64,000 nucleotides of DNA, taken from contig BGZK01000150.1 of assembly GCA_005406025.1 (NCBI GenBank), forward strand, positions 124,001 to 188,000. The letters are read 5' to 3'. This DNA is from Eumeta japonica. Its lineage: Eukaryota; Arthropoda; Insecta; Lepidoptera; Psychidae. How positions within the stretch are numbered: the first letter of the stretch is position 1; the number at the start of each line of letters is the position of its first letter. The translations under genes were made by a program, and so were the position numbers. Positions 1 to 64,000 of this stretch are shown piece after piece. Under the pieces are notes generated by a model that worked only from the letters and a program-made list of their open reading frames with translations, ran no database searches and was not told the origin of the DNA.

Positions 1-954
1 ATTTATATTGTATCTAATGAAAACAGTTCAATTTTTTTTTTACTTAAATAGCTTTTACGTGTATTTGTTTATCGTAAAGCAATACAGTTTTATCTCCTTC
101 TAGTGTCTATGACGTCGGCCATGTTGCAACAGTTAATGACAGCTGCGGGTTAAAAAAAAAATAAAAAATATTCGCATAGGGTATTTTATTTCATTTCAAA
201 CTTTCATGTTTACCCAATTTAAGTATCATTTAGCTATATCCTGTCTAAAAACGGAGGATTATGCCACAATCACGTATCTGTGTATATGAAAATACATGTT
301 TGTGTGTATTTACTCGCTAAATTCTTAAACAGTTTGATCGATTACCATGATGTGTGGTACATGTAAATAGCCTTTTCATGGAGAAACCTTCTAGGCAATC
401 TATTTTAGCATTTTACCCCGATTTCAAATGCCTATTTGTACTATTGAAATAAATTATAATACTGATTGTAATATTTTTTTTAATCAAGGCCATTACTAAT
501 CCAAAACTGTAACGGAAAATAAAAAGTACAAATTTTTAATAAAACAAAGTAGAGTTGTCGTTATTGAGGGCAATACTTATTCAGATTTTTTGATTTAATC
601 TACATAATTAAATAAATAAAAAAAAAAAGTCACATAATTAAACATTACATAATTAAAATAAGAAAATCAAGTTAAAATTGCCCTCTTTATTACGTATCAA
701 GGCAACAAAGTTCTAATGGATGGCATTATTTTTTTAAGCCGAACATTTCGGCCCAAGAGGTCGATATCTTCGCACGTGATGTGTGCGTGTTTTACGTTCC
801 GACATTCATCATTCAGAGTTTAATGACTGCTTTTTCAGGTGACAATAAAATAGAATAATTGAATTTACAACTACACAACATTATTTGTACTATACTTTTA
901 TTGATGTTAATACGTTTTATGCAAACAGATCATTTTCTTGTGGTATTTTTACAG
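1..954. other. Left-edge non-coding stretch, probably an intron of silk-like gene 1
   Basis: AT-rich DNA with no supported exon or complete transposon. Its right end, TTTTTACAG at 946-954, is the splice acceptor of the large repeat exon that follows. An acceptor-like TTTTTCAG at 832-839 is followed by codons resembling the 'DN-K' mini-exon found later in the gene, but it runs into a stop (TAG/TAA) with no donor, so I do not call an exon. The signal-peptide exon of this gene must lie left of the window. Confidence 0.5.
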
Positions 955-2127
955 AATGGAATAAACAAAGTAGTTCTGGTGGCAAACAACAGAGTGGAAA
1001 AAGTAGCGGTGGAGGTGGTGCTGGAAGCGGCAGTGGCAGTGGTGCTGGTAGTGGAAGTGGAGCTGGTGGTGGCAGTGGAGCCGGCAGCGGCAGTGGTGCC
1101 GGCAGCGGTAGTGGTGCCGGCAGCGGTAGTGGATCCGGTAGTGGAGCCGGCAGCGGTAGTGGTGCCGGCAGCGGTAGTGGATCCGGTAGTGGAGCCGGCA
1201 GCGGTAGTGGAGCCGGTAAAGGTGCCGGAAGCGGCAGTGGTGCCGGCAGTGGTGCCGGCAGCGGTAGTGGAGCCGGTAAAGGTGCCGGCAGCGGTAGTGG
1301 TGCCGGTAGTGGAGCCGGCAGCGGTAGTGGAGCCGGTAAAGGTGCCGGCAGCGGTAGTGGCGCCGGCAGCGGCAGTGGTGCCGGCAGCGGTAGTGGATCC
1401 GGTAGTGGAGCCGGCAGCGGTAGTGGAGCCGGTAAAGGTGCCGGAAGCGGCAGTGGTGCCGGCAGCGGTAGTGGTGCCGGTAAAGGTGCCGGAAGCGGCG
1501 GTGGTGCCGGCAGTGGTGCCGACAGCGGTAGTGGAGCCGGTAAAGGTGCCGGAAGCGGCGGTGGTGCCGGCAGTGGTGCCGGCAGCGGTAGTGGAGCCGG
1601 TAAAGGTGCCGGCAGCGGTAGTGGTGCCGGTAGTGGAGCCGGCAGCGGTAGTGGAGCCGGTAAAGGTGCCGGCAGCGGCAGTGGAGCCGGTAGTGGTGCT
1701 GGCAGCGGTAGTGGAGCCGGTAGTGGTGCTGGCAGTGGCAGTGGAGCCGGTAGTGGTGCTGGCAGCGGTAGTGGAGCCGGTAGTGGTGCTGGCAGTGGCA
1801 GTGGAGCCGGTAGTGGTGCCGGCAGCGGCAGTGGAGCCGGTAGTGGTGCTGGTGGCAGTGGAGCCGGTAGTGGTGCCGGCAGCGGCAGTGGAGCCGGTAG
1901 TGGTGCTGGCAGCGGTAGTGGAGCCGGTAGTGGTGCTGGCAGTGGCAGTGGAGCCGGTAAAGGTGCCGGCAGCGGCAGTGGAGCCGGTAGTGGTGCTGGC
2001 AGCGGTAGTGGAGCCGGTAGTGGTGCTGGCAGTGGCGGTGGAGCCGGCAGCGGCAGTGGAGCTGGCAGTGGCAGTGGAGCTGGCAGCGGCAGTGGTGGCG
2101 GTGGTGGCGGATCATATGAAAAAGAAG
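955..2127 (+). CDS. Gene 1 repeat exon X: GAGSGS / GAGKG repeats
   Basis: The acceptor TTTTTACAG precedes 955. With a G carried from the previous exon, the frame reads EWNKQSSSGGKQQSGKSS, then about 360 residues built almost only of Gly, Ala, Ser and Lys. The basic unit is GAGSGS, with GAGKGAGSGSGAGSG variants and occasional GSGS insertions. The exon closes with SYEKE-G and the donor AAG|GTAAAA at 2128. Its length of 1173 nt is divisible by three and both boundaries are phase 1. The KE(K)G ending and the donor match the poly-Ala exon at 6098-6901. GAGSGS resembles the GAGAGS crystalline unit of silkworm fibroin, but Ser is more frequent and Lys is added every few units. Read-through past 2127 stays open to a stop at 2223-2225, so an alternative terminal exon cannot be excluded. 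Confidence 0.72.
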
Positions 2128-5100
2128 GTAAAAATGACGAAAAAGAATGTAAGAATAAAGCAAGATGGAACTATCACACGACATACGTAATTAGATGTGG
2201 CACTAGCAACTGGCGCTACATCTAAATTTGAGTAAATGCATGCTAAATTTGATTATAAATAAGATGTCAAACATAAAAACATTGGGAAAGTGCGTATAGA
2301 ACTCGTAATCTAAGTGCTCCGTACAAACTTATTATGTGTGTTATAATTCATCCGTCAAGAGTCTCGATGACTTTTGTTAATTAACTATTTTCAGATTTTT
2401 CTTTAATTGTGCTGTGAAATTTGATAAGAAGAAAGAGGCCTTCCTTCTGATCAAACTTTATAATTCTAGATCAATAATAAGTACCCTATAGGTTTCCATT
2501 CCCTTATGTTTATCAAAATATCTTGAGTAAAGAGCTGTATTTTTTGATTGCGTTGACTTAGAAGTTTGAGTTTTTCACAGCTCCAAGAGATCGTAGACCT
2601 AAGTATTTGATATTAATTTCCATTGGTACCCCCATGCGTTTCTGAAAAAATCAATATAGACAGAGAAACAAATAGGCAGACAGGCGAACAACTATGTGAT
2701 CCTATAATGGTTCTTTTTTGCATTTCGAGTTACGGAACCCTAAAAATACAGTATGTAGTAATAACATGTTTTATCACAATCGGTAAAATGGTGCGTCGCT
2801 ACCTAAAATAAATAAATATTATACGTCGATACAAGATAGTGACAGGGTTCACTCTCTTTCCCCCATTTGCTTAAGATTTTTCCTTGTCGATGACAGCTAT
2901 TCTTCCTTGGCCACATTATTCAGTGCCCAGCATTCGGTACAATACCCAGTATTTGGTGATACCGTATAAAGGCCGACATCATCTCTGGATAACGAACAGT
3001 AACACCTTTCATATCTTTTTTTTTTTGCTGTCTTCATTTCATTATAAACGAATCGACGAATATTTTCATCTATTAAAATTTTCAAACGACAGGTCAATGG
3101 GAAGAAAACAAGGACAACAGCTGGGAAAAAGGTAAGAATAGAATTAATATTTAGAATTATATTGATCATTAAATAACACGAAATACACTTTACACTGTAC
3201 TATTGTGTGAGAATCACTCTTATATTTATTTTTTGATAAAATCGATAATACCGACGTGTTGCCAATAATGCGTAGACATTGGAAGAGAACCAGACGCTAA
3301 AAGCTTGGACAAACAATATATATATTATTATTATTTATTAATGTTGAATGCTAATAATTGAAAACAGAAGAATAGAGCGTATTAATATTTAATAGGCCAG
3401 CAATGCGCAAGTGACTTCTAAGAAGTTGGGGGTGTCTATGGGCAGCGGTGACCATCTGCTGTTCAATAGCCTGCGTGATCGTTTGGCCCTTATAATTTCC
3501 ATTAAAAGTAGAATAGTATATTTCGGGTGTTCACGATAGCAGTAACCCGGACTAGTTGAATATTTGCTTTTTACTTATATAATGCACATTCAAGAATCTT
3601 TACGTCCCTACTGATTTTTTTTTTAATAAAAAGTTATTTACATGGAAAAGAAATTTCTGATCAAGACAATGACATTAAAGATAACAATTAAAACGCATTA
3701 ATCATAGCCCTTTTCGGGACTTTCGATTGACAATTACGTCATTATCGTTGAAAAGTATCATCTGCATCATCCGACAGAGATCAATACGAATTAAAAATCC
3801 AAACAAAAACAATATTTGTATTTTATAGGTCACATATAACACTTGTAATACCTTACCATTTCAATTTTACATTTACATTATCATTTTACAGTATCCTGGT
3901 CAGAAATCGAAGAAGAGTGCGGTAAGTGTTTATTGAACTCGATCGCCCAAAATTTAAGTCCCGCTCGAGATCTACTTAAAAGCAGTAATTGGAACTATTC
4001 ACAGCAAACTAACTTGTAAAGCGTTAAGGCTTTAGCGGTCGCACGCGCCTCTATTAGCTTATCGCGTTTAAGCTGATGCACTTTTAAATCTGTCTGCATA
4101 TCGATCAGTTAACAAATAAAAATTGTCTTTACTCGTTCTATTTTATATGTGGTCATCTCTATTTCTGTGGCATCACTATCAATCATCTAGTTGATGTTCA
4201 AGGATGCTTATTTGATACTCCGGTACCTATATATAGGTACAAACATAATACTTAGGAAATAGACGCATATTTAAATAAAAATGTGATCTAAAACATTTTT
4301 CCCCGACTAGTCATCTAGGCATTACTGCCAAAGTTGAAATTTATATTATATGTCATTCGTGGTTCAATTGAAGAAAGTTTAACAATGTATCAGTGAAGTT
4401 CACTAAAATTTAATCCTTGTTCTGTAGCTATATTCATTCAATGCTGAAAAGATATTCCGTCTAGAAGCCCAAATCTAGTTTGACCTTTTTAGGGATCCTC
4501 AGTCGTTTTAGAGAATAGAAGTGAATTATGTAACAGTAACATAGAAAAAGAGTATAGGATGATTAAGGGATATTTATTATTTTTATTTTCAAACTGATCT
4601 GAATGGGTGACAGATTTAAATTATACTAATAACTTAACTTGGTTTATATATATTTTATATTTCAGAATCGAGCGAAGCTTCCAACGGCAAAGGTATGATA
4701 TAAAAAAGTGCTCCATCATATAATATCATGAATCTTAAATGTGTTTGACATTAAGCTAATGTTATTATATTGGTTTTAGAAATTTGGCACGAAGAGCATC
4801 AGGAGAACTCATCTTCGTCGAGCGGTAAGTATATATACGTTTTAATATTTTATGCTTCAACTTTTATCGACAACTGAATATTCGATTTTGAACTCCTCAA
4901 TCAGCAATTTTCAGAGCATCAAAGTCGCAGTTGCCGGTTCGTGCTCACGTCCCAAGCCGACATTCATTTTGTCCCTCAAGGCTGTGTACTGTCTCTTACT
5001 TTGTTCATTGATTATACGAGTGATTTACTGATAATCGGTAACATTCGTTGCCACGCGGATGGCAACATTGTGGACGCACTCTACTCCGGCCCCACGAATA

Positions 5101-8100
5101 TTCCTCGAGATCATGCTGACGAGTGTCGAAAACGACTTTTGTATAAAATCGAGACAGATTGACAGAAAATCTTGAAATGAGATAAACTTAAATTTATCGA
5201 ATTTACCCCAGAAAAGCACACTTAGCAGGTTTATTGCTCAAAAAGTCCCTCTTCGTCCTTTTTCTTCTTTTCGGAAGCACTCCCTTTAGTACCACGTCGA
5301 TGAATGAAGATGAAGATATGTACCATTTTTGCGATGTAAATATTTAGCATATATCATGAGGAGTCCTTTGAAAAACAATTCAATATTATTTCGACCCCTG
5401 AATTCTATCATCGTTCCGATTTCTGCATATACATCATTACCATTTGATGGATGGTATTCTACCACCGTACGCTTCAGGCCTAATTTTCTGCCATGTATGG
5501 TAAAAATTCGGAATGATCTACCATCAACAGTATTTCGAATGACCTTTGACAAAGGAGTCTACGAGAAAAAAAACTATTCTCTTCTAAAAGGCCAGTCACA
5601 CGCTAGAAATTTCCTGAGATTATGAGTGTCTATGGCTGGTAGTAATTATCTATTTTTCGGTGGTTCGCGTGCTAAAAGCTACTTTTTGAAAACGTACCCA
5701 TGAACATAGAATCCCTAGCGTACTTTGTTTTCTGATAACGTCGTATCACACAAGCACGTACATTCCATAAATGGGTAAAACCAAATTTTGCCCTTGTGTT
5801 TTCACGGCTCGCTGAAAATGGGCAATACTTTAAATTAAAATATGCGATAGTATAATAGCAGTTTTTAAGATTTACACAGTATTATTATTATGACGTCATT
5901 ATACAGTCGCGGAAGCTGCGCTGCAAATTTTTTGTGGTGAAAGAAAATATATACATTTAGGTTTTTTTTTGGATTCGGTAGGATTTATGAAATTGCTAAG
6001 AAGATATAACGTGATCACCTGCTCATATATATGTTATGTATATGAGTTATATTCTTAATGTGTGTCTGACTGATGTGAGAGTATTATTTTGTTTCAGGAG
6101 GTTCTAGTGGAAGCGATGGTAAAGTGGAAGAATGGAGTAGTGAGAGTAGCGGTAGCAGTGCCGCCGCTGCTGCGGCTGCAGCTTCTGCAGCTAGCAGTGG
6201 TAGCGGCGGAAAAGATGGCCATGGAAGTGGGGGCGATGCTGCCGCTGCGGCTGCTGCAGCTTCTGCAGCTAGCAGTGGTAGCGGCAGCAAAGGTGGAAGT
6301 GGAGGCAGTGCCGCCGCTGCTGCGGCTGCAGCTTCTGCAGCTAGCAGTGGTAACGGCGGCAAAAGTGGCCATGGAAGTGGGGGCGATGCTGCCTCTGCGG
6401 CTGCTGCAGCTTCTGCAGCTAGCAGTGGTAACGGCGGCAAAGGTGGCCATGGAAGTGGGGGCGATGCTGCCTCTGCGGCTGCTGCAGCTTCTGCAGCTAG
6501 CAGTGGTAGCGGCAGCAAAGGTGGAAGTGGAGGCAGTGCCGCCGCTGCTGCGGCTGCAGCTTCTGCAGCTAGCAGTGGTAACGGCGGCAAAAGTGGCCAT
6601 GGAAGTGAAGGCGATGCTGCCTCTGCGGCTGCTGCAGCTTCTGCAGCTAGCAGTGGTAACGGCGGCAAAGGTGGCCATGGAAGTGGGGGCGATGCTGCCT
6701 CTGCGGCTGCTGCAGCTTCTGCAGCTAGCAGTGGTAGCGGCAGCAAAGGTGGAAGTGGAGGCAGTGCCGCCGCTGCTGCGGCTGCAGCTTCTGCAGCTAG
6801 CAGTGGTAGCGGCAGCAAAGGTGGAAGTGGAAGCGATGCTGCCTCTGCGGCTGCTGCAGCTTCTGCCGCTAGCAGTGAGAGTTCAAAAAAGAAAGAAAAA
6901 GGTAAAACATGGCAATTTAGAAAAGTTTTAGTTTAACAACGTAGTAATTTTTAAAATATGTCAAGATCTAAATTAAGTATGTTTAACACTCAAAGATCAT
7001 AAAAAACAAGGAATCTTGTGTGACAGCCGTGGCAGAGTTTCTGGCTGTCCTCGTCACGGATTTGGTCACAGACGCTATGTTTTGTTGCATGACTTTTCAA
7101 AAGCCTCGGTGTCATTTGTCCTTTCAGATATCTCTCACGGAAATATTTCCATATGAGTATTTCATCTAGGGGCACAAAATTAAAAAATCTGAGTATTTAA
7201 TAATTTTGGTGGTAATAGAGAATCCTAAATTTATTTATTATTTTTGGACTGTTTTACGATCTTGCGTACGAAATCGTCAGTATAAATTCATCTGAAAATT
7301 CATTGATCATTATTGGAATCATTTGTTATTATATTTTGCAAAAGTTATGTTAATGTTCAAACTTGAGATGCATATAGTTACGTATTATTTTTTTTTTTCG
7401 CAGACAATCGTAAATACGTGGATATCGCGATGCCAGGTAATTCATTACTGTTTATATCTACATTTTGTATCTAATAAAATAATTTTATTTTCGCTGCGGA
7501 ATTTTATTATTTTTCATATATTGTCAAGAAAATATTAAAATTTAACTTTCATTTAATTACATTTTTTCAAATAGCGGTGCATACGTAACCATTTTTATAT
7601 CGTTTCAGTATTTAGAAATCTGTTTATCTTAATAGAACATCCGGTAGAAAAAAGTAAAGTAACCACACATACGATGTTCAAAAAGAGCTGATCCCGTTTC
7701 GATTCGGAAGGATCACATGGACGATGCTTTTTGTGTATCCGATAATATGTGAAATCCATATTTTTACAGAATGGTTCAACTACGAAGCAGACAAAATTAT
7801 GGTGAACATGATCGACAACGGCCAAGAAACGGAGTACGTCATCAAGATCGTAAAAGCCGACGGTAAGCCATCAACCCTTAATAAAAGATTCCGTGGCAGC
7901 GTCGGGATGCATGTGATTCGAAGACAATCAATAAAAGATAATTAGTTATTTAGAAGGTTCGAATCAGTCAGGAAGGTAATCGTATAGCCATATAAAGCCC
8001 CAACTTTGTGTGTTTATCAATCTAAATTCCTCCTTAGCTCAAATCACATAATTCATATTTCAATTTCCTCGAAAGGAAACCCCTGTGGCATCGTAATTCA

Positions 8101-11100
8101 CTTTCCGTTCGTCCATTTGTAGTTTAGGATGTAAATTTGTTTTGTTGGGTTGGCTGGCCGTTCTCGCACTGGTTTCCGTCCAGCATGGTTCAATATTCAG
8201 CTACAAGCTAGTAACCGACGAGTCATTAACTTGAATCGAGTCGAACCACTCGCGCCATGCTTCAGAGAGCACCATAAGCAATCGTTCATAATGTCGTATA
8301 ATGTTACAGATATTATTTTCCGTGACAGACGCCCTCTCTTATTGTGTTTATGGCCGCTTTTCACCCACTCGCCACTAGAACCTGCAATACTTCCCACCTC
8401 CTACTTGGTTTATACCATAGGCGGATTCTCTGTCGAATTGAATACCCATACGCGGGAAAAATAGAAAGACTTACAATGCTACAAAAAATACCACAAGTTA
8501 TTATCATATATTTTAAGGATTCTTCATTGAAATTCATATAAACGTCTAAACTATTTTACAAAACACATGGTGTAGTCCGTATTAGGTACCTTTTGACCGC
8601 CTTTTCAAACACAGCCTGTGTGTGTGCTGGCCATGAAAACTGTTTATCCATAAGTTTATTTTAATTTTGAGGAAAAATGTACAAATTTAACAATATAAAT
8701 CGGGAGTGCTAGGAGGATGGTTACCCTCCTTACACTCTACTGCCCAAAAATTCCTCGTTTTGAACGCCAAGTGCACGCAAACGTCGTCATAGTGAAGCAT
8801 AATCTGTTCTAATCTGTTATTTTCCATAACATCATAAACGCACCGAAACTGGTCTCCCTTGAATTTTGCTACCAATTCAAAGTACCATTCTATTCAAACC
8901 TGCGTTAGATAGTGTGGTACTCTGTGAGAAACTATGCTAGTTACGCGAAGATGTCAGTGTGGAATTCCATGCCCACTATCTGGTCCAATTTGTATACACT
9001 GAATGTCTTCGTATGTGATTCGTCTATTCTCTTCAGTTAAAATTTTGATTATCACCACGTTTTTTTCTGTAACAGCCGTCAAAGGACGCCCACTTTTTTC
9101 TTTGTCCGACAAAATTACTTGTCCGCCCTTAAAATTCATTGAAAAAATGACAAACAGTCTTTCTTATGAGGCTTTATCTCTCAAAACAGTTCGAACTCTT
9201 TTAAATGATTGTTTTAACTCTAGTCAACATTTAAAAACGATTGCGAATTTGGGATATCTAAATTTTTTTTCTAAAGTGATAGAATTTTTTAACTCGGTTT
9301 AAACCAAAAAGAATTTTTTTATTAAAAAATGTTTTTGCTAAACATTTTGCGTTGACTGATATCATGTACATATATTAAAGAATGCCGCTCATTTTGAAGA
9401 AAAAGATATTTGAGAAGAAATTTAGTTTATAAATGATAATTATTTATACAAGCCATGATTTGTATTCACTGAATACTGTAAGAAGAGACGTCGAATCTTC
9501 GACCCAATTTTCTCTAGAAATATTTAGGAGTCAATGCAATTATTTATAATTTTGTTCAGAATTTTCTAGCTAAATACACCTAGATCGTATAAAATGTGCT
9601 CTGTGTCTCAATGCGCTTTTTCGATAATCGATATAATTATATCCCGTATTGTAATCCAGAAACTAAGAATTCCGTTTTTATTTTCTTGATTAGCCCCTTT
9701 AGTATTTTCTCAATTTGTCAATGTGTGAAGTATATCAGGGGTATAAGATTACATTTCCTAATTCTAGTACAAGTGAAAGTTGTATGGTATATGTATATGT
9801 TAAATGGTATTTTAGTGCATTAGTTCCTTTCAGGGATTCCCTTTGTTGGGAGTATTAAACCGAATTGTTTGTGTAAGCTTATGTAAGTGTAGCAACGAAA
9901 GCATATCTATGCTTTGGCTACTACATTATTAATATGTTTTTATAGTATAGCTTGATGTCAAAAATAATGTCGATGTCACGAACGAAGAAAACACGGTTAA
10001 CTTTTTAACTGACTATACTATAGGTACATAGAATAGGCAAGTATTTTCACGAGTAACAATTATTATGTAGCCTATTCAAAAATTGTTGGCTGTTGTTAAA
10101 ATCACACAATTATTTTCAAAATCTTGCTGTAGTTCCTGACAGTCATCAACAGTTTGTACAATTTTGAAAAATTTAGTGTCATCTGCATAGATACGATAGT
10201 TAGAGTTATTAAAGTAAGATCCTATGTTATCGTCATAGAAAGTAAATATGAAAGCACCCAAATGGAATCCTTGAGGAATTTCTTGAAATGTTTTCGTGTA
10301 TGTTATCAGTTTCTTAAGCAAATAACTAAATTCTTATATTGAAAGATTGAATTAATTCCTTGCAAAGGTAATGATGGCAAAGGTGACCACGGTGGCGATG
10401 GCGGTAAAGGCTGGGGTGGTGATAAAGGAGGCGATGGCGGCAAAGGCGGGGTCGGCGGTAAAGGTGGGGATGGCGGTAAAGGTGGGGATGGCGGTAAAGG
10501 TAGCGACGGTGGTAAAGGCGAGAACGGTAGTAAGGGCGGCGGCGGCGGTGGCGGCGGCGGCGGTGGCGGTGGTGCTGGCGGCGGCGGCGGTAGCGGAGGA
10601 GGTGGGCTGGCGGCAATGGTGGCGGGGCGATAAAGGGGTGGTGGTGGTAAGGATATGAGTGGGGGCAAAATGAGGTGGAATGGTGGCGGCATGGTGATGG
10701 GTGATGGCAAATAACAGGATTAAATGATAACATGATGCAGTGGCACAAAGGACAGGATGAAGCTGGTGGGACGATGGCATGGCATACAGTGCAGGATGAC
10801 AACAGCAAATATGGCGATGATGGCGGGCGGGTCGGCTGGCGGCGGCAATGGCGGAAGTGCAGGTGGCAGCAGGCAGATGCCATGGTGCTCGGTTTGGTGC
10901 CGATGGCAGCAGGCGGGCGGCGGATGGCGGGAACATGGCAATGGTGAGGAAGGATGGCTGGATGGCATGGAAGGGCAGTAAACGGTGGATGAAGGAAATG
11001 GTGGAAGGGGATGGAAGAATGGCAGGCATTAAGGCAAGGAAGTATGAAATAATGACAAAATGCGATGGCGGCGGCCAAATCGGCGGCACGATTTACGGCA

Positions 11101-11974
11101 TGGATAAGGGTAACGGCATGGCAGCATAATGGCGGCATTATGGCAGTGGCGCGATGATATTGGCGCCGAATGGCGCAATGATGGCACAGGGCAAGGTGAG
11201 TGGCGATGGCGGATTATGGCAATGGCACGGATGCGAAGGCCGATCAGGAGTAAAATATGACAGTACAGGATTTGGCGGCAATGATCTGGCGACGGCGAAA
11301 TATGTAAGGTATGCGCATGATGGTATGGCTTTATGGCATGGATGGCGCATTAGTGAGCGGATGATATTAATGGCGTCGGTGTTACATGGCGCCGGAGCAT
11401 ATGTGCAGCCATGGCGCATGATGGGCAACGGCGGCGGATGGCGGCATGGAGGCTAAGTAATGGCCGATGGCATGCGGATGGAGGCGGCGGATGCATGGAT
11501 ACGATGCGGGCGATAAATGGTGCGGTGGCAGGCATGGCAGGCGGGCCGATGGCGGCGGCGGTGCTGGCGGAGGCGGCGGCGGCGCTGGCGGCGGCGGTGG
11601 TGCCGGTGATGGCGGCGGGCTGGTGGCGGCGGCAGTGGCTGGTGGCTGGTGGCGGGGCGATGCTGGGGCTGGCTGGCGGTGGCGGCGGCGGTGCTGGCGG
11701 CGGCGGTGGTGCTGGTGGCGGCGGCGGTGCTGGCGGCGGCGGTGGTGGCGGCGGAGGTGGCGGAGCTGGCGGCGGCGGCGGTACTGGTGCTACTGGAGCT
11801 AAACAAAGTGGTAGTGAAGAAAGAAAAGATAGACCGGCAAATGCTTTATTCTTTGCGGGAAACCATCAAAGACAGTATTGCGTATGTTATGAGAGCATCA
11901 AAGATATGCCTTGGAGTGTACGCCTAGCTACAGGCTTAGTAGCCAAATCCAAATGGAAAAAACCGCTGAAATAA
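955..11974 (+). CDS. Silk-like repetitive secreted protein, gene 1 (multi-exon model, 5' end outside window)
   Basis: Gene model: exons 955-2127, 3093-3131, 3892-3921, 4666-4692, 4780-4824, 6098-6901, 7404-7436, 7770-7862, a Gly/Lys exon from 10368, and a 3' coding end at 11972-11974. All of the first eight exons begin and end in phase 1, so any can be skipped or duplicated without shifting the frame. Three repeat types are kept in separate exons, joined by short acidic, Trp-containing linkers. The signal sequence is not in the window; it is inferred from gene 2, whose downstream exons match. Repeats of Gly-Ala-Ser and poly-Ala blocks are typical of insect and spider silk proteins, and CxC near the C-terminus has been described for some lepidopteran silk-coat proteins. 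Function as silk or glue is therefore inferred, not shown; a cuticle or eggshell protein is possible. The 3' portion (10.4-11.9 kb) does not give one clean frame. Confidence 0.7.
2128..3092 (+). other. Intron of gene 1 with a lepidopteran non-autonomous repeat
   Basis: Between the repeat exon and the first mini-exon. The first ~98 nt are open in the exon frame, ending at TAA 2223-2225 and adding a basic tail with two cysteines; this is either intron or an alternative 3' end. About 2600-2745 belongs to a non-autonomous family also seen at 54.6-55.4 kb and on the minus strand at 55.87-55.98 kb: text like 'gacagacaggcgaac', 'tgatcctataa' and the end 'ggaaccctaaaaa'. A TATAAAGG at 2963-2970 has no start codon after it before the next exon and is probably chance. 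Confidence 0.5.
3093..3131 (+). CDS. Gene 1 mini-exon A (GQWEENKDNSWEK)
   Basis: The acceptor CGACAG and donor AAAAAG|GTAAGA bracket 39 nt. Phase 1 on both sides reads G-QWEENKDNSWEK, an acidic linker with two tryptophans. The same style (Trp at the second or third residue, many Glu) recurs in the mini-exons at 3892, 4780 and 7770, which suggests they arose from each other by exon duplication. No known domain is recognised. Too short to prove by itself; it is supported by matching phase, good splice sites and shared composition. Confidence 0.6.
3132..3891 (+). other. Intron of gene 1
   Basis: AT-rich, 760 nt. I see no transposon coding fragment and no extra symmetric exon. It ends in TTTTACAG at 3884-3891. 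Confidence 0.5.
3892..3921 (+). CDS. Gene 1 mini-exon B (VSWSEIEEEC)
   Basis: 30 nt between TTTTACAG and G|GTAAGT, phase 1 to phase 1, reading V-SWSEIEEEC with the split codon supplied by the previous G. Acidic, with the recurrent early Trp. It carries the only cysteine in the mini-exons of gene 1, a possible site for disulfide cross-linking. Confidence 0.58.
3922..4665 (+). other. Intron of gene 1
   Basis: 744 nt of AT-rich DNA with no recognised coding fragment, ending in TATATTTCAG at 4656-4665. Confidence 0.5.
4666..4692 (+). CDS. Gene 1 mini-exon C (ESSEASNGK)
   Basis: 27 nt between TATTTCAG and AAAG|GTATGA, phase 1 to phase 1: E-SSEASNGK. This is the leftmost point where the segmental duplication can be followed: the last bases and the following intron match 56,112-56,211, where the exon copy is decayed. 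Confidence 0.6.
4780..4824 (+). CDS. Gene 1 mini-exon D (EIWHEEHQENSSSSS)
   Basis: 45 nt between GGTTTTAG and AGCG|GTAAGT, phase 1 to phase 1. It reads E-IWHEEHQENSSSSS, an acidic His/Trp stretch running into a Ser run. Its counterpart in gene 2 is 56212-56256, the same 45 nt length with a diverged sequence (QFRFEDHKEFSFSPG). Equal length and identical intron phase in both copies support a real exon. Confidence 0.72.
4915..5630 (+). pseudogene. LINE reverse-transcriptase fragment in intron (copy 1)
   Basis: Frames at 4941-5162 carry a decayed reverse-transcriptase core: VPQGCVLS..., then CHADGNIVDALYSG where a live element has YADD. The 5329-5625 part resembles the C-terminal end of R1/Jockey-like LINE ORF2 (FDGWYSTTVRF...LPSTVF). 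In-frame breaks and the lost Asp of YADD show it is dead. The same fragment sits at the same intron position in gene 2 (about 57.8-58.8 kb), so it was inserted before the gene duplication. Confidence 0.75.
5631..6097 (+). other. Remainder of intron before the poly-Ala exon
   Basis: Non-coding and duplicated at about 58,830-59,288 (for example 'catgaacatagaatccctag' in both). Ends in TTTGTTTCAG at 6088-6097. Confidence 0.6.
6098..6901 (+). CDS. Gene 1 poly-alanine repeat exon E
   Basis: 804 nt (268 codons), phase 1 to phase 1. After a unique start (GGSSGSDGKVEEWSSESSG) come ten blocks of about 8-10 Ala with embedded Ser (AAAAAAAASAASSG). They alternate with hydrophilic Gly spacers of two kinds, NGGKGGHGSGGD and SGSKGGSGGS. 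Units are 72 or 78 bp and are arranged in a 228-bp (76-residue) higher-order period. The exon closes with SSKKKEKG and the donor AAAAAG|GTAAAA. Poly-Ala blocks with Gly-rich spacers are the layout of spidroins and of wild-silkmoth fibroins, where the Ala runs form beta-sheet crystallites; whether this is homology or convergence is unknown. The reverse strand and the other two frames are also open, purely because of the repeat. Confidence 0.85.
6902..7403 (+). other. Intron of gene 1
   Basis: 502 nt, duplicated in gene 2 at 59,955-60,851, where it is longer because of an insertion. No gene or transposon coding fragment seen. It ends in TTTTTTTTCGCAG. Confidence 0.55.
7404..7436 (+). CDS. Gene 1 mini-exon F (DNRKYVDIAMP)
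   Basis: 33 nt, phase 1 to phase 1: D-NRKYVDIAMP. The gene 2 exon 60852-60884 is nearly identical, differing at one residue (His for Arg), while the flanking introns have drifted. This is good evidence for protein-level constraint. The hydrophobic YVDIAMP run is unlike the repeat exons and may be a folded or binding element together with the next exon. Confidence 0.85.
7437..7769 (+). other. Intron of gene 1
   Basis: 333 nt, duplicated at 60,885-61,224. Recognisably the same sequence with many substitutions. No other feature. Confidence 0.6.
7770..7862 (+). CDS. Gene 1 exon G, 31-residue conserved non-repetitive module
   Basis: 93 nt, phase 1 to phase 1, starting EWFNYEADKIMV and ending VIKIVKADG. 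Gene 2 exon 61225-61317 has the same length with four substitutions (N to E, N to K, Q to K, I to V), mostly in the middle. Alternating hydrophobic and charged residues suggest a small folded strand or amphipathic helix rather than silk repeat. With mini-exon F it is the best-conserved coding part of the duplicated pair, so it is the best probe for orthologues. I do not recognise a named domain. Confidence 0.85.
8690..9290 (-). pseudogene. Mariner-like transposase fragment (copy 1)
   Basis: Reading the minus strand, 9139-8954 gives a helix-turn-helix segment of mariner type (KSGRPLTAVTEKNVVIIKIL...RRITYEDI). 8875-8687 gives the catalytic-domain motif LHYDDVCVHLAFKTRNFWAV, corresponding to LHHDNA.AH in live elements. 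Stops and a large internal deletion separate the pieces. Copy 2 lies at 61.85-62.7 kb. Confidence 0.65.
10070..10300 (-). pseudogene. LINE reverse-transcriptase fragment, antisense (copy 1)
   Basis: Minus-strand frame 10321-10076 reads IPQGFHLGAFIFTFYDDNIG...YRIYADDTKFFKIVQTVDDCQELQQDFE. This contains the PQG and YADD active-site motifs of a non-LTR reverse transcriptase. It is only the palm core of an ORF, so not functional. The copy at 63.47-63.70 kb has YADG in place of YADD. Confidence 0.8.
10368..10633 (+). CDS. Gene 1 exon H: GGDGGKG repeats into poly-Gly (3' limit uncertain)
   Basis: After the acceptor TTGCAAAG the phase-1 frame reads G-NDGKGDHGGDGGKGWGGDKGG, then six or so GGKGGDGGKG units, then a run of about a dozen Gly with Ala and Ser interruptions. 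It meets TAA at 10631-10633. One slip in the GGC run would instead read through GDKG to a donor-like G|GTAAGG near 10650. This is the third repeat type of the gene, rich in Asp and Lys and without poly-Ala. Whether the stop is real, a sequencing slip in a (GGC)n tract, or avoided by splicing to the 11.7-kb segment cannot be told from this sequence. Confidence 0.55.
10634..11674. repeat. G-rich low-complexity tract, ~1 kb
   Basis: One kilobase dominated by ATGGC/GGCGG-type words, strongly purine- and G-skewed on the plus strand. No consistent period or single open frame is evident. It links the Gly/Lys exon to the Gly-run C-terminal segment, whose codon repeats it resembles (GGC GAT GGC GGT). 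It looks like a decayed or misassembled extension of the coding repeat. The many ORFs on both strands here are composition effects. Confidence 0.6.
11675..11974 (+). CDS. Gene 1 probable C-terminal segment with CxC motif
   Basis: The frame reads about 45 Gly-rich residues ending TGATGAKQSG, then a non-repetitive tail of about 55 residues: SEERKDRPANALFFAG, then QYCVCYES, then a basic end KSKWKKPLK and TAA at 11972-11974. The tail is followed by AT-rich DNA with ATTAAA at 12083-12088 as a possible poly(A) signal. A unique charged C-terminus with closely spaced cysteines after a long repeat is usual for silk proteins, where it helps assembly or cross-linking. The upstream exon boundary is not resolvable in the G-rich tract. 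Confidence 0.55.
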   Translation, partial: GGGGGGAGGGGGAGGGGGAGGGGGGGGGGGAGGGGGTGATGAKQSGSEERKDRPANALFFAGNHQRQYCVCYESIKDMPWSVRLATGLVAKSKWKKPLK

Positions 11975-12400
11975 ATCTATAATTGCAAACGACTTTGAAA
12001 CCGTAAGTGAATTTACAAAAACTGTGAAAAGAAATGTTTAAGGAAATTTGTATTTGATGTTTTAAACTTATATTATTTCATTATTAAAGAATTGTTTCAA
12101 ATGATAAAAAACTATTTGTTTCATATTAATTTACTTTGTTGTATAAAATGATGCAACAACGTTTCTTTTGAACGTTGATGGTAGCGTGACATAAATTATT
12201 TTTTTATTGTCGCTACAGATGGCACAACTAACAGATTATAAATAGGTTCTTAAAATTACTTCATTTAAAGTTTAAGCATTACTTGAAGAAAATTGCTATA
12301 TTATTTGATAAACTACAAACGAAACTGTATTTCGAATAATCTGCATCAATAACCTAATAATTCAATAAATTCGTGCTTTGGCAATTTGTTCTTTTGAATT
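11975..12400. other. 3' flank of gene 1
   Basis: AT-rich, presumably 3' UTR and downstream DNA. ATTAAA at 12083-12088 is the likeliest poly(A) signal; AATAAA at 11970 overlaps the stop codon and is too close. Nothing else seen. Confidence 0.45.
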
Positions 12401-14560
12401 TAATTAGTTTTAAACCTCTTTAGTTCTGCAATTGGAACCTCGAACTCGCCTAGCTCATGATAGCAGAGCCTACTCGTCTTTCTAATAAGTATAATATGAC
12501 GCTGAAAAATACGATACAGTTCTACTTCGTCTTTAATGTACTGCATAACACGATTAACGCGCCTTTAAAGCAGACATGATTTTAATTGGATTAATAGATC
12601 GGATAATCATTACTAAACACTGCACACTAGTAAAGATCTTAGTACTGCGACTTAGGTTTCGAAATCACATTGTTCTTTCTAAAAGGCAGCCTATTATTCT
12701 TTCTAATAGGCATAATACGACGTTGACAAACATGATGCAGTTTCTACTTCCCCTTAAATTTCCTGCATAATACGACTAATCTCAGATGAGATTTTAAGCC
12801 TAATTATAGATCGATACAAGTGTTGCATAGGTCTTTTCTTACCTTACTCCTGCGACTGAGGTCTCGAACCAACTTGGGACATGCTGAATGACTACATATC
12901 AATATTTCTAAAAAGTAATACAGTAGAACCTCGATAACTCAAACCTCGGTAACTTAAAACCTCTATAACTTCAAAAATAATATGTTCCTTCATCAGGGCC
13001 CAAAACCTCTATAACTTAAAATACGCAACCTCTATAACTTAAATAAGTAATCTCTGTATTGGCCCTCGGTAACTTAAAGAAATGTTTCCACAACCTCTAT
13101 AACATAAAATTGTTTGTCAATGAGTCATTTTGAAAGAGTGTGCAAAACAAAAGGTTTCGGTATTTATTGCTTGCACGTGTTCACTAGTTAAATTATTAAC
13201 GTGTGCAAAAACAAAAGGTTTCGGTATTTATTGCTTGCATGTGTTCACTAGTTAAATTGTTAAGGTAAACAATACATATGTCACCTATTGTTTGCTTCTT
13301 CGAAATTCTTTAAAGCTTTGCGGCGGTTAGCCTTAAGACATAAGTAAGCCTTGGATCATAAGTTTTTGATCATTGTCCTGGAAACATCGCTTTACTTACT
13401 GTGTGATAAAACTGGCTTAAAATGAGTTCAAAAAAGAAAACTAACAACACTCACATACGCTGACAAAGGGTGGAACAAGGGTACATACATACATATGTAC
13501 ATACCTACCTCTATATTAACCTATCCTTAACATAGACCCTTGATAACTTAAAATATTTTGTGTTTCCCTTGGACTTTAACTTATCGAGGTTCAACTGTAT
13601 ATGCTGTTAAAAAGCATGGTGTAGTTACTTCATCACTTTAATTATACTGTATAATACGGCTATTGTATTGAAATAACATTCTACTTTGAAATTATTATTA
13701 GGTCTATTAAACATCACTGAATGCTGCACACAAGAAAAAACTGTAAATGAGGTCTCGATCTCGCTGAGAACATGTTTATAGGCAGCCTATCACTCCGTCT
13801 TATACGTATTATATTGCGTTGAATATCATGATGTAGTTTCTAATCCGACTTAACTGCTTAATACGAATAACCGTTTGTTGCATTGTCACCGAATGTAGCA
13901 CATAAGAAAAAGACCTTAGTATTGCGAGTGAGGTTTCGAACTCGCTTCGGACGTTCTAATTGGATGCTTTTCATTCTTTCTAATAGTGAATATATGAAAT
14001 TGAAAAACGCGGTATACTGCTTATAACGGAAAATGTGTTCGAAGCAGATATGACTTTAAATCGACTAATATATGGAGAAAGCATCACTGAATACTGGACA
14101 CAAGAGAAGCTCTTAGTACCACGATTGAACGGTCAAACTGGCTCAGTTAATGCTAGCAGGCAGCCTACTAGTCTTTCTAATAAGTATATTATGACATTGA
14201 AAAATATAAGGCAGTTTCTAGTTCAACCTAAATATATTGCTTATAACAGTAGAGGATCCAGGGAGCGTCAAGGAGGTCATGACCCCCTAGACTGGGTCTT
14301 TGTCTAAATATTGTAATCGAGTCCTGACTGAACCTCATATGTGTGACCCCTCCACCCTCAACTCGAAGGCTGAATCCGTCCTTAGCTTATAACAAAAAAT
14401 GTGTTTGTAGCACATTTGACTTTAAGTCGATTAACAGATCGAGTAAGCATCTCTTAACGCTGCACACTAATAAAGACCTTAGTACTGCGATCGAGGTCTA
14501 GAACTCGTTTGATCGTTTTAAAAAGTAGTTAATGACATTAAAAGGTAGTGTATGTGGCAA
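12401..14560. repeat. Array of a ~200-bp satellite-like repeat, interrupted
   Basis: Diverged copies of one unit recognisable by 'accttagtactgcga-tgaggtctcgaactcgc', 'aggcagcctat', 'ctttctaataagtaatatatgacgttgaaaaacatgatgtagtttct' (quoted in parts) and 'ctgcataatacgacta'. Landmark positions near 12430, 12640, 12845, 13910, 14112 and 14475 give spacings of about 200-210 bp in the clearer stretches. The array is split by a pogo-type element at 12921-13597. Related copies occur at 26.3-26.7, 27.4-27.7 and 30.0-30.3 kb. ORFs here (for example 14035-14307) are chance. Confidence 0.65.
12921..13597. mobile_element. Non-autonomous pogo/Tigger-type element
   Basis: It starts CAGTAGAACCTCGATAACTC and ends TTATCGAGGTTCAACTG, which are inverted repeats. 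It is flanked by TA on both sides (12919-12920 and 13598-13599), the target duplication of Tc1/mariner/pogo elements. Inside, 'cctctataacttaaa' is repeated several times near the left end, and a ~64-bp direct repeat (about 13137-13200 and 13201-13263) contains 'aaaaggtttcggtattta'. No transposase. It sits inside a satellite unit whose two halves resume on either side. Confidence 0.75.
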
Positions 14561-14599
14561 TCTACAACGTACATGTAAAACATTAAAGAAAGTTATGAA

Positions 14600-16615
14600 A
14601 AGAACTGAAAGTAACCCAGCGTCCTTTTACGCCATAAGTGGTGACCCCGAGACGGCAATAACACGATCTCTGACGCTCCCAAAAAGAACTCTGGCCAATC
14701 CACAAAGGTGAACATCGACATTTACAAGGATGGAAGAATGAAACGTATCGCCAGTCAAACCACAACAACCCCAGCCCGAAATAATAAATATTTCGCTCTC
14801 GCTACGAACCCCTCCATTCTGGCGCTACGGACCAAGGCTGTGGTTCTACAGTTTCGAAGCCGCGACTCACCACTCCAAGAAAGGCGACCAACAGATGGCA
14901 TATATGGCAACGGCACAGCTGGAAAATTAAGAACAAATCACCGATTTCCTGTATAACTCGCCATCAAACGAACAATATAAGGTAATAAAGGAGCGCCTTA
15001 TCACCGCGTATGACGAGTCAGACAGCCGTTAATTTCAGAGACCGCTGTCAGAGACAGAACAAAGCGACCAGAAGTCAATACAATTATTACGTCCGATGTG
15101 AAATCTTCTTACTCGAGACAGAATTCACAACGCTGCCCTCCGGCTTATGTGGGCCAACCACTTACTTCCACATATTCGCTCTGTTTTAGCTGTAAGCGAG
15201 TTATTCAGCGACAAAATCACATTAGAAGAGCTAGCACTACTCGCTAATGATGGGGCAGGACCGTGAAGTAGCAAACGTCAGCTCACTCTCAACAGAGTCA
15301 AAATCAATCGACCCCCAATTTTTTACAATTGAAATTAGAAGGATGTCCATCGAAATCGCTGACTTAAAGGCAAGATCGACAAGCCGATACCAGTCTCGAT
15401 ATCGAACCGCTCAGCCTCGATCCCGTACACGTGAAAAATCGCCATCAATGATGTGTTAATACTACCACCAATTCGGAGCTCAAGGTCGGAAATGCACCTC
15501 GCCCTGCTCATTCAAGAACGCCCGACAGCAGGAAAACTAAAAAGAACGTTGGCAGGAACGGAATCAGGCGTTTAAGAATATTCGCACCGCCTCTTCATCA
15601 CGGACAAGAAGACCGGACTATCATTCCTGATAAACACGGGAGCCAATATATCCATCCTACCTAGGACGAAAGGCTAGATTACCACACCTCTACTGTTCAA
15701 GCTCTACGCCACAAAAAAAAAACAGTCATTTCAACATATGGGGAAAAAAACGCTGGAACTCGAAAAACAAGCATAAGTGACACTTTTTTACTCGCTTACG
15801 CGTCACATCGTGCTCTGTAAGCATTATTCTGTGACGCTTCCGACAAATGCAAATATTCAACATACGACCGGGAACTCCAAGCGATATACATGGCTGTGAG
15901 ATACTTCAGAAAAATGTTCGACGGACGACCACTCATTATGTTCATAGACCATAAGCCAATAATTTATTCAATGACAAAAGTAACGTCGACGACTGTAACG
16001 CCAAGGAAAAGGTTTGTTTACCAGTGAATACACAACTGATATACGACACGTAAGCGGTAAACAAAATATTTTCCCCGATCCACTCAGTCGCACCGAAACA
16101 ATGTCTTGCCCAACAACAATCGACTACTAACAAATCGCATTGAACCAAAAAAAATGATCCTACTATAATCCAACTACGGCAGCAAAATAATATATAATTG
16201 AAATAAATTATCATCCCGAACACGAAAAGCGAAATATACAGTGAGATATCGACGTCAAACATTCGACCGTACCTACCGGAGCGATATCACTATGAAGCAT
16301 TTGAAAGCGTTCACATTGTAAGTCGTCCCGGTACGCGTACTACCCGCATGATGACGTCACGTAAATATTTTTTGGCCAACGATGAACACCGACATGGCGA
16401 AATGGACACGAATCTGCATACACTGCCAGAGAAACAAAATACAGCGACATACATCCAACGATGTTTCGAATTTCCCGCAAAGCGATCGATTCCATCACGT
16501 TCACATCGACATTGTCAGACCGCTACCCACTACAGAGTAAGGGCACCGCTACCTCATCACGATGAACGACCGACAGACGAAATGGCCCGAAGATACCTAC
16601 AGATTTAAGTACAAA
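14600..16615 (+). pseudogene. Ty3/gypsy-type retrotransposon remnant
   Basis: In order: a primer-binding-like 'ggtgaccccgag' near 14640; gag-like coding (about 14740-15260, several frames); a zinc-knuckle/protease region (about 15450-15660, LINTGANIS corresponding to the protease D-S/T-G with Asn in place of Asp); RNase H-like text (about 15850-16010, YDRELQAIYMAV.YF); and an integrase zinc-finger and core start (about 16360-16610, CIHCQ and HIDIV.PLP). Most of the reverse transcriptase is missing and many stops and shifts are present. No env-like ORF and no paired LTRs were recognised. It is inert. Confidence 0.75.
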
Positions 16616-18000
16616 TTTGTTTCATTGTGAACTATAATAAATTTTTCAAATTACTACGGCCCTGTATTACGCAGCGCACGCTTCTCATTTACGAACACTG
16701 AACATGTGCTGAGTTGTGACGGATTGCGCATAACCGAAATGAGACAAATCTGTTTGTAATTATTTGCAACGAAATTAAAGCAGATAATGATAAATTAAAA
16801 AAGACCTTTTTTGTGTAGAATTTTTTTTCCTACTACTTCTACTTTGAAACTTTTTTTTATATTTCTCGCCGTTATCGAGTTATTTTGAAAAAAACGCATT
16901 TTGCAACCCTGTTTTTATTTTTTGAAGTTTACTCCTTAAGAATCGATTTTTCATATAAGGCGCCCGGTATGAGAAAAATTTGAGGAGTAAAATCTACTGA
17001 TGAATCCGCGTTACGTTTTTGGTGCGCAACTTATTGGCGCACTTTTCACTTTTCAATCGCGTGTATGTGTATACTTGTATACTTGTCTGTATACCTATAT
17101 ATATATATATTATAAAAGTATACTGTTCAACGTTTACAAACGATATATATATATATATATATATATATACTTAAAATTAAAAATATAAAATAATTGTAAA
17201 TAGATTAAAAAATTTCTTCTCTAATGGTTTTTTTTAAATTATTGGTAAAAACCAAAATTTATTCAAAATACTTTCCATAATATTTTAATAATTGTAGTTA
17301 TAATGAATCTTCGTTTAAAAAAACGATTTTAGTAAAAACTAAAAATGAAAAATGAAATAATTGTAGATAGGCTAAAAAAATTTTATCTTTAATCATTTGT
17401 CTTAAATTTTTAGTCAAAACGAAATTTTTCACTTAAATAAACTCCTTTGCGTATGTTTAGACAATCGTACTTAAGGAGTAGACTCCAGTCGTGCGTCGGA
17501 GCTGATACACACACTTGATTTTCATCCCCTTCCCGCAATTTAAATTAAAATTTCTTTTATATTACCATTATTTATGTAATTACGAACATATTTTTACATA
17601 TTGCGCCAAAACTGGTGACATCATGTTTAATTGGAGATTTTATTGGACTAAATACGTCTATGTCTTCGATTATAAAATTGGCCATTCCGTTAAGAGGGGT
17701 TTATATACCCTGTCGCCATCTGTTAGTGCATAAGTAAACGAAACAGTCGACTTCGTTTTATTACAAACATATAACATAGTTTATAATCTATATCACATTT
17801 ATGTGAAAATGGTTCGATATTATATAACTTTTTCTAATCCTCTATTTATTCTTCTTTCATCGGTCGTTTTGTATATCTTCGAATTACAACTATGCAATTA
17901 AATAAATTTATTACTTAAATGTTTACCAAGCTAATTTGTTGGATTGCTTTTATGTTATACGTATTGTGTATAACATAAATATCCCTTAAATATCCCTTCA
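16616..18000. other. AT-rich non-coding DNA with (TA)n tracts
   Basis: No gene seen. (TA)n runs lie at about 17098-17112 and 17144-17169. Around 17690-17770, 'gggtttatataccctg' followed by 'cagtcgacttcgttttatt' resembles the end of a retrotransposon LTR and immediately precedes the gypsy fragment at 18.0 kb, but no partner LTR was found. Confidence 0.4.
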
Positions 18001-18930
18001 GGAATTTTCGGATTTACCGTTTTAACCTACGGTTTTAAGACGTGTGAGGCCAACTTTCAAAGAATGATGGATACAGTTTTAGCTGGGGTTAAGTATAGAA
18101 ATGCTATAGTGTATGAAGATGACGTATTAGTTTTTGGAGAAACCTTTGAATAATTCTGCAATACTTAAAAATGTACTAAACAGGTTCAGGGAAATTAATT
18201 TGATGCTAATAGCGTCGAAATGTACCTTTGGTTAAGAATCGCTGACAGTTATGGGGTATGAAGTTAGCGAAGAGGGGGTCAAAGCTTCCAGAAGGAAGAT
18301 AGGTGTTTAAGTAAGTATTTTAATGTTTAAACAAGACTCACGCGCAGGCGTACCGAACTCCCATATAAATATGGTTTATTTATGTTAACAGTCGGTTCCG
18401 GTTAAACAAACGATAAGTTATAGGCAAAATGCACAACGAAGTAGTCCACGTCAACCTTGGTGTCATGTATTAATTCACTAACTCGGGCGTCGGTCAGCAA
18501 AGGTAGGTAGAACAAAAATATTATGATAAATGATTGTCCGGCCGTTTCCAATGCACACCGTCACGACACACGTCTCGTTGGGTTAGCATATTCTTTATGT
18601 GTTTATGAAATACTATATTTATCAGCGTTTATTTATATATTTTTATTTCTGTGATTTTAATCAATTTTCGGGTCCGGATACGCCACAGGTGCAATGTTAA
18701 AAGGGAGACGGGCAAGTGCCAAAAATTTATAATCAAAATTATTAAAAAAATAAATAAGTTTGGAATATCAAGACAGCATTTGAAATGCTAAAGAAACACT
18801 TACGTAATCCTCCAATGCTAAAACATTTTGATAATAATGTCGACAAAGTAGTAACTCGGTTATTTTTAGATGCTAGCGAGGAAGTATTAGGAGCATAGTT
18901 GATGCAAGGCGAGAAAGAAGTAAATGCATC
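18001..18930 (+). pseudogene. Ty3/gypsy reverse-transcriptase / RNase H fragment, interrupted
   Basis: 18003-18300 encodes a gypsy-type RT segment (NFQRMMDTVLAGVKYRN, then IVYEDDVLVFGETFE, where YLDD has become YEDD). 18750-18920 resumes with the segment just before RNase H (FEMLKKHLRNPPMLKHFDNN...DASEEVLGA). About 440 bp between them is unrelated to the frame and is probably a later insertion or a deletion junction. Dead. Confidence 0.7.
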
Positions 18931-18994
18931 CCGTAGCTTAGGGAACACACCCATACGACGTGACCCATATTTTACAATTTTTTTCCCCTTCTGC

Positions 18995-19041
18995 CCCTCG
19001 GTGACCAACCGTAGTCATATACTACGGTTGGTCACCGAGGG
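18995..19041. repeat. Perfect 21-bp-arm hairpin
   Basis: The arm 18995-19015 begins CCCTCGGTGACCAACCG, is separated by the 5-base loop CATAT from 19021-19041, and is its exact reverse complement. AT-rich on the left, a G-run on the right. It could form a cruciform or, if transcribed, a short stem. No promoter or terminator context is seen. Confidence 0.9.
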
Positions 19042-20732
19042 TGGGGGGCGTAGCATACTAAGACCCCCTACTTTTCACGTAGTAATTCATAAATATGATT
19101 TTAAATAATTTTTTTTTGCTAACAGAAACTTAACATAATCAAGAAGAAAAAACTTCTGTAAAAGCATATTGTAACAGGTATTTACGTTTTACTACGAATA
19201 GAATACCATATAAGCGCACCACTTCTGAACGAGTCCTAAAACTATCAGTCTTAAATCAGCTGGCGTCCCGGCATATCAGCGTTAGTGCCGCCACTTGTCA
19301 ATTTAAAAGTGCTGAACGCTGCGCTCCGTAATTTAAATATACCTCCGAAAGCCCGAGAATTCTCTGACTACGTGACGAAGCGTGCCCCGACCTTGGTCAA
19401 GCGTACCCCCACCCCAAATGAACGGTCGACGGTAAAGTATGTTCCCCTACGCGTCGCGCAAATTGAACGACTACAGAATACGAATGCTTTGGAGCTATGT
19501 GAGCTTCGAAATATTTTAGGCATTATGTTTGGGCAATGACATTTGAAGTGGCGACAGGCCACAAGCTGTTACGTTGGTTAAAAGAGCCGAAAGATAGTAA
19601 CGGTAGATTTAGCTAAGCGTTTTTGTTGACAATAGCACGATTTTAAGATTATATACGTACGAGCGTTCCTTCGTCCGTCACAGCGGTCGCGAAGCCTACC
19701 GGGTTTCTAATACGGACATTTGTCATATTCTTACGTCGATAGGGTTTTTTCTCGTCGGGAGTTCCTCGGAAGTCCTTTTACTTCGCCACTTCATCAGCGA
19801 CTCGTAGTTAGCTTCTGATCATCTGCTTATAATTGACAATTACTGATTTCAAATCCGCGAGTGAATTATAAATTTACCCTGCGCATAACGGTTTGACGTT
19901 TGCTTTTAATGCGCAGAACCGTCATCATAATCGTATTTTCTTTGGTGATTTTCGCTTTTGCAGCTAGAACTTTTGCTTTATAAAATTACTCCGCTAAGTC
20001 CGCCTCTTCCTGACGGCTATTGTAAAAACAATAGCAGACAGGGATAGTTGTGCATAATTTATTGCTCAATTAAATTCTTCTCTGAACTCATTTATATTTT
20101 ATTCATATGTCATTACAATAGTGTCAATGGTTTTTATGTAAAAATACGGCCCGCCTTATAGAGAGTTAAACCCGCTTTTTTCTGTTGCTCCAGTTCTACA
20201 ACGCAGTCAATGTTTCATAGTTGTTATAAAATACTCCAAACTCTTCGTTGGCCAGACCTTGGACCAGCTGGCACTCTTATGATGTGACTTTTGTTTTAAT
20301 TTCCTCTGTAATGCTCTTTCTGCTTGCGCTTGTGCTGGGAGTGCGCCTCCGCCAGATGTAACCGACTCCTTATTGGTTTTCGATACTCGGGGTCTTAAGT
20401 TAAGACAGCAGTAGCGACAAAACTCTGTTTATTCGATTATCTTCTTAAATATCTGCTCATATATTTTGCCTACGTTCAATATGCTATTATTGACATTCAA
20501 TTCTCTCGTATTTTGTTACTCTCCAGGTCTATGTATAGAGCACCGACACCCATCAACACTTTTTCCTCTCACTGGTTGTCTCTCCACCCCGACTAACCTT
20601 CTACGATTTGCAGACACTCTGGTATGCCGCTATTAAACTGTAACTCTATTTGCTTCTTTGTCTCAACATCAAAGTATTCTCTGTTCTTATTGTATGGGCG
20701 AAACATAAGAATATTTTATTATTTAATTACAG
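19042..20732. other. Unassigned intergenic DNA
   Basis: 1.7 kb without a recognised gene. An ORF at 19285-19539 (84 codons) begins MPPLVNLKVLNAALRNLN and resembles nothing I can name. Base composition is less AT-rich than the neighbours, so it may be an unrecognised transposon remnant. Confidence 0.35.
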
Positions 20733-20846
20733 ACCTGTGTAGTGTTTGATTTCCCAGAAAAACCTGAAAACAGTCAGAGTGGACTTGCTGAGGAAAACGC
20801 CAAGGAGTTTCCTGATATATCTGATTTTACTCTGAATATAAGCAAT
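20733..20846 (+). other. Orphan exon-like segment
   Basis: 114 nt (38 codons) fully open, between the acceptor TTTAATTACAG and the donor AAT|GTAAGT. The first codons read TCVVFDFPEKPENSQSG and the segment ends SDFTLNISN. It is acidic and non-repetitive, unlike the silk-like gene. It could be the 5' exon of the hAT transposon at 21.5 kb (whose ORF starts with a similar acidic, serine-rich leader), or an exon of an unrecognised host gene. Not assigned. Confidence 0.35.
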
Positions 20847-22305
20847 GTAAGTTTATTGTTCACAAAATGTAGATCAGCCCCTTCTGAAATTCTAGGGTCG
20901 ACCGATTAAAACCGAGTTAATAGTCGATTTTTGAAGAAAATAAACAAGGTGAGTGAAGTATTTTTGTTATTACAGGTGATACTTACTTTTTTGATTCATT
21001 TAGTAGCAGTATTTTAGATTATTTTGATCTACACGTTTTACGATATTCTTTTAGGTAATAATGTTTAAAAGTTGGTAAATAATATACTTATTTATTATTA
21101 TTTTCTGATCTAATAGCAATGGGATTTGTTTACAAAAACGGAATACATTAAGTTTAGATTTTTGATTGAAAGTAGGTACCTAATCATAATCATATCATAT
21201 CATACAACTTCGCGTACATTGATTTGGCTCCGAGATGAGTAGCTTGAGCACTCGCGGTACGGATATCACAATTAACGGTGGAGTATTTAACTATTATTTT
21301 CTAATAATACTACTTAAATACATATTTACAACCAGATGCAGGATTGTTAATTTATATAAAAACATATTTCACAAAGCTAGTTACGTAACGTGTAGGTGTT
21401 TATTTACTGTTACAATTTGTTTATAAAATCAACGTGTCACTTACTAACTAAAAATATTTTTTAGGATACCAGAACGAAATATGCCTCAGGGAATTCATAC
21501 TTCGAAAAGACAAAGCGGATTTCAGCAGAGAAAAGCCAAAAAGGCTAAAATGGATGAAATTCAGAGCATGCCTGGTTCTCTTTTCAAATATGTCACAAAA
21601 GCAGATAGCGGCCAAACTTCAAGTAAAGTACCCGAGTCTCCTGCTGACGAAAGTAATGATTCACATCTTGAAGACTCACATTCAGATAGCAACATCGACA
21701 GGACAGAATCGATGAAGACGACCCATTACCTCGACGGAACCAAAATAAATAATGAAAATGACACCGTTAATGCTAATTTTGGAGACAGCATTAGCTTCGA
21801 AGAATCTGTGCAACACTTGAGAGATGTTTCACATTGGAGTTTACATGTTCCCAATAATGTTCGCATTGACATAATAAAAAAGGGCAGTGAACATTTCCAG
21901 AACAAAGAAGGACCGTTTCCTACTGTATCTCGACATGGTTCAAAGATTAAAGGTGATTCTCGTCATCTTTCACAGGAATGGTTTTATAAAGATGCTTAGT
22001 GGTGAAAAAATTCTACGATCGTGGATGGTATTTTCTCCTATATCAAATAACCTGTACTGTTTTTGCTGTCGTTTATTTGCTGCCAGTAACATACAAAGAA
22101 CATTTACAACTGGATTTCAGAAGTGGTGGAAACTAAATCCTAAAGTATTGGACCATGAAACTTCATGTGAACATTTAGAAAATTTCGAAAAGTGGAAAAC
22201 TTTGGAAATGAGATTAAAAACTCACACCACAATAGATAACGCAACCTTGCAATTAATGAATACGGAAAAACAGAAGTGGAAAAATCTTTTATCTGATATA
22301 ACTTT

Positions 22306-23673
22306 TTTATTGAAGTTATACTTCTTTTGGCGCGTTTGGATGAGAGTGAATTTGTGAGCTGCGCGCGCACAAACGACATGATGAAGTTAGCCACAGAATA
22401 GAAATAATAAAAAAATATATTTTCAACACTGAATATAGTTACAATACTGAGTGTTCATACTATATAGTACATAGTACAGAGTGTTCATGCTATATATTAC
22501 ATAGTACTTATATTCATAACCCAGTTCTTGCAAAATATAGTATTCATATGAATAATCAATTTTGAGTATTAATTTTCTATAATTATTATTTTTGTTCAAT
22601 TTATTATATATATAAACATTATTTTAAATTTAAATGAAATTTTGCATGCATGTACAAATATGATGATAATGCAATATTATTATGACGTAGAGCTGATCTG
22701 TTGATGGAGCTGGAGGGCGGCCATAGAACTCCGTAATTAAACGACGCAACCCCATCGAGTTTGGGCTCTTTAATTCTTCTTGACGAGTACTTTGATACTA
22801 TATGGTAACCAGGGTCTGTTGATGGAGCTGGAAGGTGGCCATAGGAACTCCGTAATTAAACGACGCAACCCCATCGAGTTTGGGCTCTTTAATTCTTCTT
22901 GACGAGTACTTTGATACTATATGGTAACCAGGGTCTGTTGATGGAGCTGGAAGGTGGCCATAGGAACTCCGTAATTAAACGACGCAACCCCATCGAGTTT
23001 GGGCTCGTTTAATTCGTCTTGACGAGTACTTTGATACTATATGGTAACCAGGGTCTGTTGATGGAGCTGGAAGGTGGCCATAGGAACTCCGTAATTAAAC
23101 GACGCAACCCCATCGAGTTTGGGCTCGTTTAATTCGTCTTGACGAGTACTTTGATACTATATGGTAACCAGGGTCTGTTGATGGAGCTGGAAGGTGGCCA
23201 TAGGAACTCCGTAATTAAACGACGCAATTCCATCGAGTTTGGGCTCTTTAATTCTTCTTGACGAGTACTTTGAAACTATATGGTAACCAGGGTCCGTTGA
23301 TGGAGCTAGAAGGTGGCCATAGGAACTCCGTAATTAAACGACGCAACCCCATCGAGTTTGGGCTCGTTTAATTCGTCTTGACGAGTACTTTGATACTATA
23401 TGGTAACCAGGGTCTGTTGATGGAGCTGGAAGGTGGCCATAGGAACTCCGTAATTAAACGACGCAACCCCATCGAGTTTGGGCTCGTTTGATTCGTCTTG
23501 ACGAGTACTTTGGTGCTATATGGTAACCAGAGTCTGATGATGGAGCTGGAAGGTGGCCATTGGAATTCCGTAATTAAACAACGCAACCCCATCGAGTTTG
23601 GGCTCGTTTGTATATCTTCCCGAACAAGTATAACTTCTCACGCGCGTACATAAGTACACGCACCCAATTTTTT
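22306..23673. mobile_element. Insertion inside the hAT gene, carrying a minisatellite
   Basis: The 11-bp sequence GATATAACTTT occurs at 22295-22305 and again at 23674-23684, and the transposase reading frame is continuous if the intervening DNA and one copy are removed. This fits a target-site duplication. Near the ends are imperfect inverted sequences: GAAGTTATACTT near 22312 and AAGTATAACTTC near 23626, each next to a 'gcgcg' tract. The body is AT-rich (22380-22690) plus eight tandem repeats (22698-23606). No coding capacity. The element family is not recognised. Confidence 0.65.
22698..23606. repeat. 118-120-bp minisatellite, eight copies
   Basis: Units start (CTGTTGATGG or close) at 22698, 22816, 22935, 23055, 23175, 23294, 23414 and 23534. 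Each contains 'ggtggccataggaactcc', 'gtaattaaacgacgcaaccc', 'catcgagtttgggctc', 'cttgacgagtactttgatac' and 'tatggtaaccaggg'. Internal copies are nearly identical; the first and last are more diverged, as expected for tandem arrays homogenised by unequal exchange. It lies entirely inside the insertion in the hAT gene. Confidence 0.92.
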
Positions 23674-25362
23674 GATATAACTTTGTTTTTGGCTAAACAA
23701 AACCGAGCATTTCGTGGACATGATGAAACCCAAGGGTCTTCCAATAAAGGTAATTTCTTAGAACTAGTTAAACTGCTGTCAAAGTATGATGCTGTACTCA
23801 AAGAACATATATTATATTTGGAGCAGGAAAAATCACCTAAAGTAACATATTTATTGCCAGAAATACAAAATGAGTTCATAAATGTTTTAGCTAATCACGT
23901 AAAATATCAGCTTGTCAACGAAATTAAATCGGCCAAATATTTCGGAATCATGTTTGATAGCACACCTGACGTTTCACATGTCGATCAAATGTCTGAAGTA
24001 ATTCGTTATGTAAAAATTAATAATAGAAAAGTAGAAGTCAAAGAAGTATTCTTAGGATTTTTTCCCTTGCATGGAAAAAAGCCGCTGATTTAAGCACTGA
24101 AATACTAAAGGAGCTTGAAAACAATGGCTTAGATATTATGATGTGTCGTTCTCAAGGTTATGATAATGCTGCAGTTATGAGTGGTATACACGGGGGAGTG
24201 CAAGCTATTATAAAAGAAAAAAACAATAAAGCAATTTTTATTGGTTGTATAGATCATTCAATTAATTTATGCGGCCAACATTCGTTCGCGCAAAATGTGA
24301 CTTGTGTTACATTTTTCGAAACATTGGAGACAATATTTAACTTTTTTTCAACTTCCACAAGCCGCTGGGAAGTGCTCCTCAATCACAGCAAAGCATCCGT
24401 TAAAAGACTTTCAACAACGCTGGAGTGCTCATTATGGTGCAGTAAAAGTATTGGCTGAAAATTTTGATGGGATTATATCTGCAATTGAGGAACTGTGTGA
24501 CCAAGAAGTAAATTTAGAAACTAGAGGTGCTGCACAAAATCTTATCCCTGCTGTGTGCAATTTTTCATTTCTTTGTTTTCTTTTCTTTTGGAATGATGTG
24601 CTAAGGGAAGTGAACAATGCTCAGATTGCATTACAAAGTAAAGGTTTATGTGTTGATGAAATAATCAAAACTAGAAGCACTGCGTCTATTCATTAGAGAG
24701 AAACGGTTGCATCTAGCAGAAGAGGCAATAGATTTTGCTGTACAAAAATCTGAACAATACAATATTTCGATGGAACGACGAATTCGTCGCAAGAAATGCA
24801 TGCCCGGTGAGTTAGCATCGTCCGCCGACGATGGACTTACCCTTAGAGCGGAACTTCAAAATGACATGTTAGAATGTCTTGACAGATTAAACATTGAACT
24901 CGAAAAAAGAGTAAAGTCCATTAAAGACGTAGCTTCATTGTTTGAGGTTGTGCAGTCGAAGACTGATTTCGGCAAACACTGAACAGTTAAAATATGCCAT
25001 ATCAAATTTTACAAACTTTTATGATGAAGTATCAGAAACAGAACTACTTTTAGAAATACCAAGTTTGAGAAGACATTTAAAAGCGGCTAATATTACTGTC
25101 TCTAATTGGGTGACACTGGACTATTTGAAATTCATTGTGGAATGGATTTTACAGCATCTCTTCCGAATCTAACGGTCGCACTAAAGTTATTTATAACAAT
25201 ATATGCATCAGTGCAAAATTACTTGCGGTCTACAATGACTGAAACCAGATTAAACAATCTTGGTATTTTAACGATAGAACATGAAGCAACACAAAATATA
25301 AATTTTGAAGACGTGATTTCGGAGTTCGCAAGTGTCAAAGCTAGAAGGAAGAAATTTTAATT

Positions 25363-25530
25363 TTGAGCATACTAAACTTATTTCACATAGTATACTAATA
25401 TTTGTAATACTCGTATTTTAATAAAACGTAAAGTATTATTACTTTTTTTATTTTAAAGTTTTGATTGAGTTTTGGGGTGACACCTACAAAATCCGCCCCG
25501 GGTGCCACCTATGGTAGCTACGCCACTGGT
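25363..25530 (+). repeat. hAT 3' terminal region
   Basis: After the transposase stop come an AATAAAA-type stretch and 'ccgccccgggtgccacc', ending TAGCTACGCCACTG near 25530. CAGTGGCGTAGCTA is a common hAT terminal inverted repeat, here as the right end. I did not find the matching left end, so the element may be 5'-truncated or its left end lost. Confidence 0.55.
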
Positions 25531-25589
25531 GGTACAACACCATTTGTTTACCTAGGGTCTTAGAATAAGTTAAGGAAAAACAACCAAGA

Positions 25590-25895
25590 AATTGCATCAC
25601 ATTGACAATGCTTTGCGGTACACCGCGAAAATGATGTCATTTTGGATTTCTGAAAAGGTAAAGATCGTGACCCATCCCACATTTAGTTCAGACCTAGCAC
25701 CATGGGATTTCTTTATTTTCCCAAAAATGAAAGATTCGATGAGAGGTTTGACATTTACGGGGCCACAAGAAGCCGTGATAGCTTTCAACCAGCACGTGCG
25801 AAACATGTCCTCAGTGCAACGGTCCTTATGTTTTCAAAATGGTTTGAACGAATGAAAAAGTGTGCAAAATGTAATGGAGAATATTTTTAAAGGTA
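25590..25895 (+). pseudogene. Mariner-type transposase 3' fragment
   Basis: The frame at 25592 reads HIDNALRYTAKMMSFW, then VKIVTHPTFSSDLAPWDFFIFPK, matching the mariner catalytic end (HxDNA..H, PPYSPDLAP.DFFLFP). A frameshift moves the last part to KWFERMKKCAKCNGEYF. Only the C-terminal third is present. Confidence 0.78.
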
Positions 25896-27690
25896 ATAAA
25901 TATTTAACTTCACGTGTAAATTGTTTTATTTATGAGTTATGCAAAACATTCAGTGCGCCCCCATGTACAACAATACTACACTGTAGTTTATTACTATATT
26001 TCGGTAATACATTCTCTACAATATGGTAGTAGCCACACAATACGACAATAAAACAATTGTAATATTTAAGGTAATAAATATATTCAAACATAATAGTGCC
26101 CACCCTAATAAGGTGTTGAGTGCATATTTCAGACGTTAATAGTGACAAACACAAATTGTAATCATTACATTGTAAAAAAATGAAAGTTTTGACGTCATAA
26201 CATTAATGACGTATTTACACATATCGTCCATATGGTAATTGGTTAACAATCTGTAGAAGATAATCATTACAATTACATAACAATCCAGACTGCGTACGTG
26301 ACCCTCTCTATTGGTATTCACAGCAGATATTCTGTACCTACAACTGTATAATTATTTTCAATGTTCTAACAGGTATTATGTAAAGTTGAAAATATGATAT
26401 AGTATCTACCTCATCTTAGCTGTATTGCATAATACGGCGACTGCGTTAAAGTCAGCCTTTCAATTAAGTCGATTTTTAATTCGAGTAAGCGTCACTGAAC
26501 ACTGCATGCTAGAAGATACCTTAGTACTGCGATTGAGTTCTCGAACTTGGGCGGGACGTGCTAAAGGGCAACATATCACCGATTCTAAAAAGTAATAAAT
26601 GACGTTGAACAAAATGTTGTAGTTTCTTTTCATATTTTACTAATCAAAATGTTATTTTGTGCATGTTATTAGGCAGCATATCTCTCCTCCTTAAATGTAC
26701 TAAATTCTTTTGAACATCATTATGATGTATTTTTACGGTATCGCTGTATTTTTCATTAGCGAGTTTGTCGATATAAGTAAATGAAAGGTTAGATTCAGTA
26801 TAGAATATTTAATTTGTACTCGGTGGGATATGAGGTTCAGAGCGTGTGGTTGTTTTTATATGTCCTCTGACATGTAATAGAGTTCAACTTGGGTCTAAAT
26901 TACCTATTTTATCATTTGAGACATATGACTTATATTGTACAGGTAATTACAATGTAATTAATTGACGCCACCTGGTAAGTACCGAGAATAGATATATAAT
27001 CAATGATGTTCACAATCAAATGTTGAGATAAATTTGATACTACCTCTTTATATGTAGATTTGACATGGAGAGATCAAGGTATCTGATTTCAAACATTGAA
27101 CTAGGTTCACTTCCCACCTATATTTGTTCTTGGACACTCGTCTGTGATGAAACCTCGGCAGTAGCCAGTGCAGGCAGATGTTTCATAGCAAAAATATTGC
27201 GGGCTAAGGTTGCCTCAGGTATGGAATGCTGTGCACTTCCTAACCGGCGTCTGCGCATCCAGATATCAGATATCCATTTTTGCGGGGAAAAAAAAAGCAT
27301 CCTGGAACCACCATATATACGTGCCACCGATTATAACAGGGATAATAGATTTCACAAATCGCTTCTCTGGACAAAACATCGTATCTCACCTGTTGCTTAG
27401 GAGAATCCCACAATAAATACTTATATCAGACAAGAGAAGATATAATAATAGGTAATATATGACGTTCAAAACATGACGTAGTTTCTTTCTCTCCTTAATT
27501 ATACTTCATAATACGACTAAAGCGTTAATATCCCATGTTACTTTGATGGGATTACTAGGTGGGATATGCGTCACTAAATGCTATAGACAAGAAAAGACTT
27601 TAGTACTGGCATCGAGATCTCGAATTCGCTTGGAGCGTGCTAGTAAGCACTCTATAACTCCTAATAAGTAATATATAAATGATATGTATA
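25896..27690. other. Intergenic DNA with two satellite copies
   Basis: Satellite units related to the 12.4-14.5 kb array are seen at about 26.33-26.65 kb and 27.43-27.68 kb. An ORF at 27065-27400 (111 codons) has no recognisable similarity and is overlapped by another open frame. No gene is supported. Confidence 0.45.
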
Positions 27691-27699
27691 TATTATGTA

Positions 27700-29995
27700 A
27701 GACAGAACATAGGCTTAGAGGTCACCGGTTCATGTTTAGCTTCAGTATGCATCAGGTAGCAAGTTTCTTCAGCAGAGAAGAAGCTGAAGCTACATGGCGG
27801 CTCACTGGTAATAGTTAAAAATAATATAAAATAGAAAGAACTTTCAGATATTGTGAGCCTATCTGCTGAGGGAACTATTGAAGTGGCCTGCATAGAACTA
27901 GAGCCGCTTATTGTATTAAGCGTATACGGACCCCCTAACTCATCGTATGACCTTTTCGAAAAAGTAATGGATGATATTTTGTATAAAATCAGTAATAATA
28001 GTAAATTTATTGCTGTATGAGGAGAAATAGAAATCTATTGGAAAATTCTTATTCAAATGTTATAACTTAGAAAATTTATAACTGGAGCCGACGACGATCA
28101 CAGGTGCTTGCCTCGATGACATGTTCACAAATATTAAACTAGAGTTTAACTTGATCATTAATAAATTATCATCTGACCGTTGCGGTCAGCTAACCACGTT
28201 TGAAATCAATGTTAAAAAAAATACGAAACGTAAAATAAAAATCGTATATGTGGACACTGGTCGTCTTGAGCTGCTCAGAAATAATGTACTAATTAAATTG
28301 TCTAATCTGAAATATTATAACCACTCCAATGTAATGTATGGTTCATTGTTGACTGTGACCAGGTCCGAATGTAATAAAGTCTTTAGACCAAAAATAATAA
28401 TGTTAATAATGCCTTATCATTTAGCGATTAATGGCCTCTCTATTAAAATAATCGATTCAATAATAGACTACTGCATTGCTTAGTGCTTAGTATCGTTTTT
28501 TAAAGCTTATATTAATGGTGGTGTGTTTCCAGATCTAATGAAGCAAAGTAAAATAATTCCAATATTTCAGATCTCAATACAACTGACACTTGTTAAACTT
28601 TCGAAAAACTGATCGTGAATCAACTATTGCGGTATTTTTATAACAACAATTTGATGAACCTTAAACAGTGAATTTACAAAAGGTTGCTCAACAACCGAAG
28701 CCGGTGTTGAGCTCATTGAGCAGATTTTTGGTGCGTGGGAGGATTCACAGGACCCAATTGGTGTTTTCTGTGATTTATTAAAGGCATTTAAATGCGTTCA
28801 TCATGATACTAATGGTGAGAGGTCTTCGGGACCTGCAGTCAGTATGGGTGTGCCACAGGTTTCGGTTCTTGGACCATTTCTATTTCAAATTTATATTAAG
28901 AATCTACCACACCCTGTGAAGGACGAGCATGAGATTGTACTATTTGCTGATAATACTTCCTTGCTTTTTAAAGTTAATAGATAACAAACAGATTTTGACG
29001 AAGCGAATAACGTAAATAAAATAACCATCTCAAAAATAGTCGAGTGTTTTACAATTAACAATCCTTTGCTCAATGAGAAGAAAACAAAAACAATTAAATT
29101 TTCCTTGTCTGATACTAAATTGGTCGACACAAACGTAGTAGCCAGGGAAGGGACACTGGATATTGTGGACACAATCCTATTTCTTGGTCTGATTTTACAT
29201 ACTAAGTCACAATGGAATTTCCATATTATAGCGAAATTGGTGAAAAAACTTAGTTCTGCAAAATATGCAGTCAAAAGATTTCGGTGACTTACAAATGGAA
29301 GCACCGCGAGATTACCTTATTTTAGTTCCTTTTATATTCTCGTGGCCTATGGAGTTTCTTTATGGGGTCATGCAGCCGATATAAACACAGTTTTTGTACT
29401 GCAGAAGCGGACTATTCGTGCCATTTATAACTCGAGACTAACAGCATCTCTCAGAGAAAAATTTAAGGAAATTAATTAATATTTTAACTGTACCGTCACA
29501 ATACATATGCGAAAACCTGGTACACGTCAAAAGAAATATAAAACGTTCTAAACCATGAGTGACATTCATGATATACTATACATAAGAATGACCTTGCTGC
29601 TCATAAAAGCAGATTCGGCAAAGGTAACAAATCATTTAAAGGGCATTGTGTGTGCTTTTATAATAAGTTGTTGAAATTTAAAATTGACCATTCCATCATT
29701 TTAAAACTTTCATTAAAAAAATATATGTGGTAAGGGCTATTATGCCCTACAGTGGTAGGGTTTTTTTTTCGTTAATATATACTGATATATTAACGAAAAA
29801 AAACCCATGGGACTGAACTACTCGACTATCAGGCTGTTTCATGTATTTTTTAATTTTTGTGTTAGTTTTATTGGTAATCTATCATGTATTTTTGAGTGAA
29901 ACCGAAAAATGAATCAGTATTCAGTTAACGTTAATACCAAAAGAATGCCATAATGACGTATTTCATGTCTGACTCTATTACCTACGAAATAAAGA
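27700..29995 (+). pseudogene. Jockey-clade LINE, degenerate
   Basis: Endonuclease text first (about 27870-28030: CIELEPLIVLSVYGPPNSSYD...ISNNSKFIAV), then 28121-28483, then reverse-transcriptase motifs (GVFPDLMKQSKIIPIF near 28525; a decayed active site around 28940), then the C-terminal region (29066-29460). The element ends near 29995 with 'aaataaagacatttttgatttgattt', the simple-repeat tail of this LINE type. Dozens of stops and shifts. Same family as the 3' fragments at 33.93-34.21 kb and 51.18-51.34 kb (minus). Confidence 0.78.
29758..29806. repeat. AT-rich inverted repeat in the LINE 3' region
   Basis: GGGTTTTTTTTTCGTTAATA near 29758 pairs with TATTAACGAAAAAAAACCC ending at 29806, around a short loop. 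Immediately left is a smaller stem (AGGGCTATTATGCCCT). It lies about 190 bp before the LINE tail. Confidence 0.8.
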
Positions 29996-30358
29996 CATTT
30001 TTGATTTGATTTAAGTTAGCATCACCGCATGCTGCGCACAAGGAAAGACCTTAGTACTGCGACTCAAGTCTAGAACTCGCGCGACACATGATGACAGGCA
30101 GCCCACAACTCCTCTGCATAGGCAATATATGACATTGCAAAACATGATGTAGTGTCTGCCCCACCTTAACTATACTCCATAACACGACTAATGTGTTCAA
30201 ACTAGAATTTACTTTGAGGCAATTTGTAGGTCGAGTAATCATCGCTGAACGCTACACAGAAGCAAAGACCTAAGTACAGCGATCGAGTTCTCGATCTTTA
30301 AACAGCCAGTGACTGCTAATATTCGCCTCAGAGTTAAATCTGATTTAAACGCGTTAAT
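29996..30358. repeat. Two further copies of the ~200-bp satellite
   Basis: 'accttagtactgcgactcaa' near 30047 and 'acctaagtacagcgatcgag' near 30266, about 218 bp apart, with the same 'aggcagcc', 'aaaacatgatgtag' and 'gcgttaa' landmarks as the 12.4-kb array. Confidence 0.6.
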
Positions 30359-32392
30359 CAGTGGCGGAGCGTGCCTTGTAGGGGGCCTATATCAAAATTA
30401 TAGGTAAAGATTTCTCACAAAATAAATAAAAATAATTATTTATTGATTATAATTTATCACCTCCTCTTAGAAATTGAGCTAGCCAAACAATTCAAATTAA
30501 ATATACACCCTCCTTGCCTTTTTTTTTTTTCGGCAAATTGATTTATTACATCGTCGTATCTGAATATGATTACAGTTTTTTAAATTTCTACTTGTACAGA
30601 CAATAGTGATAAGTCTGACAGCCGTTTCTGTCCCATCGAAGTCCTTAGGTAATTTTTTATGAGTTTTAATTTTGAAAAACTTCTTTCAGCTGTTGCGATT
30701 GTAACTGAGTGAGTTTATTAATCGAATGAATTTTTTGAATTTCAGATTTTAAGCATGTTTTCAGAGCAATTAATTGTTCATAAAGATTAACTGCGAAGTC
30801 CTTACTGTATTTAGCCGACAGTTTTTCAGAAACGTATTTTATCACTTCGTTTAAAGAAGATAGGAGTTCCTCCGGTTGTAATACTTGGGACATGTAACTC
30901 AGGTGACAAGGGCTCTGAAATCTTTGTTTAGTTTGAGAAGTTAATATATCTAAACAGCAATAGTATACTTTGACCTTGAAATACGATTTCGGTATGTAAT
31001 GCTCTCGCCTTATGATAACTCATCAAAAACCCTTCGTTATCTTTCGCCTTTTATTTTTAAAAACCGTTGTTACCCGCAATTTTTCGCTAAATCTCTGGAC
31101 TCATTTAGCAAACCATTGAATGAATTTTGATTTGTTATTTCGCTCAGTCTATTCAAAAGATTACTTAATAAAATACTAGCTTTCTGTAAGTCGTTATTTT
31201 CGTGCTGTAAAGCTCTAAAAACAGGATTAATGGTTTGAAATAGTTAAGAAAAAAATGTGGCAAGCACTAAGAAATCGTGAATCTCTAAAATGTTAATTAT
31301 ATTCTTACATTCTTCACGTTCACCTTTTTTAGTTGAAATTTAGACGCAATACATCTATCTCTCCAGAATATTATTTTACTATTGACTTCAATGGTGTTTC
31401 CTTGTAACCAATTATTGTAAGATAGGGATGCTTTAATATGTGCTGTGATTTTTCATAGTCACGCATAATTTCACGCAATATACATTGCGTGAAATTGCTT
31501 CTAACGGGAACATCGTTAACCCACGCACAGGAGTACGATTTGCTTTTACGCTATGCCAATAAACAGCAGAAGTGGCGATACGGCTTGTTCAAAACATTAG
31601 CATAACGTGGCCATGGTCTTAGAATTTTTATGCTAGCCTTATTTAAATATGAACAGTGGTAGGCCGAAGAACATCGCTTTGCTTCTTAATCTCTTGGAAA
31701 CGGTCCTTGTGGTTTAAATGGACCCAATTTAAAAAATATTTTTCAAACGCATTCGCTTGGACTGTCACCAAAATTTCCTCTATCTGAAGAAATTATATTA
31801 TGATATTCTTCAGACTTCTCAAAATCACCGAACTGGATTTCTTCTATTTCCGGATGGACATCTAATGGAGAATGTGCTTCAGAAGAATCTAAAAATATAA
31901 TATAAAGTAAAGATCTTTTTAATTATTTGAAACTAGAAGACTGAAACTAATGTTTAGATAAATTAAAAAAAAATGTATGTCAAATAACGTACGATACGTA
32001 AGGTTACGAGTATTTGGTCAAAAATTCGTAATTTATATTTTTTGTAGGCGACATAACCTAAAAATCTCAAAGTGCTAAATTATCTATTCTCCCAGCATTA
32101 TGAGACAAATAGCTTTGAGAGTAACAATTAACTACTAATTAAGGATATCAAAACAAAATTCTTATTATTGCTCAGTACAATACGTTATCAGGTATTTTCA
32201 CGTATTGAAGGTTGCCAAAGTTCTTTCAAAAAATAATATCACCCTTCGCTACTGGTAGATAAATAGGTAGCACTTACCATTGCAATATAAATCACTCAAA
32301 GAAGCTGTTTGCTAAAAAAATGAAGAAATTTCGAGCATTTTTTTATAACCTCCTCCCCTTTCCGTTTACTCTTTCTTTTTGTAGCTCCACTG
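30359..32392 (-). pseudogene. hAT element on the minus strand, degenerate
   Basis: Its plus-strand left end is CAGTGGCGGAGCGTGCC at 30359 and its right end is GTAGCTCCACTG at 32392, so the ends share CAGTGG..GAGC as an imperfect inverted repeat. On the minus strand the 30893-30666 frame reads into ATAERSFSKLKLIKNYLRTS (about 30690-30620), the hallmark hAT C-terminal motif. Upstream pieces (about 31890-31700) read DVHPEIEEIQFGDF and LGPFKPQ. An exact 8-bp target duplication was not found (GCGTTAAT against CGTGATAA). Not functional. Confidence 0.75.
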
Positions 32393-33173
32393 CGTGATAA
32401 TCTCTTTTTCTTACACAAATCAAACTAATTAACCAATAAATAACCAGAAGAACAGCAGGCCTAGCACGCCAAAACGTTAGCGATCGCGATTCCGCCGACG
32501 TTGAGGTTTAACGGATATGACAGCCTCTGAGCGATCGGTGACGCGCCCACTTCCATTCTGTCAACGTTTCAACGGAGATGTATTGGGCGGATTGGGCGTT
32601 CGAGGGAAACTTAAGCGGATAACGTAATGTTGCAAGTTTTAAAAATATGTATCCCCATATTCAGCATTTTGATAAGTTATGACTTCTTTGAGCAATTATA
32701 AATTGTAAATTTAGAGTCTCATAATAAAGAAATATTAGAAGAATTTTTCTTGTTTTTATTACGAAATATGAAGAAAGATTTCATCAAATGAATATATAAA
32801 TTCAAAGTATTTTCCTGCTGTCCACCCTTATTTCGAGGTTCCGTTATGATAAAGGGATTGCTCATATTTCATATACTCGGTGCTTTGTCAATTATCGTAA
32901 TTGCTTCTCAATTTATTCCGTACTTTATTTCGTTTTTAAATTTATATTATATTCATCATTTTCACTATCTATTTGTATAAATAATTCAATATCTATTTGT
33001 GTATATAATTCAATATTTATTTGTTTATTTATTTGTAACGTAAACTGTATCAAGAGTTATCGGTCATAATTTCATATAACGTAGGTACGTAAGTATACAT
33101 GTTTGTTTTAGTATTTACTATTAGTGATCGAAATCTGTGTACGTAAATAAACGGTTGTATGTATTTTTAGAAA
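32393..33173. other. Non-coding DNA left of the Harbinger element
   Basis: A GC-richer patch at 32460-32620 ('gcgatcgcgattccgccgac') is followed by AT-rich DNA. The GC-rich patch may be a terminal region of the Harbinger element, since a similar CG-rich patch lies beyond its right end at 39.48-39.52 kb, but I could not align inverted repeats. Confidence 0.35.
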
Positions 33174-35481
33174 ATGGAAAAAAGGCCACGTGTTTCCCCA
33201 AGTCAAATGGAGATACTTGTGGATTTTCTTGAGGCAAACGTGGATATTGCCAAAGGATACACAAGATCGGCACAAGCGCGACAGGTTTCCTATAGAAAAT
33301 GGGAAGAGATCGCCGGCATTTTGAATAGTCAGGGAGACGGTGCAGTCAAAAATGGGTAACTTTGGGCTAAGGTAAGATTTAAGCTCTTTACTTATATCTG
33401 GTTTTTATTCTGCTTTTAGTGTAAAATTCTCATGATATTTTTCATTTTATTCTTGGTATTGGAACGATTTCAAAAGCAAATTGAAAAAAAAAAGCCCTAG
33501 ATATTTCCCAAGCTTCATCTCAGACTGGTGGTGGGCCTCCGCATATGTCACAGCTCACAGAAATAGATTTAAGATTGCTGCAGATTCTGGGCCAAAATTA
33601 TGGTGTTGCATTAGCTGGTGTTGCAGTAGATTCGTTTTTAAATCAACTATGTGCTTGTAGATCGAAATTATTGTTTACCATAATATTTAATAAAGCGATA
33701 CTCATCGAATTAATTATAATTTTTAATTTTTAATTATTATGTGCATGTCATGCTCTGCTAATACATTTGTGCAAATTCATTAAAATTGGTGTGATTTTCG
33801 ATTTTCACTCATTTTAAAGCCTTTGGTATTACTTCATGTAATTTACGTATTATTTATAAAAAAATATTGTTTCTTAAGATTTAGGTTGATGTGTTTATAG
33901 GGTATAAATTTCTATTACTTACAGGCATCGACAGCACAGGACTCAACACTGCCTTTGGCTTCGAATTCGTAAGTTAAAAATATAAATTTCAATAGAAACA
34001 CTGCAAATAACACAAAATAAACCAGTCGATGCAAACGTAGTGGTCAAGAACGAGATACTGGATATTATGGACACAACCTTATTCCTTAGTTTGCCGAATT
34101 TCAATCCCAAGGGTTTTACCCGCATGGGTAAAACCGAACAGGTCAATCATGCGATTGATCTGTTCGGTTGCTTCATGTTATTTCTAAAACTATTTTTGAT
34201 TTGATTTGAATATAAATACGAATACCTGGAAACCAGAGTATTAATAGATGTCATTTAATTTTAACACGGATTCCTTTCATAAAAAATATTTTTTCAGAAC
34301 AGCAACAGAACCTGCATTGGTGATGTTGGAAGCAGACAATATAAATATTGCAAATTTGGAATTAGAAATCATTCCTGCGGCACCTGCTACTTCGACAATC
34401 ACAAGTGACTTCGACAACACACAATTTCAAAGTGATCATACTTACACACAATCACAACCAAACTCTTATTCATCAAGTGAACCACAACCACCTTTAGGCA
34501 GTGTTCCTTCGACACAACCATTGCTAGACCGAGGCGTCCTCGTCAGCGAAGTATGTATCCAATTGTTTTGATAATTTACATAATTGAAGACATGAGTGGA
34601 CAAAGGTGTCGTGTAACATGAAATTTTGAAATGTTAAGAAATGTGCAATTTTTTTAGTTGGATAAACTGGTATGAAATGTATGTGCCTAACAATGACTGA
34701 CCGTCATCTAGGCACTCGAGTCCTAATAAATATACTTTTAACCAGTTTACATTGAGATTTTATCTTTAATGTATACAACACCTTCATTCGTAAATGAATG
34801 GATTATTATAAAGTAGTAAAAGCACATGTTCACTGTATTTATTTGTTTTCAGTAAAAATTATATATTGATATTATGTCCTCATAATAAGTATGATATTCA
34901 CCTTTAATAAATTTAAGTTGCTCTTTAATATTTTTCTTCTATTCCATAAATATGCTATATTTGTGTTTAATACATTTTTAAAATAATGTTTTGGGATTTA
35001 TATTTTATTTCAAGACTTTTTTTAATGGTGTCATTTTATCAAATGAATCTCCAAAATTTACTTTTCCATTTAGTTTTTTTTCCTGGCTTATTAAAAATTA
35101 TTTTAATGTCAATATATTATTCATGAAAATGAGTAATTACGTACAGAAAGAAATTGTAACTCAGAAAAATGTATGATCATGTCCACTTATCACTTCAATT
35201 ATAATCAATATTGATATCTTTTAGGTAGGCCAATGACTGCAATGGATCAAGCCCAAAAAATTCTTGCAAATATTGAATCGCTAAGAGTACAAGCAGAACT
35301 AAGGAATGCTGAATCGTTTGTAAGTTTAGCCTCTTCCGTTTCAACATTGACAAACGAATTACGCCACTTTATGCAGATAGAAGAAAGAAGGGTGGCTGCA
35401 ACAGAGCGTATAGCAGAAGCACTGAGCAGCGGCATAAATCTTCTGTCACAGCATCCTAGGTTTGGTGAAAACTTGACATAG
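33174..35481 (+). pseudogene. Harbinger-associated Myb/zeste-like DNA-binding gene, broken
   Basis: The first exon (33174 to about 33371) encodes the N-terminus of a Myb/SANT-like 'zeste' DNA-binding domain: RVSPSQMEILVDFLEANVDI, then KWEEIAGILNSQG. A one-base loss near 33352 creates a stop just before the expected donor AAG|GTAAGA. Further exon-like pieces follow: 33495-33640 (QTGGGPPHMSQLTEIDLRLL), 34296-34550 (Gln/Ser/Pro-rich), and 35229-35481, ending in a helical segment (ANIESLRVQAELRNAES). PIF/Harbinger transposons carry such a protein beside their transposase; here the two converge. Confidence 0.72.
33926..34213 (+). mobile_element. LINE 3' fragment with two hairpins inside the Myb gene
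   Basis: 'gatactggatattatggaca' near 34050 and the ending 'ctatttttgatttgatttg' near 34190-34210 match the 27.7-30.0 kb LINE. Between them are two stems: GGTTTTACCC/GGGTAAAACC (34112-34135) and GAACAGGTCAATC/GATTGATCTGTTC (34136-34165). The fragment is inserted in an intron of the Harbinger Myb gene. Confidence 0.65.
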
Positions 35482-35854
35482 AAGTTATAAATAATTAAAG
35501 TTGGAAAACTCAATTTTGTAGAATTAGTTTCTAATTATGGAGTTTTATTAACCTTTTCAATGTGTGTAATGAATGCAAAACAATCACATATCAAAATCTT
35601 TTAATGGTTTTAATGCTAATAATAAACGTATGTAAATTAAATGCAATAAAATTTAATTATTTCTAGTTTGCATGAGGTGCAGCCTGCTCAGCCCAGAGAC
35701 GGTATATCAACACGTCATACACTGCCCGACCCGCCATCACAGCAGTAGATGTCTTAACATTTTATCAATAGTAGACACATTACATAAGTTTTTATGTTTA
35801 AATAAATTATTTATGCTTTATGGATTGTTTTAATATCTGGGGATATTATAATTA

Positions 35855-35899
<45 letters not shown>

Positions 35900-36655
35900 C
35901 AGTTCAAAAATTTTTAATGTTTGATTCATAAAATCACTAGAATTGTATCATTACATGCAGGTGTAGTTAATAAATTTTAATCAGTTCAAATTTGTTTCAT
36001 GATTTTATATTTTTTCATCAGAATAATATATAGTTACAATTGTCCCCATCAAGTTTCGTTGCATTTATTTGCGGAGCGCTCAATCGTAATTTCAACAAGT
36101 GCTGTCGGTATGGAAGGCATTAAATATTTATTAGATATAGAATAAGTATTGACATAATACATTTTTGTATTAGCTGCATTATTAAATGTTCACATCACTA
36201 GTCAAATAAAATTCTTTTTGTATTGCATAGATATTTTTTAAAATATAATTATTCTGAATTCATTTAATGAAATGGTGGATGAAAATGCAGGGAACGTCTA
36301 GAATTACTATGTAAATAACTACATTTTCAATCGAAAAAAGAAAAAAAAAGCTTTAAAAAAAAAGTAGGTGCACTTTGTTCGTTGAAACCTCTACTTTTTG
36401 ATAGTGTACTAAAAAATATACATTGCTATGGAAAAAAGTTTCAAAAAATGCAAAAAAAAATTTTTGTTTCAAAATTTTTCTTTTATTTCATTATTTACAC
36501 TTTTGTGCTATTTATTAAAATTTACACTTTAATTACATGAAAAATGTAACATGCCATGTACATTGATAAACTAAAAAATCGCAAATCTATGTATATTACT
36601 AAAATTAACAACCAGATAAATTAACAATTTGTAGTTAGAATGGGTGTCGTCTTGT
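35482..36655. other. AT-rich DNA between the two Harbinger genes
   Basis: Contains a (TA)n tract at about 35857-35899 and otherwise AT-rich sequence, presumably the convergent 3' ends of the two Harbinger genes. No ORF of interest. Confidence 0.45.
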
Positions 36656-39170
36656 TCTAATTTGTTTTACTTTTTACCACTTTGAAAGGCTTCGGCCGGC
36701 CTAATAATTGCGATAGTACATTTGTTGCCAATGTAACTTCAATATTATTAATTACTATGTTATGGTCATCACTACTCTTGATCAAAGGATATTTGATGAA
36801 TAAAGAAAGCCTTTTGCTTAAATAATATAAAATTATCACCAGAAAGGATGGCAAAGGTTCTAATAAGGTCAAAGAAAAGGGACAAATACTATTTTTTTTT
36901 TAAATATGTGGATCAATCTGAAAGACCGTAGATAATAAAAATTAGCAAACTAACAAACTATTTTTCAAAATAGTGTCCGTTAAGATTAACACATTGTTGC
37001 ATTCGATGAAAAAACAGAGAAACATTGTCCACTCGCACTTTGAGGTCACTTTGACAGTCTTTTCATATTCAGCCTCTGCTTCCTTGGTGAACCACATAAA
37101 CCACTTTTGCTCAAAGTCTGATGAAGGAGTAGTCAAATTGAAAGGAAGCTCCCGCTAAGCAGACTGCTCTTTAATTTAGGGATTGTAACAGTAAATTCTC
37201 TTATATGTAAATATGTATAATACTCTTCACGTGAACCAGAAGCAGCATGGTGTATAGGTGTCATCATCCATGGTCGCAAAGGATAACCAGAATCAGCTGA
37301 AACAAATTATTTAACAAATAAAAAATTTGCTACATCACTAGTATGTATAATTTATTAATATACAAATATATAAAATTTCCATTTTTCAAACCTAACATCC
37401 ATAATGTTTCATTTTCATTGATGTACAGGTCCCCAAGATGCTGCTCCAAGGGATGAGCGTTCCAAATGAAGGAGTCACGTGAATCACCACCATGACCGGC
37501 ATCTACGCTGACTATATTTAAATTGGCATCACAAATCTGAAAAATTTAAACAAATTAAAAAAAACTCGAGTTTATTTTCCTTTCAAAACCATCTATATTT
37601 TAATTGCATTATAATTTATATTTTGCTCCAAAATAATAATAAAATTATGATTGATATTTTGCTGCAAAATGTAAATTTTAAAGAACATAAACTATGATGG
37701 AAATATTTTTAAATCTACGAAAGTGAAGATTAATTTTATGTTGTCGTTTTTATTCTCAAAAGCATTGCATTTATATGAAACTTAGATGTATATCTAGATT
37801 AAATATTTACAAAAATGTATAATGGAGATATTTGTAACATTTTGAAAAATAATACCAAATTTAACACTATAAACAATGTATTTACAGAATTATTCACTGT
37901 TACTAATAAAGAATTCTTAATATACATTTCATCTTAATTTTTGGTCAGTAGTACTTTTAAAAATAGTAGAAATTAAATTTGAAACATTAAAATTTTTATC
38001 TTTGTTGAAGTACAATATAGGTTATAACAAAAATATAACTTACAAGTTGGGCATTCATAGAATGGTATTTTTTTCTATTATAATACTGTTCCTCATTGTT
38101 TCTGGGCCTTACCAAGGCAACGTGTGTTCCATCTATACAGCCAATAACCCGTGGCAATCGAAAGGTTTCATAAAATCCTGAAAATGTTTTGTATGTAAAT
38201 ATGCTATTGATATTATTAAGTATCTTTATTGTCAAAATAATTGATATCAAAATATAAATTTTTAAAACTCATTTTGTCTTGTCATGCAAAGTAAACACAT
38301 CACTCATCACTAAAATGATTAAGCCAATTAATACATTGAAACAATATGAATGCTTACTGTTTTTTTAATTTGATTTCTTTCTTCAAGAGTTTGGGAATAT
38401 TTTATATATTTATTTCTAATTGCTATTTGATTTTATGCTACTGTGACTTCTCTTACTGCATTTGAGACACTTGACTGTGTTGCCCAATGCCTCTCTGATA
38501 AGATCCAGAGGCATAAAAATTTAATGTAGTCAGAACCTTAAAAAAAAAACAGTTATAAATTATTTTTTATTACAAAGCTACAGTACAACACACAAAACTT
38601 TGCCACTCGAATTGCCTGTGAATCATGTAATGCGAAGGTTTGGAATATGTGTGAAAAGTCAGCAAGGGTCAACTTAGAAAATCTTCGGCAGACGAAATTG
38701 GTGGTGTATTATAAAAACAACATAATTTCAATCACCCAAAACCGACGAGCTTACATGAAATGATTGACGGACTAATGAAGAGAAATTTGCAAAAATCGTA
38801 CCATGTGGAAATCTAGTCTCTGCCTACCTTTTTGGGAAAGAGGTGTAAGTTTACTTATTTATTAAACCTTTAACATATTAATGTATTTTATTTCCCATTA
38901 TTCATTTTATTAAATAATGTAATAATAATTTATAGCATACAAATTTAATAAGGTATCAACCTTATTCTCAATAGAAATGTCGCCAGATCGCCGTGGAGCC
39001 ATTAATGGTAGTAATTCATTAACAAGCTCTTCTGCTAGAGCCTTGGTTAGGCGATATGTACCCATTAATTCCGTATCCGGTTTATCGAACGGGTTGAGGA
39101 GCTCACGCTGTCTACGCCTTTGGCGCTGTCTCGTACGGAGGTCAAAGATATGCGCACGCTCTAACAAATC
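36656..39170 (-). pseudogene. PIF/Harbinger (HARBI1-like) DDE transposase, broken
   Basis: Minus-strand pieces in order: 39167-38930 N-terminal helical region (RQRELLNPFDKPDTELMGTY and LTKALAEELVNELLP); about 38530-38350 (SQVSVS-like helix-turn-helix remnant and LEERNQIK); 38200-38040 with the first catalytic Asp (VIGCIDGTHVALVRP); 37540-37400 (VSVDAGHGGDSRDSFIWN); 37300-37220 with the second Asp (DSGYPLRPWMMTPI). The region with the third acid (Glu) is lost or interrupted after GSREEY. Stops and possible introns separate the pieces. The family nuclease/ligase joins element ends to TTA/TAA-type targets. Not active. Confidence 0.8.
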
Positions 39171-40685
39171 TAATTGTAAACCAAGGCGGCCATGTTCTTG
39201 AAAAAATTATATCGCAAACTACTTCAATATAAATGATAATAAATACCTAGAATAAGTATACACATTAATGTTAGATATCATACCTACTAATTAAGAAATC
39301 AGAATAAAGATATTATTTAAAAACAATGGATACGTTTAATAAAAGTTACTCACGAATAACTTCAGCGGAATCGCTATTTGACGTTTGTCACACGTCAAAC
39401 AAACGTTAAACGTCTGGGCAAAAAAGCGGCATGTTATCGATGTTCATAGTAAAACTAGACGTTAAGCGTATACGTTTCCGCTAAGTCGCGACTGGAACGC
39501 GGGCGTACGGCGCCGCGGATAAATGAGTGCGATGTTACCGATTTGGCATTTCTGTCAAATAGCAGCGAAACAAAACGGATAAAGTGAGCATGTTAGACCT
39601 TCAGGATTATATTGTATTACGATGTAATAACGTTTGAACCGCAATGAAATAAAACGCGTAAATATTGCTCTCCGTGGTTTGTTTTTGTACATCAGTTCTT
39701 GCGGGATTCCCCCGTCTAAGTGAATGACTTATACGGGGAATCCCTCAATAACCGATGTAGGATGTTGCCAACATTTGGGCGCACGTTTAACCCGGGAAAA
39801 AATTACACTGCTTTTTTTTACTTTTGTCGTTTCTGTAGTGAAAACTCTATAAGCACGTATGACAGTTTTTTGTATATGTTTTTTCCCGGGAAGCACGAGA
39901 TTAAATGACGTTGTGGATAACATTTTACAAATTTTTGTTTACACACGTTAGGGGCCTCTGTAGTCCGGGGTCCCCGTACTATTGATACGGCTGATACGAC
40001 GATAGGTACGTCCCTGGCATTAATCGTATCATCAAGGCGGGTTATACACTACATCAGGTTTTTCAACGTCAAAAGTACCTATTAGGAGGACTTACAGACT
40101 GTCTGCTTGCATTCGCCTAACGAATTTGAGTCCTTAATCGCAGTTTTAAGACCGATTGTTGGCCAATCGCTAAATAATAATCATTCATTTGGCGATTACA
40201 TTTCTTGCTTTAAATACATGATGTCCTGCTGTATTATGTAATACGGCAGAACGTATATTAAATGTATATTTATAATATATGTAAATATATATTACAAATA
40301 ATAAAAAAATAAACTTAGCCAAATGTCGCTTAAAATAATTTGACAGGAACATCCTAACTTTTGTTAAAATAAAGTTATAATTACATCTATTGATGCCAAA
40401 AAATACATATTTGCATCACTACGACGTCATGTCATGTTGAATCTTAATATAATCAATTTATGGGCATGGTTGAGTTGCTTATCCGTGAAACCGTTAGTAA
40501 GCGAAAAAGCAAAACAAATAAATTTTTTTGTGGTTTCCAAAAAAGCATTTGATTGGACCACTCTAGAAGGCGAGCAAACGCAACAATCATTTCTTTTCTT
40601 TTTAAGCGAAAACAAGTTGCAATGAAACATAATTATTGTTGCATTTTTGGTACATTAACGATTTAACATTTTGGTTATAAAATGA
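39171..40685. other. Intergenic DNA with a long palindrome
   Basis: A CG-rich patch (39.48-39.52 kb), then the palindromic block described separately (39690-39890), then AT-rich DNA. ORFs at 39720-39908 and 40434-40625 and their reverse-strand partners are unsupported. Confidence 0.4.
39690..39757. repeat. 68-bp near-perfect palindrome
   Basis: CATCAGTTCTTGCGGGATTC at 39690 pairs with the reverse complement of the sequence ending CCCTCAATAACCGATG at 39757, around a 'gaatg' centre. The inner arms (GGGATTCCCC-CGT..AAGT) are almost exact. A second inverted pair, CCCGGGAAAAAA at 39791-39802 and TTTTTTCCCGGG at 39879-39890, follows at once. These look like transposon ends, but no family is recognised. 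Confidence 0.85.
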
Positions 40686-41407
40686 CTATCCGAAGCACCG
40701 GGCATGCAAATATTCACTGCATGATTGATTGACACACCCGCTCAACATAGGGCCCAATCCGGTACCTAATTCGTCGGAACTTCTTACGATCTCGTTGCCC
40801 TTATCTATGACGGCGTGGAGCGCTCTGGTCCCACTTTCGGGCGTGATTGTACTTACGGTGTTATGTGCGATACTCAGTGGGGCTGTGCAATCCAAACCAT
40901 CAACCGACATGTCATTATTCGGTTTCAATTTAATTGAATATGCGCGACGCAGCTCGGCCAGCTGATCATCATCTGCTAAATCATTTTGTAAGCGTCCCAT
41001 TTGGTCTGACTGATGTTCAATATCTCTTTCAGTTAATTTTATTTCAAAATCATTAATAGATTTGAGTAAATCTATATTTCGCTTTTTGTAATAAATTTTT
41101 TTGTTACTCGAGTTCAATCGTCTTATCATTTTCTGGAACGTCCAATGATCATATTTAATTGTTAAAAAATCCTAATTTTTTTTTTACTACTATACTACGC
41201 GAGTAAAAAAGAATATGGTTTCTGGATATCCAGTTGTGCCGAACTGTCCTGTATCGAGTCACACAACCTAGCGGTTTCTTTCGTTCTGCATAAATACAGT
41301 TCGTCCTTATTTATTTTACCGATTTGCAGCTCCTCTAGAAGCGCTTGAATCTGCAGCAGTGACTGCTCGTGCTGTTTGCGACAATAGTCCATTTCGCTTA
41401 CCAGCAT
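40686..41407 (-). pseudogene. Unidentified two-part ORF, coiled-coil-like
   Basis: Minus-strand ORF 41407-41195 (70 codons, QSLLQIQALLEELQIGK) is followed, after a stop-rich ~65 bp, by ORF 41129-40686 (147 codons, LLKSINDFEIKLTERDIEHQ then LADDDQLAELRRAYSIKLKP). Both are rich in Leu, Glu, Gln and Lys with a heptad-like pattern, as in coiled coils or a retroelement gag N-terminus. The second ends with three cysteines (SGCVNQSCSEYLHARCFG). No match I can name. Next to other retroelement remnants, so a gag-like relic is the likeliest reading. Confidence 0.4.
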
Positions 41408-42163
41408 TTTGCAAGCGGACGCGCTAATCAGTCTTACGTTTTACAACCATTTCGCCCTTTAATTTGGTATTCATGAATATGACCGATCTTATTTCGGTTT
41501 CGTGATCAATGCGCTAGATCAAAAGGCAATCACACTTTTCTTTTGACGCCTTGAGATCTAGGAGTGCACCCTTCAAATTTTCCTCCTCTAAATCACATAT
41601 TGAAGGTCTACGACTCGTGATTCACGAAGCGAATGAACCAGAACGTCAAATTACACGTATTAATTGACACAAAGCCCACAGAACTAAGGAAATAGATTCA
41701 ACAGATATTATGTTATAAAAATCAACAACTAATTAAAGTTAAAAAAAAAAACAAATTAAAATAAAAGAGAGAAAAAAATCGGTTGTCCTTAAAGGTCATC
41801 TCTGTAAGTTTCCGCTAACTTTAAATGATCACACACAAAATTTTGGAGTAATTAATTATCATTAATGAAACATTTCAAATTGTTTTATTAATGATATCTT
41901 ACGAATGAATCAACCGATTTTGACCGGACTGGCGGCGATCGACGTGGTCTCTTTGATGTCAAGAGCTGATTAGTTTTTGGAACCCATAGGTAGGCGTTTA
42001 AAAGTTACACAAAAAAAAAAACTGATTTTCATAATTTATATTTTTGAAATTTTTCAGAATCTATTGATCCGAATCGGTTCAAATTTATAAAAAATCTAAG
42101 TTTGGTGAAACACTTTGGAATCCCACTTGTATGCCACACGCATCACACGCACGCACGCATGGA

Positions 42164-42217
<54 letters not shown>

Positions 42218-42390
42218 TACAGACACCTTCGAAAAATTGTCGGAGTGGCTTCGTATGACCTCGTCGAGATCTAATGAAAATTCGATTTTCGAAAAACTGG
42301 TTGAAACCAATAACTTCCGGATTTTTGGAAATTTTAAACTTTCTTAGCGGGAAGTTTAAAAAAAATCGCATAAAACAAATCACGCTAGAA
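41408..42390. other. Non-coding DNA with TC/AC microsatellite
   Basis: AT-rich. (TC)n at about 42165-42195 runs directly into (AC)n at 42196-42217. The flanks ('ttggtgaaacactttggaat', 'ttcgaaaaattgtcggagtg') belong to the SINE-like element that reads on the minus strand from 42.46 kb. Confidence 0.45.
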
Positions 42391-42458
42391 TACATTCGAA
42401 CCCGGGCACCCGACAAACGCGACGTCATATATGCGAGACAATTGAGCTAATCCGCATG
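42100..42458 (-). mobile_element. tRNA-derived SINE-like element
   Basis: On the minus strand the sequence from about 42455 downward begins GCGGATTAGCTCAATTG, a tRNA-like start with an A-box-like TTAGCTCAATTG. About 35 bases later comes CCCGGGTTCGAATG, an RNA polymerase III B-box-like sequence. The spacing fits a tRNA-related promoter head, but a cloverleaf is not complete and no anticodon arm is convincing, so it is not a functional tRNA gene. The body runs on to the microsatellite. Confidence 0.5.
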
Positions 42459-44599
42459 AGCAGAACGCACGAGAAAATAGTTATTATTTAAATAATTACA
42501 CAATACTTAACAATGTCCTAATATATCATCATACATATAAATGTACACACATACATAAACCCTACCTTTAATTAACAAAAAAATCAAATCGATAAAAATT
42601 AAGTGGTTAAGTTTCTAGAAGGACCCCACAAATAACATTATTTTATTGTTATTTACTAATAATCTATTTTAAGGAATCAAAGATATTCGTTACTCAATTG
42701 AAAATAAATTGTTAGGCAATGTACACTAAATGTATTTAATAAATGGTCCAGAATCACAATTTCACTTCAGTTAAAAATTTGTAAAAAAAATGTACTCCCG
42801 ATCAAATAACATGCATTAAAATCTATTTATATAGGAATTAGGGTTGAGAACTTGATTAATAACGAAAAATTGTTTATATACGTTAGGCTGTGCTGTAAAC
42901 ATTCAGAGGACAATTGTTACAACCGTACCCAGTTTCCCTTATGGGACTGTAGGTACAAATAACGGTCGATTTTTGGCCTTCCAGAATAAAATTAAGTATC
43001 CCTTATATTGATTGTCCTGTTGAATCAACTCACGGTTTTGTAGTTATTTACATTAAACATCATTGGATTGTCCGTCAACTTCCATATTTTTATGATATTT
43101 ATGTATAACTAGATGTTGCCAGCGACTTCGTTCGCGTGCTGGTTCGTTGTTATGTAACATGACAACGATTTAAAAATAAATAAAATCCTTCGTTGAATTT
43201 CATAACAGAAAATCTTAGTGGTCATATCATGGGGTCTTCTTCAAGGCCACAATGCTTGTAGCGAGATTTCTTCCTTTTAGAGAACTTATTGAAATTCAAG
43301 AAAAGGAAGAAATCGATAGATTAAAAAGTCAGTTATGGATAGTGAGACACATCTTTTCTTTGATAATTGCACAGTTAAAGAATCTAACGGTAGGTAGATA
43401 TCATTTGTCTAAATTTATTTAGGAGTACTTCAAATAGAAGAGGGACAAATTTGAATTTGGTCTCTGTCTAGCTCCTAGATACTGTGGCGTGTTAAATTGT
43501 ATCCTAAGTTAAGCAGTAGATTATTGCTCATAAAACACAAAAAGTTCTGTTCAAATCGACCCATCGGTTTTTGAGTCATGTTTGAACAATCAAACAGACA
43601 AATATACAAGAAAACACACAGACAAACAAAAATTTTCAAAGCAGCTGTTTTAGGGTTTGTGAATATAGTATTTAACACTTACTTTTTTCCAAAAATACTT
43701 AATTTACAGATTTGGCTTCCTTATTCTTATTACATGCATAGGTGATATTGAGATATATATGTATAGTATATAAATATATGTTTATATATGTGTTCATTTT
43801 TTTAATTTGTTCTGTTATGTCGGCAGCGAGCGTGTATTATAATATGCTATTGCAAGTGTTGTTAACCGTAATACCCTTCGATACCCATGAAATTTCAAAT
43901 TTAATATTAGACAATAACAGTTGAAAAAAGGAAACAAAATTACAGCTTGTATACGAATTTGCCTGTCATTATGCAAGGCATTGTCATATTTTTTAATTTT
44001 CAAGTTAATTCCAATTAGAGAAAATCCAATCGAAATGGGACTTGCCATTCATTAAAGTATAAGATGTGTTGTATTCAAATCCAATAGTTACATTTCCTAT
44101 TGGAAAAAGTATTTAAAACAGTTTGGAGGTTGCACCGCCGCTACGTCACATATTTTACGGTTTTATAATTGAAAACCATTTAATTAAAATATTTTAAAAA
44201 TTTCTTTTCATATCTCTGTCTGATATTTCGTAAAGTCAACTACAAATCGGACATTTTAGAAAATTTACAAAGCGCGACGAGTACAGCGATAGCTAAAGTA
44301 TAAGAATTTTAATATAATAATAATTATATAAACTCACGCCTAATAATAGTTTTTATTTATACAAGTGACATCACGAGGCTTATGATCCCCCAAGCGTCGA
44401 TGTCACATTGCTGACCCCTCTCTCGTCATCAGCGCGAAGGCACAGGCACCAGGATCCCCGACCGGATTTGCGAGTGCTCCGGCTGAAAAAAGTGTACACT
44501 TCCGGACGCACACGCCGACTTCCGGCCGATATTTTCAGTCGCGTTGTGGATACTCGAGGAAACGCATTATTATTATTATATTAGACACTTTAAATTTGG
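42459..44599. other. Intergenic DNA with repeat tails and a small ORF
   Basis: At 43108-43140 'actagatgttgccagcgact' plus 'tcgttcgcgtgct' is a diverged lepidopteran repeat end (compare 56.3 and 60.5 kb). A small ORF at 43252-43422 (56 codons, FRELIEIQEKEEIDRLKSQL) may be a transposon scrap. Otherwise AT-rich without recognised genes. Confidence 0.4.
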
Positions 44600-45820
44600 T
44601 AAAAAATATAAGCAATCCATTGGTGTTGGAATGGTGAAGATCGGTCAAGGCGATCCAGAGATATGGCGTATCGAACATCGAATATCAAACGTGTCCCGAG
44701 ATGCTCGTTTGAAAATTTTTATAGTTGTCATTATCGAGAAGAAAAAAAGCAAAAGAATCGAAGCAGCTTCCGGCTTCATCCGTGAGAAGTAGCTGTGAGA
44801 AATATCTACAGATGGTACATACTTATATGAGAGCGGAATATTGTTGAGGAGACGACATACCTCCTGGAGAAACTCCACGAGCTGGTTGAAGGTTGGCGGC
44901 ACTCAAGGAGCACTGCCGTACCTTTGTTCGAACCGCGTTTTCAACTCCACCGGAAGTTTAGCCGACGCTATGTGGAAGAGTAGGTACGACCACTCCCCAA
45001 CCAGAAGTCCAATCTCTCCAATGACTTGGTGGTCATCAGGAGAGGGTCGAGGAAGTTTATTCACGGCCTTGATTTTGCGCCCGCAACGTTCGGTAGATTT
45101 AAGACCTTCGAAGTAAAAAGAGTCCGCTAACCGCCGAACGCTCTAATAAATCCCGTACGATTGAGTAAGAATCATTAGTGATGTTCATATGTTACAACAA
45201 ACCTCTCTCGGTTCCGCTGAGAGGCAGGACAGCAATATGCAAATCTCTGACCCGCCGTGAGGTCAGCCCGCGAAGTGACTGAACCATCGAGCATGTTAAT
45301 TAACGACAGCCAGGCCTGATCTCGCCCGCTAAAGTGAGTTAAGCTTGATGTCGGCAAGTGCGAAATTAAGCCCCCCGCGTCGGCCGAGCTCGGACTAGAC
45401 CCCGCTATACGTTCCGATTCCTTTCCGCATCCCAAGTAATCGAAGGCCAGTTTTATCGAATCCGCTAATTCCAAAATTCGGAGAAAGTCCACATCAGCTT
45501 CGGTCAGAGCCGCCTCATGCTCAAGTTTAGAATCATCCTAAGTCGACAACAATGCCCCGTATGCTTCCATGAACTGGATCCGATACTCCGGGAAATCACT
45601 GAAGAGTGCCCGCAGTCCAAATTCATCAAACCACGCCGCTTTGGCTTTAAAAAAAAACCACCAAATATTTTTTGCGCGACATGTTATATGTATTGTATTC
45701 TGGACGTGTAACGAAAGAAAAAAAATATAACTCAAGTTACGTAGAAAAATAAAAAATAAATTCCTGCGGAACCCCAAAACATTTTCACCGAAAAGTGTAA
45801 GAAAATTATTGTACAACACT
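44600..45820 (-). pseudogene. BEL/Pao-type retrotransposon gag remnant
   Basis: Minus strand 45492-45175 reads HLPTSSLTHFSGRDQAWLSL and SRADLTAGQRFAYC, matching the BEL/Pao gag pattern 'LP...L.FSG....W.SF...F...V' and '...KF.YL'. The following text (about 45116-44900, several frames) continues FERRKINR-like material and VELKTRFEQRYG, then PPTFNQLVEFLQEVCRLL (44902-44850), each typical of the middle of that gag. Frameshifts near 45120 and 44900 and the absence of protease, RT and integrase show a dead fragment. Confidence 0.65.
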
Positions 45821-45829
45821 TATAGACTA

Positions 45830-46480
45830 TGAATATATTTATTTTACAAAAGAAAATCAATTAATATTGTTGCCCGCTCGCGGAACCCTTGTCCAAGGAT
45901 TCCTAGACCCTACGAGTCTAATGAAGTGAGAGAAAAAAAAAGAAAAATTATTATATAACTTAAAAACAATTATATTGCCTGCCAGCGGTATCAGTTTCTG
46001 AAAATTTTTATCAGAAACTGATTCTGCAATCCTAATAATGCCCGCCGAAAATATCTAATACAACAAAAAAACATACATCATATAATGTTAGTCAAAATAA
46101 CTTATCCGAATTAAAATGTACATAAACTATTAAACACTAAAATATAGTATTAAAGTTAAATGTTTTAAACCAAAAAAATACCTAACTAATCTGCCCGCAA
46201 ATTAATATAAACCTATTGAGAACAAAATAAACTATTCTAAAACGCTACTAACTACGTACCTAATAAATGTTAAATTAATTGCCCGCAATGTATTTTGAAT
46301 AGAATACCTATCCAAGAAAATTCGTTTAACCTAATTACGATCGTAATTTATATCAAATAATATGCCCGCCTTATATTAAGCAAAAAAGAAACCGCCCGCT
46401 TTTAAAGTAAAAACAAAATGTTGTTGTTCTTGACCGTTTACGTGTACGTAACCCGCTATCGTTATTATGAATTTAAATAA
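45830..46480. repeat. AT-rich stretch with recurrent GCGGGCA heptamers
   Basis: In otherwise AT-rich DNA the plus-strand words TGCCCGC/TGCCTGC/CGCCCGC recur near 45872, 45977, 46038, 46191, 46281, 46363 and 46393 (GCGGGCA on the minus strand). It lies just upstream of the minus-strand gag remnant, so it may be leader or LTR DNA of that element. No ORF. Confidence 0.55.
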
Positions 46481-47511
46481 ATATTTGCCTTGCAAAAAAA
46501 CTTGCCTTGTAATATCTAATACAATGTATAACATCGTCGAATTTAAAAGCTTTTGATCTTGGACGCTGCAGGTTTGGCCGGCAATCGCACGATTTACATT
46601 GCTAGTTCAAGCGTCTTCCGATAACCAGCTTGCACGTCATCTTAACAAACCCCGCGATGTACTTCAAATTGAGGGAATTCCGAATATAATAAAAGTAACC
46701 GCGAAAACCCGAAATAAAAAAAATACGATTTTTCTATTTAATTATAAAGAAACCCTCATTAAAACCGTTTTTAACCCCGCAGTAATCCTTAAGCCCTGTC
46801 TGAAACGCCAAAATGTGTACGCGCGGGACAGCCTTGGGAAGTAGTCAGTTCGGGGGCCCCCCTTCCGCCGCCTCTCGTCAGGTGTCCGGGGCGCAGGGCC
46901 GCGCCGCTCCTGTGTGCGAAGTGTGCGGCGCACACAGGCGCCAAGACAATAGGGGCGCCGCCAAAGGCGGCTCGTCTTAAAGAGCGCTGGTGCAGTGCAC
47001 TCCCACAAAAATTAAGTAATAAATATATTTCTATATGTAATCTATAAGAGATATACATTCTACTATACCTGTCTATGCACTCATAATAACAGCTTACTAG
47101 AGTTCTCTAACATATTTGGTGTTAAGTTGCAACGAGTGGAGCGCCAGCGATTGCGCTCCTATGGAGCAAATTTTAGTACAATCTCTTGCACTGTATTCAA
47201 GGAGTGCGAAAGAGAAACATCATCACGGTTCGACGCGTGAAACAAAAGATTTTGTATGAGAAATGAACTTCATCTGGAGCGCCGCTCTTGCGCCACGTTG
47301 CCAGATCGCGGTGTGATGGCGACTCGCCATTGGCGAGTGACAAATTGACACGTGTGGCCATGGCGAATGACACGCGGAGAAATGCGTTGTTGCCGTCCAT
47401 CATGTAAACAAACAAACGTGTATTTTAAACCGGTCATTAGTGTCGTGTCGTGTGTCGGTTTGTTGGTTATTTTACGGTGGTTTCTTGTAATTTACGTATT
47501 AAAAATAGTTT
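46481..47511. other. Intergenic DNA with a GC-rich patch
   Basis: 46790-47000 is strongly GC-rich ('gggccccccttccgccgcc', 'ggcgccgccaaaggcgg'), unlike its surroundings, and resembles the GC-rich subterminal DNA of hAT elements such as the one that follows. ORFs across it on the minus strand (46742-47058) are likely composition effects. Confidence 0.4.
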
Positions 47512-48300
47512 GTGCGCGACGTTTGTGTTAAAATGGAACAATACATTGTGATTTTTATTAAACATTGTGAAAAAACTCTAGAAATGCGTCTCGAACTGAA
47601 AGCTAAGGGACCACCACGGCCTGAAATTGCACTTACTCAAAAATGTCGTTCGAAAACTAAAACTTTTACGCGTGCTTTTAAATCTGAACAATATATCAAA
47701 ACACCTTGGTTGTGAAGACAGTAATAAATTATTTTGTTTCCTGTACTCGGGAAACAAAATACTTGCCGCTCCACAGACGAAATGGAATTATAATACACGT
47801 ACAGTGAAAGCTATACACGATAATTTAGAGCCTCTGAAAGAGTGTATGCAAGCAATAATGGACAGTCATAACAGTGATCTCAATAGCTACAATCAAGCTC
47901 AATCGCTCCTTTCATATTTAAATAATGAAAACCTTTTGTATTGACTGAACTTTTATGCGACGCTTATGCCGCATAATTTCCTAGAAAACCAAACTAAAAA
48001 TGAGTTATTAGTAATTTATAGAGAGGATTTTCCAATGTTGACGGCGCCGTTGCTTTACTTCAACATTTTATGGAATTTTCATTAGAATCTGTATTTGCTG
48101 AAAGCATGAAACTTTTAAATATTGTATGCACTATTCCTATGACCTCAGTAGAAGTGATAGATGTCTTCGCTCACCAAAAAGACCGGCGAATTGATTTTGT
48201 ATATAAATAAAGTTAATGGTAAGATCTTGTTTTTTGTTTTTAATTTTATTGAACACCCATAAAAATATGTCACGAGCCGCCTCTGGGCGCCGCTATCGAA
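47512..48300 (+). pseudogene. hAT transposase remnant A, internally deleted
   Basis: The 5' part (47533 on: MEQYIVIFIKHCEKTLEM; then GCEDSNKLFCFLYSGNK in another frame) looks like the N-terminus and TTF zinc finger. 47945-48190 jumps to the C-terminal end: SVFAESMKLLNIVCTIPMTS, then FAHQKDRRIDFVYK, where a live protein has the AER-F-LK segment between them. After the stop, 'gagccgcctctgggcgccgc' resembles hAT tail DNA. The DUF4371 and catalytic core are missing. Confidence 0.55.
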
Positions 48301-48307
48301 ATTATTT

Positions 48308-50502
48308 TTGTTACTCTTACACAACAACATATTTCTTTGTAGTGGAGTATTAAATGAAGTTTTAAATGCTACTTTGATCCAGTATCTAACAGAATATCCG
48401 ATTAAACAAATTAAACAGTATAATTTTCCGCGTGACTCTTCGGGGCGAAAATTTTCCGAGTATTATTATGAAAATCATTTAGGAAACGGTGAAAAGTGTC
48501 ACAAAGAGTAGCTGCTTATTCAGTGTTCAAAAATGCTGTTTATTGCTTCTGTTGCAAGCTATTTAAATCAAAACAAAAATAAATTCTGCGAGGGAGTTAG
48601 TGATTGGCAACATCTACGAGTAGCTTTCTATTGCAGCGGACATGAGAAAAGTTCTGCTCATTTCAATAATTATAAAAAATGGACAGATTTGTGTCACGCT
48701 CTTAAAAATATAAACACTATTGATGGTATACAACAAAAACTTTTAGAGGTTGAAAAGCAGCGCTGGTACAATGTAATCAAAAGAATAATATATATGGTCC
48801 AATATCTAAGTACACGAAATATGGCCTTTCGTGGCCAATGCAAAACATTATACGATCGTGACAATGGTAATTTTTTAAAATTCATTGAAATGTTAAGAAA
48901 ATTAGATCTTTCAATGACTGAACAGATGACGCGTAAGGAATGATTCGGATTTCAAAAACATGCAGACTTATCTTGGAGATAAGATCCAAAATGAAATCAT
49001 TTACATACTCGGTAACCAAATTCAACAATTTATTTTAAATTTATGTAAAATTAATAAATATTTTTCCAAAATACTGGATTGTACTTCTGACGTTCCACAC
49101 CTGAGCAATTTAGTATTTTAACAAGATTTGTCAATTTTAACACAGAAGATATAAAATTAGAAATAAGAGAGCATTCTGTCCAATTATCGATACAACTGGC
49201 GCTGGCTTAATGTCATTTATAATAGAAAAACTAGACAAAATTAATTTGGACATGAACAACTTAAGGGGATAGGGCTATGATAGTGGATCAAATATGCGCG
49301 GTAAGAATAATGGTCTTCAAAAAGATTGCTGGATCTAAATCCCCGCGCTTTCTGTGTACCGTGCGCTAGCCACAGTTTAAATTTGATAATAAACGACGCT
49401 GCCAATCTCAACCATCATACAACTGGATTTTATAGTATTGTGCAATAATTATATAAATATTTTTCGTTCTCTACCAAAAGATGGGACTTATTAAAAAGAA
49501 TAGATGCAATCAAACCGCTGTTTACAAATTTACCAGAAATTTATGGTGCATTACAAGAAATATCAAATGGTGTATCATATGATCAGAAGGCAAAATATGA
49601 CGCTAAATGTCTGGCAGAAAAAATATGCTCCTTGTCATTCATTTGTTCACTAAATATATGGCATATAATATTGGCAAAAATAAATTTTGTGAGCAAAATT
49701 CTGCAGTCCATCGATGTGAATATACAAATTGCTTTAGATGCTTTAACGGAATTATAAAAGTTTATGATAAAAATTAGACCCGACGCAAATTTTAAAGAAA
49801 TTGTAAATGATGCCATGAAAATTGCTGAAAAATTTAGATGTCGAGGCTGAATTTGAAACTTCCAGATCCAGACCCTTAAGATGTCGTAAGACTCGAAGAG
49901 TTTTGATTATGAACACGAAGACCACACTATAAATGATGCGAAAATCGCTTTTATAATTAATGTATTTTTTTATATATTGGATCAAGCTTTATCATCCGTA
50001 GACGAAAGATTTAATTTATTGAATAATCAAAATGACGTGTTTAATTTTTTTTTAAACTAAGTGATGACCAAGAACAAAGCCAATTAAAAATTAGCTGTCA
50101 TTTTTATCAGGAAAAACTTAGAGCAAATGATTAATTTGACATTAACACCGATGATTTGTGTGAAGAAATTATGTCATGTCAGTCTTTTTACAAAAAATTA
50201 AATAATGATGTGGCGAAAATTCTCGAATTTATATATTTAAACAATTTGACAGCTGTATGCCGTAACATCATAATAGGATTACGAATTTCGCTAACTATGC
50301 CAGTTACCGTAGCAAGCGCGGAAAGGTCCTTTTCTAAATTAAAATTAATAAAAAATTACCTGCGTTCAACAATGAGTCAAGAAAGATTAACAAATTTAGC
50401 AACAATATCCATAGAGGAAGCCATATTAGACCATATAGACATACACGAAACTATTAAAGATTTCGCAAACAAAAAAGCTAAAAGAGTGGAAATAATATAA
50501 TT
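48308..50502 (+). pseudogene. hAT transposase remnant B, nearly full length but decayed
   Basis: Pieces in order: 48308-48511 leader and LGNGEKCHKE; 48533-48943 TTF/DUF4371 start (QHLRVAFYCSGHEKSSAHFN, then LSTRNMAFRGQ); about 49190-49420 the core (GYDSGSNMRG-like motif, PRAFCVPCA...LNLIINDAANL); and 50156-50500 the dimerisation domain with the intact motif VASAERSFSKLKLIKNYLR. The last 114 codons are uninterrupted and end KKAKRVEII-stop. Many stops occur in the middle (48.9-50.1 kb). It is a different copy from the 21.5-kb element, which lacks the ERSFSKLK segment. Confidence 0.85.
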
Positions 50503-52039
50503 TAAATATGTTTATTTATATTCTTACACATTTTAGACTCTTGTTTAAATAAAGTATGTAAAAATTTTATTCGCGTTTTATTTTTCGCAGTAATTGGCAA
50601 GCGGAAACGAACTGGTTTTACCTATTTATGAAAATATTATCTAATTATATAAAACTAGAGAACATTTATTTTGGTCAAAGTTAACAAATAAGTAATAAAA
50701 ATTAGTTGAAACATTAAGATTCGTGAAAAAAGAGGCGCTTCATAGGTTTCGCATACAGGCGCTATGGGAGGTCGGCGCGGCCCTGCCGGGGAGTACCAGC
50801 CGAGGTCGTCTAGCGGACCCTGCTGTATTGTTGTTCACCCCCGCTGACGGCTCTTTTACCCGGAAAAACCAGTCGATCACAATCCGGCGACTGGAGAGGG
50901 GTAGTTCTCAAAAAATATCGAAAAACATATCCATACCTAGTTTAACGTGATATTAACAGTATGGCATCAGCTTATTCTTTTCTATAAACACTACTGTAAC
51001 TACACGGACCATGCACGATTTTAGTGTTCTTGTTCTCAAAAGAAGACTATCAGGTGGCCGAATACCCTAAAAATCAGTCCCTCATCATGTGGCATACCCG
51101 AATATTACGACGATATAATTTGGCTAATTCATCTCGCATTACGAAAATGTTAATTGTGATATCATTTTTTACTTTAAAAATGCATCAAATCAAATCAAAA
51201 ATATCTTTATTTCGTAGGTAATAAAATTACACTTGAAATATGTCATTAATAAATTCTCTTCGATATTACAACCTATTCCAAATGTTAATTCGCCGAGAGA
51301 AGAATGGGCAAGAAACTCAACTCAATTTACTCATCAATACAAAGGATTTAGTAATTTATAATTTAGTCGACATTTAAAAATAATATGAAATAACCTGCAA
51401 GGCGAGCAGCTCAATCCCAGGGGCTTTTTTCATTAAGATATTCCAATACGATATAATAGCCCTTGCCATATAATTTTCTTTTAACGAAACGTTTAAACTC
51501 AGTAAATGGCAAATTTTGAATTTCAGTTGGGATCAACTGAATCAACATCATTTAACAATAAATATTACTTTATACGAGTAAAGAATGATTTTAAAATTTA
51601 TTTTTTATTTTTATCCACCAAAAACAGAATCATTCACTCACATTTTATAAACACTTGTCCAGTGCTTTTGCGTTTGACTTTTCGCTACTACATTAGTGAA
51701 TGGTAGTTGGAAGTTTTGTTAGTATGATTTTATCATCATTGTTACCCGACGCCAAAGAATTTAATGAAGTATAGTGATTTTTTTTATTTATTACTTACGT
51801 ATAACATTTTCGCACATCATTCCCTCATTTGTAATTTGAACAATATAATTGTTTTATTTTGCAATAATTTTTATAATTTTTTTTGCCGCGTTTAAGAGAT
51901 ACAATATTAGCCTCCAATTACAAATCAAACTCAGATCACAAATAACTGCCTTTTTCGTCATTTTCGCATTATTGAAAGTTATATTTTTTTATTTTCCATG
52001 GTAATTTTTCGATTTTTTTTTTCTGAGAACTACCCGGAT
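50503..52039. other. Intergenic DNA with a GC-rich patch and a LINE tail
   Basis: 50750-50900 is GC-rich ('gaggtcggcgcggccctgcc') and may be hAT terminal DNA. 51183-51340 is, on the minus strand, the 3' end of the Jockey-type LINE ('tacctacgaaataaagatat', then TTTGATTTGATTTG). The rest is AT-rich with no gene seen. Confidence 0.45.
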
Positions 52040-52480
52040 ACATTTGCCAAATACATTCACTTTCGGCTTGGACGTCCAACTATTTTTACAAATGTGTAAG
52101 AAAATGAAGAATTATGTAACAGTTTTAGGGTTGAATTTTCTACCACTACACAACAACGAGATCTGGTCGAATGTTGCAAGAGATTTCGCAAAAAATGCTC
52201 AATTGCCTAATTCTATAGGAGGGCATGACGGGATACACATTGGAGTATAGAATTTTGCACACAATGGATCTACAAATTTTAACTGTAAAAAGTTTTTCTC
52301 TATGGTATTAACGGCTATGGCAAGTACCGAATACTTTATTTATATTGATATAGGAGGCTAAGATCCATCCATCTTTAAAGCATCTGTATTCCATAAACAA
52401 TATGAAAAAAAAACGTTCAAAGTCTAACAAAACTAACGGTCGCCGTTTGTTCTCGTTGGAGATAGAACATTAGAATTCAT
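52040..52480 (+). pseudogene. Second Harbinger (HARBI1-like) transposase fragment
   Basis: 52140-52360 reads EIWSNVARDFAKNAQLPNSI, then GGHDGIHIGV (first catalytic Asp region, IGAIDGKHI in live copies), a stop, then NCKKFFSMVLTAMASTEYFIYIDI and, after another stop, PSIFKASVFHKQYE. Only the first half of the DDE domain is present. It is on the opposite strand from, and different in sequence to, the 36.7-39.2 kb transposase. Confidence 0.75.
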
Positions 52481-52549
52481 TCGTTAATGAAAATTTATTA
52501 TATGTAAAAAAAAAAATTATAAATGTTCAAAGTCGATATAAACTCAATA

Positions 52550-52985
52550 CCGTAAATAAAAATAAACTGATTTCACATGTTAGTCGACTAAGTAAAGTCA
52601 CAAATTCATCTAGAGGGCTCTGTGTGCGCATGTTCAATAAGGTTCCTGTGGGTATGCAAGATTTACCCTATATAAGTTTAAGTGTTATTAAACAATCACT
52701 CAGTAAAAGGGTATTACAAAATTTCCGAATATTTAGAAGACAAATATCCACGGGCATAAGCGGCTCGACTTCTTACCGGGCTGTTTCGTCCTTAAAGGTT
52801 TTATTTGTTTTGGCTAGGCATGAACAAATTTGAAAAGAACCTTTAAGTTTCTTGCTCGTTCTTCTTGAGGAAAAGCTGCCTTCCGAACGAGCGGTGAAGT
52901 GTAAATTCGTAAAAAATTATGACGTATTTCAAGTGTTATTTTGTAACCTATGAAATAGAGATATTTTGAATTTGAATTTGAATTA
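52550..52985 (+). pseudogene. LINE ORF2 3' end and tail
   Basis: The frame ending at 52833 reads LCVRMFNKVPVGMQDLPYIS, the conserved C-terminal segment of many lepidopteran LINE ORF2 proteins. It is followed by a 3' UTR ending 'aaatagagatattttgaatt' and TTTGAATTTGAATT at 52970-52983. Severely 5'-truncated insertion. Confidence 0.7.
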
Positions 52986-53620
52986 ACTTGACTAGCTTGA
53001 CTAGAATGGAAATGAGGAACAGTATCGAAATCAGGATTGAGAGCGCGATCGGTCTAGATATAAGATGAAGGGATTCATTTTATGTCCACGGGCGGAGCTG
53101 CGGGCGAATACTAGTCCTGTATGAAATAAATATTTGCAAATATTGAAACAAGTTTGCGCAAGGAAAGCCTTCGAACTTATATCAATAAATGTTACGGTGA
53201 CAGTGAAATTAAGGCGTTCGATGAAATGCCCGGGGGCGATGTTGCGGCCCGTTAACTAGATTCGTCCCTTCGTTCGGTGCCGACGACAACGACCGATTGC
53301 GCAAATCTCTAAATAGAGACTATTCGGGGACTAGTAGAGAAAATATTTTCAAAAGTTAGCATTTGGGTAGAACTCAAAAATCCGAATTTCCCGCAGCCGC
53401 CGCACCATGAGAACAGTGGAAAACACACAAATCTTAAATTTTGAAAGGCGATAAATTACTATATTTTTGCATTACAGCGCTCAGCGAATGCAACTACAAA
53501 ATCTTTTGTATATTCAAAATCAGAAACAAAAGGCTTATTGAACCAGTTGTTCGCGAAATGAATTATTATCTCAAATGCAATATTTGTGGTGCATGTTTGC
53601 ATTGGTTTCTGCGTAAATTG
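52986..53620. other. 5' flank of gene 2
   Basis: Contains a repeat end ('cacgggcggagctgcgggcg' near 53089) of the family seen at 56.3 and 60.5 kb, then unique DNA up to the promoter. The ORF at 53441-53740 spans the promoter and exon 1 and is chance apart from its end. Confidence 0.45.
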
Positions 53621-53625
53621 CACGG

Positions 53626-53697
53626 TATAAAAACGTCGTGTGCATTCTGCAGATGCATAGTTCAGTTCGCAGTCGGTGGTCGGACCCAGGAAGAACC
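53626..53697 (+). promoter_or_regulatory. Core promoter and 5' leader of gene 2
   Basis: TATAAAAA at 53626-53633 is followed by an initiator-like TTCAGTT at 53661-53667 and the leader to the ATG at 53698. The A of TCA is about 38 bp from the TATA start, slightly longer than ideal, so initiation could be a few bases upstream. A strong TATA box plus an arthropod initiator (TCAGT) fits a gene expressed at high level in one tissue, such as silk genes. The context ACC before ATG, with A at -3, is favourable. Confidence 0.65.
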
Positions 53698-53736
53698 ATG
53701 CGGCTGTACCTGGTGTGCCTGTTCCTGGTGCTCAGC
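53698..53736 (+). CDS. Gene 2 exon 1: signal peptide (MRLYLVCLFLVLS)
   Basis: 39 coding nt ending AGC|GTGAGT, phase 0. A 13-residue start with Leu/Val core. A very short first exon holding only the start of the signal peptide is the usual arrangement in lepidopteran silk genes (fibroin heavy chain and sericins). Confidence 0.82.
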
Positions 53737-56700
53737 GTGAGTATTTATACTTCTTTACACCTAATTGCATATACAGCTTTAGTGTATTATTATGTTGTTT
53801 CTGATTTTTCTACTAGATGGCGTGGATTTAAACAAAATCAATATATTTTTTAGTGATTCCTTTCCTAGTTTTTGTCGTATATTATTTTTTGGTTTTGGTT
53901 ATATTATATTATGGTTTATTATTTTCCCGACTTTCTTTCTATAAAATTATAACGTCATATAATTTTTTATATTACATTACGATTTTCTAAAATGGTTTAT
54001 TTTAGTAATAATTGTTTGTGGTTCATGGTTTGATATTTACCAAATGTTCAAAGATAATAGTGGATTTTCCTTCTTCTCAAACAGCACCTTATTTTGACTG
54101 TGCCTTCGTGCATATATTGACCTACTGTACTTGTATTTCACGTGTAAAATAGAAATATTTTTTTTCTCTATGATGTACTGTTAATGATTTTTAATTTATT
54201 TTATTTACCACTTATTTAAACTACGGCTATACAAAAAAAAAAAATTAAATGAATATCTCGTAAACAATTTAATATGAGAAAGTGAAATACTCTTTAAAAT
54301 CATAGTCTTTGAAAATAATTAAAAATATTTTAAAAACCCTAATTTTATCACTTAAATCCTAGATTTAAAAACTTAAATTTTTATCACTTAGTCAAAAGTT
54401 GCTAATAATCAAGCAGCAAGCATCTAGCCAGCTGATTCTCGTCCTATCAGATATTAATCTTAGTTCAGCTAAGCTTGAAGGAGATTTGACAACGTTGGAT
54501 TTTCCAATAAATCACATAAAAGAAGCGCGGTAATACAGTGCTATAACACCCGACAGCGTAATACTAAAAATAATATATTTTTTGGGAGATATGAATCAAT
54601 TAAAATATAACAAAAAAAACTAGTCAAGAGCATGTCGGACTATGTTCAAGGGTTCCGAAGCCATTATTACAAAGAAATGCACCACAGACGAAAAAAAGTA
54701 CGTTGTTACACTTTTTCCAGAGTTCTCGCACAGAATAGTTATAAGCACTTAATTTGCTTATGACTATTATAGATAAACAAGCAGGTATGTCGACTATTAC
54801 TATTAAATGGGTGTAGTAAACTAAAGTGCATCAGCAAAACAGCGTATCTTCATGGTACTTAAGTCCTTTTGTTGAGAAGCACAGTTTTTCGGTAATAACT
54901 CAAAAATAGAGTATCTGATCATGTTCAAAATAATTTTCATTGAAAGTATTTATTAAGCGTTACCTTCGTTATTTTTTTCATTTTTTTTGACATACGGGTT
55001 AGAAAATAAAAGACGGGACAATTTCTACTACTTTCGAAGCGATTATTTCAGAAAATTCAAAGTCAAAGAAATTGCTCAAAAACTTTGAAATGTTTTTAAA
55101 AGAATTGTTGAAATATGTACCGCACGTTGATGTTTTCTGAAAAATATTTTTTTCAGTTTCTGTTACATGTATGGAATGCCCCTCCTAGAAATACTTATTT
55201 TTGTTATTCAACTACCAAACCAAGTAGCGGCATATACCAGACACCTACACTATAAATTTCATCAATACACGTCTTGTAGTTTTTGAATAAAATGCCTGTG
55301 ACGTACAGACGGATGTGACGACACTATAAGGGTACCGTTTTTGTCATTATGTCTGGGAACCCTAAAAAAGACATATAATATACATAATTTTTAATTATAT
55401 TTGAGACGAGCTTCGAAATGATCATAGTTTTGTAAATAGTAAAACATAGAGGCATTATTACAAGATATTTGATTTAAGATGCCTCATCTTTAAATATTTC
55501 GGTTACTTTCAATGAATAGTTATTGATTAAAATTATTGTACGCCGGAATGAAGTTGGAATAAAGTAGAAGATAATGAATGGCAGCTAGATCAAGCTTTAA
55601 TCTTACACGCTGAAATGCAGTGAAGTTAACACATTTAAATAAACATTTAAAAAGTATTTCGCGTGTACAATATTTAATTTGAAATGCATCACGTTACAGG
55701 TGCTGAGCGCTCACGCGAACCGTGAGTATTGTCTGTCAGATTATATTATGTCGTAGCGAGTGCATTTGGTCGAAGTCAAATCGATGCAACCGTAGAGGAT
55801 ACATCAACACAATAAAATAATTGTAGCGAATTTCGAAATGGAGGGTTGAGATAAAACTAAATTTCCATCGTACGCCGTTTTTGGGGTTCCGTACCTCAAA
55901 AGGAAAAAAGAAACCTTTATAGAATCACTTCCTTGTCCCCGTTTATCGATCTGTTCCTGCCGAACCTTTAGGGTGCGGGTTCTATTCGCGCTCGTTCGGT
56001 GTTTTATTTCAAAAATATGTCCTAAGAGACTATTCGCTTGTAATAATGAACACCGAACAGCGCAAAAGGAGTAGCCGTGTATTTTATAATAAAATAAAGT
56101 ATAGTGTCCAAAACGACGGCGAAGGTACAATATAAAAAAATGCACCATCATATAGTATTATGAATCTCACGCGTGTCTGACACTTAGCTAATGTTATTGT
56201 ATTAGTTCCAGAATTTCGGTTCGAAGACCATAAGGAGTTCTCATTTTCACCGGGTGGTAAGTATATACATACATACACACATACATAACACATATATATA
56301 CTAGCTTTCACCCGCGGCTCCGCCCGCGTGGACATCGAATAAATTCTTTCGTCTTTAATATAGACTGATCACGCTGTCAACCATAGCCCCGATGTTCCTT
56401 CTTTCCACTTAGTCCTGTCTCCACTTTTGATTTCCATTCTGGTACCAACCTAGATTTCGGGTAAAAAATATACATAATTCATCAGTGGCTCTGTCCGCGA
56501 GGACATACAGCGAATTTCTCATCTCGATCCTTTCATATTCATCAATAACGTTATCAACCGTTATTGATGCCATAACAGGAGGACCTTTAGTAAAATGAAA
56601 CGATGTAAGTAGCTCTTGATATTGATTCCGGTCCTGATCACGATTCCGATCCCCAAGCGAAGTTAAATTTGAACCTCTGTTTATTATAGATGTTACCAAT

Positions 56701-59700
56701 AACCAATCGACATGAAACATTCGTTATATAGCTTCGCAAGCAAAGTCAAGAGCAAAAGCAAGTATATTTATAAATTTATGTGTGAGTTTTTGATATATTT
56801 TTATGTGTGAGCTATATTACTGTAAAGTTTCAGCTGATTCTGTTCAGCTGTTGAAGCTCGATGGAGTAACAAACATACAAAATTTCATAATTGTAATATC
56901 AATAGGATTTAAAAATACTGATGATTCCAGCCAAAGCAGTTCACACATTGATTCCTATCTATTGGAATGTAACAGTCTTTGATATTTATTTAAGGGCTTT
57001 AATGCGAGTGGAGCCGCGGGTAAAAGCTAGTTAAATATATACTTACTGGGATGCTAGATAGCCTTGAAGTTGCTAAATCTCAAATTTTTTGACAAGCAAT
57101 TATACCTGCCACAAAAACTTTTTTTCCCTCCGTAAAAGAGTATTTTGTGTCCTTTCTAATACCCTTGAGAATATGTGTACAAAGTTTCATAATGATCGGT
57201 TTAGTAGTTTCTGCGTGAAAGCACAACAAACAAACTTACATTCACATTTATAATATTACCAGCTATACCGCCCGCCTCGCTGGGTAATTTTTATTATAAA
57301 TAAAATGGCGAAGGATTTACGGAATTCTAAAAATGAGTAGCCTAGAACCATCTACAAATCATCCCGCATCGAATGGTCCCAGTCCCATGTCTATACGTTT
57401 AGTAGTTTTTACGTGATTGGCGAACAAAGACAACGTATTTTCATTATTTAAGTATAGATAGAGATAGATTAGGGATATATATATGCGTTAATATTTTAAG
57501 CTTCAACCGAACATTCGGATTTGGTTTTTGTGACGAAATCAACGACGGCCAAATTCCAAACAACACGAAGTGATATTAAAAAGAATTCATTACGACCAAT
57601 GATATTTAGGAGACTGCTATAGTATTCGTGCAATGTGTTCCATCAAAACTGAGATTTGAACACTACGAGGTCACACTTCGGTATACTCCCGGATTCATAT
57701 CTAGAAGACTGTTTTGGTGCACCTTATCCATGATAAAGCTCAGCTTCTTCTAATTAAAGACATATCGCGATTAACTCCTTCTGTATAAAATGGAATCCAT
57801 TATAAATCACCAGCTTCCAAACTAATTGGAGGAACGTCAGTTGGTAAGACAATCAATACGCTTCTTGAAATTGTTACTGAGCGGTTGATCTTTATTGAGA
57901 AAAGTCGTGAGCAAAGGACAGCTATGGTTGTAAATTTTGATATAGCGAAGACTTTTAACACGATCTGACGCACAGCGCTTCTATTAAAGCTCCCTTTTCG
58001 TAGGCTTCTCCAAAAATTATGTAGATGGATCAGCGATTTTCTCAGCGGACAGAATATCAAAGTCGCAGTTGCCGGTTCGTGCTCACGTCCCAAGCCCACA
58101 TTCATTTTGTCCCTCGAGGTTGTGTACTGTTCCTTACTTTGTCCATTCTTTATACGAGTGATTTACTGATAATCGGTAACATTCGTTGCCATGCGGATGG
58201 CAACATTGTGGACGCACTCTACTCCGGCCCCACGAATATTCCTCGAGATCATGTTGACGAGTGTCGAAACCAACTTTTGTATAAAATCGGGACAGATTGA
58301 CAGAAAATCTCGAAATGAGATAAACTTAAACTTATTGAATTTACCCCAGAAAAACATACTTTGCACATTTATTGCTCAAAAGTCTCTCTTCGTCCTTTTT
58401 CCTCTTTTCGGAAGCACTCCCTTTAGTGCAACTTCGAATATTGGGATCCTTGGTGTAGACATATCGAACAACCTTAAGTTCTGCAATAAAACTAGCGTCC
58501 GGATACTTGAGATGTTCAATAAAGCACGACAGTACTTTAAGTCGTTTCATTGCCTATCACTTTATAGGGCACACCACGACCACATTTAATATAACTTTAG
58601 TCGCCTCTGAGCTGGACCATTCCAATATCAACTTAGATCCTGTCGAGCGCTCCTGCCAACTCGACCCTTTAGCCTTGCGAAGTGATGAAGCATTTTTGCG
58701 ATGAAATATATCATGAAGAGTTCTCTGAAGAACTATTCAATATTTGTTTCTACCCCTGAATTCTGTCATCGCTTCGTTTTCTACGTATACCATCATTACT
58801 ATTGAATGTTGGATCTACTACCAACGGTATTTCGTATCATCTGTACCCATGAACATAGAATCCCTAGCGTACTTTGTTTCCTGATAACGTCGTATCACTC
58901 AAGCACGTACATTCCAAAAATGGGTAAAACCAAATTTTTCCCTTGTGTTTTCACTGCTCGTGGAAAATGGGCAATACTTTAAATCAAAATATATAATAGT
59001 AAAAAGCAGATCTAGATTTATGTAGAGTTATAATTATGATGTTTTCATGCAGTCAGGAAAGCTGCTCCGTAAGTTTTCGATTTCGGGTGATATTATAATC
59101 AAAACCGAAAATAAAAAACATTTTTTTTTTCTTTTAGATTTGAAAATGCAATACGATTCTAAAATAATCTATGGTACTATTGAATTGCTAGGAAGATACA
59201 TCGTGATCACCTGGTTATATATATGTTATTTATATAAGTCATTTCTTAATATGTTTCTGAGCCATGTGAGAGTATTATTTTGTTTCAGGCGGTTCTAATG
59301 GAAGGGATGGTAAGGTGATAGAATGGGGTGTTAATGGTGGTAAGGGTAGCGGTGGCGCTGCTGCCACTGCAGCTTTAGCGGCTAGCAGTAGTAAAGAAGG
59401 CAAAGGTGGGAGTGGAGGCAATGCTGCAGCTGCTGCCGTTGCAGCTTCTGCAGCTGGCAGTGGTAACGGTGGCAAAGGTGGTCATGGAGGTGGAGGCAAT
59501 GCCGCCGCTGCTGCTGTTGCAGCTTCTGCAGCCAGCAGTGGTAACGGCGGCAAAGGTGGTCATGGAAGTGGAGGCAATGCCGCCGCTGCTGCTGCTGCAG
59601 CTTCTGCAGCCACCAGTGGTTACGGCGGCAAAGGTGGTCATGGAAGTGGAGGTGATGCTGCCGCTGCGACTGCTGCAGCTTCTGCAGCCAGCAGTGGTAA

Positions 59701-62700
59701 CGGCGGCAAAGGTGGTCATGGAGGTGGAGGCAATGCCGCCGCTGCTGCTGTTGCAGCTTCTGCAGCCAGCAGTGGTTACGGCGGCAAAGGTGGTCATGGA
59801 AGTGGAGGTGATGCTGCCGCCGCTGCTGCTGCAGCTTCTGCAGCCAGCAGTGGTTACGGCGGTAAAGGTGGCCATGGAAGTGGAGGTGATGCTGCCGCTG
59901 CGGCTGCTGCAGCTTCTGCTGCTAGCAAGGGTAGTGAAAAAACGAAAGAAAAAGGTACTACATACCAATTGTGAACAATTTTAATTTAATAACGCAGTAA
60001 TTTTTAAAATATCTCAAGAAGTAATTTAAGTATGTTTAACAGACAAAGATAAATAACGAGAATCGTCCGATTGTTCCAGTATGATCGTGTTAACTTAATC
60101 ATTTGTATCAATATATACAATACCATCATTCCTACTATCTGTCCAAATCTTGTGTGACAGCCCAGTTTCTCACTGTCCCCGTCACGGATTTGGTCATGGA
60201 TGTACATAAATGCAATTTTTTGTTGAATGACTTTTCACATGCCTCGGTGTAATTTGTCTTTCCAGATATCTTTCACGGAAGTACAAAATGATGATAAAAT
60301 CTGAATATTTAATAATTCTGGTAGTAATCGAGATACGTTTTTATCTCCATCATGAGACACAGAATCCCAAAATTTTAGTGTTTTTCATTCCCAATAATCT
60401 ACTCGGACCGCGCGGTTAATATCGTCGTCAGGTGTAAGATCGAGGGTGGATCAGGGTTGTTATTTATTTATTACTAGCGGCCCGCCCGCGGCTTCGCCCC
60501 CGGTGTTTTTGTTTTTCATACCTGTTTTTGACAGTTCAAAAAGTAAAGTGCTCCGATCGTAACCAAATTTTACAGGATTACTCGTCAGGTTAATCTAAAG
60601 ATTTCCTGAAAGTTTTATTGAAATCGGTCCAGCCATTTCGGAGCCTACCCGAAACATACAGACACACTTTCTTTTTTATATATATAGACTTTTGTACTGT
60701 TTTACAAAATTGCTTACGAAATCGTCAGTAAAAATTATCAAACAATTAATTTGTCACTATTGAAATTATTTGTTTTTACATTTTGCAAAAGTTATGTAAT
60801 GTTCAAACTTGAATAGGTATTATTTTATTATTTCAAATATTTTTTTTACAGACAATCATAAATACGTGGATATCGCGATGCCAGGTAATTCATTACTGTT
60901 TGTATCTACATTTGATATCTAATAAAATAATTTAATTTACGCTACGAAATTTTATTACTTTCCATATATTGTCAAAAAAACATTAAAATGTTGAAATTCA
61001 ACTTTTATTTAATTACATTTTTTTTCAAATAGCGGTGCACACGTAACCATTCTTCTATCGTTTTGCTATTTATAGATCTCTTCATATTAATAAGACACCC
61101 TGTAGAAATAAGTAAAGCAACCACACATGCGATGTAACAAAAGCTGATCCCATGCCGATTCGGAACGATCACATGGACGATGCTTTTTATGTATGCGATA
61201 ATATGTGAATCCATATTTTTACAGAATGGTTCAACTACGAAGCAGACAAAATTATGGTGGAAATGATCGACAAGGGCAAAGAAACGGAGTACGTCATCAA
61301 GGTCGTGAAAGCCGACGGTGAGTCATCGCCCTTAATAAGAAAATCGTATTAGCGGACGAGGTTGAGATAAAAGATTCAGTGGCAGCGTCGGGGCGCACGA
61401 GATTCGAAGACAACTAATAAAAAATAATTAATTAATCGGAAGGTTCGAATCAGTCAGGAAGGTACTTGTGTAGATGGCTATACAAGTACCTTCCTGACTG
61501 ATCCGAACCTTTCAAAGGTGGGGCTTTATATGGATAAAGCCCTACCTTTGTATGCGAATTAACCAACATTACTCCTTAGATTGAACTATATAATTCATAT
61601 TTCAATTTACTCGAAAGAAAACCCCTGGGCCCTACAATACCTGCATTGAACGTTCCCTGTCGTCATAATTGATGTAACTTTCATTTCGCCTATTTTTAAT
61701 TTAGGATGTGAGTTTTTTTTGTGGCGTTGGCTGACGGCTCTCGCAGTGCTTTCTGTACGCCATGGTTCGATATTTGACTAAAAGCTAGAGACCGATAAGC
61801 CTTCAACTTAAACCGAGTCGAAGCACTCGCGCCATGCTTCAGAGCGATGAAAACAGTTTATTTCAATTTTGGCGAACAAACATATAGATTTTACGCTGCC
61901 AATCGGGACTGTTAGGAAGGTGACCTGTGTACTGTCCCAAAAGTCCCTCTTTTCGACTACCAAGTGCGCGGAAACGTAGTCATGGTGAAACACTAGCACA
62001 CAGAGGTTACTGTTCGATCGCTTGCTGCTCACGGCAGTAAACAACTATATTTGCGGCACACTTTTGGACTAATACCTTTTAGCGTTTATGCTTCTTTGAC
62101 ATCGTAAGGCTGCAGAAACACTAGATAAACCGACAATAAAAGTCTTGTAATAATTTACATCCGGCTGGCTGTACTTTAAAAGGCATTGGTTCAATTTGTA
62201 ATAGCAACACGGTCGATTGACTTCGTTTCTTGATCATACTGATAAATTCATGTTTCATCGCCCATAGCATTATCATAAACGCGCCGAGACTAGTCTTCTT
62301 TGAATTTTGCCATCAATTTAAGGTACTCTTCTATTCCGATCTTCTGAACTTGCGTTAGATCGTGTGGTGCCCTGTGAGATACCATCCTACTTACGCGAAG
62401 ATGTCAGTGTGGAATTCAATGCCCACTATCTGGTCCGATTTGTATACACTGAATGTCTTCGTATGTAATTCGTCTATTCTCTTCAGTTAAAATTTTGATT
62501 ATCACCACGTTTTTTCTGTAACAGCCGTCAAAGGACGGCCACTTTTTTCTTTGCCCAACAATGTCACTCGTCCGCTCTTAAATTCATTGAAAAAGTGACA
62601 AACAGTCGTTCATGGCTTTTATCTCTCAACACATTTCGACGTATTTTAAATGATTATTTTAGATCTAGTCAACATTTCAAAATGATTCCGAATTTGGTAT

Positions 62701-63999
62701 ACCTATATATTTTTTTTTAGTGATAGAATTTTTTAACTCGGTTTAAACCAGAAAGTTCATAAACTTCATTAAAAAATGTTTTTGCTAAACATTTTGCGTT
62801 GACTGATATCATGTACGTATATTAAAGAATACCGCTCATTTTGAAGAAAAATGTATTTGATAACATATTCAATTCATTGATAACAATTATTTATACATAT
62901 CATGATTTATATTCACTAGATGTCGAATCTTCGACATAAATTTCTCTACAAATGTTTAGGAATCAATGCAGTTGTTTATAATTTTGTGTAGCATTTTCTT
63001 GCTAAATCCACCTAGAATGTAAAAAATTTACTCTGGGTCTCAACACGCTTTTCCCATAATCGATATAATTATATCCCGTATTGTAATCCAGATACTAAGA
63101 ATTCCTTTTATAATTTCTCATTTCCTCAATATGTGAAGTATATCAGACCTTTAAGATTACATTTCCTAATTCTAGTACAAGTGAAAGTGTGTAAAATTGT
63201 ATTTTAGTGCATTAGTTCCTTTCAGAGACTCACTTAGTTGGAATATTAAGCTCGATGTTGATTTAAACGCATATAAGTGTAGTAGCGACAGCATATATGT
63301 GTTTTCGGTATTATACTATTAATATGCTTATTAAAGTGCAGTTTGGTATCAAAAATAATATCGATTTCACGAATGGAGACAAGACGGTTAAAATTTTGAC
63401 TGACTGTGCTATAGGTATATAGAATAAGCTAGTTTTATGTGCGAGTAACAATTATTATGTAGCCTATTCAATAATAGTTGGTTGTTGTTAAAATCACATA
63501 ATTATTTTCAAAATCTTACTGTAGTTCCATACAGCCATCAACAGTTTGTACAATTTTGAAAAGTTTAGTGCCATCTGCATATATACGATAGTTAGAGTTA
63601 TTAAAGTAAGATCCTATGTTATCGTTATAGACAGTAAGCAAGAAAGGACCCAAATGAAATCCTTGAGGGATTCCTGAAGGGATTGTTAAAGTTTTCCATC
63701 AAAAGTCTTTGAACGAAACGATTTGGCTGCAATTGTTGATATATGACTTGACTTCGCCCTAAAAGATCACTGTGAATGCCAAATCTCGATTTTTTTTTTT
63801 AACAATATTGAATTAGTATATTTACAATTAAATGCCTTTGGGAAATTGATATACACGGCGTCGACTTAGTATCAGGCACCGAGAGTATTAATATGTCTGT
63901 ATACGTAATTAGGCTAATACTTACATTTCGACTTCGATAAAATTCATGCTGTTCGATTACTGTGCCATGACGCATTCGTAAGGTAAAAGTGATAATTGG
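53698..63999 (+). CDS. Silk-like repetitive secreted protein, gene 2 (multi-exon model, 3' end outside window)
   Basis: Exons 53698-53736, 55700-55721, 56212-56256, 59289-59954, 60852-60884 and 61225-61317. Exon 1 plus exon 2 give MRLYLVCLFLVLSVLSAHAN, a clear signal peptide with a hydrophobic core and an Ala-x-Ala-type end, so the product is secreted. An in-frame ATG at 53653 lies only 20-odd bases after the TATA box and is probably outside the mRNA; I chose 53698. From exon 3 on it is the paralogue of gene 1, with all phases equal. No Gly/Lys exon or stop is reached: the duplication ends near 63,670 and the last exons are beyond the window. Role inferred: a structural or adhesive component of a secreted fibre or coat. 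Confidence 0.75.
53737..55699 (+). other. Intron 1 of gene 2, with a non-autonomous transposon
   Basis: 1963 nt. About 54,620-55,375 is one element, beginning with 'gttcaagggttccgaagcc' and ending 'gtctgggaaccctaaaaaa', whose ends are inverted GGGTTCC/GGAACCC. The 3' part is shared with 2600-2745. The rest is AT-rich. Ends in ACGTTACAG. Confidence 0.6.
55700..55721 (+). CDS. Gene 2 exon 2: end of signal peptide (VLSAHAN)
   Basis: 22 nt between GTTACAG and ACC|GTGAGT. It starts in phase 0 and ends in phase 1, converting the gene to the all-phase-1 pattern of the following exons. It completes VLSAHAN with the likely cleavage site after SAHA or nearby. This is a micro-exon; its support is the fit of reading frame on both sides. 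Confidence 0.7.
55722..56211 (+). other. Intron 2 of gene 2 with a decayed mini-exon and repeat insertion
   Basis: 55,870-55,985 is the minus-strand copy of the GGAACCCTAAAA family. 56,112-56,131 ('tgtccaaaacgacggcgaag' before GTACAA) aligns with the end of gene 1 mini-exon C but has lost the frame-preserving length and the start of the exon. Counterparts of gene 1 exons X, A and B are absent. Confidence 0.55.
56212..56256 (+). CDS. Gene 2 mini-exon D' (QFRFEDHKEFSFSPG)
   Basis: 45 nt between TTAGTTCCAG and GGTG|GTAAGT, phase 1 to phase 1. Paralogue of gene 1 exon D, equal in length but strongly changed in sequence: the early Trp is replaced by Phe/Arg and the Ser run by FSFSPG. Confidence 0.72.
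56300..57490. mobile_element. Nested lepidopteran repeat insertions in intron 3
   Basis: 56,301 'actagctttcacccgcggct' and 57,030 'gagccgcgggtaaaagctag' are inverted ends of a ~730-bp unit. Next to it, 57,130-57,260 ends 'cacatttataatatta', and 57,261-57,470 starts 'ccagctataccgcccgcctc', a second member of the family. This block has no counterpart in gene 1 and therefore post-dates the duplication. No protein coding is recognised; the ORF at 56409-56720 (minus) is not supported. Confidence 0.6.
57800..58850 (+). pseudogene. LINE reverse-transcriptase fragment in intron (copy 2)
   Basis: Extends further 5' than copy 1: 57,810-57,965 reads ASKLIGGTSVGKTINTLLEI, then MVVNFDIAKTFNTI (the F-D-I-AKTF motif of RT block A), then 58,025-58,300 with VPRGCVLFL and CHADGNIVDALYSG. 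A frameshift and stops break it. The same site in gene 1 holds 4915-5630. Confidence 0.75.
58851..59288 (+). other. End of intron 3 of gene 2
   Basis: Matches 5690-6097 of gene 1 at about 80-90% by eye, including 'gagagtattattttgtttcag' around the acceptor. No other feature. Confidence 0.6.
59289..59954 (+). CDS. Gene 2 poly-alanine repeat exon E'
   Basis: 666 nt (222 codons), phase 1 to phase 1. Start GGSNGRDGKVIEWGVNGGKG, then eight Ala-rich blocks, most in 26-residue units of the form NAAAAAVAASAASSGNGGKGGHGGGG or DAAAAAAAASAASSGYGGKGGHGSGG. End ASKGSEKTKEKG at donor AAAAAG|GTACTA. Unlike gene 1 it uses almost only the GGKGGHG spacer, has Tyr in several spacers, has Val or Thr within some Ala runs, and lacks the 228-bp higher-order period. 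The repeat was therefore re-amplified separately in each copy. Confidence 0.85.
59955..60851 (+). other. Intron of gene 2 with a repeat insertion
   Basis: Like 6902-7403 but 395 nt longer; the extra DNA includes a repeat at about 60,474-60,690 beginning 'actagcggcccgcccgcggc' and ending 'ttttttatatatatagactt', absent from gene 1 and hence later than the duplication. Confidence 0.6.
60852..60884 (+). CDS. Gene 2 mini-exon F' (DNHKYVDIAMP)
   Basis: 33 nt, phase 1 to phase 1, differing from gene 1 exon F at one residue. Same donor CCAG|GTAATT and a comparable acceptor. Confidence 0.85.
61225..61317 (+). CDS. Gene 2 exon G', 31-residue conserved module
   Basis: 93 nt, EWFNYEADKIMVEMIDKGKE to VIKVVKADG, phase 1 to phase 1, donor GACG|GTGAGT. 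It keeps 27 of 31 residues of gene 1 exon G, and the changes are mostly to charged residues, so the net charge rises. High conservation beside drifting introns suggests selection on the protein. Confidence 0.85.
61438..61558. repeat. Two adjacent inverted repeats in gene 2 intron
   Basis: 61438-61473 (starting GGAAGGTTCGAATCAGTCAG) pairs with 61480-61513 (ending GTCAGGAAGG in reverse, 'ccttcctgactgatccgaac' as written), arms of about 34 bp with a few mismatches. Directly after, AAAGGTGGGGCTTTATAT pairs with ATAAAGCCCTACCTTT. In gene 1 (about 7953-8012) only one arm of each is present, so the inverted copies arose in gene 2 after the duplication. Confidence 0.85.
61850..62700 (-). pseudogene. 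Mariner-like transposase fragment (copy 2)
   Basis: Minus strand: helix-turn-helix segment at about 62,580-62,440; DETWIYQYD-like text near 62,260 (the first catalytic Asp region); and VFHHDYVSAHLVVEKRDF near 61,990 (the second). More complete than copy 1 in gene 1's intron but still full of stops. Confidence 0.65.
63470..63700 (-). pseudogene. LINE reverse-transcriptase fragment, antisense (copy 2)
   Basis: Minus-strand text NDNIGSYFNNSNYRIYADGT parallels copy 1 at 10070-10300, with YADD changed to YADG and a stop. It marks the right end of the recognisable duplication. Confidence 0.7.
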
Positions 64000-64000
64000 C

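Follow-up and report, generated by a model that had tools for sequence, protein, structure and literature searches.

Candidate sericin-1-type genes built from phase-1 repeat exons in a tandem array of the bagworm Eumeta japonica

The locus described here raises the question of what kind of gene would code for silk-like repeats of several chemistries in separate exons that share a single phase. It lies in a window of 64,000 nucleotides (the whole stretch of DNA that was analyzed, C149:124001-188000, where C149 is contig BGZK01000150.1), for which an original prediction had proposed a silk-like gene with an architecture known from no named gene. Our analysis suggests that the two genes of the window, gene 1 (S3) and gene 2 (S4), are very probably two of five tandem sericin-1-type genes, each predicted from its sequence to code for a secreted silk-coating protein.

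Exon structure of the two genes in the window

Within the window, the internal exons of S3 span 955-7862 and the terminal exon continues the gene to 11974 (Table 1). All eight of these internal exons are flanked by an AG acceptor and a GT donor, have lengths divisible by three and are in phase 1 at both ends, just as had been predicted, and the same agreement was obtained for the four exons of S4 to which symmetry had been ascribed (exons 3 to 6; 4/4 with AG/GT borders and lengths divisible by three). Neither of the two long S3 exons (5 and 10) contains an in-frame stop. Examination of the flanking DNA placed the start of S3 at C149:115850 (window -8150), 8.1 kb 5' of the window, where exons 1 and 2 code for MRLYLVCLLLALS and VLSAHAN, recognized by eye as a signal peptide. 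The gene thus totals 13 exons, namely two signal-peptide exons, the cassettes and the terminal exon, and, once spliced, it reads through 957 codons without a stop before the last exon begins.

Table 1. Positions of S3 and S4 features (plain numbers refer to the window, numbers preceded by C149 to the contig)
Feature	Position	Strand	Description
S3 PKQPA exon	C149:120940-121212	+	repeat exon 5' of the window
S3 His/Gln/Ser/Glu/Lys-rich exon	C149:122903-123196	+	repeat exon 5' of the window
S3 exon 5	955..2127	+	GAGSGS repeat with GAGKGAG; 1173 nt, AG/GT, 0 stops, phase 1-1
S3 exon 6	3093..3131	+	acidic Trp mini-exon QWEENKDNSWEK, phase 1-1
S3 exon 7	3892..3921	+	acidic Trp mini-exon SWSEIEEEC, phase 1-1
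S3 exon 8	4666..4692	+	mini-exon SSEASNGK, phase 1-1
S3 exon 9	4780..4824	+	acidic mini-exon IWHEEHQENSSSSS, phase 1-1
S3 exon 10	6098..6901	+	poly-Ala / GGKGGHG repeat, 24-26 aa units, phase 1-1
S3 exon 11 (exon F)	7404..7436	+	NRKYVDIAMP, phase 1-1; counterparts in S1, S4, S5
S3 exon 12 (exon G)	7770..7862	+	WFNYEADKIMVNMIDNGQETEYVIKIVKAD, phase 1-1
S3 exon 13, terminal	10368..11974	+	GGDGGKG / GGGGA repeat, middle interrupted by stops, then C-terminal domain; stop codon 11972-11974
S3 C-terminal domain	11831..11971	+	CXCX (QYCVCYESIKDMPWSVRLATG), sericin-1 type
S4 exon 1	53698..53736	+	putative signal peptide MRLYLVCLFLVLS, ends in phase 0
S4 exon 2	55700..55721	+	remainder of putative signal peptide, VLSAHAN, phase 0 to 1
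S4 exon 3	56212..56256	+	acidic mini-exon FRFEDHKEFSFSPG, phase 1-1; matches S3 4780-4824
S4 exon 4	59289..59954	+	poly-Ala / GGKGGHG repeat, phase 1-1; within deposited protein P0002
S4 exon 5 (exon F)	60852..60884	+	phase 1-1
S4 exon 6 (exon G)	61225..61317	+	phase 1-1
S4 terminal exon with CVCY	C149:188446-190027	+	outside the window, downstream

The intron phases of S3 are 0 followed by eleven consecutive 1s. Phase-1 introns constitute about 0.27 of introns genome-wide, and, if this share is assumed, eleven of them in a row would arise by chance with a probability of about 6e-7. The same phase pattern in S4 and in the paralogue S1 (see below) is shared by descent, so these genes do not count as independent cases. 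The separation of the repeat chemistries that had been proposed is seen in the exons, with GAGSGS/K (50% G, 27% S and 17% A), poly-Ala/GGKGGHG and GGDGGKG repeats each in an exon of their own, but the GGDGGKG exon (from 10368) is terminal and hence not symmetric. The acidic mini-exons that had been called between them are likewise borne out by the reading of the exons, and several contain tryptophan. For exon 6 of S3, tblastn gave no persuasive match in any of the other four paralogues (E of 0.02-1.9 for the best of them). Exon 9 and its S4 counterpart lie inside a 152-bp alignment with 79.6% identity.

S3 and S4 can be aligned through their introns, in blocks of 70-93% identity over 4684-10283. 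The segment comprising exons F and G differs between them at 7 of 126 bases (94% identity), and the intervening intron is 88% identical. One intron block (4912-5300 in S3, 58050-58437 in S4) is 92.5% identical, against 75-80% in the neighbouring blocks. Just past this block, the deposited model P0002 uses an exon at about 58570-58685.

The five-gene array

The survey of the array covered 284 kb (C149:4001-288000), in a genome assembly of 701.7 Mb and 5067 contigs. Five signal-peptide exons were found on the plus strand, at C149 positions 66174 (S1), 84986 (S2), 115850 (S3), 177698 (S4) and 211732 (S5), together with five C-terminal domains on the same strand, whose 40-residue cores end at 80926, 95351, 135950, 190003 and 221903, so that all five starts and all five C-termini fall within 156 kb. 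Each of the five paralogues has a TATA box 72-81 bp 5' of its ATG, and the two signal-peptide exons measure 39 and 22 nt in S1, S3, S4 and S5, with an exon 2 of 20 nt in S2.

The presence of modules was scored by tblastn together with exon order and phase. In S1, the signal exons are followed by a short exon 3, one His-rich and one GAGS exon, three mini-exons, the F-G pair and a last exon of Gly/Ala/Ser type, and tblastn detected no poly-Ala exon in it. Two of its mini-exons, PAWELYEASC and SGEVYDNK, correspond to exons 7 and 8 of S3, respectively; both were missed by tblastn, and the pairing of S1 and S3 mini-exons relies on order and phase, the tblastn scores being weak or absent. S4 and S5 each have a single mini-exon between the signal exons and the poly-Ala exon, then F, G and a last exon of Gly/Lys type, and PKQPA, His-rich and GAGSGS exons were not detected in them by tblastn. 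S2 retains exon 1, the short exon 2, a damaged and stop-containing exon 3, a His-rich remnant and a last exon of 4.3 kb (C149:91081-95375), in which 14 units of 93-94 aa, made of poly-Ala, GGX and a Tyr linker, precede a sericin-type CICY domain, with two frame shifts as assembled. Given the exon 2 shortened by 2 nt and the stop in exon 3, S2 may be a pseudogene. The paralogues thus differ through the presence or absence of whole phase-1 exons, neighbouring copies not all carrying the same symmetric cassettes.

The recurrence of the F-G pair in S1, S3, S4 and S5 upholds the reality of these two predicted exons, and a genome-wide search for exon G yielded four places, all four candidates being on C149. 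Among deposited proteins of Eumeta japonica, a species of the bagworm family Psychidae, EVAR_22222 and EVAR_22229 map to C149. The deposited model P0002 (S4) runs from poly-Ala straight to G without F and P0001 (S5) includes F, both being BRAKER2 predictions for different copies; the authors of this gene set caution about artefacts.

Within the C-terminal domain, 20 of 47 columns are invariant across the five paralogues, and the motif reads CVCY in S3-S5 and CICY in S1-S2, with the two cysteines present in all five. The dN/dS ratios, all of which stand without a significance test, are 0.18, 0.32 and 0.44 among S3-S5 for 40 codons of the C-terminus and 0.43-0.78 in the other seven pairs; over 59 codons the S3-S5 pairs give 0.26, 0.53 and 0.78, a weaker signal than over 40. 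For the F-G segment, the ratios are 0.29-0.38 between S1 and the others, and 0.60-1.46 among S3-S5, where they derive from 4-8 changes.

Evidence for a sericin-1-type identity

The array is best read as sericin 1 on account of its CXCX motif, its gene layout and its alignment to a presumed silkworm Ser1 sequence. For this alignment we used what we take to be the silkworm Ser1 C-terminus, against which S1 to S5 scored 71, 79, 55, 49 and 58, and in each case none of 5000 shuffles scored as high. A protein database search with the C-terminus, which required exact shared words, returned 7 candidates, none with E <= 0.1, and a further protein search, again requiring exact shared words, returned no candidate. 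Pfam gave no family for any of three queries (the terminal domain, F-G and the signal peptide), and a scan of viral contigs with the C-terminus gave 9 pattern matches, none of which was confirmed. As no match to a deposited Ser1 was obtained, the identification rests on the motif, the gene layout and the presumed silkworm sequence.

A passage in PMC9745057 describes CXCX as lying close to the C-terminus of all Ser1 proteins, an excerpt of PMC8347419 reports it also from Src1A and Src1B of Pseudoips, and the Ser1 of Yponomeuta has exactly CVCY (PMC9684489). In Bombyx mori, Ser1 has, as here, a signal peptide spread over exons 1-2, many exons and a CXCX C-terminus; PMC8329953 gives it 9 exons over about 24 kb, of which exons 1-2 code for the signal peptide and exon 3 is optional, with five splice forms or more. 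In the bagworm, by contrast, there are five copies, the exons number up to 13, and some modules are of fibroin-like GAGSGS and poly-Ala type. The pyralid genes Ser1a and Ser1b (Ephestia, Galleria, Plodia) share the CXCX C-terminus and are in tandem in Plodia, but number two copies rather than five; for the Plodia Ser1, microsynteny with silkworm Ser1 was used as a criterion (PMC12661448). Ser1 of Yponomeuta cagnagella has 8 exons and likewise CVCY near its C-terminus, but is Gln-rich (28.9%). Among the points against sericin 1, CVCY lies 27 residues from the end in the bagworm versus 17 in Yponomeuta, and glycine and alanine dominate the composition, with serine at 22.8% of S3 exons 1-12 and 11.0% of the S4 part, unlike classical sericins. 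The higher dN/dS ratios among S3-S5 (C-terminus over 59 codons, and F-G) and the damage in S2 also count against it.

The prediction of a lepidopteran silk-type gene is supported, and the statement that no named gene has such an architecture is not, given that silkworm sericin 1 combines many exons, a split signal peptide and cassette splicing with the CXCX C-terminus that is also found here. The kind of gene is already known in outline, and what differs are the fibroin-like repeats and the five copies. The five-copy bagworm array was not found in our literature searches, and the bagworm silk-gland transcriptome paper of Tsubota et al. may already describe these genes.

As a sericin-1-type product, the protein would start with the signal peptide of exons 1-2, continue as a string of phase-1 cassettes and finish with the repeat and CXCX domain of the last exon, and its expression would be expected in the middle silk gland. 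Among the modules, the hydrophilic ones (His/Gln/Ser/Glu/Lys, PKQPA and GGDGGKG) could hold water and glue, the GAGSGS and poly-Ala modules might bind, blend or interlock with the fibroin core, and the two CXCX cysteines may cross-link chain ends by disulphide bonding. Individual cassettes could be skipped in splicing, and the mixing of cassettes by alternative splicing without frame loss, as originally proposed, is plausible by analogy with silkworm sericin 1 and allowed by the symmetric phases; the same symmetry would permit their gain or loss in evolution with the frame kept.

Alternative readings and the repeat exons

The candidates that we ranked below sericin 1 were a pseudogene array, fibroin heavy chain, adhesive-gland glue and mucin 1. 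The first of these holds that the array is decaying and partly pseudogenic, the stops and shifted frames in its repeat exons being real, and it draws on the following interruptions. The last exon of S3 (1607 nt) has 14 internal stops, located 263-986 nt into it; those of S4 and S5 have 33 and 16 stops in the start frame, and the two ends of the S4 exon are out of frame with each other. Six stops and a scrambled middle occur in the GAGS exon of S1, and the poly-Ala exon of S5 (approximately C149:216189-216753, 565 nt) has 15 stops and a length not divisible by three, so that it breaks the frame as assembled. The last exons of S1 and S2 contain 16 and 50 stops past frame shifts, and exons 2 and 3 of S2 are damaged. 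Against decay, about 250-300 nt at each end of the S3 last exon are coherent and in the same frame, the middle alone being scrambled, and the two ends of the S5 last exon also share one frame. Moreover, the C-terminus encoded behind the stops has, among S3-S5, dN/dS ratios of 0.18-0.44 (40 codons) and 0.26-0.78 (59 codons). The source of the sequence is a further point against decay, as part of PMC6488591 describes the E. variegata genome as a nanopore-only Canu assembly with short-read polishing.

Locus tags suggest that the present assembly is the published E. variegata one, but the totals given for the latter are different (724-732 Mb, 12,720 contigs), perhaps because small contigs were left out here. 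The scrambling is consistent with nanopore sequence left unpolished in Gly-rich DNA of low complexity, and an error of the nanopore assembly is the likeliest cause of the interrupted middle of the S3 last exon. Scrambling is not universal: the GAGS and poly-Ala exons of S3 are clean, and in the S5 poly-Ala exon the 5' part is scrambled and the 3' part clean. We regard a decaying array as improbable.

Even less probable is a second fibroin, made in the posterior silk gland for the core of the fibre and carrying borrowed sericin-type ends. The GAGSGS, poly-Ala/GGX and 94-aa S2 poly-Ala/GGX/Tyr repeats do resemble fibroin chemistry, and bagworm H-fibroin is described in parts of PMC6488591 and PMC6443776 as having poly-Ala and Gly-Ala motifs together. 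Compared from descriptions, the Eumeta variegata fibroin heavy chain is alike in its poly-Ala and Gly-Ala type repeats, but differs in its gene of about 19 kb (a passage of PMC6488591), its own termini and its units of about 160 aa. The fibroin-type layout of a short exon 1 and one giant repeat exon was not found, S3 having 13 exons against the two of H-fibroin in Yponomeuta (PMC9684489), which accords with the predicted departure from fibroin heavy chain. Furthermore, the signal peptide and the C-terminus are common to five genes, the latter being of sericin-1 type, and hydrophilic PKQPA and His-rich modules lie in the same S3 frame.

Slightly behind this stands a foothold glue of the bagworm adhesive glands, made there rather than in the silk gland; the modules appear adhesive, and separate adhesive glands exist in bagworms (PMC8370998 defers the description of their organic glue to a later report), but both the CXCX C-terminus and the divided signal peptide are features of sericin 1, which is a silk-gland protein. 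A mucin-1-like silk protein is the least credible alternative: the many exons speak for it and against sericin 1, as sericin repeats lie in tandem within large exons whereas mucin 1 duplicates whole exons (PMC9684489), yet mucin 1 has CXCXCX with three cysteines near its end (according to a section of PMC9745057) against two in all five genes here, and neither Thr nor Pro ranks among the seven most frequent residues of S3 exons 1-12.

With sericin 1 retained as the preferred reading, the present gene models describe a sericin-1-type array in a bagworm, a moth studied for the strength of its silk. If transcripts join the exons as predicted, the boundary between fibroin and sericin repeats would be crossed within single genes, and exon choice could tune the silk. 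We tentatively raise the possibility, which we consider less than even, that the bagworm sericin-1 locus is a five-gene kit in which phase-1 exons with crystalline repeats of fibroin type (GAGSGS, poly-Ala/GGX and the fibroin-like 94-aa units of S2) are set together with glue-type modules between fixed sericin ends. Were this so, the coat would contain proteins that are half fibroin and half sericin, tuned by exon choice, and these could help the coat to adhere to the core of a notably strong silk.

Elsewhere in the window, a 120-bp unit is repeated in tandem about 7.6 times with 96% matches (22697-23609), beside transposon remnants. An open frame at 23608-24090 matches DUF4371 with an E of 9e-17, a domain that we take to be typical of hAT-type transposon remnants.
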